Shown here one piece after another: positions 1 through 42,340 of a stretch of DNA of 42,340 nt (within the stretch, counting starts at the first letter, position 1; every line of letters begins with the position of its first letter). Source of the DNA: Terriglobia bacterium. GTDB taxonomy: Bacteria > Acidobacteriota > Terriglobia > UBA7540. A program made the position numbers and the translations under genes. Where the stretch lies: positions 1-42,340 of the forward strand of contig JAIQGH010000014.1 in assembly GCA_020072655.1 (NCBI GenBank), read 5' to 3'. The notes beneath the pieces were generated by a model. It saw nothing but the letters and a program-made list of their open reading frames with translations, was not told the DNA's origin and ran no database searches.

Positions 1-2006
1 TGGCGAAGGTGACGGGAATCGGGACTCGGGGCTCGGGACTCGGGAAGGAAACAGAGATTACTGCGGGGACCGCGGCCCCACCCGAGGAATCGCTCACCAG
101 CACGGGCATGGCCGTGGGCACGTTCGACTACATGTCGCCCGAACAGGTGCGGGCCGAGGAGCTGGACGCGCGCACGGATCTCTTCAGCTTCGGCCTGGTG
201 CTCTACGAGATGGCCACCGGACAGCGAGCTTTCGCGGGTGACTCGCCCGGCACGATCTTTGAAGCTATCCTTGACCGCGCTCCCATCCCCCCGCTGCGCC
301 TCAATCCCGAGTTGCCGCCGGAACTGGAACGCATCATCAACAAGGCGCTGGAGAAGGATCGCAAGCTGCGTTACCAGAGCTCGTCGGACCTGCGGACCGA
401 CCTGGTTCGCCTCAAGCGCGACAGCGATTCCGGGCGGGCTGTAGCGCCGGTCTATGACCGGCGAAAAGAGACGGCGTTCGCAGAACGCCGCTACAGCAGG
501 CGGCGCGTCGCGCTCGCAACAGGTGGAGCCGCAATCGCCGTCGTCGCCGCCCTCCTCGCCCTCAACGTCGCCGGGCTGCGCGATCGCGTGGCGGCGGTTG
601 TAGGGGCGGGCTCGGCCCGCCCGCGGGAGGGCGGAGCCCTCCCCTACCTGTCCATTGAATCCATCGCTGTCCTGCCGCTCGAAAACCTCTCCCGCGACCC
701 CGAGCAGGACTACTTCGCCGACGGCATGACCGACGCGCTAATCGCGGAATTAGGGCAAATCGGTGCACTGCGCGTGATTTCGCGGACTTCGGTAATGCAA
801 TACAAGGGGGTCAAGAGGCCACTGCCGCAAATTGCAAAAGAGCTGAACGTGGACGCGGTGATTGAAGGGTCTGTGCTCCGCTCGGGGGATAAGGTTCGGA
901 TTACCGCCCAGTTAATTGGGGCCGTGCCCGAACGTCATCTGTGGGCGCGCAGTTACGAGCGCGATCTGCGGGATGTGTTGAGCCTGCAAGGCGAAATCGC
1001 CCGTGCCATCGCCGATGAGATCAAAGCCAACGTGACGCCTGAAGTCCACGCCCGCCTCACCCGCGCCCGCCCCGTCAATCCTGAAGCGCATGAGCTTTAC
1101 CTGAAGGGGAGTGATTGGCTAAGGCGAGGTGACGCGAAAAAGGCCCTCGAGTACTTCCAGCAGGCGATTCAGAAGGATCCCACCTATGCGCGGGGTCACC
1201 TCGGGGTCGCTGAGGCATATCGCGATCTTTGGGGCGGCGTCAGGTTTCCCGCCATGGAGGCCTCCGCAAATGCGAAAGCATATGCGCGCAAGGCGCTGGA
1301 ACTGGATGACAGCCTCGCTGAAGCGCACGCTGTGCTTGCGGACGCCCTGTACAGGGGCGACTGGGATTGGGCAGGCGCTGAACGGGAGCTCAAGCGCGCC
1401 CTGGAAGTCAATCCCAACTCCGAGTACGCCCACAGGATATATAGCGGATATCTCGTATTGCTCGGCCGAACCGAAGAGGCGCTTGCGGAAGCGCAGCATG
1501 AGGCGGAGATCAACCCTCTCGTGGCGATGGCTTACATCGATATGGGTGACGCATACTACTATGGCCGGCGGTACGATGAAGCCCTCCCCCAATATGAGAA
1601 GGCGCTCCAGGTAAGTGGCGATCCGCATTATTGGGTGTGGGTCGCGTGGACGTACCGGGAAAAGGGCATGTACAAAGAAGCCATCGCGGGCTTTCTGAAG
1701 ATGCCGGATGGCGCGATCAAATTTGGCCACCTGGGCAATGCTTACGCGCGGGCGGGCAACAAAGCCGAGGCACAAAAACTTCTCCAAAAGCTAATCGAGC
1801 TGTCAAAACAGAACCTCGGGACTTGGGAAGTGGCCCTGGTCTACGCGGGGCTGGGTGAAAAGGATCGGGCCTTCGAGTGGCTGGAGAGAGCCTACAGAAT
1901 CCACGACTCGGGGATGTGTTGGCTCAAGGTCGATCAGCCGCTTGATCCCCTGCGCTCCGACCCGCGCTTCCAGGCCCTCCTGCGCCGCATGAACTTTCCC
2001 CCGTAG
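1..2006 (+). CDS. Receptor Ser/Thr protein kinase with TolB-like and TPR domains (5' end outside window)
   Basis: Partial membrane-anchored eukaryotic-type kinase. The open frame runs in from the left edge (first full codon at base 3, reading Ala-Lys-Val, which fits the end of a DFGLAK motif), so the N-lobe and the DFG aspartate lie outside. Visible parts in order: activation segment and C-lobe (GTFDYMSPEQ, then DLFSFGLVLYEM), an Arg-rich juxtamembrane stretch, one membrane helix (about residues 168-188), a TolB/CadC-type domain beginning SIAVLPLENLS, then several TPRs to the C-terminus. This architecture is common in Acidobacteriota; substrate unknown. Two oddities: the activation loop contains a 7-bp tandem repeat (14-48), and a 48-bp palindromic repeat (600-647) is read through in frame just after the membrane helix. 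The stop codon TAG at 2004-2006 belongs to an inverted copy of that repeat, so the original C-terminus may have differed. Confidence 0.92.
   Translation, partial: AKVTGIGTRGSGLGKETEITAGTAAPPEESLTSTGMAVGTFDYMSPEQVRAEELDARTDLFSFGLVLYEMATGQRAFAGDSPGTIFEAILDRAPIPPLRLNPELPPELERIINKALEKDRKLRYQSSSDLRTDLVRLKRDSDSGRAVAPVYDRRKETAFAERRYSRRRVALATGGAAIAVVAALLALNVAGLRDRVAAVVGAGSARPREGGALPYLSIESIAVLPLENLSRDPEQDYFADGMTDALIAELGQIGALRVISRTSVMQYKGVKRPLPQIAKELNVDAVIEGSVLRSGDKVRITAQLIGAVPERHLWARSYERDLRDVLSLQGEIARAIADEIKANVTPEVHARLTRARPVNPEAHELYLKGSDWLRRGDAKKALEYFQQAIQKDPTYARGHLGVAEAYRDLWGGVRFPAMEASANAKAYARKALELDDSLAEAHAVLADALYRGDWDWAGAERELKRALEVNPNSEYAHRIYSGYLVLLGRTEEALAEAQHEAEINPLVAMAYIDMGDAYYYGRRYDEALPQYEKALQVSGDPHYWVWVAWTYREKGMYKEAIAGFLKMPDGAIKFGHLGNAYARAGNKAEAQKLLQKLIELSKQNLGTWEVALVYAGLGEKDRAFEWLERAYRIHDSGMCWLKVDQPLDPLRSDPRFQALLRRMNFPP
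14..48. repeat. Heptanucleotide tandem repeat in kinase activation loop
   Basis: Five consecutive 7-mers of the form GGGANTC/GGGGCTC: gggaatc, gggactc, ggggctc, gggactc, gggaagg. They encode a Gly/Arg/Ser-rich insert between the DFGLAK region and the conserved GT-x-YMSPEQ motif of the kinase. The unit length and the GGG-N-YTC pattern match the larger heptamer array at 7423-7520. Confidence 0.7.
600..647 (+). repeat. 48-bp palindromic repeat inserted in frame in the kinase gene
   Basis: The element starts GTAGGGGCGGG and ends CCCTCCCCTAC, with two internal GC-rich hairpins. The reverse complement matches 2003-2050 at 45 of 48 positions. At 48 bp (16 codons) it leaves the frame open and adds the peptide VGAGSARPREGGALPY between the membrane helix and the TolB-like domain. 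It is a REP-like intergenic repeat that has entered a coding region. Confidence 0.85.
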
Positions 2007-2050
2007 GGGAGGGCTCCGCCCTCCCGCGGGCGGCCAGAGACCGCCCCTAC
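2003..2050 (-). repeat. Inverted copy of the 48-bp palindromic repeat, overlapping the kinase stop codon
   Basis: Reverse-complement copy of the 600-647 element (45/48 identical; the three differences lie in the second hairpin). Its first bases GTAG supply the TAG stop of the kinase. Such a stable GC-rich stem-loop directly after a stop could also stabilise or end the transcript, though there is no U-tract. Confidence 0.85.
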
Positions 2051-2072
2051 ACCACCGCATCGATTTCCCGCC

Positions 2073-2125
2073 GTAGAGACGCTCCGGCGGAGCGTCTCCA
2101 AGACGGCCCACCGAGCCGTCTCTAC
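2073..2125. repeat. Second palindromic repeat, double hairpin with GTAG...CTAC ends
   Basis: A 53-bp element beginning GTAGAGACGCTCC and ending GCCGTCTCTAC, composed of two adjacent stem-loops (gagacgctcc/ggagcgtctc and agacggc/gccgtct). The outer GTAG/CTAC ends are shared with the 48-bp repeat 23 bp upstream, but the internal stems differ, suggesting a related family member. Confidence 0.7.
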
Positions 2126-2250
2126 CCCGGTAGATGGCAGACGGTATAGGCAGATTTGAATTTCGTCCACTCCTGAGCTAACCTAAGCGCGCCGGGGCGT
2201 TTACGACCCCGGAGATTCGGACTCTCAGGAGATTCCGCGCGCCACCCGGA

Positions 2251-3177
2251 ATGATGCCGATCTCGTCGCCAGCCGCTGCTGAATCCATGGAGCAAAGCCG
2301 CAGCTCAAGCGTGGGCGCGTTCCTGGAAAGCCTGCGCCCGGCGCAGTGGCTCAAGAACGGCTTTGTCTTCGCCGCGCTCATCTTTTCCCGCAGCCTTTTC
2401 GACTGGCATCGGCTGCAGCTCGTAACACTGGCCACCCTGGTCTTCTGCGGGCTTTCGGGGGCAGTCTATTTGCTCAACGACGTTCTCGACGCCAACGAGG
2501 ACCGCCAGCACCCCGTCAAGTGCCGGAGGCCCGTCGCCTCAGGCCGCTTGAGCAACCGCGTGGCCCTGGCGGGCTTTGCGCTGTTGGGTTGTGCGGCGCT
2601 CGCCGGCGCCTGGTTGCTGGACCGGCATTTCTTCACGGTCGTCGCCTTGTACGCCGCCCTCAACACGCTTTATTCGCTCTTTCTCAAGCATGTCATGCTG
2701 CTCGACGTCTTTGTCGTTTCAGCCGGCTTTGTGTTGCGGGTGCTGGGCGGCGGCCTGGTCATCCACGTGGAGATCTCCTCGTGGCTAATCGTCTGCACCA
2801 CGCTGCTGGCTTTGTTCCTGGCGCTGACCAAGCGACGGCAGGAGCTGGTCCTTCTGGGTGGCAATGCCGCCAACCACCGCTCGAGCCTCGCGCACTACAG
2901 CCCCTACTTCCTGGACCAGCTCATCGGCATTGTCACGGCCTCAACTGTCATGTCGTATTCTCTTTACACACTCTCTGCGGACGTGATGGCGAAATTTCCC
3001 GGCAAGCGGCTGGAGCTGACGATTCCGTTTGTCCTTTTCGGGATCTTCCGTTACCTCTACCTGGTCCACCAAGTCAGTGAAGGCGAAAACCCCACGCGCC
3101 TGCTGCTGACAGACCGAGTCCTGCTCACCACCGTTGTGCTGTGGGCCGTCATCGTAGTCCTGATCGTTTATCTTTAG
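2251..3177 (+). CDS. UbiA-family prenyltransferase (decaprenyl-phosphate phosphoribosyltransferase-like)
   Basis: Integral membrane UbiA-superfamily enzyme, 308 aa from the first ATG. The first Asp-rich motif is clear (YLLNDVLDANEDRQHP, of the NDxxDxxxD type), followed by KCRRPVASG; the second conserved region is DVFVVSAGFVLRVLGGG. About eight hydrophobic segments follow one another to the C-terminus. The NDVxDxxxDRxHPxKxxRP signature is that of the subgroup annotated as decaprenyl-phosphate phosphoribosyltransferase, which moves 5-phosphoribose from PRPP onto a polyprenyl phosphate; the exact substrate here is inferred. The start is uncertain: ATG 2251 has only a weak GGA upstream, and ATG 2287 is an alternative. 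It ends 12 bp before the DUF362 gene and probably shares its transcript. Confidence 0.85.
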   Translation: MMPISSPAAAESMEQSRSSSVGAFLESLRPAQWLKNGFVFAALIFSRSLFDWHRLQLVTLATLVFCGLSGAVYLLNDVLDANEDRQHPVKCRRPVASGRLSNRVALAGFALLGCAALAGAWLLDRHFFTVVALYAALNTLYSLFLKHVMLLDVFVVSAGFVLRVLGGGLVIHVEISSWLIVCTTLLALFLALTKRRQELVLLGGNAANHRSSLAHYSPYFLDQLIGIVTASTVMSYSLYTLSADVMAKFPGKRLELTIPFVLFGIFRYLYLVHQVSEGENPTRLLLTDRVLLTTVVLWAVIVVLIVYL

Positions 3178-3189
3178 GAGCAAACGGAT

Positions 3190-4278
3190 ATGGCTCGTTC
3201 GCAAGTCGCGGTTCTCAAAACCAGCCCGGCCACGGTCATCGGAGATTACAAGCGGTTGATGCGACTGGCCGGCTACCAGGCGTTCCTGCCCAAGGGGCCG
3301 GAGATTGCGCTCAAAATCAACATCACCTGGCACTACTTTTATCCCGCCTGCTCGACCACCCCGTGGCAGCTCGATGGCGTGATTTCGACGCTCCTCGAGG
3401 ACGGCTACCAAAAGGAAAAACTCTACGGCTGCCACAATCGCACCGTGGTGGTGAGCGCGAAGCGGGGAGAGGTCGCCAACAAGCACAAGCAGGTGGTCGT
3501 TGACAAATACGGGCTGCGCAACATTCATCTCTACGAAAAATCGGAGCCTTGGATCCGCTACGAACCCAAGTCGAAGATGCTGGTGCTCGACTCGATCTAC
3601 CCGGATGGCATCCGCATCCCCAAGCGGCTGATCGGCTCCAACATCATCCACCTGCCGACTATGAAGACGCACGTCTTCACGCGCATCACCGGCGCCATGA
3701 AGAACGCCTTCGGCGGGCTGCTTTTCGAGAAGCGCCACTGGACGCACTCCGTGATTCATGAAACGCTGGTGGACTTGCTGGCCATCCAGAAGGAAATCCA
3801 TCCGGGCATCTTCGCCGTCATGGACGCGACGTTCGCGGGCGACGGACCCGGCCCGCGGTGCATGGTCCCGCACGTCAAGAATTACATTCTGGCGAGCGGC
3901 GACATGGTGGCGATTGACGCCGTGGCGGCCCAGATGATGGGCTTCGACCCTCTCTCGATCAAATTCATTCGCCTGGCGCACGAACAAGGGCTCGGCTGCG
4001 GGGACACGCGAGAAATCGAGATCCTGGGTGAGGACATCGCCAAGGTCAACTTCCAATTCGACGGTCTGCGTGACACCTTGGCCAGCCGCGGCCAAAAGCT
4101 CATCTATTGGGGACCGCTAAAACCCTTCGAGAAACTCCTGCTGCGCACGGCGATCGCGCCGTGGTCCTACGCAGCCTCAATCCTCTATCACGACGTTTAC
4201 TGGTATCCGCTCATCGGGCGCGGACGGGTAAAGCGGGCGCTCGAAAGCGAGTGGGGCAAGCTCTTTGCCCGGTACTGA
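3190..4278 (+). CDS. DUF362 domain protein
   Basis: 362-aa soluble protein of the DUF362 family. Family-like features are the run LPTMKTHVFTRITGAMKNAFGG, typical of the conserved K-T-H...G-A-x-K-N-x-F-G block, and GDMVAIDAVAAQMMGFDP in the second half. No ferredoxin-type cysteine clusters are present, unlike many DUF362 proteins. An AGGAG at 3175-3179, overlapping the stop of the upstream prenyltransferase gene, sits 10 bp before ATG 3190, so the two are very likely translated from one mRNA. The biochemical role of DUF362 is not established. Pairing with a polyprenyl-phosphate prenyltransferase suggests involvement in a lipid-linked or quinone-like metabolite, which is inference only. Confidence 0.85.
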   Translation: MARSQVAVLKTSPATVIGDYKRLMRLAGYQAFLPKGPEIALKINITWHYFYPACSTTPWQLDGVISTLLEDGYQKEKLYGCHNRTVVVSAKRGEVANKHKQVVVDKYGLRNIHLYEKSEPWIRYEPKSKMLVLDSIYPDGIRIPKRLIGSNIIHLPTMKTHVFTRITGAMKNAFGGLLFEKRHWTHSVIHETLVDLLAIQKEIHPGIFAVMDATFAGDGPGPRCMVPHVKNYILASGDMVAIDAVAAQMMGFDPLSIKFIRLAHEQGLGCGDTREIEILGEDIAKVNFQFDGLRDTLASRGQKLIYWGPLKPFEKLLLRTAIAPWSYAASILYHDVYWYPLIGRGRVKRALESEWGKLFARY

Positions 4279-4345
4279 GACTGGGTGGGGATTTCCTGCG
4301 CCTGGCAGCCACAGCTAAGACGCGGCGGATCGCCTCAGTTCATGC

Positions 4346-7177
4346 TCAGAGCGGGATTTCCAGCTTGGGTATAGGTCCGGAGACGATGTACTGGACCAGC
4401 GCGTCGAGCAAGTACGTTGCGTAGGGGTCCGTGCCGTAGGTTGTTCCGAGGGAAAAGGTACAGATCAGCAGCTTGCCTTTGCCTGCCCGTGCCTGGACGA
4501 GCGTGCCAACGTTCGAGTGAATCCAGCCGTAGAAAATGCCGGAAAGCACGTCACTCGAATCCTCCGGCTTCAAACCCTGAACAACCGTCGCGGGCGTCGC
4601 GGCTTGCATCTCAAACCCCGGGAACATCTCGAAACCGATCAGCTTGAACGGGTCGCGGTCTTTGCGGATCCAGAGGAAGCTCGAGATCCAGTTTCCGTCC
4701 AGGGTGGAATGGGCGCGGGGGACGATGTCGAGACCGGGCGCGAGCGTCTGCTTGTCGCTCGGAAGAAGGATTACCCGGCCGCCAGCCTGCAAGGCCTGCT
4801 TGGCGTCGTTGTCGAAGACGGAAGTCACCAGCACCGGAAACGCTTCGGCGCCGGTGGGAGCAAGATAGTTTAGCGCCCGCATCTCGTTCACGAGCCGGCG
4901 CAGGCGCCCTGCCGGATCGTGAAAGGAGACGGGGGGCGGAAGCTCGGGGGACTTAGGCGGATAGCAGTAGAAATCCAGCGTGGTTTCCGAAATGACTTTA
5001 TCCCCGGTGCTCAGCCGCGCCTTCAGCGCCATGCGGGTTGGCGCCTTGACCTCCGGCGCGACGAACACGACCGGACCGACTCTGGTCGTAGCGCCGGGCA
5101 CGCTCGCCGGGACCAGCCGGCTTGTCTTGAGCTCCGTTCCGGCGATTTCCCAATCCAGGCGGGCCTCGGGGATTTGCTGGGCGCTGTAATGTGAGAAGAA
5201 TACGTCCGCTTCAGCCCTTTCTCCGACCATCAAGTTCCGCTTTTCCATCCGCAGGACGAGCAAATCATCCTGCTGGAGCTTCCGGAGGTCGGCGGCGTAA
5301 GCCTTCGGATGTCGCCAGATATCGAGCAGACCGTTGGCCTCCCAGTTGACATCCGTAAATTCGGTGATGACGTAGCCTTGCAGTTCCGGTTGCGAGCGGA
5401 GGGCATCGATCTCGTACTTGAGCGCTCGCCACTGACTCCATTGCGTCGCCTCGGCGAGAGCCGCGTAGTCAGGGAAGAGAGAATTCAACTGGTAGGACGC
5501 CAGCCGCTCCTCAACGCCTTCCGGCAGAGTGATGGGGCGGTTCCGGGGATAAGACCGGACAAACCACCACGGCTTCTCCTGCGGGAGGCGAGGCAAGCCC
5601 CAGTTGCCAAACTCGGAGAGCACGAGCGGCTCGTCGCCCTTCGCCGCCGCATCGTTGAAGGGACTGAAGAGCCAGCGCGGGCGGGTGGCCATGTCGGTGA
5701 GAAAGCGATCGAAATCCGAGGCGTGCTCCGGGACGGCATCGTATTGGTGGAAGTCGGCGATGTCCGTCGCCATGTGGAAGTTCTCGCAGCAGGCGCTGTT
5801 GTCCACCACCAGCCAGCCGGGCACCATCGCCCTCGCCTCGCGGTAGGCCGATAGCAGCCACTGCCGCTGCGGAGCATCCTTCAGGTCGGCGCCCCAGCTC
5901 TCGTTGATCACGCTGACGATGACAATCGAAGGATGGTTCCAATCGCGTTCCACCATGCCGCGCAAGGTTTCCTGAGCGCGGCGTTTCGCCTCTTCCGCGA
6001 GCTTGTCCCAGTTGGGGATTTCATACCAGACGAGCACACCCGACTCGTCGGCCGCCCGCAGATACTTCGGGTCGGGCACCTTGATATGGCAGCGAAGCAT
6101 GTTCAAGCCGAGTAGCTTCGCTTGCTCCATCTCATTGCGCAGATATTCGAGCGAAGGGGGCGTGTAGATGGTGTCGGGATAGAAATCCTGATCGAGCGCG
6201 CCTCGCAGGTATACGACCCGGCCATTCAAATAGAATTTCCCGCCTCGCGTTTCCAAGGTTCGAAAGCCGAAAGGAGACTCCTGCGCGTCCCCCGAGGGCA
6301 ACGAGATGTGGAGCTTGTAGAGCGCCGGCCGTCCGATGTCCCAAAGAGAGGGATTGGCCACCCGGCCGGAAAGTCCGTAGGCAGGCTGGCCGCGCTGCAA
6401 CTCCACCGCGCCGTACCAGACGACCTGTCCCGCTGGATCGGAAATCTGGGCCTGGAGGCGCAGCGGCTCCGCGTTGGGCGGGCCCAGTGTGACGTTCCGC
6501 ACCTCAGCGTGAATCTTAAACTGCCCGTCCGCCCCCGCGGTGATGTGGACGGGGCCGAAATACATGCGCGGACGGACTTGCAGCTCGACGTCTTGCCACA
6601 GTCCGCTCGTCTGGATGTACCAGTTTTGCTTGCCGTGAGGGATTTCCGCGTAACGGATACCCTCAACTTCCTTGGGATCCGCGCCGGGATCGGCGACGCG
6701 AACCGCGATCTGGTTATCACCGGTGCGGACGAGCGCCGTCACGTCGAACTCGAACGGCAGATAGCCCCCCTCGTGCGAGCCCGCCTTCAGGCCATTCACA
6801 TAGACGTCCGCCCGATAGTCCACCGCACCGAAATGCAACAGCGCCACCCGATCCGGCCCGATCGTCTCCAGACTCACCGCGCGCCAATACCACGCCACGC
6901 CGGCATAGTCGCGCAGATCGGCAAACTGCGACTGCCAGGACGAGGGCACGCGCGTGGGACGGACGTTAGGCACCGTGGCAAGATCTCCAACTCTCAACGT
7001 TCCGGAGGGATCGGCCACGAAATGCCAGTCACCATCCAAAGAGACGGTCGAAGGCGCACTGCCCGCCGGGAACACCCTCGCCACGCCCCAAGAAAGCAGG
7101 AGCGCCACCAGCAGCCATCGCGTCGCTCTTTTCACGGTCGGCACCCTTCTACTGAAAAGCGTTCGCGGTTCTCCCAA
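4346..7177 (-). CDS. Glycoside hydrolase family 2 protein, exported
   Basis: 943-aa secreted or membrane-anchored GH2-type enzyme (beta-galactosidase/beta-glucuronidase/mannosidase superfamily). Order: hydrophobic signal segment (about residues 20-38), sugar-binding jelly-roll domain (VSLDGDWHF through about 200, with VYVNGLKAGSHEGGYLPF), immunoglobulin-like domain (about 205-308), then the TIM barrel with FYLNGRVVYLRG. Predicted acid/base Glu426 (VINESWG) and nucleophile Glu522 (PLVLSEFGNWG). About 300 C-terminal residues form an extra beta-rich region not assigned here. The chosen start is a TTG at 7177 preceded by a good AGGGAGGG; a GTG a few codons downstream would place the positive n-region VKRATR right at the start and is possible. 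Substrate not deducible. It stands alone, convergent with the DUF362 gene 67 bp away. Confidence 0.88.
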   Translation of the reverse strand: MGEPRTLFSRRVPTVKRATRWLLVALLLSWGVARVFPAGSAPSTVSLDGDWHFVADPSGTLRVGDLATVPNVRPTRVPSSWQSQFADLRDYAGVAWYWRAVSLETIGPDRVALLHFGAVDYRADVYVNGLKAGSHEGGYLPFEFDVTALVRTGDNQIAVRVADPGADPKEVEGIRYAEIPHGKQNWYIQTSGLWQDVELQVRPRMYFGPVHITAGADGQFKIHAEVRNVTLGPPNAEPLRLQAQISDPAGQVVWYGAVELQRGQPAYGLSGRVANPSLWDIGRPALYKLHISLPSGDAQESPFGFRTLETRGGKFYLNGRVVYLRGALDQDFYPDTIYTPPSLEYLRNEMEQAKLLGLNMLRCHIKVPDPKYLRAADESGVLVWYEIPNWDKLAEEAKRRAQETLRGMVERDWNHPSIVIVSVINESWGADLKDAPQRQWLLSAYREARAMVPGWLVVDNSACCENFHMATDIADFHQYDAVPEHASDFDRFLTDMATRPRWLFSPFNDAAAKGDEPLVLSEFGNWGLPRLPQEKPWWFVRSYPRNRPITLPEGVEERLASYQLNSLFPDYAALAEATQWSQWRALKYEIDALRSQPELQGYVITEFTDVNWEANGLLDIWRHPKAYAADLRKLQQDDLLVLRMEKRNLMVGERAEADVFFSHYSAQQIPEARLDWEIAGTELKTSRLVPASVPGATTRVGPVVFVAPEVKAPTRMALKARLSTGDKVISETTLDFYCYPPKSPELPPPVSFHDPAGRLRRLVNEMRALNYLAPTGAEAFPVLVTSVFDNDAKQALQAGGRVILLPSDKQTLAPGLDIVPRAHSTLDGNWISSFLWIRKDRDPFKLIGFEMFPGFEMQAATPATVVQGLKPEDSSDVLSGIFYGWIHSNVGTLVQARAGKGKLLICTFSLGTTYGTDPYATYLLDALVQYIVSGPIPKLEIPL

Positions 7178-7220
7178 GTCGCTCCCTCCCTGTTTCTCGG
7201 TGCTTGAATCAAGGGAGTGT

Positions 7221-7391
7221 ATGCATTCCAGTCACGGCCAGTCAAGGAAATCCGCGCTCTCTGGCCGAAAGAATCCCGGTGGCCTCCGCTCCGCCAGGAT
7301 CTTCCGATTTTGGCGAGCCTTCCGGGAATGGAAGGACGGCCGCCCTGATCGCATCGAACGACTCAGGCAGGAGTTGTTGCAGGCTCTCTGA
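7221..7391 (+). CDS. Possible small basic protein (56 aa), uncertain
   Basis: ATG at 7221 follows AAGGGAG (7211-7217) at close spacing. The product begins MHSSHGQSRKS and ends FREWKDGRPDRIERLRQELLQAL-like, a basic and probably helical tail (key stretch: EWKDGRPDRIERLRQ). It lies outside the GH2 gene and is not a shadow of another coding sequence. I do not recognise it. Its position in a divergent promoter region makes chance possible. Confidence 0.25.
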   Translation: MHSSHGQSRKSALSGRKNPGGLRSARIFRFWRAFREWKDGRPDRIERLRQELLQAL

Positions 7392-7422
7392 CAACCGCGC
7401 CAGATTCCGACAGAGACGCATT

Positions 7423-7520
7423 GGGTTCTGGGTTCTGGGTTCTGGGTTCTGAGTTCTGGGTTCCGGGTTCTGCTTTCCGCTTTCCGCCTTCTGCTTTCTG
7501 CCTTCCGCCTACTGCCTTCT
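7423..7520. repeat. Array of 14 heptanucleotide units
   Basis: Fourteen back-to-back 7-mers without interruption: four gggttct, then gagttct, gggttcc, gggttct, two gctttcc, gccttct, gctttct, gccttcc, gcctact, gccttct. The first half is GGGTTCT-like, the second GCYTTCY-like, so two related sub-blocks keep the same 7-bp phase. It ends 61 bp before the DUF4126 start codon. Confidence 0.9.
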
Positions 7521-7581
7521 CGCCGCTGGTGCTTGACCCTTGCCCGCCCGAATGCAAGAATCAGCCAAGCGGGGTGGAAGG

Positions 7582-8622
7582 ATGACCATCGGACTTCCTT
7601 GGGGTTTGGCGCTGGCAAGCGGCGTGAACACTTATCTGCCGCTCTTCCTGATGGCGCTCTTCGCGCGGTTCAGCCACCTCGTACAGGTTTCGCCGCGCTT
7701 CCAGTGGCTGATTTCTGACCAAGCGCTGGTCATCCTGGGCCTGCTGGCCGCCGGCGAAATCCTGGCTCAAAAGTTCCCGGCGCTCGACAATGTTTGGGAC
7801 TTCCTGCACACCCTGCTGAGGCCCATCGCCGGGGCGTTGGCTGCCGGTGCGACGCTCTCGCCCGACGGGACGTTCGAAGAAGTGCTAGGGATGCTGGCTG
7901 GCGGGACGCTCGCCGCAGCCGCCCACTCCGCGAAATCCAGTGTTCGCCTGCTTAGCACCTCAAAAACGCTGGGCCTCGGCAACCCGCTTCTCAGCCTGGT
8001 GGAGGACATCTCGGTCGTTGCGGGGACGCTCGCGGCGATTTACGCCCCTTGGGTAATGCTGGTCGTGGTGATTTTCTTTGCGCTGGTATTTACGCTGCTG
8101 GCACCGTGGCTGGTTCGAACGTTGCTCTACGATCTGCGCATCCTGGCGGGCTGGTTTGCCTGGCTGTGGGGGAAAGCCACTCGCGCCCCTCGGCCGAGCG
8201 GATTGCATGAGAGTCTGCTGGACGTCCATCCCGGGCAATTGCGCGCCCTCGCGCGCCAGCTCCAGCCGGACGAGGAATTGCTCGGAGTGCTGAGCGGATG
8301 GAAACGTTCGCGCTGGGGACCGCGGCGGGCGCGGCTGCTGGTCACAACTCACCGTTGGCTACTGGTCCAGCGGCGATGGCTTCGCAGGCCGGCAGTGCGC
8401 CCTTATCCATACCGTGACGTGGTGATGGTGCGGCATCGGGACACTTTGTTGCTGACGAAGCTTGACGTGCTCACCCGTCAGAACGAGAGCCTCACGCTTC
8501 ACCTGCCCAAGTCCCAGTCGGGCTTTGCAGCCCTGGCGGGCCAGCGGGTCCGCGAAGTCCCCACCTCTCGGCAAGGCGCAGAGCCGCTCGCCGGCGCGAG
8601 CCTGGCTTCCGCTGCGCCGTAA
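7582..8622 (+). CDS. DUF4126 membrane protein with C-terminal PH-like extension
   Basis: 346-aa membrane protein. The first half matches the DUF4126 type: glycine-rich start (GLALASGVNTYLPLF), several hydrophobic helices, and a conserved ALDNVWDFLHTLLRP-like stretch, with further helices to about residue 205. The second half (about 215-320) is soluble and basic with alternating beta-like segments (LLVTTHRWLLVQRRW, VVMVRHRDTLLLTKLDVLT), resembling a bacterial PH-like domain; that assignment is tentative. ATG 7582 is chosen because the DUF4126 homology starts there, preceded by GGTGGAAGG; an upstream start at 7540 would add 14 unconserved residues. Function of DUF4126 is unknown. Confidence 0.8.
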   Translation: MTIGLPWGLALASGVNTYLPLFLMALFARFSHLVQVSPRFQWLISDQALVILGLLAAGEILAQKFPALDNVWDFLHTLLRPIAGALAAGATLSPDGTFEEVLGMLAGGTLAAAAHSAKSSVRLLSTSKTLGLGNPLLSLVEDISVVAGTLAAIYAPWVMLVVVIFFALVFTLLAPWLVRTLLYDLRILAGWFAWLWGKATRAPRPSGLHESLLDVHPGQLRALARQLQPDEELLGVLSGWKRSRWGPRRARLLVTTHRWLLVQRRWLRRPAVRPYPYRDVVMVRHRDTLLLTKLDVLTRQNESLTLHLPKSQSGFAALAGQRVREVPTSRQGAEPLAGASLASAAP

Positions 8623-8630
8623 GGGAGCGA

Positions 8631-8660
8631 TCAGCCTTCCAAATAACGGCTCTCCACAGC
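8631..8660 (-). repeat. Duplicated 3' end of rpiB
   Basis: On the minus strand this reads Glu-Ser-Arg-Tyr-Leu-Glu-Gly-stop. The real rpiB ends Leu-Glu-Ser-Arg-Tyr-Leu-Lys-Gly-stop at 8689. About 25 of 30 bases match the region starting at 8689, 58 bp away. It looks like a tandem duplication remnant of the gene's tail. Confidence 0.6.
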
Positions 8661-8688
8661 AGCGCAGAGAACGCAGAGGAAAGTTCGC

Positions 8689-9144
8689 TCAACCTTTCAG
8701 ATAACGGCTTTCCAAAGCCTGCACCTTGCCGAGTCGCCGGCGGTGTCGTTCCTCGCCCGAGAACCTGGCGGCCAGGAACGCGCGGGCCAATTCATACGCC
8801 AATTCCGGCCCAATCACGCGAGCACCGAGCACAAGCACATTCATGTCGTCGTGCTCGACGCCTTGGTGCGCCGAATACGTATCGTGGCAGAGACCCGCCC
8901 GGATGCCCGGAATCTTGTTAGCCGCCACACAAGCTCCGACCCCGCTGCCGCACAACAGGACGCCTCGCTCCGCCCGCCCGTCCCGCAATGCCTCCGCCAC
9001 GGCCTGCGCGTAGTCAGGATAGTCCACCGGGGCGACGCTGTCGGTGCCGACATCCACAACTTCACAGCCCTGCTCCCGGAGGTAAGACGCCAGGTTCTCC
9101 TTCAGCTCGAATCCCGCGTGGTCTGCGCCCAAGACGATCTTCAT
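8689..9144 (-). CDS. rpiB: Ribose-5-phosphate isomerase B
   Basis: 151 aa, the usual RpiB length. It interconverts ribose 5-phosphate and ribulose 5-phosphate in the non-oxidative pentose phosphate pathway, in the cytoplasm. Family motifs: start [13 protein letters not shown], then [16 protein letters not shown], the phosphate/active-site loop [13 protein letters not shown], and the [18 protein letters not shown] segment. The start is set at ATG 9144, where the family homology begins; the frame stays open upstream, but that extension is not RpiB-like. A duplicated tail fragment lies 58 bp downstream. Confidence 0.95.
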
Positions 9145-9241
9145 GACCTGCCTCGCTCGAAAGGAAGATTCATTGACTCGCCGGTTGTCTGGAAATCGAG
9201 CGGAGAGGTGCCGAGCAGAATATGGGTGCACCACCGCTTCT

Positions 9242-9709
9242 TCATGATGCCTGGGCAGAGGCGGCGCGCTTCTTGAGCTCTTCGGGCGACACATCCTCCA
9301 CGTGCGTGGCAATGTACCATCGGTGTCCATAGGGATCTGCCACGCCGCCGGTGCGGTCACCGTAGAACTGATCGCTCACCGGCCTGAGCACCGTCGCGCC
9401 GGCGGCGACCGCTTGGCTGAACACGCGGTCGACGTCTTCAACGTAAAGATGGAGCATCACGGGCGTGCCGCCAACCGACTGCGGGCTCCGGGCTTCGACT
9501 TCGGGGGCCTCGTCGGCCACCATCACGCAGGAATCGCCGATGCGAATCTCAGCGTGCCCAACTTTTCCGTCGGGCCGCGTCATGCGAAACAACTCCTTCG
9601 CTCCAAACGCCTTCTTGTAGAACTCGATGGCTCCCGCCCCGTCGCTCACAACCAGATAAGGCGTCACCGCGTGATAGCCCTCAGGAATAGGTTTCACTTT
9701 GCTTGCCAT
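9242..9709 (-). CDS. VOC (glyoxalase/PhnB-like) superfamily protein
   Basis: 155-aa single-domain vicinal-oxygen-chelate protein of the PhnB/YciP type. It opens [25 protein letters not shown]-like (key words PYL, A-I-E-F-Y-x-x-x-F-G-A), has [17 protein letters not shown] in the middle, and ends with [21 protein letters not shown]. The conserved PYGHxW-x-A-T-H end is typical. Such proteins are cytoplasmic and often metal-binding, but the substrate is rarely known and cannot be told here. Same strand as rpiB and the flavoprotein gene, with gaps near 90 bp that leave operon membership open. Confidence 0.88.
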
Positions 9710-9795
9710 CAGTCATCTCCTTTCGAAATCATTCTGGGAATTCGCTGTCTTCTCGCAACCGCAGCGCTGCCGGTTCGACCGCAAAACCCGGGCGA

Positions 9796-10569
9796 TTACG
9801 TTTTCTCGCCGCTCGCAGGGGCCCAATAAAGCTCCTCGCGAATACACTCCTTGGCGAAGCCGCGCCGATGGAGAATGCCTTTGGCGTTGAGGATCATCTG
9901 CGGCTGGCCGCACAGATAGACGGTGGCCGTTGCGGGGTCGAATCCAACCCTGTCCAAGTGCTTGCGCAGAACGTCATCGACCCGGCCGACTTCGCCCTTC
10001 CAGGAGCGGTCCTCCCACGGCCGGCTGATCGTCGGGATATAGCAGAACCAGCTCGAATCGTTGGAGAGCGTCTGAAGCTCTTCGCGATACCCAAACTCCC
10101 AGGAGCGGCTGGCTCCGTGCAGGATCACGAGTCTATGGTCGGGCGCCCGGCCACCACGGACCTCTGCCGCCATCTTGCGGACGATGCTGACGAAGGGCGC
10201 GACGCCCGTCACCGTCCCTGCCAGGAAATGGTTGCGGCGGCCACTCTGATCGTCGAAAGTGAATCGTCCCATGGCCTGACGACCCATCCAGAGCGTTTCG
10301 CCTATCCCCATAGAGTGGAGGGCCGGAGTCAGATCGCCCTTGGGGGCAAGTTCGAAGAAAAACTCGATCTCGTCTTCGTGTGGGCCGGAAACAATCGAGT
10401 ACGGCCGCTCGATCATGACGTCGCCATCCCGAATGCCGAGGGTGGCGTATTGGCCCGCCTGGAAGCTCAGTTTTTCTTCCCCCCGCACGCGAATGGACCA
10501 CAGATCGTCTGCATGATCCTTGCGGTGAACAATCCAGACCCTCTGAAAGCGCTCTTCCTCAGCCGGCAT
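9796..10569 (-). CDS. Ferredoxin/flavodoxin-NADP+ reductase-like flavoprotein
   Basis: 257-aa FAD/NAD(P)-binding oxidoreductase of the Fpr type. The N-terminal beta-barrel has the FAD motif RPYSIVSGP (about residue 55). The C-terminal Rossmann half has GTVTGVAPFVSIVRKM (pyrophosphate-binding GTGxGxxPF motif), ILHGASRSWEFGYREEL and YLCGQPQMI. It lacks any 2Fe-2S ferredoxin domain, so it should exchange electrons with a separate ferredoxin or flavodoxin; the partner is not nearby. Length and motifs fit bacterial Fpr (about 250-260 aa). Confidence 0.9.
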   Translation of the reverse strand: MPAEEERFQRVWIVHRKDHADDLWSIRVRGEEKLSFQAGQYATLGIRDGDVMIERPYSIVSGPHEDEIEFFFELAPKGDLTPALHSMGIGETLWMGRQAMGRFTFDDQSGRRNHFLAGTVTGVAPFVSIVRKMAAEVRGGRAPDHRLVILHGASRSWEFGYREELQTLSNDSSWFCYIPTISRPWEDRSWKGEVGRVDDVLRKHLDRVGFDPATATVYLCGQPQMILNAKGILHRRGFAKECIREELYWAPASGEKT

Positions 10570-10808
10570 GAAAAGGGCCCCCTCGCCCTTTCTCGTCGTT
10601 CGAGAAGATTTGTTCTGGGTAACGCCCCGAGGACTATGATAGCAGAATTGCGGGGTCTAACGGCGCCGGTGCCCGGGCGCCTGCGCGCACACAGGTGCTC
10701 AACCCGCAAAGGCAAACTGACTGAGAGGAGGCGACGCCATGGAATGGCGCGCGGGGCGGCCTGACCGCGGAGGGGTGCTCCCGGCCCGGCCGCGGTACGG
10801 CAGCCGCC

Positions 10809-11270
10809 CTACCTGGTAACGCCGGTCACGTACCATGCCGCCAAGACGCCCGCGTAGACGAGCGAAATCACCAGCGAAATGCAGAAAACCTTGCCGAAGA
10901 ACGGCTCGGGGACTTGCTTCCGCCACGCCCGCACGCACAGGATGATGAGCAAGATTTCGGTCAGGATGGCGAGCCCGTGAAGGGGGGTGTCCAGCGCCGG
11001 AAGCGGCTTCATCATCACGGAGGACCAAAGGATCGAGAACTCGCGGAAGAAACCACCGAGCAAAATGTTGAGCAGGTTCCCGACGATGGGGGCAACAATC
11101 CCCAGCATGTAGCTGTACTTGTTTTCCCCAAAGAACACCATGATGGCGACGGCAACGTAGATCAGGCTCTTGGTCAGCTCGAAAGGAAAGTACTGTGGAA
11201 TCGCGAAGGCTCCTGCAACAACCAGCACGACGGTGGTGAACGCAACGACGAAGACGCCTCGGTCGGACAT
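10809..11270 (-). CDS. Small polytopic membrane protein, unknown
   Basis: 153 aa with about four hydrophobic helices: VFVVAFTTVVLVVAGAFAIP, LIYVAVAIMVFFG, ILTEILLIILCV and VFCISLVISLVYAGVLAAWY. It starts at ATG 11270 with an AAGGAG nine bases upstream. I do not recognise a family. It lies between the flavoprotein gene and the tRNA, with 239 bp of unassigned sequence on its downstream side. Confidence 0.75.
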   Translation of the reverse strand: MSDRGVFVVAFTTVVLVVAGAFAIPQYFPFELTKSLIYVAVAIMVFFGENKYSYMLGIVAPIVGNLLNILLGGFFREFSILWSSVMMKPLPALDTPLHGLAILTEILLIILCVRAWRKQVPEPFFGKVFCISLVISLVYAGVLAAWYVTGVTR

Positions 11271-11550
11271 AGGTCAGCTCCTTTGAGGGGATGAAGAACA
11301 CTCGCTCGCCAAGACCGGCCGGCTTGGCGGCTGAGGTTCAGAGTCCGGGAGAGACTCGGTTCCGCATCTCACTGTGCACTTGGTTCCGGCACGCACCAGC
11401 TCGTTTGTCCCGCTGGGTTCAGCGGAGTATAGCACATCGCCCCTAAGCAAGCGCCCCGTTCGGACGGGGATGCGCAGACCCACCGAGCCAGTCGTCCGAG
11501 GGCGTTCGGGTCCTTCTCCAAGGCGCAAAGTTGGGTTAGACTGAAGTCCC

Positions 11551-11626
11551 GCGCCTGTAGCTCAGATGGATAGAGCGCAGACTTCGAATCTGTAGGTCGG
11601 GAGTTCGAGCCTCCCCAGGCGCGCCA
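11551..11626 (+). tRNA. tRNA-Arg (anticodon TCG)
   Basis: Cloverleaf: acceptor GCGCCTG/CAGGCGC, D-stem GCTC/GAGC, anticodon stem GCAGA/TCTGT (one G-U pair), loop CTTCGAA giving anticodon TCG, T-stem GGGAG/CTCCC with loop TTCGAGC, discriminator G, encoded CCA. A20 in the D-loop and C35 fit arginine identity. At 76 nt it is one base shorter than the usual layout: the base between the D-stem and the anticodon stem (position 26) seems to be missing. Its last 39 bases are repeated at 14112-14150, marking it as an integration site. Confidence 0.92.
11588..11626 (+). repeat. Left direct repeat (attL-like, tRNA-Arg 3' end)
   Basis: Runs from the 3' side of the anticodon loop through the encoded CCA. 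It matches 14112-14150 except for one base (C at 11622 versus T) in the acceptor strand. Confidence 0.85.
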
Positions 11627-11760
11627 TAACCTGCCAGCCTGTGAGCGTTTAGGGAAGCCCATAACCTACCGAGTGGTAGGGGCCAATTCGCTCTGGCCAC
11701 CATCTGTGACCACTTCTTGGCGACCGGACGGTAGTGGCGCAGTCTACTTGAGATAGGCAA

Positions 11761-11979
11761 TCACCAGTACATTATGATGAAGTGCCCGGTGACAAAGGCG
11801 AGGGCTAGAGGAAGTCCAACGATCAGAAGGTACTGCCCAACAAAGGGCGCAGGGTCCGCAAGGTCAGCGATGTCCCCCTCATCGGACTTTTGTAGAAAAA
11901 GATAGAAGAAACCAATCAGGAATACGACCCCGAGGACGGCGGCAAGGATCATGCCTGAATCCACAGGGTTGTACCTCAT
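11761..11979 (-). CDS. Small two-helix membrane protein, unknown
   Basis: 72 aa. The first helix is about residues 9-30 (MILAAVLGVVFLIGFFYLFL), followed by an acidic linker (KSDEGDIADLADPAP), then a second helix (YLLIVGLPLALAFVTGHFI). Start ATG 11979 overlaps the stop of the upstream 90-aa gene by 4 bp (ATGA), indicating translational coupling. No family recognised. It lies within the tRNA-bounded interval. Confidence 0.6.
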   Translation of the reverse strand: MRYNPVDSGMILAAVLGVVFLIGFFYLFLQKSDEGDIADLADPAPFVGQYLLIVGLPLALAFVTGHFIIMYW

Positions 11980-12248
11980 CTGTTGACGAGGAAGTGTAGA
12001 ATGCCAGCCGCGAGTATTCCCAAACCCCAGAACGCAAAATCTTCTAGTCCGCTGCCAGCAGTTGCCTCGTCCTCGTACCGTGGGTCAAACCAGGATTCCT
12101 TGACGGCTGCGAAGACCGCCGCCGAGATCCCTCCAATAAGCGCTGCCCTATTTCCCCACAGCCAACCTGGGAGCGCTACCGACAGCGCGCCAAGCGAAGC
12201 ATGGAGCCCCTGAGCGACGGTGTTGAGGCTTAGCGTGATCTTCTCCAC
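11976..12248 (-). CDS. Small membrane protein, unknown
   Basis: 90 aa, two hydrophobic stretches (LIGGISAAVFAAV and FAFWGLGILAAGILHFL) separated by the charged segment KESWFDPRYEDEATAGSG. The pattern of a helix followed by KE-x-W-x-D-x-x-Y-E and a second helix loosely recalls small envelope or phage-related proteins, but I cannot assign it. It is coupled to the 72-aa gene by a 4-bp overlap and lies 4 bp after the 104-aa ORF, so the three probably form one transcript. Confidence 0.6.
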   Translation of the reverse strand: MEKITLSLNTVAQGLHASLGALSVALPGWLWGNRAALIGGISAAVFAAVKESWFDPRYEDEATAGSGLEDFAFWGLGILAAGILHFLVNR

Positions 12249-12252
12249 GTCT

Positions 12253-12567
12253 TTAATCTCCCACGCAGAAGCATTTCTCCCAATGAGCGCAACTTCCGTG
12301 CTGGTATTCCCCGTAGAGGCAACCTCCAGAACTCCTCGTCGCGCCGGGCCACGCGGTATTTACGCCGTGAATCGGGCACATGGACATGGACTGGCACCCC
12401 CTGCGGGGAGTGGGGTTCAGGTAAAGCGCCGTGACCGTGGTCGAAATTGCCATCAGAAGTAGAAGAATTAGACCCTTTATGGCTCCTCCAGTTAGTGCTT
12501 TTGGAACTCCCGATACTTCAACCCGCAGATTCCGGTTCTTAGTCTGAGCGCTGCTGTAGCCTGACAC
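12253..12567 (-). CDS. Small membrane-anchored Cys-rich protein, unknown
   Basis: 104 aa from a GTG start, no strong ribosome site. One membrane helix (about residues 31-50, LILLLLMAISTTVTALYL) is followed by an exposed-looking tail with seven cysteines and several histidines (CQSMSMCPIHG, GEYQHGSCAHW, CFC). The pattern could bind metal or form disulfides. First gene of the three-gene minus-strand cassette in the tRNA-bounded interval. The low number of conserved cues leaves some doubt that it is real. Confidence 0.45.
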   Translation of the reverse strand: MSGYSSAQTKNRNLRVEVSGVPKALTGGAIKGLILLLLMAISTTVTALYLNPTPRRGCQSMSMCPIHGVNTAWPGATRSSGGCLYGEYQHGSCAHWEKCFCVGD

Positions 12568-12810
12568 CTATTTATGCGAGAGTCAACCTTGGCAGGTGCT
12601 TACGTTCCACGGTTTCGAGAATCGGAGAAACTTCGCACTTGGAGCTTCAGCAGCTATGGCAAGGCCGGAGGGGACCCCTTGCGCCCAGCCGGATAGGGCC
12701 TTGTAACTCCCCTTTCAATCCGTTATTGTGGCCCGGCAATCCTGATCGCGAATGCGCCAGGTGAGGTTCATCCCGGAATGGCAGGATCCAAAGCAAAGGG
12801 GGACATGATC

Positions 12811-14034
12811 ATGTCAGTCGAAAAGAGTATTCATCGTCGCGAGTTCCTGGTAACTACCGCCGGCGTGCTGGCCAGCACGGTCACTTCTGCTTGCCGCGCC
12901 GCGACCGCCGAGGAAATCGAGCAGGCCGCGGCCAAGGTGGGCAAGCTGCCACGGCGCAAGCTGGGCAACACAGGGAGAGACGTCACGGTCCTGGTGGGCG
13001 CGGGCACTTGGAATAGCGATGGCATTGAAGCGGCCATCCGTTGCGGCGTCAACTACTGGCACAAGGCAGACGAGTGGGGTGGCCGAGTCCCACCGGCCAT
13101 CCTCAAGAACCGCGAAGCGCACTATTGCCAGGTGTGCGTCGATCGGGCGTATGGCAATCACGAGACGGGTAGGATCGACGAGGAGGCCCACTATCAATTC
13201 GTAAAGAAAGCTCTGGCCAAGACCGGTCTTCGCTACTTTGACGACATGCAGTTCCACTTTGGTTTCCACAACGCCGCGGAGGTGAAAAACGAACATGGTT
13301 TCTTGCGCGCCTTCGAGCGGCTGAAGAAGGAAGGCTTAGTGCGGCATCTTTGCCTCTCCCAGCATCACTACGGCGGCAATTCGCGCGTTGAGAGCGGGCA
13401 GAACGCCGCCGAGATCCTGACTGCGGTTATTGATGACGGGGTCTTCGAGCACGCTCAGTTCTGGTATTCCTACGGCGAAACTGACCCCATGCAGCAATGG
13501 GTAAACATGGCGCGACGCAAGGGCTTCGGCACCATCGCCATGAAGACTATGCGCGGCGCGGGGCGCATGAAGGCAGATCGCGAATTCATGAAGAACCTCC
13601 CTTCCGGCACTACGCCGCATCACGCGTTGGCTCGATGGCTGACGACGGCTACCGAACTTGATGCCGCCGTCGTTGAAATCAACAATCTGGACCAGTTCGT
13701 CGATACGTTCTCCGGCGCGGGTAAGCCTCTGCGAACCATGGACAGCAGGGGCATCGAACAGATGGCGGCTTATGCGAACCGCGAAGTCTGCCGACTGTGT
13801 AACGAATGCGCCAGCCACTGCCCGCAGGGAATCTCCGTCGCGGATATTCTCCGCTACGAGCGCTACGCACAGGATTACGGCGAAGGCCTGCGTGCCCGCG
13901 TTCTCTATGCCATGCTCGACCGCCAAGGCGACTCGTGCATCGCTTGCGGGGATTGCCTTCCGCATTGTCCCCAGGAACTTGATATACCCCGCAAGCTGGC
14001 TGAGTCGCACCGGCTCCTGGTAACAAGGGGCTAG
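12811..14034 (+). CDS. Tat-exported aldo/keto reductase-like protein with two [4Fe-4S] motifs
   Basis: 407 aa. Twin-arginine leader (SIHRREFLVTTAG, with RR at residues 9-10), then a TIM-barrel aldo/keto-reductase fold (KLPRRKLGNTGRDVTVL at about 45-61) and a C-terminal ferredoxin-like part with cysteines 327/330/333/337 and 376/379/382/386, enough for two [4Fe-4S] clusters. It should be folded in the cytoplasm and exported. The usual AKR D-x-x-x-x-Y-G segment reads HKADEWGG here, so the catalytic tyrosine appears replaced by tryptophan, while His (QFHFGFHN) and Lys (IAMKTM) candidates remain; activity is uncertain. ATG 12811 has AAGGGGG eight bases upstream; ATG 12805 and 12778 are in-frame alternatives. 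A second Tat leader starts 29 bp after the stop. Confidence 0.88.
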   Translation: MSVEKSIHRREFLVTTAGVLASTVTSACRAATAEEIEQAAAKVGKLPRRKLGNTGRDVTVLVGAGTWNSDGIEAAIRCGVNYWHKADEWGGRVPPAILKNREAHYCQVCVDRAYGNHETGRIDEEAHYQFVKKALAKTGLRYFDDMQFHFGFHNAAEVKNEHGFLRAFERLKKEGLVRHLCLSQHHYGGNSRVESGQNAAEILTAVIDDGVFEHAQFWYSYGETDPMQQWVNMARRKGFGTIAMKTMRGAGRMKADREFMKNLPSGTTPHHALARWLTTATELDAAVVEINNLDQFVDTFSGAGKPLRTMDSRGIEQMAAYANREVCRLCNECASHCPQGISVADILRYERYAQDYGEGLRARVLYAMLDRQGDSCIACGDCLPHCPQELDIPRKLAESHRLLVTRG

Positions 14035-14062
14035 AGACCGGAACCTGATTCGAGAAGTCAAT

Positions 14063-14119
14063 ATGGAGATAACGGATTTGTCGCGCAGGGATCTCCTGCG
14101 CGCAGCCGGCTATCTGTAG
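14063..14119 (+). pseudogene. Truncated 5' end of a Tat-exported protein gene
   Basis: ATG 14063 opens an 18-codon frame, MEITDLSRRDLLRAAGYL-stop, which is a textbook twin-arginine n-region (S-R-R-D-L-L) cut off just as the hydrophobic region should begin. The cut coincides with the right tRNA-Arg repeat (from 14112), whose bases supply the TAG stop. It lies 29 bp after the aldo/keto reductase stop, so it was probably the next gene of that operon. Confidence 0.6.
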
Positions 14120-14150
14120 GTCGGGAGTTCGAGCCTCCCCAGGCGTGCCA
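14112..14150 (+). repeat. Right direct repeat (attR-like, tRNA-Arg 3' fragment)
   Basis: 38 of 39 bases identical to 11588-11626, including the T-arm and CCA, but without the 5' half of the tRNA. It interrupts the Tat-leader ORF that starts at 14063. Confidence 0.85.
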
Positions 14151-14627
14151 GCCACACGCCAGCCCGCAGAACAACTCGCAAGACCGATACCCTCCGGGGA
14201 CATTGGCTGATGGTCTAATTGTAGACTAACCTAAATGTGATCAGTGGAGCGTCAGGGAATTTCCAGATCTGCTTGGGCGACGCGACCCCTTTATCGAGCT
14301 GACCCCGCTTTAAACTTGACGGTAGGCCTCCGACGGTGGCCAAACAGGCTGCCGTTTTTCGCTGCCTTGCCCTCGCGCTTTGGGTGCTTTGGGCGTTTTC
14401 GGTCGCCTCCGCGGCGCCTCTGATCCTCCATCGGTTGCACTGACCCTGCCGCCAACCAGAGCCCCGCCTCGCTTCCTTTAGGTGTGGCGATTTTCCCCAC
14501 TTTATTGCGCAGATAGACGAAGTGCCCTGGGCAAATCTCTTCGGTGCTTCAACCGAACGGAAGAGCCCATCCAGGAACTTATCTCGCCCTGTCGAACGCG
14601 GCAGGCGGTTGGGACAAGGAGCCTTCC
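14151..14627. other. Unassigned interval after the tRNA repeat
   Basis: 477 bp between the right tRNA repeat and the efflux pseudogene. A minus-strand frame stays open through most of it, but its product is Arg/Gln-rich and of low complexity with no motif I recognise. A short perfect inverted repeat, GTCTA-ATTG-TAGAC, lies at about 14213-14226. I see no convincing gene. Confidence 0.5.
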
Positions 14628-15241
14628 ATGAAGAGCTCAGTCGCGCCCGGTGGCGCTGAATCCCTCGCTTCCGCCGGATTGGCACTCCTTTGCCTCCTGA
14701 CCATAAACTGCACGCGCGAAGCCCAGGTTGATGCCGGGACGTCCGACACACAAACCGTCAAGGGCCGATCGTCCAGGTCCGCGCTCCTCGGTCCGGCACC
14801 ATCGTCGAGCAGAATGTCAAGGGCGGAACGGGGGTGCGCTCGATCGACAACTCCCCCAACCTTTTCACCATTGCGGATCTCTCGCGGGTCTGGGTGCTCT
14901 GCGACGTCTATGCGTACCAACTGCCGCAAGTGCGGCTAGGAGACTTTGCCGACGTGCGCTTGAACGCGTACCCGGACCGGGTGTTGCGCGGGCGAGTAAG
15001 CAACATCGCCCGCGTGCTCGACGCCACCACCCGCACCGCCAAGGCGCGCCTGGAATTGGACAACAGCAGCCGTCTGATGCGCGTGGGCATGTTCGCCACC
15101 GCCACCTTCCGCTCCGAGAGCCCCGAGTCGCGCGCCGTCGTGCCGGCCACCGCCATCCTCCGATTGCATGACAAGGACTGGGTTTTCCGGCCCGCCGGCG
15201 GGCGTCGGTTTCAGCAATTGGAAATCCAGGCCGGGGCCTGA
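14628..15241 (+). pseudogene. RND efflux membrane-fusion lipoprotein (CusB/CzcB-like), internally deleted and frameshifted
   Basis: ATG 14628 has AAGGAG six bases upstream and begins an intact lipoprotein leader (hydrophobic LALLCLLTIN followed by Cys). After about 45 codons the frame is lost near 14757. The family's C-terminal part resumes in another frame: VRAPRSGTIVEQNVKGG (lipoyl half), LFTIADLSRVWVLCDVY, and RTAKARLELDN with VGMFATATFRS (beta-barrel), ending LEIQAG. The central hairpin and first lipoyl half (about 150-200 residues) are missing. The gene should have linked an inner-membrane RND pump to an outer-membrane channel for metal export, but cannot encode a working protein as read. 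Confidence 0.8.
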
Positions 15242-16232
15242 TGCAAAACGTGGATGACATCGGCGCCACCCTCCTCAAGGCCCAGGCAGGGACACCGGTG
15301 AGGGTCCGCTATGTGGCCACGGTCACTGAGGGGCCGAGGATCCGTCTGGGCAAGCTCGGCAAGGCCATCCACCGCGAGGACGGGCAGGTCATCGATGACG
15401 ACGTCGTGGAAGGCATTGTGCTCTTGCGCAAAAATGCCGAGGCTGACTCGGTCCTCGATGCTCTCCACGAAAAGGTAAGGTACCTCAACAAATACATCCT
15501 TCCGCCCGGGGTAAAACTTGTGCCGTACCTCGACCGCAGCGATCTGGTGCGATACACCACGCACACCGTCCCGCGCAATTTGGGGGCAGGCATCGCCTTG
15601 GTGGCCATCGTTCTGTTCGTCTTTCTGGGCAACCTGCGGAGCGCCTTAATCGTCGCGCTCACCATTCCCTTCTCGCTGCTTTTTGCTTCGATACTGCTCG
15701 ACCTGCGACACATCCCCGCCAATCTCCTTTCCCTCAGTGCCCTGGACTTCGGCATGGTCGTGGACGGGCGCTTGACTCGTTCAAGTGGTGTTTCCTGATT
15801 CGGATGACCCTGAGCATGGCCCCGATCGGCGGCCTCCTGGCCCTTCTGATTTCCGGCACCCGCTTCAGCGTGTCATCCGCCATCGGCTCTCTAGCCCTGT
15901 TCGGAGTTTCTGTGCAGACCGGCCTAATCATGCTGGAGTATATCAACGGCACCCGTGGGCGAGGCCGAAGCGGCGTGGAAGCAGTCCTCGAAGGATCGGT
16001 GATGGGACTGCGGCCAACCAGCATCACCATGGTGGTCGCCACACTGGGGCTCCTGCCGGCGGCGCTCTCCCACGATATCGGCTCGGACTCGCAACGGCCC
16101 TTCGCCATCGTCATCGTGGGAGGACTCATCACCGACCTGCTGTTCAGCGTCTTCCTCCTGCCAACGCTCTACGTCTGGATTGCGCGGTCCGGCGACAAGC
16201 TGCCTCCCGCCGAGACGGTTTCGGAAGATTGA
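15241..16232 (+). pseudogene. Heavy-metal RND transporter (CusA/CzcA-like), remnant with large deletions
   Basis: Two pieces of a protein normally about 1,030 aa long. Piece one (15241-about 15775) matches roughly residues 240-415: DDIGATLLKAQAGTPVRVRDVA-type porter segment, LPPGVKLVPYLDRSDLV, a membrane helix, then the TM4 motif LDFGMVVDG. Piece two (from about 15776 in another frame to 16232) matches the last 170 residues: MAPIGGLLALLISG, SLALFGVSVQTGLIMLEYINGTR, GLRPTSITMVVATLGLLP and a terminal helix. The N-terminal 240 residues and about 450 central residues are gone. Its ATG overlaps the stop of the MFP remnant (TGATG), but this overlap is itself a deletion product because neither protein is complete there. 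Confidence 0.85.
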
Positions 16233-16238
16233 GAGTCC

Positions 16239-16409
16239 CGGTAGTGTCCTGGTTTGGAACGTAGCGCCGGGCTTCGGTTCGACTTCGCCCCTCGGCTTTG
16301 CTCGGGGCCCTGAGCTTGTCGAAGGGCTCACCGCCCCGAGACTGCCGAGGGGCAGCCCGGCATTCGCCCTGATGAGTCGGGGCGCTACATTCCAATTACG
16401 ACACTACCG
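16239..16409. repeat. 171-bp element with 29-bp imperfect terminal inverted repeats
   Basis: Left arm 16239-16267 (CGGTAGTGTCCTGGTTTGGA...) and right arm 16381-16409 (...ACGACACTACCG) are imperfect reverse complements, about 25 of 29 positions. The interior is GC-rich and itself partly palindromic (gtagcgccgggc...). No ORF spans it. It resembles a MITE or long palindromic repeat and starts 7 bp after the decayed RND gene. Confidence 0.65.
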
Positions 16410-16751
16410 TCCAGTGAGCAGCGGGCGCTCATCTTGCGGAAACCTGTTCACCTACATAGGCAAGCTATGTAGGCTAAAATCTTCCTGCCAGCGGCTGGAC
16501 CGAATTCGTTGGCACGGCACTAGGCTAGAAAGACCGCTGGCGCCTGTTTCAGGCTACCTATTGTCAGTCCTGGCAATTCCCTGCTTCCCATCATCCCCAG
16601 CCTTGACGCCGGTCAACCTGGGTTCCGCAAGGATCAGGCGTTTGCCCAGGTCGGTATCCGGCATCGTCCCCCCCTCGATTCCGAGGTTTACCTTATTGTC
16701 AAAGCCTTTCCAGTGTCGCATTCTCAACCTAAATTCGTCGGGGGTGACGCC
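16410..16751. other. Intergenic region upstream of the lysozyme-like gene
   Basis: 342 bp. It holds a perfect 9-bp inverted repeat (16451-16473). A perfect sigma-54 -24 half-box (TGGCACG) lies near 16511 but without a correctly spaced GC. No convincing ORF. Confidence 0.5.
16451..16473. promoter_or_regulatory. Perfect 9-bp inverted repeat (hairpin or operator)
   Basis: CCTACATAG-GCAAG-CTATGTAGG, arms fully complementary with a 5-nt spacer, followed by an A-rich run (ctaaaatctt). It is AT-richer than its surroundings. It could be a repressor site for the downstream gene or a hairpin for an upstream transcript. Confidence 0.4.
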
Positions 16752-17372
16752 ATGGAAGGTGACGACGGCTGCGGGCAAGAAGATGACGACCGGCGACTGA
16801 TGCGGCGTATCTATTACCTGTGGGATGAGGCCATCCGGGACGCCTGCCGCTGGTCCTCGGTCCCGGCGGAATTCCTCGCCACGCTGATTGCCAACGAATC
16901 CGGCGGCGAACCTGGCCGGACGCAATTCCAACCTCAACTCTATCGAGGCCTGCTGGCCGTCCGGAGTGGCGAGCGGTTGCACTATGCGACGGTCACGCGA
17001 GAGGACCTCCGGGTGGTAAAGGACGAACAGCTCATGGAGTACGCTGCCACCTATGGGCTGACACAAATCATGGGCTGCCAAGTCCTGCGCGACCGCGTCT
17101 CACCCCACCGCCTGCTCGAACCCGAGTTGAATCTCCGCAAGTCGCTTCAGTTGCTGGCTATCTTCGCCGAGTATTGCCAGCTAGATTTAGGTACGGAGTT
17201 CGAGGAATTGCTGCGCTGCTGGAACACCGGGCGGCCCGACGGCGTCACCGCGGATCCCGAATACGTTCAAAACGGGCTGCGGCGGATGGCCATCTATCGG
17301 GAGTTCAGTCGCCCCATGGCGGCCACCACACGAGCGGAGCTTGCGGCCCCCGTCCCGGCCGCCGTGCCTTAG
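16752..17372 (+). CDS. Lysozyme-like / lytic transglycosylase-related protein
   Basis: 206 aa from ATG 16752 (GGGGTGA about six bases upstream). The core resembles an SLT/lysozyme-like fold: helix with VPAEFLATLIANESGGEPG (catalytic-type Glu in NESGG), then YAATYGLTQIMG, equivalent to the conserved GLMQIM-type motif, then RCWNTGRPDGV and DPEYVQNGLRRMAIY, matching the late N-x-G...Y motifs. No signal peptide or membrane helix is visible, so if it cleaves peptidoglycan its export is unexplained; phage-like lysozymes often lack one. The Pro/Ala-rich C-terminus (AAPVPAAVP) is low complexity. It stands alone between the efflux remnant and the regulators. Confidence 0.65.
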   Translation: MEGDDGCGQEDDDRRLMRRIYYLWDEAIRDACRWSSVPAEFLATLIANESGGEPGRTQFQPQLYRGLLAVRSGERLHYATVTREDLRVVKDEQLMEYAATYGLTQIMGCQVLRDRVSPHRLLEPELNLRKSLQLLAIFAEYCQLDLGTEFEELLRCWNTGRPDGVTADPEYVQNGLRRMAIYREFSRPMAATTRAELAAPVPAAVP

Positions 17373-17547
17373 GAAGCCCCCCTGCCGCCTCCGGTACTCC
17401 CCTGCCTCAACGCCGGGCAACGCCGGCTTGCCGTGTGCCATGACGCTTCGCCAGTTTCAGCCAAGGGCAGGCGCACGGATCGTGGACCGCTGTCTCAAAA
17501 TACCTTGGATAACGGGGTAGCGAGGGGTCAGAACGAACCGCGGCTGA

Positions 17548-18708
17548 TCAGTCGGAGGTCTCGCTGGGAGCCTCGGTGAGTCCGTCGATGCCGTATTGGC
17601 GAATCTTATACTGCAAAGCCCGCAGGCTGATCTTGAGCACCTTCGCGGCTTCCTTCCGGGAACCCCGGGTTTGCTCGAGTGCCCGGATGATCGCCTCGGT
17701 CTCGGCTTCCTGCTTGACAGCTCGCACCAGCGATTTCAAGCCGCCGCTGTGGGGGAGGGCTGGCCGCCGGGCCGCCGGCTCGCGAAGGATCTGGTCGTTG
17801 GATTTCGAATCGAGCATAGTCAGCACCTGATCTTCATCGCCCAGGATGAGGTAGCGCTTCACAACGTTTTCCAGTTCCCGCACGTTTCCCGGCCAGAGGT
17901 AACGCAGACAAACATCCAGCATTTTTGTGGAAACGTGAAAACGCGGACGACCGTAAAGATCGGCCCAGGTCGTGGCGAAGTAGTTCAGGAGTACCGGGAT
18001 GTCTTCCTTGCGGTCACGCAAGGGCGGCAGGTGAATCGTGAAAGCACTCAAGCGATAGTAGAGGTCGGCGCGGAACTTCCGAGTTTCGATAGCCTGGTGA
18101 ATATCAACGTTCGTGGCGGCCAGGACTCGCACATCAACTTTGGCCGAGGTGTTGCTGCCCAGGCGGGAGAATTCCCCGTCCTGGAGGACATGCAAGAGTT
18201 TCGCCTGCGGAGGAATGGGCATTTCCGCGATTTCATCCAGCATAATCGTCCCGCGGTGGCAGACCTCAAACTTTCCTGGCTTGGCCTGGCGAGCCCCGGT
18301 GAAAGCACCGGCTTCGTATCCGAAAAGCTCGCTTTCCAGTAATTCGACGGGAAGCGCCGCGCAGTTTACCTTCATGAAGGTTCGATGCGAGCGCGCGGAC
18401 TGCTTGTGGATCAGCCGGGCAATCACTTCCTTGCCTGTCCCGCTTTCCCCCAGCAAGAGGACCGGAACATCAATATTGGCGACCAGGTCTACCTGCTTGC
18501 GAACTTCCAACATCGCGGGACTAGCCGCGACATAAGACCAATTGTCGCCCAGCCTTTTGACCTCCCGCGCGGAGGGAGGAGGTGATGCGGCGGGAAGGCC
18601 GGACTCCTTCAGGGCCGGCACCGAGGCGTCGTCCTCCGCCGCTGGGGTAACTGACCGCTCATAAACCGCCGACAGGGGAATAGCATGGTTCAAACCGACC
18701 TCCGTCAA
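17548..18708 (-). CDS. Sigma-54-dependent transcriptional activator without receiver domain
   Basis: 386-aa bacterial enhancer-binding protein. N-terminal 50 residues are short and Pro/Ala-rich with no receiver, PAS or GAF domain. The AAA+ domain has Walker A GESGTGKE (87-94), the sigma-54-contacting loop GAFTGA (134-139), Walker B MLDEIAEMP and the sensor/arginine-finger region FRADLYYRLSAF. A FIS-type helix-turn-helix ends the protein (SRKEAAKVLKISLRALQYKIRQYGI). Lacking a regulatory domain, it is probably controlled by expression level or a partner. The exopolysaccharide locus starts 3.4 kb away and is a plausible target, as similar activators often sit beside such loci; this is inference. 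Palindromic repeats lie upstream at 18865-18919. Confidence 0.92.
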   Translation of the reverse strand: MTEVGLNHAIPLSAVYERSVTPAAEDDASVPALKESGLPAASPPPSAREVKRLGDNWSYVAASPAMLEVRKQVDLVANIDVPVLLLGESGTGKEVIARLIHKQSARSHRTFMKVNCAALPVELLESELFGYEAGAFTGARQAKPGKFEVCHRGTIMLDEIAEMPIPPQAKLLHVLQDGEFSRLGSNTSAKVDVRVLAATNVDIHQAIETRKFRADLYYRLSAFTIHLPPLRDRKEDIPVLLNYFATTWADLYGRPRFHVSTKMLDVCLRYLWPGNVRELENVVKRYLILGDEDQVLTMLDSKSNDQILREPAARRPALPHSGGLKSLVRAVKQEAETEAIIRALEQTRGSRKEAAKVLKISLRALQYKIRQYGIDGLTEAPSETSD

Positions 18709-18864
18709 CTCTCCAGCTCACCCTGGACAAGATGTTTCACTAGCTTACACTGGGGATCGGCGCGGCGCTATCCGGTGAAACCCTGATTTGAGGCGGGAAA
18801 TGCCCCCGATTGATGGCTGGTTACCCATTGGCGGACAGCTGAGGAATCTCGCGCGACGTAGGTA

Positions 18865-18919
18865 CGACTTTATGTCGACAGCAGCGGCGACTTTATGTCG
18901 CCATAAGTGAGGTGGCGAC
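18865..18919. promoter_or_regulatory. Repeated palindromic operator-like sites
   Basis: Two identical 13-mers CGACTTTATGTCG (18865-18877 and 18888-18900), each a CGAC/GTCG palindrome, spaced 23 bp start to start, about two helical turns. A further GTCGCC...GGCGAC inverted repeat spans 18897-18919. They lie 157-211 bp upstream of the sigma-54 activator start, on its promoter side, and just past the response-regulator stop. Confidence 0.4.
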
Positions 18920-18965
18920 ATGAAGGCCCTTCTACAGGAGAGAGTGGCGCGGCGTGAAGCCGCCT

Positions 18966-19598
18966 CTACGCTTCGATCCAACCCCGGCGGATGGCATAGC
19001 GGACAAGCCCGGCGATCCCATGCGTGCCGAGCTTGCTCATAATGTTGGTCCGGTGGGAATCCGCGGTTTTGACACTGATCTCCAAGACGGAAGCAATTTC
19101 CTTGGTTGTCTTCCCTTCGGCGATGAGTTGCAGGACTTCGCGCTCGCGAGGGGTAAGGGGGTCGGGCGCGCCGGTCCTTCTCTCCAGGTAGGCCCGCACA
19201 ATGGCGCGGGAAATCTTGGAGCTCAGGTAGGTTGCCCCTGCGCAGACTTCTTTGAGGGCGCGGACCAGGTCCGAGGCCGCTTCGGTTTTCACAACATATC
19301 CGGTGACGCCGGCCTGCAGGGCATCCAAAACATACTGCTCTTCCGTATGCATGGTGAGAAGGATTACTTTCATCCTGGGGAGCTCGCGGAGGATTTCCCG
19401 CGCCGCGTTCGTCCCGTTAATGAGAGGCATGCCCAGATCCAGGACCGCCACGTCCGGGTGAAGCTCTTTGGCCAGACGAATAGCCTCGTAACCGTCCGCC
19501 GCCTCTCCCACCACGTTGAAGCCTTCCTGTTGGAGCAAGGACTTGATGCCTTGCCGGACGATCTGATGGTCATCAGCCAGAATGATTCGGAGTGGCAT
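18966..19598 (-). CDS. NarL/FixJ-family response regulator
   Basis: 210 aa. Receiver domain with acidic pocket Asp9/Asp10 (ILADDHQ), phospho-acceptor Asp54 (AVLDLGMP) and Lys104 (YVVKTEA). LuxR-type helix-turn-helix at about 145-205 (LTPREREVLQLIAEG, then KEIASVLEISVKTADSHRTNI). It binds DNA on phosphorylation by the partner kinase encoded just upstream: its ATG overlaps the kinase 3' end by 26 bp, so the pair is translationally coupled. Targets not deducible. Confidence 0.95.
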   Translation of the reverse strand: MPLRIILADDHQIVRQGIKSLLQQEGFNVVGEAADGYEAIRLAKELHPDVAVLDLGMPLINGTNAAREILRELPRMKVILLTMHTEEQYVLDALQAGVTGYVVKTEAASDLVRALKEVCAGATYLSSKISRAIVRAYLERRTGAPDPLTPREREVLQLIAEGKTTKEIASVLEISVKTADSHRTNIMSKLGTHGIAGLVRYAIRRGWIEA

Positions 19599-21264
19599 CT
19601 TGTTTCTCTACAGGAATGGTAATCCGCAGCTCGGTCCCGCGACCAGGGCTGGAATGAACTCCAAACGTCCCGCCCAAAGCATCGAGCCGGTCCCGAATGC
19701 CGGTCAGGCCAAGGCCGCGCTCGCCCCTCCGGCCCAGGACTCCGGACACGTCGAAGCCGACCCCGTCGTCTTTGATCCAGCAGCGAAGCAGATTGCCCTC
19801 GCTCAGAAGCTTGACGTTAACGCGCTTCGCCTGGGCGTGGCGAGCGACATTCGTCAGGGCCGCCTGGACTACACGGTAGATGACTACCTCGACGGGTGGG
19901 GGAACCCGCACGTCCCTCGCACATTCTACACCAACCACCAGCCCCGTTCTCCTCGAAACGCTTTGCGCAAGAAATTCCAGGGCCGGGACGAGTCCCAAAT
20001 CGTCCAAGATCGTCGGGCGCAGCTCGTGGGAAAACTGCCGCAGTTGTTCCTCAATCTGATCGAGGAGTTGCTTGACGTTCTGCAGACCCTTCCGCGCCTC
20101 GGGGGACATATCCCCGGCGAGCTCTCCCAAGGCAATGTGGACCGAGGCGAGAAGCTGCCCCGACTCGTCGTGGAGCGCGTTGGCAATTCTCTTGGCTTGC
20201 TCCTCCAAGGCTTCATTCATCCGTTGGATCGCCTCTTCGGCTCGCTTCTGTTCCGTAACGTCGCGGATGGCGGCCAGGACGAGCGTGCCCCCTTCGGCTT
20301 CCAAGGGGCTGAGACTGATTTCGACCGGGAATTCATCGCCTCCCCTGCGCAGGCCAATCAGCGCCAAGCCCGTCCCCATGGGCCGCACGCGGACCTCAGC
20401 AAAGAACTTCTCACACTGCGCCTTATGGCGTTCCCGGAAACGTTCCGGCACAAGGATTTCTAGCCCCTTTCCCAGTAACTCCTCGCGCTGGTATCCGAAA
20501 AGCCTCTCTGCCTGTGCGTTGACTAAGATCATTCTTGTCTGCCGGTCGATCACCACCATGCCATCGGGCGCCGCTTCCAAAAGATCCCGGAATATCCGCG
20601 CCGCACGCGCGCGCTCCGTGATATCACGGGCGATGCCCTGGACCCCGATGGGCTGTCCCTCCTGATAGATGAGCCGCGTGCTGAGATCCAACGTGACCCG
20701 TCGGCCATCTTTGGTAATAATCTCCGCCTCGTAGATGGTCGGCTCCCCGCTGCGGATTTTCCGGCTCAGCATTCGCTCCACGAGTTCCACAAACTCCGGA
20801 GCGAAAAGCCGTCGGAAACTCATCCCACAAAGCTCATCGCGCGGGTAGCCGGTGATTTCCTCGCCGGCCCGATTGATGGAGGTGAAAATTCCTTGGAGAT
20901 TAGCCGTGAAGACGATGTCGTTGGCGTTCTCCAGAAGCCCGCGATAGCGTTCTTCGCTGGCCCGCAGCGCGGCATTGGCTTCGCGGAAAGAGCGATGAGT
21001 CATCTCGAACGGGGAGAGGCTCTCGGCAAAGAAAGTCGCCGCCGCGCTGGCCAGCGTGGCGATGTCCTTCTCTTTGGTGCGGGATAGCATCTCCGCCAAG
21101 ATCTCCTGGTAGATCGCCGTGATATCCAGGACGCCTAAACCGCCGTCGATGGCTCTGCGGCCCAGTTCATAGGCTCGCTGGAGGGCGGGCTCCCCGTCGC
21201 CCTCCAGGTAGGCCTGGAAAGCGGACGCGTATTCGTCGTGCAGTCGGGAGGAGCTTTCAGTCAC
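19573..21264 (-). CDS. PAS-domain histidine kinase (NarX/DegS type) with RsbU-like N-terminal domain
   Basis: 563-aa soluble sensor kinase without membrane segments. The N-terminal ~90 residues resemble the RsbU/KaiA-like N-terminal four-helix domain (LHDEYASAFQAYLEGDGE, DITAIYQEIL). Two PAS domains follow (about 105-218 and 225-338, each ending in a D-I/V-T-E-x-x motif), a short coiled coil, then HisKA_3 with phospho-acceptor His365 (RIANALHDESGQLL) and an HATPase domain with DDGVGFD and the G-rich GLGLTGIRDRL. It should autophosphorylate and pass phosphate to the overlapping NarL-type regulator. The RsbU-like module suggests a protein-protein stress input, which is inference. The start ATG 21264 lies 377 bp downstream of a sigma-54-like promoter. 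Confidence 0.93.
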   Translation of the reverse strand: MTESSSRLHDEYASAFQAYLEGDGEPALQRAYELGRRAIDGGLGVLDITAIYQEILAEMLSRTKEKDIATLASAAATFFAESLSPFEMTHRSFREANAALRASEERYRGLLENANDIVFTANLQGIFTSINRAGEEITGYPRDELCGMSFRRLFAPEFVELVERMLSRKIRSGEPTIYEAEIITKDGRRVTLDLSTRLIYQEGQPIGVQGIARDITERARAARIFRDLLEAAPDGMVVIDRQTRMILVNAQAERLFGYQREELLGKGLEILVPERFRERHKAQCEKFFAEVRVRPMGTGLALIGLRRGGDEFPVEISLSPLEAEGGTLVLAAIRDVTEQKRAEEAIQRMNEALEEQAKRIANALHDESGQLLASVHIALGELAGDMSPEARKGLQNVKQLLDQIEEQLRQFSHELRPTILDDLGLVPALEFLAQSVSRRTGLVVGVECARDVRVPPPVEVVIYRVVQAALTNVARHAQAKRVNVKLLSEGNLLRCWIKDDGVGFDVSGVLGRRGERGLGLTGIRDRLDALGGTFGVHSSPGRGTELRITIPVEKQDATPNHSG

Positions 21265-21404
21265 GGCGAATATCCTTAATAGAAGACACCCCAGAAGGCA
21301 ACGTCAACGGGCGTTCCTGGCGCGACTGTGTCCATGGTGAGCCCGGGCAACGCTCACGCCCCGCCGGGATCAGGCTCGATAGCCACGATGCTTTCCTGGC
21401 GACG

Positions 21405-21425
21405 CAGGCGAATTATATTCGCCTG
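21405..21425. promoter_or_regulatory. Perfect 21-bp palindrome
   Basis: CAGGCGAAT-TAT-ATTCGCCTG, arms of 9 bp with a 3-bp centre. It lies 141 bp upstream of the histidine kinase start, between it and the sigma-54-like promoter, a position suited to a dimeric regulator. Confidence 0.45.
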
Positions 21426-21655
21426 ATCGCGGAGTCTTCGCGTCTCGAACGTGTTCAGCGGGACCCTGGACGCCTTGTGAAATTATAACTCCGCCAGAGC
21501 GAAACTCGCCTCCTTTCTTTTCTTTACCACCTCACCTTCAAATGTGCCGCCCGTGACCGCAAAATCCGGACAGGCCGACTGGCTAGCGGACCCCCTTCGG
21601 TCGTCAGTCCCCGAGTCTTTTGGTCGAACATGGGCCCCTGTAGTTGCTGCGGGTG

Positions 21656-21671
21656 AGCACTCTGCCTGCCA
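21656..21671 (-). promoter_or_regulatory. Sigma-54-like -24/-12 promoter, facing the histidine kinase gene
   Basis: Minus strand reads TGGCAGG-CAGA-GTGCT against the consensus TGGCACG-N4-TTGCW: the GG and GC are exactly 10 bp apart and 10 of 12 defined positions agree. The transcript would start near 21645 and leave a leader of about 380 nt before the kinase ATG. The nearby sigma-54 activator gene makes it plausible. Confidence 0.35.
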
Positions 21672-22085
21672 AAGGCACGGCTGGCAAGCCCCGCATGATT
21701 TTCGCGCCAGCCCACCCGCTTCGGGCGCCATACGCAGCAACGGAAGTCTCTCCTGCGACCGTCAGCCGCGAAAAAATTTGCACGGAGCGCGAATCCCCTT
21801 GCGCGAGGCCGGGAATTTGACCCGCCTCAATTTCTTCTCGACGTCCTTCGCGGCACTCATTCCATAAGACCGAAGCTGTTGATGCGCTTAGAGATAACCT
21901 CGCGACCCGGGGTGATCGGATGTCTTGCAGCGGGAAAAAGAAACCGGCGGTGGTTGGAGAACTACGTGCTACTCCCCTAGCCGATGAGATAGTGCTCGAT
22001 GTTCGACAGCGGTGTTCGGCTTTTCTGATCCACCTCTGAAAACAGGGCTTTGGTCAACTCTTCTCGCGCAACTAAGGAGTGCTTG

Positions 22086-22727
22086 ATGGATGAAATAATC
22101 CCGTCGGCGCGCACGCCGGGCGACGGCGAAACGATGCGGGGACCGGCGCAGAACCGGTCGACGGACATCGCAGATTCCGAATCTACCTGGCACGCCCTCT
22201 ACACGCGGCACCAACACGAAAAGGTCATTGCTCACCTTCTGGCACACAAAGGGTTTGAGGTTTTCCTTCCTCTCTATACCTCCAGCCGTCGCTGGAGGGA
22301 CCGGACCAAAACGCTTTCCTTGCCGCTGATCCCTTGTTACGTGTTCTTTCGCGGCGGACTCGACCGTCGACTAGACCTCATGAGTACGCCGGGTGTTCAC
22401 TCCTTGGTGCGGAGCGGGGACGAAATCGCGGTCATTCCTGAAGCGGAAATTCAGGCTGTCCGCCAAATCGTCGAGAGCCGCGTTCCGGCTGAACCCCACC
22501 CCTTCCTGAAGTGCGGTGATCGCGTCAGGGTCAAAGCCGGCCCCTTGGAAGGAGTCGAGGGCATATTGCTCCGCAAGAAGGATCAATTTCGGCTGGTCCT
22601 TACAGTGGAAGCGCTCCACCGAAGTATTTCCGTCGAGCTCGACGCAACGGCGGTCGACCCCCTGAACAGCCCACCGGTGCGGGCGGAGCAGCCAATGCAG
22701 ATTAGTTCACCAGCCTATGCCTTGTGA
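22086..22727 (+). CDS. NusG-like transcription antiterminator (UpxY/RfaH/LoaP type)
   Basis: 213 aa. After about 35 variable residues comes the NGN domain (WHALYTRHQHEKVIAHLL, then GFEVFLPLYTSSRRWRDR and LPLIPCYVFFRG), and a C-terminal KOW-type domain (CGDRVRVKAGPLEGVEGILL). Specialised NusG paralogues encoded as first gene of a polysaccharide locus bind RNA polymerase and let it read through the long operon; the position here, ahead of about 20 kb of co-oriented genes, fits. Start ATG 22086 has AAGGAG six bases upstream; an upstream start at 22050 is less likely. The 770-nt untranslated stretch after it is the natural place for the loading signal. Confidence 0.9.
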   Translation: MDEIIPSARTPGDGETMRGPAQNRSTDIADSESTWHALYTRHQHEKVIAHLLAHKGFEVFLPLYTSSRRWRDRTKTLSLPLIPCYVFFRGGLDRRLDLMSTPGVHSLVRSGDEIAVIPEAEIQAVRQIVESRVPAEPHPFLKCGDRVRVKAGPLEGVEGILLRKKDQFRLVLTVEALHRSISVELDATAVDPLNSPPVRAEQPMQISSPAYAL

Positions 22728-23497
22728 CACGGGTCATTTTCGGCCAGAGCTACTGAGTCCAGCCTTCGGAGACTCCGTATTGCTTATCCAGCTAACTCTC
22801 AAAAACTTTTCGTGCCCACGCAAAAGTTTGCGTGTCCAACGGGATGCCACCAGACTGGGGACGGCCTCGGGGAGAACGCTCGAGACTCCCCACGCCAGGC
22901 GGGAAGTCATTGAAAGGGCAGCGAAGAATCGCGCCGTTGGCGCGCGAACCCGCCGTTCCGTTGAAGCTTCCACAGAAACGCGAGTTTGGTATCCCGCATG
23001 CACTACGACCAGTCGGGCTGAATCACCAGAGTACGCATTACAAATTCTGGACGCCAATATGCACCATCTGAGTATTCGACTGTTCGAGCTTCTCCTCAAG
23101 GAAAAGGTCGTCGCCTTCTCACTGCGAAGGCAAGAAGCGCCAGGAGCAATGGCAGACGCGGGAACAACAATTATCCTTGTCATTATTTGCGGTGGATCAA
23201 GAAACGCAGCAGGTAAGGTCGGACCGACCTACGCGTCACAAGTGGCCTCGGGAAGATGCTTCCTTTTGAGTGTCCACGTTACGTCTCGCGGTCGGGCCGT
23301 TATTTCCCTGGATGCCTTGCCGGGAGTCGATGCCGTCGGGACTGAGCCGTGCCGGATGGCAGACGCGACAGCGCTACCCGCAGAGATGCCGGTGGCGATG
23401 GTCCCCGTTGGCTTCCTGGCGTGTGCTACGGCATGACGCATCGGGAGAAGCAAGATCCGATTGCGGGCATGACCACTCTGAGATGTTGGAGCGACCA
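22728..23497. other. 770-nt untranslated leader between antiterminator and wza-like gene
   Basis: No supported ORF on either strand; the open frames have atypical composition and no motif. Contents noted: a perfect 8-bp-arm hairpin (22817-22834), a degenerate copy of a common genomic repeat (about 22909-22936), and a loose TGG-N9-TGCA sigma-54-like match at 22987-23002. Probable site of promoter, antiterminator loading or terminators that the UpxY-like protein overrides. Confidence 0.5.
22817..22834. promoter_or_regulatory. Perfect hairpin CACGCAAA-AG-TTTGCGTG
   Basis: Fully complementary 8-bp arms around AG, 90 bp after the antiterminator stop. A similar half (aaaacttttcgtg) precedes it. 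It could be a hairpin exposed on the non-template strand for NusG-paralogue recruitment, or an operator. Confidence 0.35.
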
Positions 23498-24265
23498 ATG
23501 CAAAGAAGCGAACACAACAAGAAGTTAGCCGTGGGATTGACGGTGATCGTAGGAATGGCGATGGGGGCCTTGGCCTCGCTCGCTGCCGACGATCAGGCGG
23601 GTCCCGCATCCGGCTTCACCACTGCCAACCAAAGCGGGAACGCCGCCATGGATCGGGCCGCGAGTAGCAGGCCGCCTGCTCTACAGCGGCGCAACCCTCG
23701 CTATCAGCTCGAGACCGGTGACGTCATTGAGCTAGTTTTTCCCCTCAGCACCGAATTCAACCAGGCCGCGACGGTGCAGCCTGATGGTTACATCAACCTG
23801 CTTAGCGTTGGCGACCTCCATGTCGAGGGAATGACGACACCGGAACTCACGCAGAGGTTGCGCGAGGTCTACGGGAAGATTCTGCACGATCCGGTCATCA
23901 CGGTCCAGCTCAAGGAATTTGAAAAGCCTTACTTCGTTGCCTTTGGAGAAGTGATGCGGCCCGGCAAATACGATCTGCGTGGCCTCACAACGGCGACGCA
24001 GGGGGTGGCATTGGCCGGCGGATTCACTCAGGACGCGAAACACAGCCAGGTGCTGCTGTTCCGCCGTGCCTCTAACGACTGGGTGGAAGTAAAGAAACTC
24101 AACATAAAGAAGATGTTCCAGGCCGCGAACCTCGGGGAAGACGTGACGCTGCAACCTGGTGACATGTTGTTTGCACCCAAGAGTGCCATTGGCAAGATCA
24201 GAACATACATACCGAGATCGACAGTGGGGATGTACACCCGTCCCTTTGCTCCACTCGGGTATTAA
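23498..24265 (+). CDS. Polysaccharide export outer-membrane protein (Wza family)
   Basis: 255 aa. A hydrophobic signal segment (about residues 9-30, LAVGLTVIVGMAMGALASLA) is followed by the Poly_export motif (YQLETGDVIELVFPLSTEFNQ) and a SLBB-type beta-grasp region (FGEVMRPGKYDLRG, then TQGVALAGGFTQDAKHSQVLLFRR). No lipobox cysteine is evident. It should form the periplasmic/outer-membrane export channel that docks with the copolymerase encoded next. GGAG at 23488-23491 precedes ATG 23498 by six bases; the longer open frame upstream is not conserved. Confidence 0.9.
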   Translation: MQRSEHNKKLAVGLTVIVGMAMGALASLAADDQAGPASGFTTANQSGNAAMDRAASSRPPALQRRNPRYQLETGDVIELVFPLSTEFNQAATVQPDGYINLLSVGDLHVEGMTTPELTQRLREVYGKILHDPVITVQLKEFEKPYFVAFGEVMRPGKYDLRGLTTATQGVALAGGFTQDAKHSQVLLFRRASNDWVEVKKLNIKKMFQAANLGEDVTLQPGDMLFAPKSAIGKIRTYIPRSTVGMYTRPFAPLGY

Positions 24266-24294
24266 CCCACGATCGCTTGAGAGTGAGGTCTAAC

Positions 24295-25854
24295 ATGGAA
24301 GGTCAGAACCATCGTAGCAACGGGCACGCCCAGGCAAAGTCCACGACGCCACGCGATCTGGTGGCGGTCGTGTTTCGTCGCCGTCGCCTGATCCTGTATT
24401 CCTTTCTGGGGATCCTTCTGCTGGCCGTTCTGGCCGCGCTGATCCTGCCGGAGCAGTACCAGGCGCAGATGGTCATTCTGGTGAACCGCGAGCGTGTCGA
24501 CCCTGTTGTAACCTCCGAACAAAACAACACCGCACCGGTCGCGCCGGCCGTGACAGAGCAGGATTTGAACTCCGAGGTCGCGCTGCTTCAAAGCCAGGAC
24601 CTGCTGGAAAAGGTCGTGCGGGAGTGCAAGCTCTATCAGCCAAAGAGTTACTATTTTTGGGCGCGCCTGTTTCCCTCCTCCCGCGCCGACGCGGCCGGAC
24701 AAACGACAGAGCCCGACCCGGCAGCGGTCGAGAAAGCGGCCCGGAAACTGGCCAAGCAGCTCAACGTCGAATGGGTGAACAGGAGCAACCTGATCACCGT
24801 TAGTTACGAAACGCCGGACCCGCAACTGTCAGCCCGCGTTCTGAACACGTTGGAGAAAGCGTACCTGGAAAAGCACGCTGCCGTTCACCGGCCCACAGGG
24901 ACTTACGAATTCTTCCACGACGAGACAGCCCAGTATGGGAAGGCGCTGGCGGACGCGGAGACGCGCTTAGTCGCGTTTACGAGTACCCCGGGCGCAGTCG
25001 TCGCAGGCCAGATGGAGAAGGACCTCGCCTTGCAGAAGCTCAGCGAGTTCGACGCTTCGCTGCAGCAGACGCAGGCGGAAATCGCCGGGACCGAGCAGCG
25101 CATTCGATCCCTTGAGACGCAACTGCCAGCGGTTCCTGCCCGCATGACCACCCAGGTTCGCACGGCGGACAATGGCCAGCTTTACGAACAACTGATGTCC
25201 ACCCTGTTGACCCTGGAACTGAAGCGCACGGAGTTGCTCAGCAAATTCGAGCCCACCTACCGGCCGGTGCAAGACGTCGAGACGCAGATTGCGCAGACTC
25301 GCGCTGCCATCGCGGCGGCCGAGAAGTCTCCTGTCCGGGACGAAACCACCGACCGGGACCCAACTCATGAGTGGCTGAGAGGGGAACTGGCCAAAGCCCA
25401 AGCTGATTTGGCTGGCCTGCAGGCGCGCGCGGCGGCCACTGCCGGCGCGGTGAATGCTTACCAGAAGAAAGCTCGGTGGCTGGGGCAGATGGATGTCGCC
25501 CAGGAAGACCTGACCCGCAAGGTGAAAGTGGCGGAAGACAGTTACCTGATGTACCTCCGCAAGCAGGAGGAGGCCCGCATCTCCGATGCGCTGGATCGCA
25601 ACCGGATCGTCAACGTCTCCATCGCGCAGACGGCGGCCGCGCCCGTCCTGCCTGCCTATCCGCAGTGGCTCATCGTCGTTCTGGGCGCTGTTTTGGCCCT
25701 GGTGGTAAGCACTGGGGTGGGCTTCGGTTCCGACTACTTGGACCCGACGTTCAACACGCCCGATGAGCTCGCATCGGCTCTGGATATTCCCGTGCTCCTG
25801 ACTGTGCCCAAGAAGAAGGCCAATGGTGACGGGGTGGGGATCCATGTTTCTTGA
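24295..25854 (+). CDS. Polysaccharide copolymerase / chain-length determinant (GumC/Wzz-like)
   Basis: 519 aa. Cytoplasmic N-terminus, first membrane helix (about residues 33-53, LILYSFLGILLLAVLAALIL), a Wzz domain (YQAQMVILVNRERVDPV), a long periplasmic coiled-coil region, the GNVR-type motif (LDRNRIVNVSIAQTAAAPVLP) and second helix (WLIVVLGAVLALVVSTGVGF). It ends shortly after with KKKANG and has no fused kinase domain; the kinase-like partner is encoded separately at 27274. It controls chain length and links Wzy to Wza. ATG 24295 has TGAGG six bases upstream. Its 3' end overlaps the next gene by 11 bp. Confidence 0.9.
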   Translation: MEGQNHRSNGHAQAKSTTPRDLVAVVFRRRRLILYSFLGILLLAVLAALILPEQYQAQMVILVNRERVDPVVTSEQNNTAPVAPAVTEQDLNSEVALLQSQDLLEKVVRECKLYQPKSYYFWARLFPSSRADAAGQTTEPDPAAVEKAARKLAKQLNVEWVNRSNLITVSYETPDPQLSARVLNTLEKAYLEKHAAVHRPTGTYEFFHDETAQYGKALADAETRLVAFTSTPGAVVAGQMEKDLALQKLSEFDASLQQTQAEIAGTEQRIRSLETQLPAVPARMTTQVRTADNGQLYEQLMSTLLTLELKRTELLSKFEPTYRPVQDVETQIAQTRAAIAAAEKSPVRDETTDRDPTHEWLRGELAKAQADLAGLQARAAATAGAVNAYQKKARWLGQMDVAQEDLTRKVKVAEDSYLMYLRKQEEARISDALDRNRIVNVSIAQTAAAPVLPAYPQWLIVVLGAVLALVVSTGVGFGSDYLDPTFNTPDELASALDIPVLLTVPKKKANGDGVGIHVS

Positions 25855-27277
25855 TTTCTACAAACTCCCCGAGCAGCCTTTCGGTGTGACGCCGGACCCG
25901 AGGTATCTCTACCTCAGTCCAACCCACCGCGAGGCGCTGGCCTCCCTGCTGCATGGAGTCCAATGCGGCCGCGGCTTCATGACCCTGGTTGCAAAGCCGG
26001 GCATGGGCAAGACGACCCTGCTTTTCTGCCTGCTGGAGCGTCTGCGCCGTTCGGCGAAGACCGCCTTCCTTTTTCAAACACAGTGCAACTCGCGGGAGCT
26101 TCTCCGGCACCTGCTAGCGGACCTGGGAATCGACACTGGCACCGAAGATGTGGTCGAGATGCACCGACGGTTGAACAAGTTCTTGGTTCGCGAGGCGGAA
26201 AGAGGCCGCCGCACAGTCGTGATCATCGACGAAGCGCAGAACCTGCACGATGAGGTTTTGGAATCGGTACGTTTGCTTTCCAACTTCGAGACTCCTTCCG
26301 CAAAGCTGATCCAGGTGATTCTAGCCGGCCAGCCGCCGTTGGCCGACAAACTGGCCAGCCCGTCTTTGGTGCAATTGCGTCAGCGGCTCGCCATGGCGGC
26401 CCGCCTGGAACCCTTCACCGCCGCAGAAACGGATCGCTACATCGATCATCGTCTTTGGGCCTCGGGACACAGTGGCGCCGACCCGTTCAATGCAGAAGCC
26501 CGGGCCCTGATCGCCGCTCTAAGCGAGGGCATACCTCGAAACATCAACAACCTTTGCTTCAACGCGTTGTCGCTCGGGCGGGCATTGCAGCGAAAACCGA
26601 TCGACGCCTCGATCGTGGAGGAGGCTGCGGCCGATGCGGACATCACTCCACTCGGCTCGGAGCGGCCCAAGTCTCGGAACGCCGCGGCCAGTTTTCCGGC
26701 AGGCCAGTCCGTCTCTGCGCCGCTGACGGGGCAACGCGCATTACTGCGCGCGATGGTGATGGCAGGCAAGGCCTCTCAATCCCCAGCGCCGCCCCAAACC
26801 AAGGCAAGCGAAGCCGTTCAGCATGCTGATCCCAAGGCTTCTCCCGGGGCACCATGCCTCTTTACCCCCGTTGAGAAGGCTAGATCATCCCGGCGGATCC
26901 CCCAGGTCGCCGCAATCTGCGCCGCGCTGCTATTGCTCCCGTTGTTCGCGATTCGCCCCGCCGCTAAAGAGGGAGGGCCAGCCCTGCCGGCCGCCCGGGC
27001 CGCAGTTGCTCCGACCTCAAGCCCAAGCACCGTGAGTGTGGTTGCGAAGCCGAACGAAAACTTGACGAGCATTAGCAGGTATCATCTCGGAGGGTTTGAC
27101 GACAAAACTGCGATCAAAATCCGGCAACTTAATCCCAAGTTAACCAACCTGAACCACATCGAAGCAGGGCAACACATCCTCCTCCCTCAGCAGCCCGAGG
27201 ATCGGGGATGGCGCGAAAACTTAAAACCAGAAGAAGAGACCGGACAGGGGTCCGGATCGAGGAGGGGTGTCCAGTGA
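25844..27277 (+). CDS. ExeA/GspA-like AAA ATPase with membrane helix and LysM-like tail
   Basis: 477 aa. It begins MFLDFYKLPEQPFGVTPDPRY-like (F-x-L-x-x-x-P-F-x-x-x-P-D), the hallmark of ExeA/XrtA-associated ATPases. Walker A AKPGMGKTT (50-58) and Walker B VVIIDEAQNL (Asp129/Glu130) are intact, and RLAMAARLEPFT follows. A Pro/Ala-rich linker leads to one membrane helix (about 352-372) and a C-terminal LysM-like module (VVAKPNENLTSISRYHLGG ... AGQHILLPQ). The ATPase would be cytoplasmic and the LysM-like end periplasmic, possibly anchoring the export complex to peptidoglycan. Such ATPases occur beside GumC and BY-kinase genes in EPS loci. It overlaps the genes on both sides (11 bp and 4 bp). 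Confidence 0.88.
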   Translation: MFLDFYKLPEQPFGVTPDPRYLYLSPTHREALASLLHGVQCGRGFMTLVAKPGMGKTTLLFCLLERLRRSAKTAFLFQTQCNSRELLRHLLADLGIDTGTEDVVEMHRRLNKFLVREAERGRRTVVIIDEAQNLHDEVLESVRLLSNFETPSAKLIQVILAGQPPLADKLASPSLVQLRQRLAMAARLEPFTAAETDRYIDHRLWASGHSGADPFNAEARALIAALSEGIPRNINNLCFNALSLGRALQRKPIDASIVEEAAADADITPLGSERPKSRNAAASFPAGQSVSAPLTGQRALLRAMVMAGKASQSPAPPQTKASEAVQHADPKASPGAPCLFTPVEKARSSRRIPQVAAICAALLLLPLFAIRPAAKEGGPALPAARAAVAPTSSPSTVSVVAKPNENLTSISRYHLGGFDDKTAIKIRQLNPKLTNLNHIEAGQHILLPQQPEDRGWRENLKPEEETGQGSGSRRGVQ

Positions 27278-28017
27278 GCAAGAATTTTGAACTCCTGAGC
27301 CAATTAGGGGAAGAATTGACGAGCGTCGAACCGCGTCCCGGTGCGGCTGCACCTAGGAATCTCAACGAGCTTCCTACCCGCACTGTCAAAGTGACGACGT
27401 CGGAAGATGAAGACGCGCTTGTGCAGCGCGTATTCTTCCTCTCAGGCCGAGAGGCCGCCAAGTCGGTAGTGTTCTGTGCCGTCGACCAGCACGACGGTTC
27501 CGGCTCTTTGTGTGCGCGGGTCGGCGAAATCCTTGCGGCACGCACGGGTGGGCGCGTGTGCCTGGTCGATGCCAGCCTGCGCTCCCCCTCATTGCAGGGG
27601 CGCTATCCGGAGGAAAATGCGCGGGCTGGTAGCAGCAAAAGCCTCGAGCCGGGAGGCGCTCCGGTCTCGGTCCGCCAAATCGGCGACAGCAACCTTTGGC
27701 TGTTGTCAGCCGGCTCTCGGAACGCTGCAGAGGCAAGCCGTGTCTCTGCGGACCGCCTGCGGGATCAGATTCTGCAAGTGCGCGGACAATTCGACTATGT
27801 CCTCATCAGCGCACCGCCGGTCAGTCTTTCTGCCGATGCCGCAGTGCTGGGGCAACTGGCCGACGGAGTCATCTTGGTCGTCAAAGCGGGCTCGACACGG
27901 CGGGCAGCGGCCATGAAGGCAAAGGAAAGTCTTGCAGCTTCCAACGTGAGGCTGTTGGGAGCAATCCTGAGTGAACGCAGCTACCCCATCCCAGAGTCCC
28001 TCTACCGAAGGCTATAG
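27274..28017 (+). CDS. BY-kinase/CpsD-like P-loop protein, probably catalytically dead
   Basis: 247 aa of the MinD/BY-kinase fold that normally autophosphorylates on tyrosines and regulates the Wzz partner. The order of elements is kept, but the Walker A site (about residues 66-80) reads CAVDQHDGSGSLCARVG with no Gly-Lys-Ser/Thr, and Walker B (YVLISAPP, about 174-181) has Ser in place of the catalytic Asp. The A' motif Asp survives (CLVDASLRSPSLQ). Only two tyrosines lie in the C-terminal tail (ERSYPIPESLYRRL), not the usual cluster. It is probably a structural or allosteric partner of the copolymerase. Start GTG 27274 has GGAGG nine bases upstream and overlaps the previous stop by 4 bp (GTGA). 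Confidence 0.8.
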   Translation: MSKNFELLSQLGEELTSVEPRPGAAAPRNLNELPTRTVKVTTSEDEDALVQRVFFLSGREAAKSVVFCAVDQHDGSGSLCARVGEILAARTGGRVCLVDASLRSPSLQGRYPEENARAGSSKSLEPGGAPVSVRQIGDSNLWLLSAGSRNAAEASRVSADRLRDQILQVRGQFDYVLISAPPVSLSADAAVLGQLADGVILVVKAGSTRRAAAMKAKESLAASNVRLLGAILSERSYPIPESLYRRL

Positions 28018-28100
28018 AGAGGAACCCCGGCGGCAAGCGGGTCGGGTGGGAAGTACAGCAGGTTCAGGGCAAAGTGTTTTGGGGCCATGAATGTAAGCCA

Positions 28101-28120
28101 CAGGGCGGAGCTACGCCCTG
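28101..28120. other. Perfect stem-loop between the kinase-like and flippase genes
   Basis: CAGGGCG-GAGCTA-CGCCCTG, 7-bp arms, 84 bp after the kinase-like stop, in a 187-bp gap. No U-tract follows, so it is not a classical terminator. It could be a processing or pausing site separating the export block from the biosynthetic block. Confidence 0.35.
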
Positions 28121-28204
28121 CGAGCGGCGAGTCTAGCCAAACACCTCTCGACACGGCGCCTTTCGGTCCGCCAGTTTTCCATCCGCAGGTCAGGGACCCC
28201 AAGA

Positions 28205-29854
28205 GTGAAACCATACGAACATAATGCGACGCTGACGCAAGAGGCTGCGAGTGAGACGCCTGTGTCTCCGTTCGTCACAACAATGGTCGTGCCGCGGGGG
28301 GCTCCAACCGAAGCTTTCAGTGCCCTCCCCGCCCGCCGGAAGCCTCATCCGCTGGTCCGGGATCTGGCCTTCAGTGTGGCGAGTGAGTTCAGCGTTCTTG
28401 CCGCAGGCGTGTTAATCGTCTCTCTCGTGGGCCGGCTGCTGGGCCCTGTCGCGTTGGGCGAGTTCTTGCTGTTGCGGCGGGTCAGCGCCTGGCTCGTCAC
28501 AGGTACCCTGCTGGGGATGGCGAATGCTCTTCCGCGTTACGTGGCCCACGCTGTAAAGAAGCCGGCGGAGGAGCGCCGGGCGTATTTCTTGGCCGGCTCG
28601 GCTTGTTTACTGGCTTCGACGATCGGCGTCGGACTGGTTCTGTATTCGGGGCGGCAATCCTTTGCGCGCTGGCTGTTCGGCGATGCCAGTTTGGCCAATC
28701 TCATCCTTCCACTTTGTCTTTTGCTCGCCGGTCTGGCTGCCCAAACTGCCGTCTACGGCTATTTCCGGGGAACGATGACCTTTCGGCGCGCCAACGCGAT
28801 TCAAGTTTTCCATTTCGCCGTTATCCCCGTCGTGGCCGTAATTCTCCTTTATCCCACGCGTTCGGTCGCCTTAATTCTAAATGTGACGGGAGGCGCCACC
28901 ATCGTTGCCGCCGCCATATTTGCGGCCCCAATTATTCGCGAACTTGCACACAATCGGTTGCCGCGATTGCGGCCTTACGCCGTCGAGCTCTTGAAGTACG
29001 GTGTGGGGCGAGTTCCCGGGTACTTCGGCAGTACCGCGCTCTTTGCGCTGGGACCGATGATCGCCGCTCACTTCGTGTCTATGACCGAAGTCGGTTATCT
29101 GCTCGTGGGCTCCAATTTGTTGGTGGTGCTTGGTTACACGGTCGGTCCTCTGAGCGTGGTTCTCTTGTCCAAGTTCAGCGTGATGCTCGGCCAGAATCGC
29201 AAGGCAGAAGTGCGCGCGTCGCTGGCACACCTGATGGGGGCCACTTTGGACCTTTCGGTCTTCGCCACACTCCAACTTGTCGTGTTTGCCGACCCGCTGG
29301 TGCGCCTCTGGGTAGGATCGAAATTCGTGGAGGCGATCCCTGTCGTTCGGCTGCTTACCTTGGCGGTCCCTCCCTATCTGTTCTACATGGCCTTGCGGAG
29401 CAGCATCGATGCCATATCCGTAAAGCCGCTGAACACCGGGAACGTTCTGGTCGCCATCGTGATTTACCTGGGGCTGACGGCTGTGACCTTGAAGTTTCTG
29501 CCCGTCCATTCACTGCTCGAGGGCATTGCGGGATCTCTGGTAGTGGCGCTCGTCGCCCTCGGCATCCTGACCGCCCGCACGTTCAAGGAACTCTACGAGT
29601 TGAGCATCCCCTGGCGCCGCTGTGGCCCCTCATTACTGGCCGCGTTCGCATTGGGTGTTGCCAGCCTCCTGTTCCGCTGGATCCTGGGCTTTCACGAAAG
29701 TCCCGTTCTGGCGGTCTCCTTTGGCCTCGTGGTCAGCGGCGTCTTCGTGGGCTTGTTGATGAAACTGGGGTCCCCCTGGCTGGGGTTTGTTTGGAAGATG
29801 GCGTTTTCCGGCGTGAAGTTGGCAGATCTTGCTTCCGGAAGCCGTGCCGCGTAA
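28205..29854 (+). CDS. wzx: Polysaccharide flippase (Wzx / MOP family)
   Basis: 549 aa, about 12-14 membrane helices. An unusually long polar N-terminal tail (~55 residues) precedes the first helix. Typical Wzx-like stretches: FSVASEFSVLAAGVLIVSLVGR, GPVALGEFLLLRRVSAW and LAHLMGATLDLSVFATLQLV. It should move the undecaprenyl-linked repeat unit to the periplasm. The GTG start at 28205 has no strong ribosome site. It ends 11 bp before the polymerase gene. Confidence 0.88.
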   Translation: MKPYEHNATLTQEAASETPVSPFVTTMVVPRGAPTEAFSALPARRKPHPLVRDLAFSVASEFSVLAAGVLIVSLVGRLLGPVALGEFLLLRRVSAWLVTGTLLGMANALPRYVAHAVKKPAEERRAYFLAGSACLLASTIGVGLVLYSGRQSFARWLFGDASLANLILPLCLLLAGLAAQTAVYGYFRGTMTFRRANAIQVFHFAVIPVVAVILLYPTRSVALILNVTGGATIVAAAIFAAPIIRELAHNRLPRLRPYAVELLKYGVGRVPGYFGSTALFALGPMIAAHFVSMTEVGYLLVGSNLLVVLGYTVGPLSVVLLSKFSVMLGQNRKAEVRASLAHLMGATLDLSVFATLQLVVFADPLVRLWVGSKFVEAIPVVRLLTLAVPPYLFYMALRSSIDAISVKPLNTGNVLVAIVIYLGLTAVTLKFLPVHSLLEGIAGSLVVALVALGILTARTFKELYELSIPWRRCGPSLLAAFALGVASLLFRWILGFHESPVLAVSFGLVVSGVFVGLLMKLGSPWLGFVWKMAFSGVKLADLASGSRAA

Positions 29855-29865
29855 GGGGAGATATT

Positions 29866-31269
29866 ATGCGCAAGACGCTTCTCAAATTCCTGCTATCCGC
29901 TGTCATCCTCCTGGTCGCGATCTTCGGCCTTAGCGAGGCTCTCGAGCTGCGGATCGGGCCGATTTGGGTGTTCTTGGGCATCATCTTGGCGTCGTCTCTC
30001 CTGGTCGCCCTAGTAAAGTTCCCGGCCGCGTTCATTGTTCCTATTTTGTTTATATCGCGAGGAATGGAGCTGCCCGTCCCAGCCGCTTTACATGGCCTGA
30101 TCCACCTGGAAGCCCTTTCCGTCGGGGTAGGTCTCCTGGGCGCTGCCTGCTTTTTGCGCCTGCTCTCCCTTTGCAGCGATAGGCAATCCTCGATCGGTGA
30201 TCTCTTCAGGAACCGAGGGAAAGCAATCCTCATCTTTGGCCTGTTCGCAGCCGTGGTCACCATCAGTTATACCTACACTCGTGCTCCTCTCTATGGAAGT
30301 GACAAGCTTTGGAGCTTCCTGATTATCGGAGGGCTATCGTTTTTCGCGCCCTTCATTCTGCTCCGAGAGGAGAAGGATTTTCGGCATTTTGCTCTCGCCA
30401 CCATGGGCTTGGGCCTGCTTCTGGTCCCGGGCAGGCTGATGTCGGTATCACATGGCTCCGTCGGACCCGGTGAAAACGTTGTGCATATCGGGATCGGCCA
30501 ACTCATTGGGCTGGCGCTTCTGCTGGTTATGAGCTTCCGATTCTCTGAAAGCCGCCTGGTAAAGTTCCTGGTTTTGCTCTCCCTCCCCGTGTTGGCTGCG
30601 GGACTGATCGCTGCCGAGGCACGGGCCCCTCTGTTCGCGCTGTTGTTGGTTCTCGGCGCTTTCACGTTCACCCGCCAGGGAAGGCAGCTCCTCATCTCCT
30701 CGCGTTTAACCCTGATTGGGATCGCGGCGATTGTGGCCGCAGCGGTCGTCATCCCCGCCTTTTGGTTCCGGGGTGACGCAGCAGCGAAGTACCGGGCAAA
30801 AACTGAGGAGGTGGTCGGCTTCACAAATGGCACCTGGTCCGACCAAACCAGTGGTGGGAGGAGACTGGTGCTTGCCGCCGCCGCGCTCGATGGTATCGCG
30901 GACAAACCGATCATCGGGTGGGGCGTGGGTGGATGGAGCACTTATTATGCCCATGACGACGCGTGGCAATACCCCCACAACCTCTTCCTGGAAGTGTGGC
31001 TTGAAGAGGGCCTGCTGGGTCTTGCCGCCCTTGCAGCGCTCCTGTGGATGGCCTTCAAGGCGGCGAAAAGGGCCTTTGACGAGGCTAGCGGCCGGTTTGC
31101 CTTTGTGCTTCCTGCTTTGGCTTACTGCCTGCTGATCACCATGACGAGCGGTGATATTGACGATAACCGGTTTCTCTGGTTTTGGTGCGGCGTGGCATTG
31201 GTGGCTTACCGCATGATTGGGACCGATCGGCAAGAAGAACTCTCGGCAAACAGCGCTTCGGTGTCATAG
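29866..31269 (+). CDS. O-antigen/EPS polymerase (Wzy_C / WaaL family)
   Basis: 467 aa polytopic membrane protein, about 11 helices. The large periplasmic loop carries the Wzy_C-type signature GGRRLVLAAAALDGIADKPIIGWGVGGW (key elements: R at the helix start, P-x-x-G-x-G), then WQYPHNLFLEVWLEEGLLG, matching the conserved H-N-x-x-L-x-x-x-x-E-x-G. It polymerises repeat units on the periplasmic side. ATG 29866 follows AAGGGGAG (29853-29860). The next gene starts 1 bp after its stop. Confidence 0.88.
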   Translation: MRKTLLKFLLSAVILLVAIFGLSEALELRIGPIWVFLGIILASSLLVALVKFPAAFIVPILFISRGMELPVPAALHGLIHLEALSVGVGLLGAACFLRLLSLCSDRQSSIGDLFRNRGKAILIFGLFAAVVTISYTYTRAPLYGSDKLWSFLIIGGLSFFAPFILLREEKDFRHFALATMGLGLLLVPGRLMSVSHGSVGPGENVVHIGIGQLIGLALLLVMSFRFSESRLVKFLVLLSLPVLAAGLIAAEARAPLFALLLVLGAFTFTRQGRQLLISSRLTLIGIAAIVAAAVVIPAFWFRGDAAAKYRAKTEEVVGFTNGTWSDQTSGGRRLVLAAAALDGIADKPIIGWGVGGWSTYYAHDDAWQYPHNLFLEVWLEEGLLGLAALAALLWMAFKAAKRAFDEASGRFAFVLPALAYCLLITMTSGDIDDNRFLWFWCGVALVAYRMIGTDRQEELSANSASVS

Positions 31270-31270
31270 G

Positions 31271-32764
31271 ATGCGGATCTTTCTCGAATTCTCGCCTGGA
31301 CAAACGTCAGTCCACCGCTCTCGCATCGGCTATGCTTTCCGCCTGTTCTGCGCTATTTACGGACACCAGCCTGTCGAGCAGCCTGAGCGTGCCGATGTCT
31401 GGATCACCTATGCGCCTGGCCGCCCCGGGAGAATCTCCCAGCCCGGCCTCAGGCTCAGCAACCTCTACCAGCCCCGCTCGCCTTACAAGGCCGCGCCTCC
31501 GCCGCGAGGGTATGCCCAGAATGGCGACGATACGGTGGTCTTTTATCCCCCCGTGGACGGGCAGGAGCCGGATTGGCTGGCCGAAATTTTCGAATGGGTC
31601 TCCTGCGCGGATGAATACAGCGTCGAGACACGCGATTCCGTGGGACGTCCAGCTTTTGCGGACACCTATGCGGGCCGGCACAGGCTAAACCTCCGCGCGC
31701 CATACGCGGCGGTGGCGATGCGGCTCCTCCAGCGCGCCCTCGGCCGACTCGCGCCCGGCGTTCCGTTAGAACCCCAGAGCCCCGTCCAAGCCGTTCGACA
31801 CGCTATCGTCCCGACCCACGACGTGGACTACCTCGCCGTCGGCCGTGTCAGCGGCATGCTCCGTTTGGCAAAGAACGCTGTCATCTCCTGCCTGATACCC
31901 AAGCGTCCCGCGTTGGGCCTTAAGCAGGCAATGATGGCCCTGCGGCTTGCCTTGGGCGGGCGAGACCCCATGGACCAGATTGCAGCCCTCGCCAAGGGGG
32001 AGGGGGAACGAGCCGTCACGGCAAGTTACTACTTTCTTTTACAGCATCTGCATCGGCGAGACGCCAACTACACGATCAGACAGCCAGGGCTCGTGAATCT
32101 GATGCGCTCCCTGGAGGCCCAAGGAATGGAGATCGGGGTTCACGGCTCTTACACAAGCCTCGATGAACCTGGCCGGCTAGCCGCCGAATACGACTGCCTG
32201 CGCGGACAAGGCTTCCGACCGCAGGGTGGCAGACAGCATTGGTTACGGTTCACGCTCGACCGCCTGATCCCCGCCCTGGAGCGCGCCCGAGTACTCTATG
32301 ACACATCAATCGGGTGGGACCGACTAGGATTCCGCGCCGGAGCCTGCTTCGCATTCCCTCCTTACAACTTTGAGCAAGAGCGCCCGGCAACTTTCCTTGA
32401 GATTCCGATGGCGATCATGGACGTGAGCCTCCGGTATGAGGTGAAAGACGTCGCGGACTGGTATAGCGAAGCAGCGGAGGTGCTCTCAGTGAGCCGGCGC
32501 TACGGGTGGGGTGGTATCTCCCTGCTCTGGCACCCTGCTGCCTTCGGAGGCGGTTGGCTCTCGCCCGAAGCAGGCCACGTTTTCTGGCGCTTACTGGATG
32601 ACCGAAACCAACAGGGTGATACCTGGCTAAGCGCCAAAACCTTCCTGCAGGCGGTCCGGCAGAGATACGTTGACGTCGGGCTATTGTCTGCACAAGACGA
32701 GTCCGCTGGAGCAGGCGCGCGGGTCATCTCGCGAAAACGCCTGGAGCAATTGGTAACTGCCTGA
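31271..32764 (+). CDS. Polysaccharide deacetylase-like protein
   Basis: 497 aa, no signal peptide. The N-terminal ~160 residues form an uncharacterised domain found ahead of deacetylase-like domains in EPS loci. The NodB-like part has PTHDVDYLAV (His183, Asp184, Asp186, the T-H/F-D-x-D metal/catalytic motif), GMEIGVHGSYTS (His291), YDTSIGWDRLGFRAGACFAFPPYN and ISLLWHPAAF. These fit a metal-dependent carbohydrate esterase that removes acetyl groups, though the metal-binding HxxxH motif is not canonical, so activity is inferred. It starts 1 bp after the polymerase stop with no ribosome site of its own, indicating coupling. Confidence 0.78.
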   Translation: MRIFLEFSPGQTSVHRSRIGYAFRLFCAIYGHQPVEQPERADVWITYAPGRPGRISQPGLRLSNLYQPRSPYKAAPPPRGYAQNGDDTVVFYPPVDGQEPDWLAEIFEWVSCADEYSVETRDSVGRPAFADTYAGRHRLNLRAPYAAVAMRLLQRALGRLAPGVPLEPQSPVQAVRHAIVPTHDVDYLAVGRVSGMLRLAKNAVISCLIPKRPALGLKQAMMALRLALGGRDPMDQIAALAKGEGERAVTASYYFLLQHLHRRDANYTIRQPGLVNLMRSLEAQGMEIGVHGSYTSLDEPGRLAAEYDCLRGQGFRPQGGRQHWLRFTLDRLIPALERARVLYDTSIGWDRLGFRAGACFAFPPYNFEQERPATFLEIPMAIMDVSLRYEVKDVADWYSEAAEVLSVSRRYGWGGISLLWHPAAFGGGWLSPEAGHVFWRLLDDRNQQGDTWLSAKTFLQAVRQRYVDVGLLSAQDESAGAGARVISRKRLEQLVTA

Positions 32765-32815
32765 TTAGCTGATTCCCCCCACATCTTAAGGCTCTCAGCA
32801 GCTCGGGAGGATAGC

Positions 32816-34603
32816 GTGCACGTCCTGTTAACCGATGACAGTTACTATTCCTCGCTCGGGATCGTGCGCAGCCTGGGGAAAAAGGGGATTCGCGTCTCCG
32901 TATTGGCCGACACTCCGGTAGCGCTGGCCTCCCGTTCGCGCTACTGCTCGGGGAGATACTCCGTCCCTCATCCCGGCGAGGAATCTTATGTGCCGGCCGT
33001 CGTCAGCATTCTCCGCCGGGTCCACTTCGACTTGGTTATCTCGGTGGGGTACGCGGCCACACTGGCGCTAGCTGAGCACAAAGCAGAGCTCAATTCAATC
33101 ACCAAACTGGAGGTGGCCGATTACGAGAAGATCCGAGGGGCCGCCGACAAGTGTTACGCGAATGAGCTGGCGACAGCCGTGGGCGTGCCGGCGCCCAAAA
33201 TGGCCTGCCCGGCGAGCTTTGATGAGGTCGTCCAAATCTCGGCTGATTTCGAATACCCTGTCGTCATAAAGCCGGCCAACGAAGGGCCTAAGGAGGCCGT
33301 TCACTATGCGCGGACGCGGCAGGAACTGCTCAGTTTGTACCGGGCCTCGAGCGAGCCAAACAACGGGCGCGGCAGCTACCGGTTGATGGTCCAAGAGTTC
33401 GTCCCCGGTTACGGGTGCGGATTCTTCGCTTTGTACCAGCATGGGGTGTGCAAGCGAGTTTTTATGCACAGGCGAGTCAGGGAGGCCCCTCCGCTCGGCG
33501 GCGTGAGTTGTTGCGCGGCCAGCACTTACGACCCCAAGCTCAGAGAGTACGGAACTCGTCTCCTCGATCGGCTGCAGTGGCACGGCGTGGCGATGGTGGA
33601 ATTCCGTTATGACGCGCGCGATCACGACTACAAGCTGATAGAAATCAATCCCAAGTTCTGGGGTTCTCTGGACCTCGCACTGGCCGCCGGCGTGGACTTC
33701 CCGTTTTACCTATGCCAAATGGCCCAAGGGCAGACGCTTGAGTACTCGGAAGAGTTCGACCGAAGCCTGCGGTATCACTGGCCGCTGCTGGAGATGAAGC
33801 ACCTAAGGAGACGACCCGCGTCAATCGGGGCCGTCTTGGCCGATTGCCTTAACCCAAAAGTCAAATCGAACATTTCCTGGCGTGACATTAGGCCGAACCT
33901 CCTCGAGCCCTCCTCCCGAGTGTTAGCCCAAGTGGGTCGGTGGATTGAAACGAAACGGCGACAGCTCAAGCGGCTCCCTGGTGCGTTAACAGGGAAGGTT
34001 GGCCTTGAAGTGGCTCTTCTCGGCGTGGACGGAACCGGCAAGAGCAGCCTGGCGAACGCTCTCCGTCGCTTGCCCGCCCCGGTCAAGGTGATCTACATGG
34101 GTCCACACGATTACCAGACATGGATCATGCGGTTTGTAATCAAACACGCGCTTCCTTTGCCTTTCCGGCAGCTCGCCTTTCGTTACGAGCTTTTGGCCCG
34201 ACGAACGCGCGGATGGCTGCTCGCGCGGAAAGGATGGATCGTCATCTACGACCGTCATCCCGCGGAACAGCTCGACCCCGGGAAGAAATCTCTGTGGAAT
34301 GTGATTAAGAACGTGCTTGATCGTCTCTACGCCTGGCCGGTAGATCTGACTTTCTGGCTAACGGGCGACTATCCGACACTGTATCTCCGAAAAAGGGAGT
34401 ACCCCGTAGCGGATCTCCAGCTCATCGATCGGCGTTTCCAGCGTGTGCTTGAACGATACGCAATTCCTTTTGAAAAGATCGATGTGACGAAAAACGATCT
34501 CAACTCGGTCACGGCGGTCATTCGGAATCACATCCTGCCTCGGTATCGCCAGCATTTTTCCATCGACAGTGTGTCAGGCACTTTGAGAGGGATCCTCGAA
34601 TAG
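32816..34603 (+). CDS. Fusion of ATP-grasp ligase and thymidylate-kinase-like P-loop domain
   Basis: 595 aa. Residues 1-330 are an ATP-grasp enzyme: N-terminal pre-ATP-grasp Rossmann-like domain (VLLTDDSYYSSLGIVRSL), substrate-binding middle (YPVVIKPANEGPKEAVHY, Lys152-Pro), and the metal-binding end (VAMVEFRYD, then LIEINPKFWGSLDLA, Glu276/Asn278). ATP-grasp enzymes join a carboxylate to an amine or thiol. Residues 397-580 are a P-loop kinase fold with Walker A GVDGTGKSS (403-411) and the DRHP segment resembling the DR-x motif of thymidylate kinases. One polypeptide with both suggests consecutive steps on one intermediate, perhaps aminoacylation of a uronic acid and a phosphorylation; substrate unknown. 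GTG 32816 has GGGAGG five bases upstream. Confidence 0.8.
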   Translation: MHVLLTDDSYYSSLGIVRSLGKKGIRVSVLADTPVALASRSRYCSGRYSVPHPGEESYVPAVVSILRRVHFDLVISVGYAATLALAEHKAELNSITKLEVADYEKIRGAADKCYANELATAVGVPAPKMACPASFDEVVQISADFEYPVVIKPANEGPKEAVHYARTRQELLSLYRASSEPNNGRGSYRLMVQEFVPGYGCGFFALYQHGVCKRVFMHRRVREAPPLGGVSCCAASTYDPKLREYGTRLLDRLQWHGVAMVEFRYDARDHDYKLIEINPKFWGSLDLALAAGVDFPFYLCQMAQGQTLEYSEEFDRSLRYHWPLLEMKHLRRRPASIGAVLADCLNPKVKSNISWRDIRPNLLEPSSRVLAQVGRWIETKRRQLKRLPGALTGKVGLEVALLGVDGTGKSSLANALRRLPAPVKVIYMGPHDYQTWIMRFVIKHALPLPFRQLAFRYELLARRTRGWLLARKGWIVIYDRHPAEQLDPGKKSLWNVIKNVLDRLYAWPVDLTFWLTGDYPTLYLRKREYPVADLQLIDRRFQRVLERYAIPFEKIDVTKNDLNSVTAVIRNHILPRYRQHFSIDSVSGTLRGILE

Positions 34604-34718
34604 GCCCGCCGGCGACATCTGGATCGAGGTCACTTGAGACTTATGGGGGCGTCATTCGGCAGCCGGCAGTACGGGAATGTATCAAGTGGAAGCTTTCATC
34701 ACACAAGGAGATAGCAAA

Positions 34719-35507
34719 TTGACACCCGACGGCACGGTCATTGTTCTGGGCATGGGCGAGGTTGGTTTTCCGCTTTTCAAGATCCTGAGCACGAAGTTCG
34801 ATTGCATTGGGATCGACATCAAACCCGAAGCGATCACCAAACCTTGCTCGGTGATGCACATCTGTTATCCGTTTCAGATTCCGGACTTCATCGGGACGAC
34901 GGTGGGTTACATCCTCAAGTACCGACCCGCCTTGACCATCATAAACAGCACGGTCGCCCCGGGGACGACCCGGAAGGTGCAGGAGGCTGCGGGTGACTGG
35001 GCGCTGGCTTACAGCCCGGTACGGGGAAAGCACGCCCGGATGGAAGCCGACATGCTTCGCTACAAGAAATTCGTCGGCGCTTCTCGCCCGGATGTCCTGC
35101 AACAGGCCCTCGAGCACTTCAATCAAGCCGGCTTCAAGACCGCCGCGTTCCGAAGCCCCGAGGTGGCTGAAGTCAGCAAGCTCCTCGAAACGACCTATCT
35201 GGGAATCTTGATCGCCTGGGCCCAGGAAGTGGAGCGATTCGCAGCGCGATACCAAGGCACCTTCGAGGATGTCAAGGCCTTCACCGAGGAAATTGACTTT
35301 CTACCCTCGCATATCTTCCCGGGGTACATCGGCGGCCACTGCGTCATGCCGAACATTGCTATCCTTCGATCTCAGTTCGAATCCAGTTTCCTCGACACAA
35401 TCGTGGAATCGAATGAAGCCAAGAAGCAACAGCTCTCGACGACCGCCGCAATGGAACAAAGACGACCAGTGTCTGATATTTCAGAGACAGAAAAGCGTCT
35501 TGGGTAG
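34719..35507 (+). CDS. Short UDP-glucose/GDP-mannose dehydrogenase-like protein
   Basis: 262 aa from TTG 34719, which has AAGGAG eight bases upstream; ATG 34677 is the alternative (276 aa). NAD-binding GMGEVG (11-16), then NSTVAPGTTRKVQEA (conserved S-T-V-x-P-G-T-T), Lys154 (EVSKLLETTYLG, where family members have E-N-x-x-R) and a GGHC loop with Cys208. Family enzymes oxidise a UDP-sugar C6 alcohol to the acid in two steps and are about 400-440 aa; this one ends soon after the Cys loop and lacks the whole C-terminal UDP-binding domain. The conserved Asn after the Lys is Thr. The Cys and Lys are kept, so it may act on a different, non-nucleotide substrate. Confidence 0.72.
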   Translation: MTPDGTVIVLGMGEVGFPLFKILSTKFDCIGIDIKPEAITKPCSVMHICYPFQIPDFIGTTVGYILKYRPALTIINSTVAPGTTRKVQEAAGDWALAYSPVRGKHARMEADMLRYKKFVGASRPDVLQQALEHFNQAGFKTAAFRSPEVAEVSKLLETTYLGILIAWAQEVERFAARYQGTFEDVKAFTEEIDFLPSHIFPGYIGGHCVMPNIAILRSQFESSFLDTIVESNEAKKQQLSTTAAMEQRRPVSDISETEKRLG

Positions 35508-35541
35508 ATATCGTGGCTTCTTCATCGAACCCCCCGGCTCA

Positions 35542-35697
35542 ATGCTTGATGCTTCCCTATTTAGGGTCCTCTACTCGCAAGGACGGGCCACCGTCTTTGA
35601 TGTTTGTCGGCTCCTGGATGCCTGGTACGGAGGCCCGGTAGGGCGGTTCCTGAGGAATCACGACTTTCCATTGCTCCAGGAAAGGATAAGCATATGA
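35542..35697 (+). CDS. Possible small ORF (51 aa) overlapping the next start codon, uncertain
   Basis: Lies in the 186-bp gap before the WlbA-like gene and ends in a TGA that overlaps that gene's ATG (ATGA). The product begins MLDASLFRVLYSQGRATVFD and contains LLDAWYGGPVGRFL. No ribosome site precedes ATG 35542 and I recognise no family. The same frame is open back into the dehydrogenase gene, so a lost C-terminal extension through a frameshift is another possibility. Confidence 0.22.
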   Translation: MLDASLFRVLYSQGRATVFDVCRLLDAWYGGPVGRFLRNHDFPLLQERISI

Positions 35698-36728
35698 CTA
35701 AGGTCGGATTGATTGGCTTGGGGTATTGGGGCCCCAATCTGGCTCGGGTACTCAACCAGACCTCCCGGTGCGAGTTTGCAGCTTGTGCCGACCTTGATGC
35801 CGCGCGGCTCGAGAAGATCGCGCGGCAGTATCCGAATCTGAAGGCGTTCCGAAGGGCCGAAGACCTTTTGGACTCGGATGTCGATGCAGTGGCGATCGCC
35901 ACCCCGATCGCTACGCATTACGAACTGGCCCGCAAAGCGCTGCATCACGGCAAGCACGTGTTTGTCGAGAAGCCTCTCACCGACAGCGCTGCCCGTGCCC
36001 GGGAACTGGTTGAACTGGCCAAGGTGGTCGACCGGAAGCTGATGACCGGCCACACCTTCGTTTACAGCCCGCCGGTGGTCAAAGTGAAGGAATTGATTGA
36101 CTCGGGCATGCTGGGCGACTTGCAGTACCTGAGTTTCTCCAGGGTCAACCTCGGGTTGTACCGCAAAGACGTCGACGTGGTTTGGGACCTTGCCGTCCAC
36201 GACGTTTCCATCCTGCTGTACTGGCTGAAGGAGTTGCCGGCGCGCGCCTCCTCGTTTGGCCGTTCCTGCGTCCAGAGAGCCAAGCGCGATGTCGCTTATC
36301 TCTGGTTCCAGTTCGCAAGCGGTCCTATTGCCTCGTGCGAGGTGAGCTGGCTATCGCCTCAAAAGATGCGCCGCACGTGCGTCGTGGGCTCAAAACGCAT
36401 GGTCGTTTATGACGACACCAATCCCGACGAGAGGGTGAGGGTCTACGACCGCGGTGTGCTGCTGCATCGGCCGGAAACTTTCGGCGAGTTCCAGCTCACT
36501 TATCGCACGGGCGATATGGTTGCGCCCAATCTCGCCAACACCGAGCCCCTGCTGATCGAGATTGAGCACTTCCTGCAATGCATTGAAACCGGTGAAACGC
36601 CGCGCACGGACGGCCGGTTCGGCGCGGATGTCGTCACAGCCATCGAGATGGCCGCGCAGGGCAGATGGCAGCCGGAAGAGCAGTTCGCGCTGCCCGGCGA
36701 AGTCCTGGCGGCGAGAGGAGGAGAATGA
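35694..36728 (+). CDS. wlbA: Gfo/Idh/MocA-family oxidoreductase (WlbA/WbpB-like UDP-sugar 3-dehydrogenase)
   Basis: 344 aa. N-terminal Rossmann GLIGLGYWGPNLAR, VDAVAIATPIATHYELARKAL, then the signature EKP (HVFVEKPLTDSAARARELVELA) and WDLAVHDVSILLYWL with the catalytic-region His. The immediate neighbours (acetyltransferase, then aminotransferase, all overlapping) make the WlbA/WbpB role likely: NAD-dependent oxidation of UDP-GlcNAc-uronic acid at C3. Overlaps the next gene by 4 bp (ATGA). Symbol by context; close relatives act on other sugars. Confidence 0.8.
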   Translation: MTKVGLIGLGYWGPNLARVLNQTSRCEFAACADLDAARLEKIARQYPNLKAFRRAEDLLDSDVDAVAIATPIATHYELARKALHHGKHVFVEKPLTDSAARARELVELAKVVDRKLMTGHTFVYSPPVVKVKELIDSGMLGDLQYLSFSRVNLGLYRKDVDVVWDLAVHDVSILLYWLKELPARASSFGRSCVQRAKRDVAYLWFQFASGPIASCEVSWLSPQKMRRTCVVGSKRMVVYDDTNPDERVRVYDRGVLLHRPETFGEFQLTYRTGDMVAPNLANTEPLLIEIEHFLQCIETGETPRTDGRFGADVVTAIEMAAQGRWQPEEQFALPGEVLAARGGE

Positions 36729-37375
36729 TGGCAGCGACAGTGACGGAAACCATGGTTGAGAGTGACTTCTTCGCACACCCCAAGGCGCTGGTGGAATCAA
36801 CCGACATCGGTCCCCATACCCGCGTGTGGGCCTTCGCCCACATCATGGAGGGAGCGCGCGTGGGCGCCCACTGCAACATCGGGGACCACGCCTTCGTCGA
36901 GAGCGGCGCCGTCCTGGGCAACAACGTCACGGTGAAGAACGGTGTGGCAATCTGGGACAGAGTCACGATTGAGGACAACGTTTTTCTGGGGCCTAACTGC
37001 GTGCTGACCAATGACTTGAACCCGCGGGCCTACCTCAAGAAGTCCGGAGACGCGCTCGTCTCAACTCTGATTCGCGCCAACGCGACGATTGGAGCTAACG
37101 TCACCGTCGTATGCGGTATCACAATAGGACGTTATGCCTTCATCGGCGCTGGGGCGGTCGTGATCCGGTCGGTGCCGGATTTCGCCCTGGTCGTCGGCAA
37201 CCCCTCGCGACAAATCGGCTGGATGTGCGCCTGCGCGCAAAAACTGCCGATGTCCCCCTGGGCGCAGCACGGCTCCTCGACGACCTGCCCGCATTGCCGC
37301 CGGTCGTTCACCCTCGCGCCCGGAGGGTTATCAATGGACGGCGAATCCCTCGCCGAGCAAGGAGAGAATCAATGA
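36725..37375 (+). CDS. wlbB: Left-handed beta-helix N-acetyltransferase (WlbB/WbpD-like)
   Basis: 216 aa. Hexapeptide repeats fill residues about 20-165 (VESTDIGPHTRVWAFAHI, AHCNIGDHAFVESGAVLGNN, NVTVVCGITIGRYAFIGAGAVV). The WlbB/WbpD-specific sequence GPNCVLTNDLNPRA is present, as is the C-terminal Cys extension (WMCACAQK ... TTCPHCRRSF), a likely zinc ribbon. It acetylates the 3-amino group of the UDP-3-amino-GlcNAc-uronate made by the aminotransferase, using acetyl-CoA. AGGAGG lies three bases before ATG 36725 and six before ATG 36728, so either Met may be used. Overlaps the neighbours on both sides by 4 bp. Confidence 0.85.
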   Translation: MMAATVTETMVESDFFAHPKALVESTDIGPHTRVWAFAHIMEGARVGAHCNIGDHAFVESGAVLGNNVTVKNGVAIWDRVTIEDNVFLGPNCVLTNDLNPRAYLKKSGDALVSTLIRANATIGANVTVVCGITIGRYAFIGAGAVVIRSVPDFALVVGNPSRQIGWMCACAQKLPMSPWAQHGSSTTCPHCRRSFTLAPGGLSMDGESLAEQGENQ

Positions 37376-38547
37376 GCGTCACCACTTTGGTTGAAACCAG
37401 AGTCCCCTTCCTGGATTTGAAGGCGCAATACGTCTCGATCAGGGAAGAGGCGGACGATGCCGTGCTCGCGGTGCTCGAATCGGGGCACTTCGTGGGCGGA
37501 CACTGGGTCGAGAAGTTCGAACACGAATTCGCTCAGTACGTGGGGGCCAAGTACGCCCTCGGGGTCGGATCGGGAACCGCCGCTCTCGAGCTGGCGCTCC
37601 AAGCCGCGGGCATCCGCGCGGGCGACGAAGTGATTGTGCCTGCCAACAGCTTCTTCGCGACCGCCGAGGCGGTCTCCAACGTGGGCGCCAAACCGGTCTT
37701 CGCCGATGTCAATCCGATGACCTACCATCTGGAGCCCTCCACGGTTGAACCTCACATCACCGCCAAAACGCGCGCCATCATCCCCGTGCACCTCTACGGA
37801 CGCGCCGCGGACCTTACCGGAATCGAACGGCTCGCCGAAGCTCACAACCTGCTGCTCATTGAGGACGCCTGCCAGGCCCACGGGGTCGGGCGCCGTGGCG
37901 TCAGAATCGGCGGGGCAGGCCGGCTGACTTGCTTCAGCTTTTACCCTGGCAAAAACCTCGGCGCGTATGGCGACGGCGGGGCCATAACCTGTAATGATCA
38001 ACAATACGCGCAGAAGATTCGAATCCTGCGCGACCACGGCAGCCCGGCGAAATACCAGCACGAGGTGATTGGCACGAATTCCCGTCTCGATGCCGTCCAG
38101 GCGGCGGTTCTTTCCGTGAAGCTGCGTTACCTTGACAACTGGAATAGCCTGCGAGTCCGTCACGCCGAAGTCCTGGCTCACGCCCTGGGCGGCCCGGGGC
38201 TCCATCCGCCTTCCCTGCCCCCCGAAGGAGAGCACAACTTCCACTTGTTCGTCGTGAGGGCACGTAAGAGGGATTCCCTTCGGAATTTCCTCAAAGAGCA
38301 AGGGATCGAAACCGGCATCCACTACCCCGTGCCGCTTCACTTGACGCCCGCCTATGAGAAGTTGGGCTACCCCGGACGCGGAAGCATGCCGGTCACCGAG
38401 GCCTTGGCCGACGAAATTCTGTCCCTGCCCATGTGTCCGGAGCTTACGAAGGAGCAACTCGACTACCTCGTTTCCGCTGTGCGTGAGTTCACCGGGAGCA
38501 ATGGATCCCATGGGAGCCATTCGCAATACGCCGCATCAGCATCTTGA
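37372..38547 (+). CDS. wlbC: DegT/DnrJ/EryC1 PLP-dependent sugar aminotransferase (WlbC/WbpE-like)
   Basis: 391 aa. Family signatures: VPFLDLKAQYVSIREE start, GVGSGTAALELALQAAGI, VIVPANSFFATAEAV, IEDACQAHG, PLP lysine in FSFYPGKNLGAYGDGGA, and HLFVVRARKRD near the end. In the Wlb pathway it puts an amino group on C3 of the 3-keto sugar, with glutamate as usual donor. ATG 37372 has AAGGAG seven bases upstream and overlaps the acetyltransferase stop (ATGA). The C-terminal GSNGSHGSHSQ tail is low complexity. Confidence 0.85.
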   Translation: MSVTTLVETRVPFLDLKAQYVSIREEADDAVLAVLESGHFVGGHWVEKFEHEFAQYVGAKYALGVGSGTAALELALQAAGIRAGDEVIVPANSFFATAEAVSNVGAKPVFADVNPMTYHLEPSTVEPHITAKTRAIIPVHLYGRAADLTGIERLAEAHNLLLIEDACQAHGVGRRGVRIGGAGRLTCFSFYPGKNLGAYGDGGAITCNDQQYAQKIRILRDHGSPAKYQHEVIGTNSRLDAVQAAVLSVKLRYLDNWNSLRVRHAEVLAHALGGPGLHPPSLPPEGEHNFHLFVVRARKRDSLRNFLKEQGIETGIHYPVPLHLTPAYEKLGYPGRGSMPVTEALADEILSLPMCPELTKEQLDYLVSAVREFTGSNGSHGSHSQYAASAS

Positions 38548-38625
38548 ACTTCACAGGTAATCCTTTCCAAAAACCTGGGGCATGGTGACATCCAAGACAC
38601 GCGATCCGAAGGTCAGGAGACCGCT

Positions 38626-39693
38626 ATGAAGAAAGAACCGCCCGCCGAACGGCCGCTCGTCTCAGTGGTTCTGGCCACCTACAACGAGGCCCGTTCGATT
38701 GAGCGCTGCATCGCTTCCCTGCTCGAACAGGAGACCCCCAACTTCGACTTAGAGATCCTGGCCGTGGACGGGGAATCCCGTGACGGCACCCGCGAAATTC
38801 TGGAGAAAGTCGCCGCCGCCGATCGGCGAGTGAGAGTCTTGACCAACCACAAGCGGAGAGCGCCGTTCGCCTTCAACCTGGGTCTTAGAGACGCGCGCGG
38901 AGAGTACGTTTGCATCTTCGGAGCCCACACGGTTTACGCGAAAGATTACATCTCCGTGTGCCTGAGAGAGCTCATCGCCCACAACGCGGTGGGGTGCGGA
39001 GGGCGCGTAGTCACCCAGCCCTCGGCCCCAACTCCGCAGGCTCGGCTTGTAACCTGGGCCTTGAGCCACCCCTTTGGGTCCTCCCGAAAGTCCTTTCGCA
39101 CCCAGCAAGAGGGATTCGCTGACACCGTCAATTACCCGATTATGCTCCGCGAGGCCTTGCTTGAGGTGGGAGGCTACGACGAGGAGTTGTTGCGCAACCA
39201 GGACAACGACACCAACCAGAAGCTGCGCGCGAAGGGTTACACGCTCTATTGCACATGGAAGACTCGGTGCTTCTATCATCCCAAGGGCACGGTCAGGGAT
39301 CTGCTGGCTTATGCCGCGGGAAACGGATTCTGGAACGTTATCTCTCTGAAGAAGAATCGCGCCTCAATGGCCGCGCACCATTTCATTCCTTTCCTGTTCC
39401 TGCTGGGCTTGTTGTCCACCCTTCTCCTGGGTGTGGCTGGAGTCTTCCTGCCTTCTCCTTACCGGGCTGTCGTTACCCTTCCGTTCGCGGCCCTTCTGGG
39501 GCTCCATCTATGCGTCGGATCGGCCGCGGCTCTGCAGGTAGCTATACGCGAAAGGTCTTTAGAACCGCTGTGGCTCCCGTTCATTTTTCTAGGCTTTCAT
39601 GTTGCTTACGGCTATGGCACGTTGTCGGGCTTCGCAAGGAACGCCAAACCGCCCACCCCAGCTCCTGACCGGTTGCTCGTTGTAAGAGGCTGA
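38626..39693 (+). CDS. Family 2 glycosyltransferase, membrane-anchored (ExoA-like)
   Basis: 355 aa. GT-A catalytic domain: VSVVLATYNEARSIERCIASLL, EILAVDGESRDGTREIL (nucleotide-binding Asp), GEYVCIFGAHTVYAKDYI (the ExoA-type D-A-H motif appears as G-A-H, so the DxD-like site is modified), VGGYDEELLRNQDNDTN with the ED-like base. Three or four C-terminal helices (about 245-345) anchor it to the inner membrane. It adds one sugar to the lipid-linked repeat unit; donor unknown. ATG 38626 has AGGAGA five bases upstream. Confidence 0.87.
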   Translation: MKKEPPAERPLVSVVLATYNEARSIERCIASLLEQETPNFDLEILAVDGESRDGTREILEKVAAADRRVRVLTNHKRRAPFAFNLGLRDARGEYVCIFGAHTVYAKDYISVCLRELIAHNAVGCGGRVVTQPSAPTPQARLVTWALSHPFGSSRKSFRTQQEGFADTVNYPIMLREALLEVGGYDEELLRNQDNDTNQKLRAKGYTLYCTWKTRCFYHPKGTVRDLLAYAAGNGFWNVISLKKNRASMAAHHFIPFLFLLGLLSTLLLGVAGVFLPSPYRAVVTLPFAALLGLHLCVGSAAALQVAIRERSLEPLWLPFIFLGFHVAYGYGTLSGFARNAKPPTPAPDRLLVVRG

Positions 39694-39824
39694 TTCGTCC
39701 AGATGTTCCGGCCCACGGCCAAAGCCGATGGCGCATGATGGTGCACTCGCAAATGCGCAAGCAAAGATCATTCTGCCTGGAATCGCCACTCTGTGGTCCC
39801 GGCAAAAAATGAGGATGGCTCGAT

Positions 39825-40994
39825 ATGGGTACAGTTGCGACAAGATTTCTTCCATTCCATCTCCCGCTGATTGAAGAGGAAGACGTTCAGGCCGTTCGCG
39901 AAGTGCTTCGAAGCGGTTGGCTCACGACCGGCCCCAAAGTCAGACAGTTCGAACGGGAATTCGCCGGTTATGTCGGCGCGAGTCATGCCGTCGCCGTCAG
40001 CTCGTGTACTGCTGCGCTCCACTTGGCTCTCGATGCGATCGGCCTCGAAAAAGGCGACGAGGTCCTGATCCCCACGCTGACCTTCGCGGCCACTGGCGAG
40101 GCCGTCATTTATTTCGGGGCAAAGCCCGTGCTTGTGGACTCGACGCCGGACACCTTCAATATGGATCCGGACGAGGTCGAGCGGTCGATTACGCCTCGCA
40201 CGAAGGCGATCATTCCGGTCCACTTTGCGGGCCAACCGTGTGAGATGGTGCGGCTCTTGCAGATCGCCAGAGACAATGGCCTCAAGGTCATCGAGGATGC
40301 CGCGCACGCACTGCCGGCACGCTATCGGGGGAGGAAGGTCGGGACACTTGGTGACATTACCTGCTTCTCCTTCTATGCCACCAAGACCATTACTACCGGA
40401 GAAGGAGGAATGGCTGCGACGGAAAATGAGGAATATGCGAATCGCATGCGCATGATGAGCCTGCACGGAATCAGCAAGGATGCCTGGAAACGGTATAGCG
40501 CGGAAGGCTCGTGGCGGTACGAGATCCTCGCGCCCGGCTATAAATATAATTTGACCGACCTCCAGGCCAGCCTAGGACTCACCCAGCTTGCCAAGTGCGA
40601 TTCGATGTGGGCTCGCCGCGCAATGCTCGCCGACCGGTACACGGAGGCCCTCTCATCGCTCGATGCCTTTCAGGTTCCTCAGGTGGCCCCGGACGTTCAG
40701 CACGCCTGGCACCTGTACGTCATCCTCGTGAATCCTCGCGCGCTTCGCATTCACCGGGATCAGGTCATCGAAGAGCTCAAGCAGCGAGGCATCGGGACCT
40801 CGGTGCACTTCATCCCTTTGCATACTCATCCTTACTATCGGAAGCGATGGAGATACCACAAGGGAGACTTCCCGGTAGTCGACAATTATTTCGATCGATG
40901 CCTATCGCTGCCTCTCTACCCCGCCATGAGTAACGAAGATTTGGAGAGCGTCATCGAGGCGCTCACTGACATCGCTTCCAAATTCCGGAGCTAA
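39825..40994 (+). CDS. DegT/DnrJ/EryC1 PLP-dependent sugar aminotransferase (second, distinct)
   Basis: 389 aa. FLPFHLPLIEEEDVQAVREVL start, SGWLTTGPKVRQFE, AVSSCTAALHLALDAIGL, IPTLTFAATGEAV, IEDAAHALPA and the PLP lysine in FSFYATKTITTGEGGM. The TFAAT and ATK-x-x-T-T-G-E-G-G forms place it with 4-amino-sugar aminotransferases of the ArnB/PseC/WecE type rather than WlbC, though regiochemistry is inferred. It probably makes a second amino sugar for the repeat unit or its initiating sugar. GAGG lies ten bases before ATG 39825. It follows a 131-bp gap with no gene. Confidence 0.87.
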   Translation: MGTVATRFLPFHLPLIEEEDVQAVREVLRSGWLTTGPKVRQFEREFAGYVGASHAVAVSSCTAALHLALDAIGLEKGDEVLIPTLTFAATGEAVIYFGAKPVLVDSTPDTFNMDPDEVERSITPRTKAIIPVHFAGQPCEMVRLLQIARDNGLKVIEDAAHALPARYRGRKVGTLGDITCFSFYATKTITTGEGGMAATENEEYANRMRMMSLHGISKDAWKRYSAEGSWRYEILAPGYKYNLTDLQASLGLTQLAKCDSMWARRAMLADRYTEALSSLDAFQVPQVAPDVQHAWHLYVILVNPRALRIHRDQVIEELKQRGIGTSVHFIPLHTHPYYRKRWRYHKGDFPVVDNYFDRCLSLPLYPAMSNEDLESVIEALTDIASKFRS

Positions 40995-41067
40995 GACAGA
41001 TAAAGGGGAGTCGTCCTCCGGTCGTTCACTGCGGAACGACTTCACCAAAATGAGATGAGGTGAAAAG

Positions 41068-41907
41068 ATGATTCACGAATCAAGACGCAGCGTGGAGCAG
41101 GTCGCTCAAGTAACCGCCCTCACGCTGCCGAGTATTGCTTGGCCTGTTGCCAATCACCTGACTCTATATCACCGCCTGGGGAAGAGATGGTTCGATGCCA
41201 CTGCGGCCGCCTTCGGGCTGCTTGTAACCTCTCCCCTTCTGGTGATCTGTGCGGTGGCCGTGTGGCTTGACTCCCCCGGCCCCATTTTCTTCCGGCAGCA
41301 CCGGATCGGGAAGCGCCGCAAGCCCTTTGAGATCGTCAAATTCCGGACGATGGTTCATCGGGAAAGGGGCAGCGGGCCAAAGATCACCGCTGAGGGGGAC
41401 ACCAGGATCACGACTGTCGGCAAATGGCTCCGCAAGACGAAACTGGACGAGCTCCCCCAACTCTTCAACGTCCTAAAGGGCGAGATGAGTCTGGTTGGGC
41501 CACGGCCGGAAGTCCCGGAATACGTCGCCTTCTATGACGCCGACCAGATGAGGGTCCTTGCATTCAAACCGGGAGTAACCGGACCAGCTTCCCTTGCCTA
41601 TATTGACGAGGAAAAGCTCCTGGCCGCCGCGCCCGACAAGGAAGCCTTTTATCTCAACGTATTGATGCCACGGAAAATAGGTTTGGACCTCTGGTACTGC
41701 GAGAGAGCGAGTCTCGTCGAGGATCTGCGCCTGATCTTCGCCACGCTGGCAAAGCTTTTCAGTGCAACCAGCTGGCCTGCAAGTATCCCCGCGTCGCCGC
41801 CGATGGCGCCCGCGTTCGAGCTCTCGAAACCCCAGCGGCTGTCCGACATCAGTCTTGATAATCAACAGGGCGTCCTATCGAGCCACCGACCGCGAAGGAA
41901 CTATTGA
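41068..41907 (+). CDS. Undecaprenyl-phosphate sugar-1-phosphate transferase (WcaJ/PglC family)
   Basis: 279 aa with a single membrane/re-entrant helix (about 35-62, [20 protein letters not shown]) and the conserved catalytic core: [27 protein letters not shown], then [24 protein letters not shown]. It is of the short (PglC/Pen-like) type lacking the multi-helix N-terminal domain of WcaJ. It starts repeat-unit synthesis by placing a sugar-1-phosphate on undecaprenyl phosphate at the inner membrane. GAGGTG seven bases before ATG 41068 is a good ribosome site. Confidence 0.9.
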
Positions 41908-42141
41908 GCGCCCAGTGCCGTTCCAACTGTCTCGCCCTAATTCCGATGTTAGCTATCTCATCCAGCCTGTAAAGGCCCCAACAGTAGCGGTGCACCGAAT
42001 AGCTCGGAACGGCGCTGGCAGTTAGATCCATCGCCACTTGCAGGACCCTTACAGGTTTAAACGGTCACGGACTGCGCCCTGGAGGCAACGGGCGCGCAAC
42101 TGAAGGATGGTCCCCAAAAATCTAAATCCCATGGAGGCAAG
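41908..42141. other. Gap before the epimerase gene
   Basis: 234 bp between the sugar transferase and the epimerase; no supported ORF. No clear terminator hairpin with a U-tract is seen. Confidence 0.5.
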
Positions 42142-42340
42142 ATGCAACTTTCCCATGTTCGTTCGGTTATCGGACCAAATTCCACCGCGCACGAAATCCC
42201 GGTCAAGAATGTCCTGGTGACCGGAGGGGCGGGCTACATCGGTTCGGTGCTTGTCCGCCGCCTGATTGGTGCCGGCTACCGCGTTCGGGTCTTGGATTCA
42301 CTCCTTTTTGGAGACTCCTCGACCGCTTCCCTACGCGACC
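42142..42340 (+). CDS. NAD-dependent sugar epimerase/dehydratase, 3' end outside window
   Basis: First 66 codons only. ATG 42142 has GGAGG four bases upstream. After about 20 leader residues comes the extended short-chain dehydrogenase NAD motif VLVTGGAGYIGSVLVRRLIGAG (TGxxGxxG) and VRVLDSLLFGDSS, typical of UDP-glucose 4-epimerase-like and dTDP-sugar enzymes. It likely supplies a nucleotide sugar for the locus; exact reaction cannot be told from the fragment. Confidence 0.85.
   Translation, partial: MQLSHVRSVIGPNSTAHEIPVKNVLVTGGAGYIGSVLVRRLIGAGYRVRVLDSLLFGDSSTASLRD

Follow-up and report, generated by a model that had tools for sequence, protein, structure and literature searches.

A 2.5-kb island at a tRNA-Arg(TCG) gene is probably a decayed element that has lost its own integrase

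How did a segment flanked by a tRNA gene and a copy of that gene's 3' end come to lie in a chromosome when no integrase open reading frame is found in it? In the window, that is, the whole stretch of 42,340 bp analyzed here, tRNA-Arg(TCG) and its repeat copy enclose an island of 2.5 kb, with a G+C content of about 57-59% against about 60-63% for most of its surroundings. We put at roughly 0.85 the probability that this is a decayed tRNA island, which lost its own integrase by deletion and then probably underwent a second deletion at attR. The features on which the argument turns are the following.

11551-11626, plus strand: tRNA-Arg(TCG), the regenerated target, whose 3' 39 bp (11588-11626) form the attL copy (ARAGORN, repeat pair).
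11666-11725, minus strand: tail of a deleted tyrosine-integrase gene, the last 19 codons, GRQEVVTDGGQSELAPTTR, and the stop (DNA matches, shared frame and stop).
11976-12248, minus strand: small ORF of 90 aa with no family match, membrane-protein-like judging from its sequence (ORF list, profile search).
12253-12567, minus strand: small ORF of 104 aa with no confident family match, of uncertain status as a gene (ORF list, profile search).
12778-14034, plus strand: Tat-type aldo/keto reductase with a C-terminal 4Fe-4S dicluster domain, 418 aa, intact cargo (Pfam, orthologs, substitutions by codon position).
14063-14119, plus strand: truncated Tat-leader ORF of 18 codons, MEITDLSRRDLLRAAGYL, with its stop inside the right repeat (sequence).
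14112-14150, plus strand: attR copy, the displaced original tRNA-Arg 3' end, 38/39 identical (repeat pair, shuffles).

The repeat reported in the preliminary description, in which the last 39 bp of tRNA-Arg(TCG) recur at 14112-14150, is borne out: the two copies agree at 38 of 39 positions with a spacing of 2524, and the 30-bp core has exactly two matches in the 42 kb and none in 100 dinucleotide shuffles. Further copies were absent from the window even with three mismatches allowed. An intact tRNA at one end and a displaced fragment at the other are the arrangement of a tRNA-bounded genomic island, and the pair is the usual attL/attR of a tRNA-integrating element. The tRNA itself (11551-11626) measures 76 nt, versus 77 nt in its orthologs within the family; it has one G fewer, at the junction of the D and anticodon stems (GAGCGCAGA versus GAGCGGCAGA in the orthologs). 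The tRNA may be weakened, or the assembly may be wrong at this point.

Of the cargo, the reductase gene is intact. It matches Pfam Fer4_9 above the cut-off and Aldo_ket_red below it (E 2e-4), has orthologs at 60-71% in six other genomes of the family, and differs from the G018 ortholog by 83, 67 and 218 substitutions at the first, second and third codon positions, respectively, with the third position predominant. The two small minus-strand ORFs gave no confident match to phage families. To the right of the island, at 14834-16232, lie remnants of a metal-type RND efflux pump, namely a partial HlyD/CusB adaptor and two AcrB-type pump pieces between which about 490 model residues are absent. The source genome (G000) also holds a second tRNA island, L089 (G000:C50, 335-11839). 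It comprises tRNA-Met(CAT) (335-409), overlapped by an integrase fragment on the minus strand (346-861), a copy of the tRNA 3' end around 11799-11850 and, towards the right end of the island, an aldo/keto-reductase-like gene.

The element's own integrase has left a trace beside attL. Positions 11649-11723 match G043:C245, from another genus, with 84% identity over 75 bp (E 1.5e-16); that match too lies directly behind tRNA-Arg(TCG), and reads NRREVVSDGGQSELAPTNR before its stop, an equally decayed tail. Positions 11662-11723 have a counterpart in G043:C586 (81%, 62 bp, E 2e-8), at the 3' end of an integrase gene that is located beside tRNA-Lys(CTT), ends in NRQEVVTDGGQQENALPDGRLSMPVTVTK and a stop, and is cut by the contig end. 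Frame and stop are shared with these counterparts, and 16 of 20 codons, the stop included, are identical. Matching DNA at the end of the integrase of G012 (ASQKVVTDGGYSQNA...) lies at a like distance from the tRNA, 70 versus 71 bp. The evidence is a short sequence of 19 codons and a stop, and tblastn of the island and right flank gave no convincing integrase fragment beyond it. Since this tail matches the integrase ends of relatives, we infer that an integrase gene formerly belonged to the element and was later removed by a deletion. The earlier statement that no recombinase is present was thus correct as to an integrase ORF, but it overlooked the tail at 11666-11725. As the island encodes only these 19 codons of an integrase, we class it as a decayed remnant. 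An inverted repeat, CCTACC-N4-GGTAGG (11665-11680), overlaps the integrase stop codon; G043:C245, G043:C586 and G009:C113 have it in identical or almost identical form, and it may be a terminator stem or an arm site for the integrase.

A single ancestral integration shared by G000 and G043 through inheritance is disfavored, as nucleotide identity between the two is 84% for the relic, compared to 57-61% for the neighboring genes. Two separate integrations of related elements are likelier, given that the relic is more similar than its neighbors.

Other members of this acidobacterial family show that elements have integrated at tRNA-Arg(TCG) again and again, making it a hotspot. Immediately 3' of the orthologous tRNA, G011, G012 and G005 carry integrases: in G012:C85 and G011:C186 the genes, of the same subfamily as the tail, end at most 10 bp from the tRNA, while in G005:C57 a third integrase type reads into it. 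Detached tRNA 3' copies occur in five other genomes (G005, G009, G044, G048 and G054). These observations uphold the preliminary view of a tRNA-site island surviving as a remnant, and the repeat pair, the tail and the relatives' integrases of this subfamily beside the orthologous tRNA together show insertion at tRNA-Arg(TCG). The suggested search for the uninterrupted locus and for larger islands yielded an unrepeated tRNA in one relative and no larger island. In G001, of the same genus, the upstream genes are syntenic and the tRNA-Arg is intact, followed by a glycosidase-like gene (putative GH31, by inspection), and no tRNA repeat was present in the 3 kb covered downstream; as an uninterrupted site, G001 thus offers an unrepeated tRNA over those 3 kb only, and its right flank is not in common with the window. 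No convincing homology was seen between the right flank of the island (14151-17540) and the DNA that follows tRNA-Arg in relatives, and a larger form of the same island was found in none of the relatives examined, so that both deletions are deduced from the missing parts.

Several other arrangements were noted at this tRNA. G003 has a decayed tRNA-Arg 5' half with syntenic upstream genes (L083, G003:C196, 9972-10066) and, on a second contig, an intact tRNA-Arg (L076, G003:C150, 9874-10002), with 95 bp (94%) in common, promoter side included, as if an element inserting on the 5' side had supplied a new 5' half together with a new promoter. G019 and G054 have an integrase upstream of this tRNA, with the same orientation. 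In G009, tRNA-Arg(TCG) is present only as two pieces on different contigs (L082, G009:C321, 2356-2398; L081, G009:C113, 1986-2031), which overlap by 12 bp in the anticodon loop, and decayed integrase-tail-like sequence follows the 3' piece. To the left of the displaced 3' copies (L183, L184, L081, L185), G048 and G054 have similar DNA, with partial similarity in G009 and G044; this resemblance suggests one element family with a conserved right end.

The tail bears directly on whether the island was inserted in trans, as an integrase-less element using the integrase of another. The lack of an integrase ORF would suit such an origin, as would the presence in the genome of at least 10 further matches to tyrosine recombinases that exceed the Pfam cut-off. 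However, the tail sits at the position and on the strand of the relatives' integrase gene, showing that the element had an integrase of its own, and no integrase of the tail's subfamily was detected elsewhere in G000 at E<=1e-20. Movement in trans, one of the origins first proposed, is therefore very improbable.

How the right end was formed is less clear-cut. It had been claimed that a Tat-protein gene was severed exactly at the repeat. The leader ORF, which begins MEITDLSRRDLLRAAG, looks genuine: its ATG, preceded by GAGAAG, follows the reductase stop at a distance of 28 bp, it carries a canonical SRRDLL motif, and its stop falls within the repeat. A search for the intact gene in reductase neighborhoods, as had been advised, found a Tat gene behind the reductase at one of 12 orthologous loci (L104, a DUF362 protein), whereas the other 11 lack one immediately after the reductase gene, and one of these loci stops 85 bp beyond it; the exact leader motif is present in the window only among 61 genomes, being absent from all 60 relatives. 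It is therefore possible, if somewhat doubtful, that no gene was severed at all, the Tat-like ORF having already been a fragment by attP or arising by chance, and the 39-bp repeat being the native att core of the integrase; the G011 and G012 elements, of the same integrase subfamily, have no known attR. Against this stand the features of the leader, the Tat gene at L104 and the length of the right repeat, which is shorter than the five others in the family: it starts at tRNA position 38 rather than 29-31, that is, 7-9 bp later. It also lacks the sequence that precedes the copies of G048 and G054 (and partly those of G009 and G044). The late start and this absence fit a second deletion, with its junction within ATCTG, that probably brought attR up against codons 16-18 of the Tat gene. 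Such a deletion could in principle have been made by the element's own integrase, by recombining attR with a secondary core-like site in the Tat gene and leaving the DNA between as a circle. The end of the Tat gene does coincide exactly with the core's left edge, and GCGCAG-N6-ATCTG left of the core resembles GCGCAG-N7-ATCTG in the tRNA, but the presumed overlap sequences differ (CCGGCT versus ACTTCGA) and the five-base ATCTG match suffices for an ordinary microhomology deletion; we consider the integrase-made version unlikely. If it is true, islands would be trimming themselves by site-specific deletion, with genes cut precisely at the core. The earlier idea of a deletion across a larger island accordingly fits both the integrase loss and the truncated Tat gene, and its site-specific form remains a proposal.

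Under our reading of a decayed island, an element with its own tyrosine integrase inserted at the 3' part of tRNA-Arg(TCG), supplying the tRNA 3' end now at 11588-11626 and displacing the original one to 14112-14150. Later, judging by homology, a deletion removed the integrase gene except for the 19 codons and stop next to attL. A second deletion, with an endpoint in the short ATCTG match, probably then fused codons 16-18 of the Tat gene to attR. The presumed outcome is an immobile 2.5-kb scar with one intact cargo gene; excision to a circle is not expected of an island with no integrase.

The apparently integrase-free, tRNA-bounded island is thus explained as a decayed one, an ordinary kind of genome scar, and even a short stretch of integrase sequence next to a tRNA can betray remnants of a kind that finders demanding an integrase would throw out. 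Islander, which catalogs genomic islands in tRNA genes, has such a requirement (PMC4383910). Like the window's island, Islander islands have a complete tRNA at one end and a displaced 3' fragment at the other, and the integrase lies by the regenerated tRNA, as it does in the relatives examined here; unlike the Islander islands, the window's island is 2.5 kb long and has the 19-codon integrase tail only. Partial tRNA genes left by mobile-element integration have also been described (PMC9897764), and the partial tRNA copy here is an integration scar of this type, although the published example PYG1 spans about 21 kb between 44-bp repeats, compared to 2.5 kb and a decayed state here. There is likeness, too, to the integrases of G012:C85, G011:C186 and G043:C586, which form one subfamily with 60-65% mutual identity, have the gene end beside a tRNA and share the tail motif VVT(D/E)GG; there the integrase gene is present, whereas in the window's island only its tail is left.
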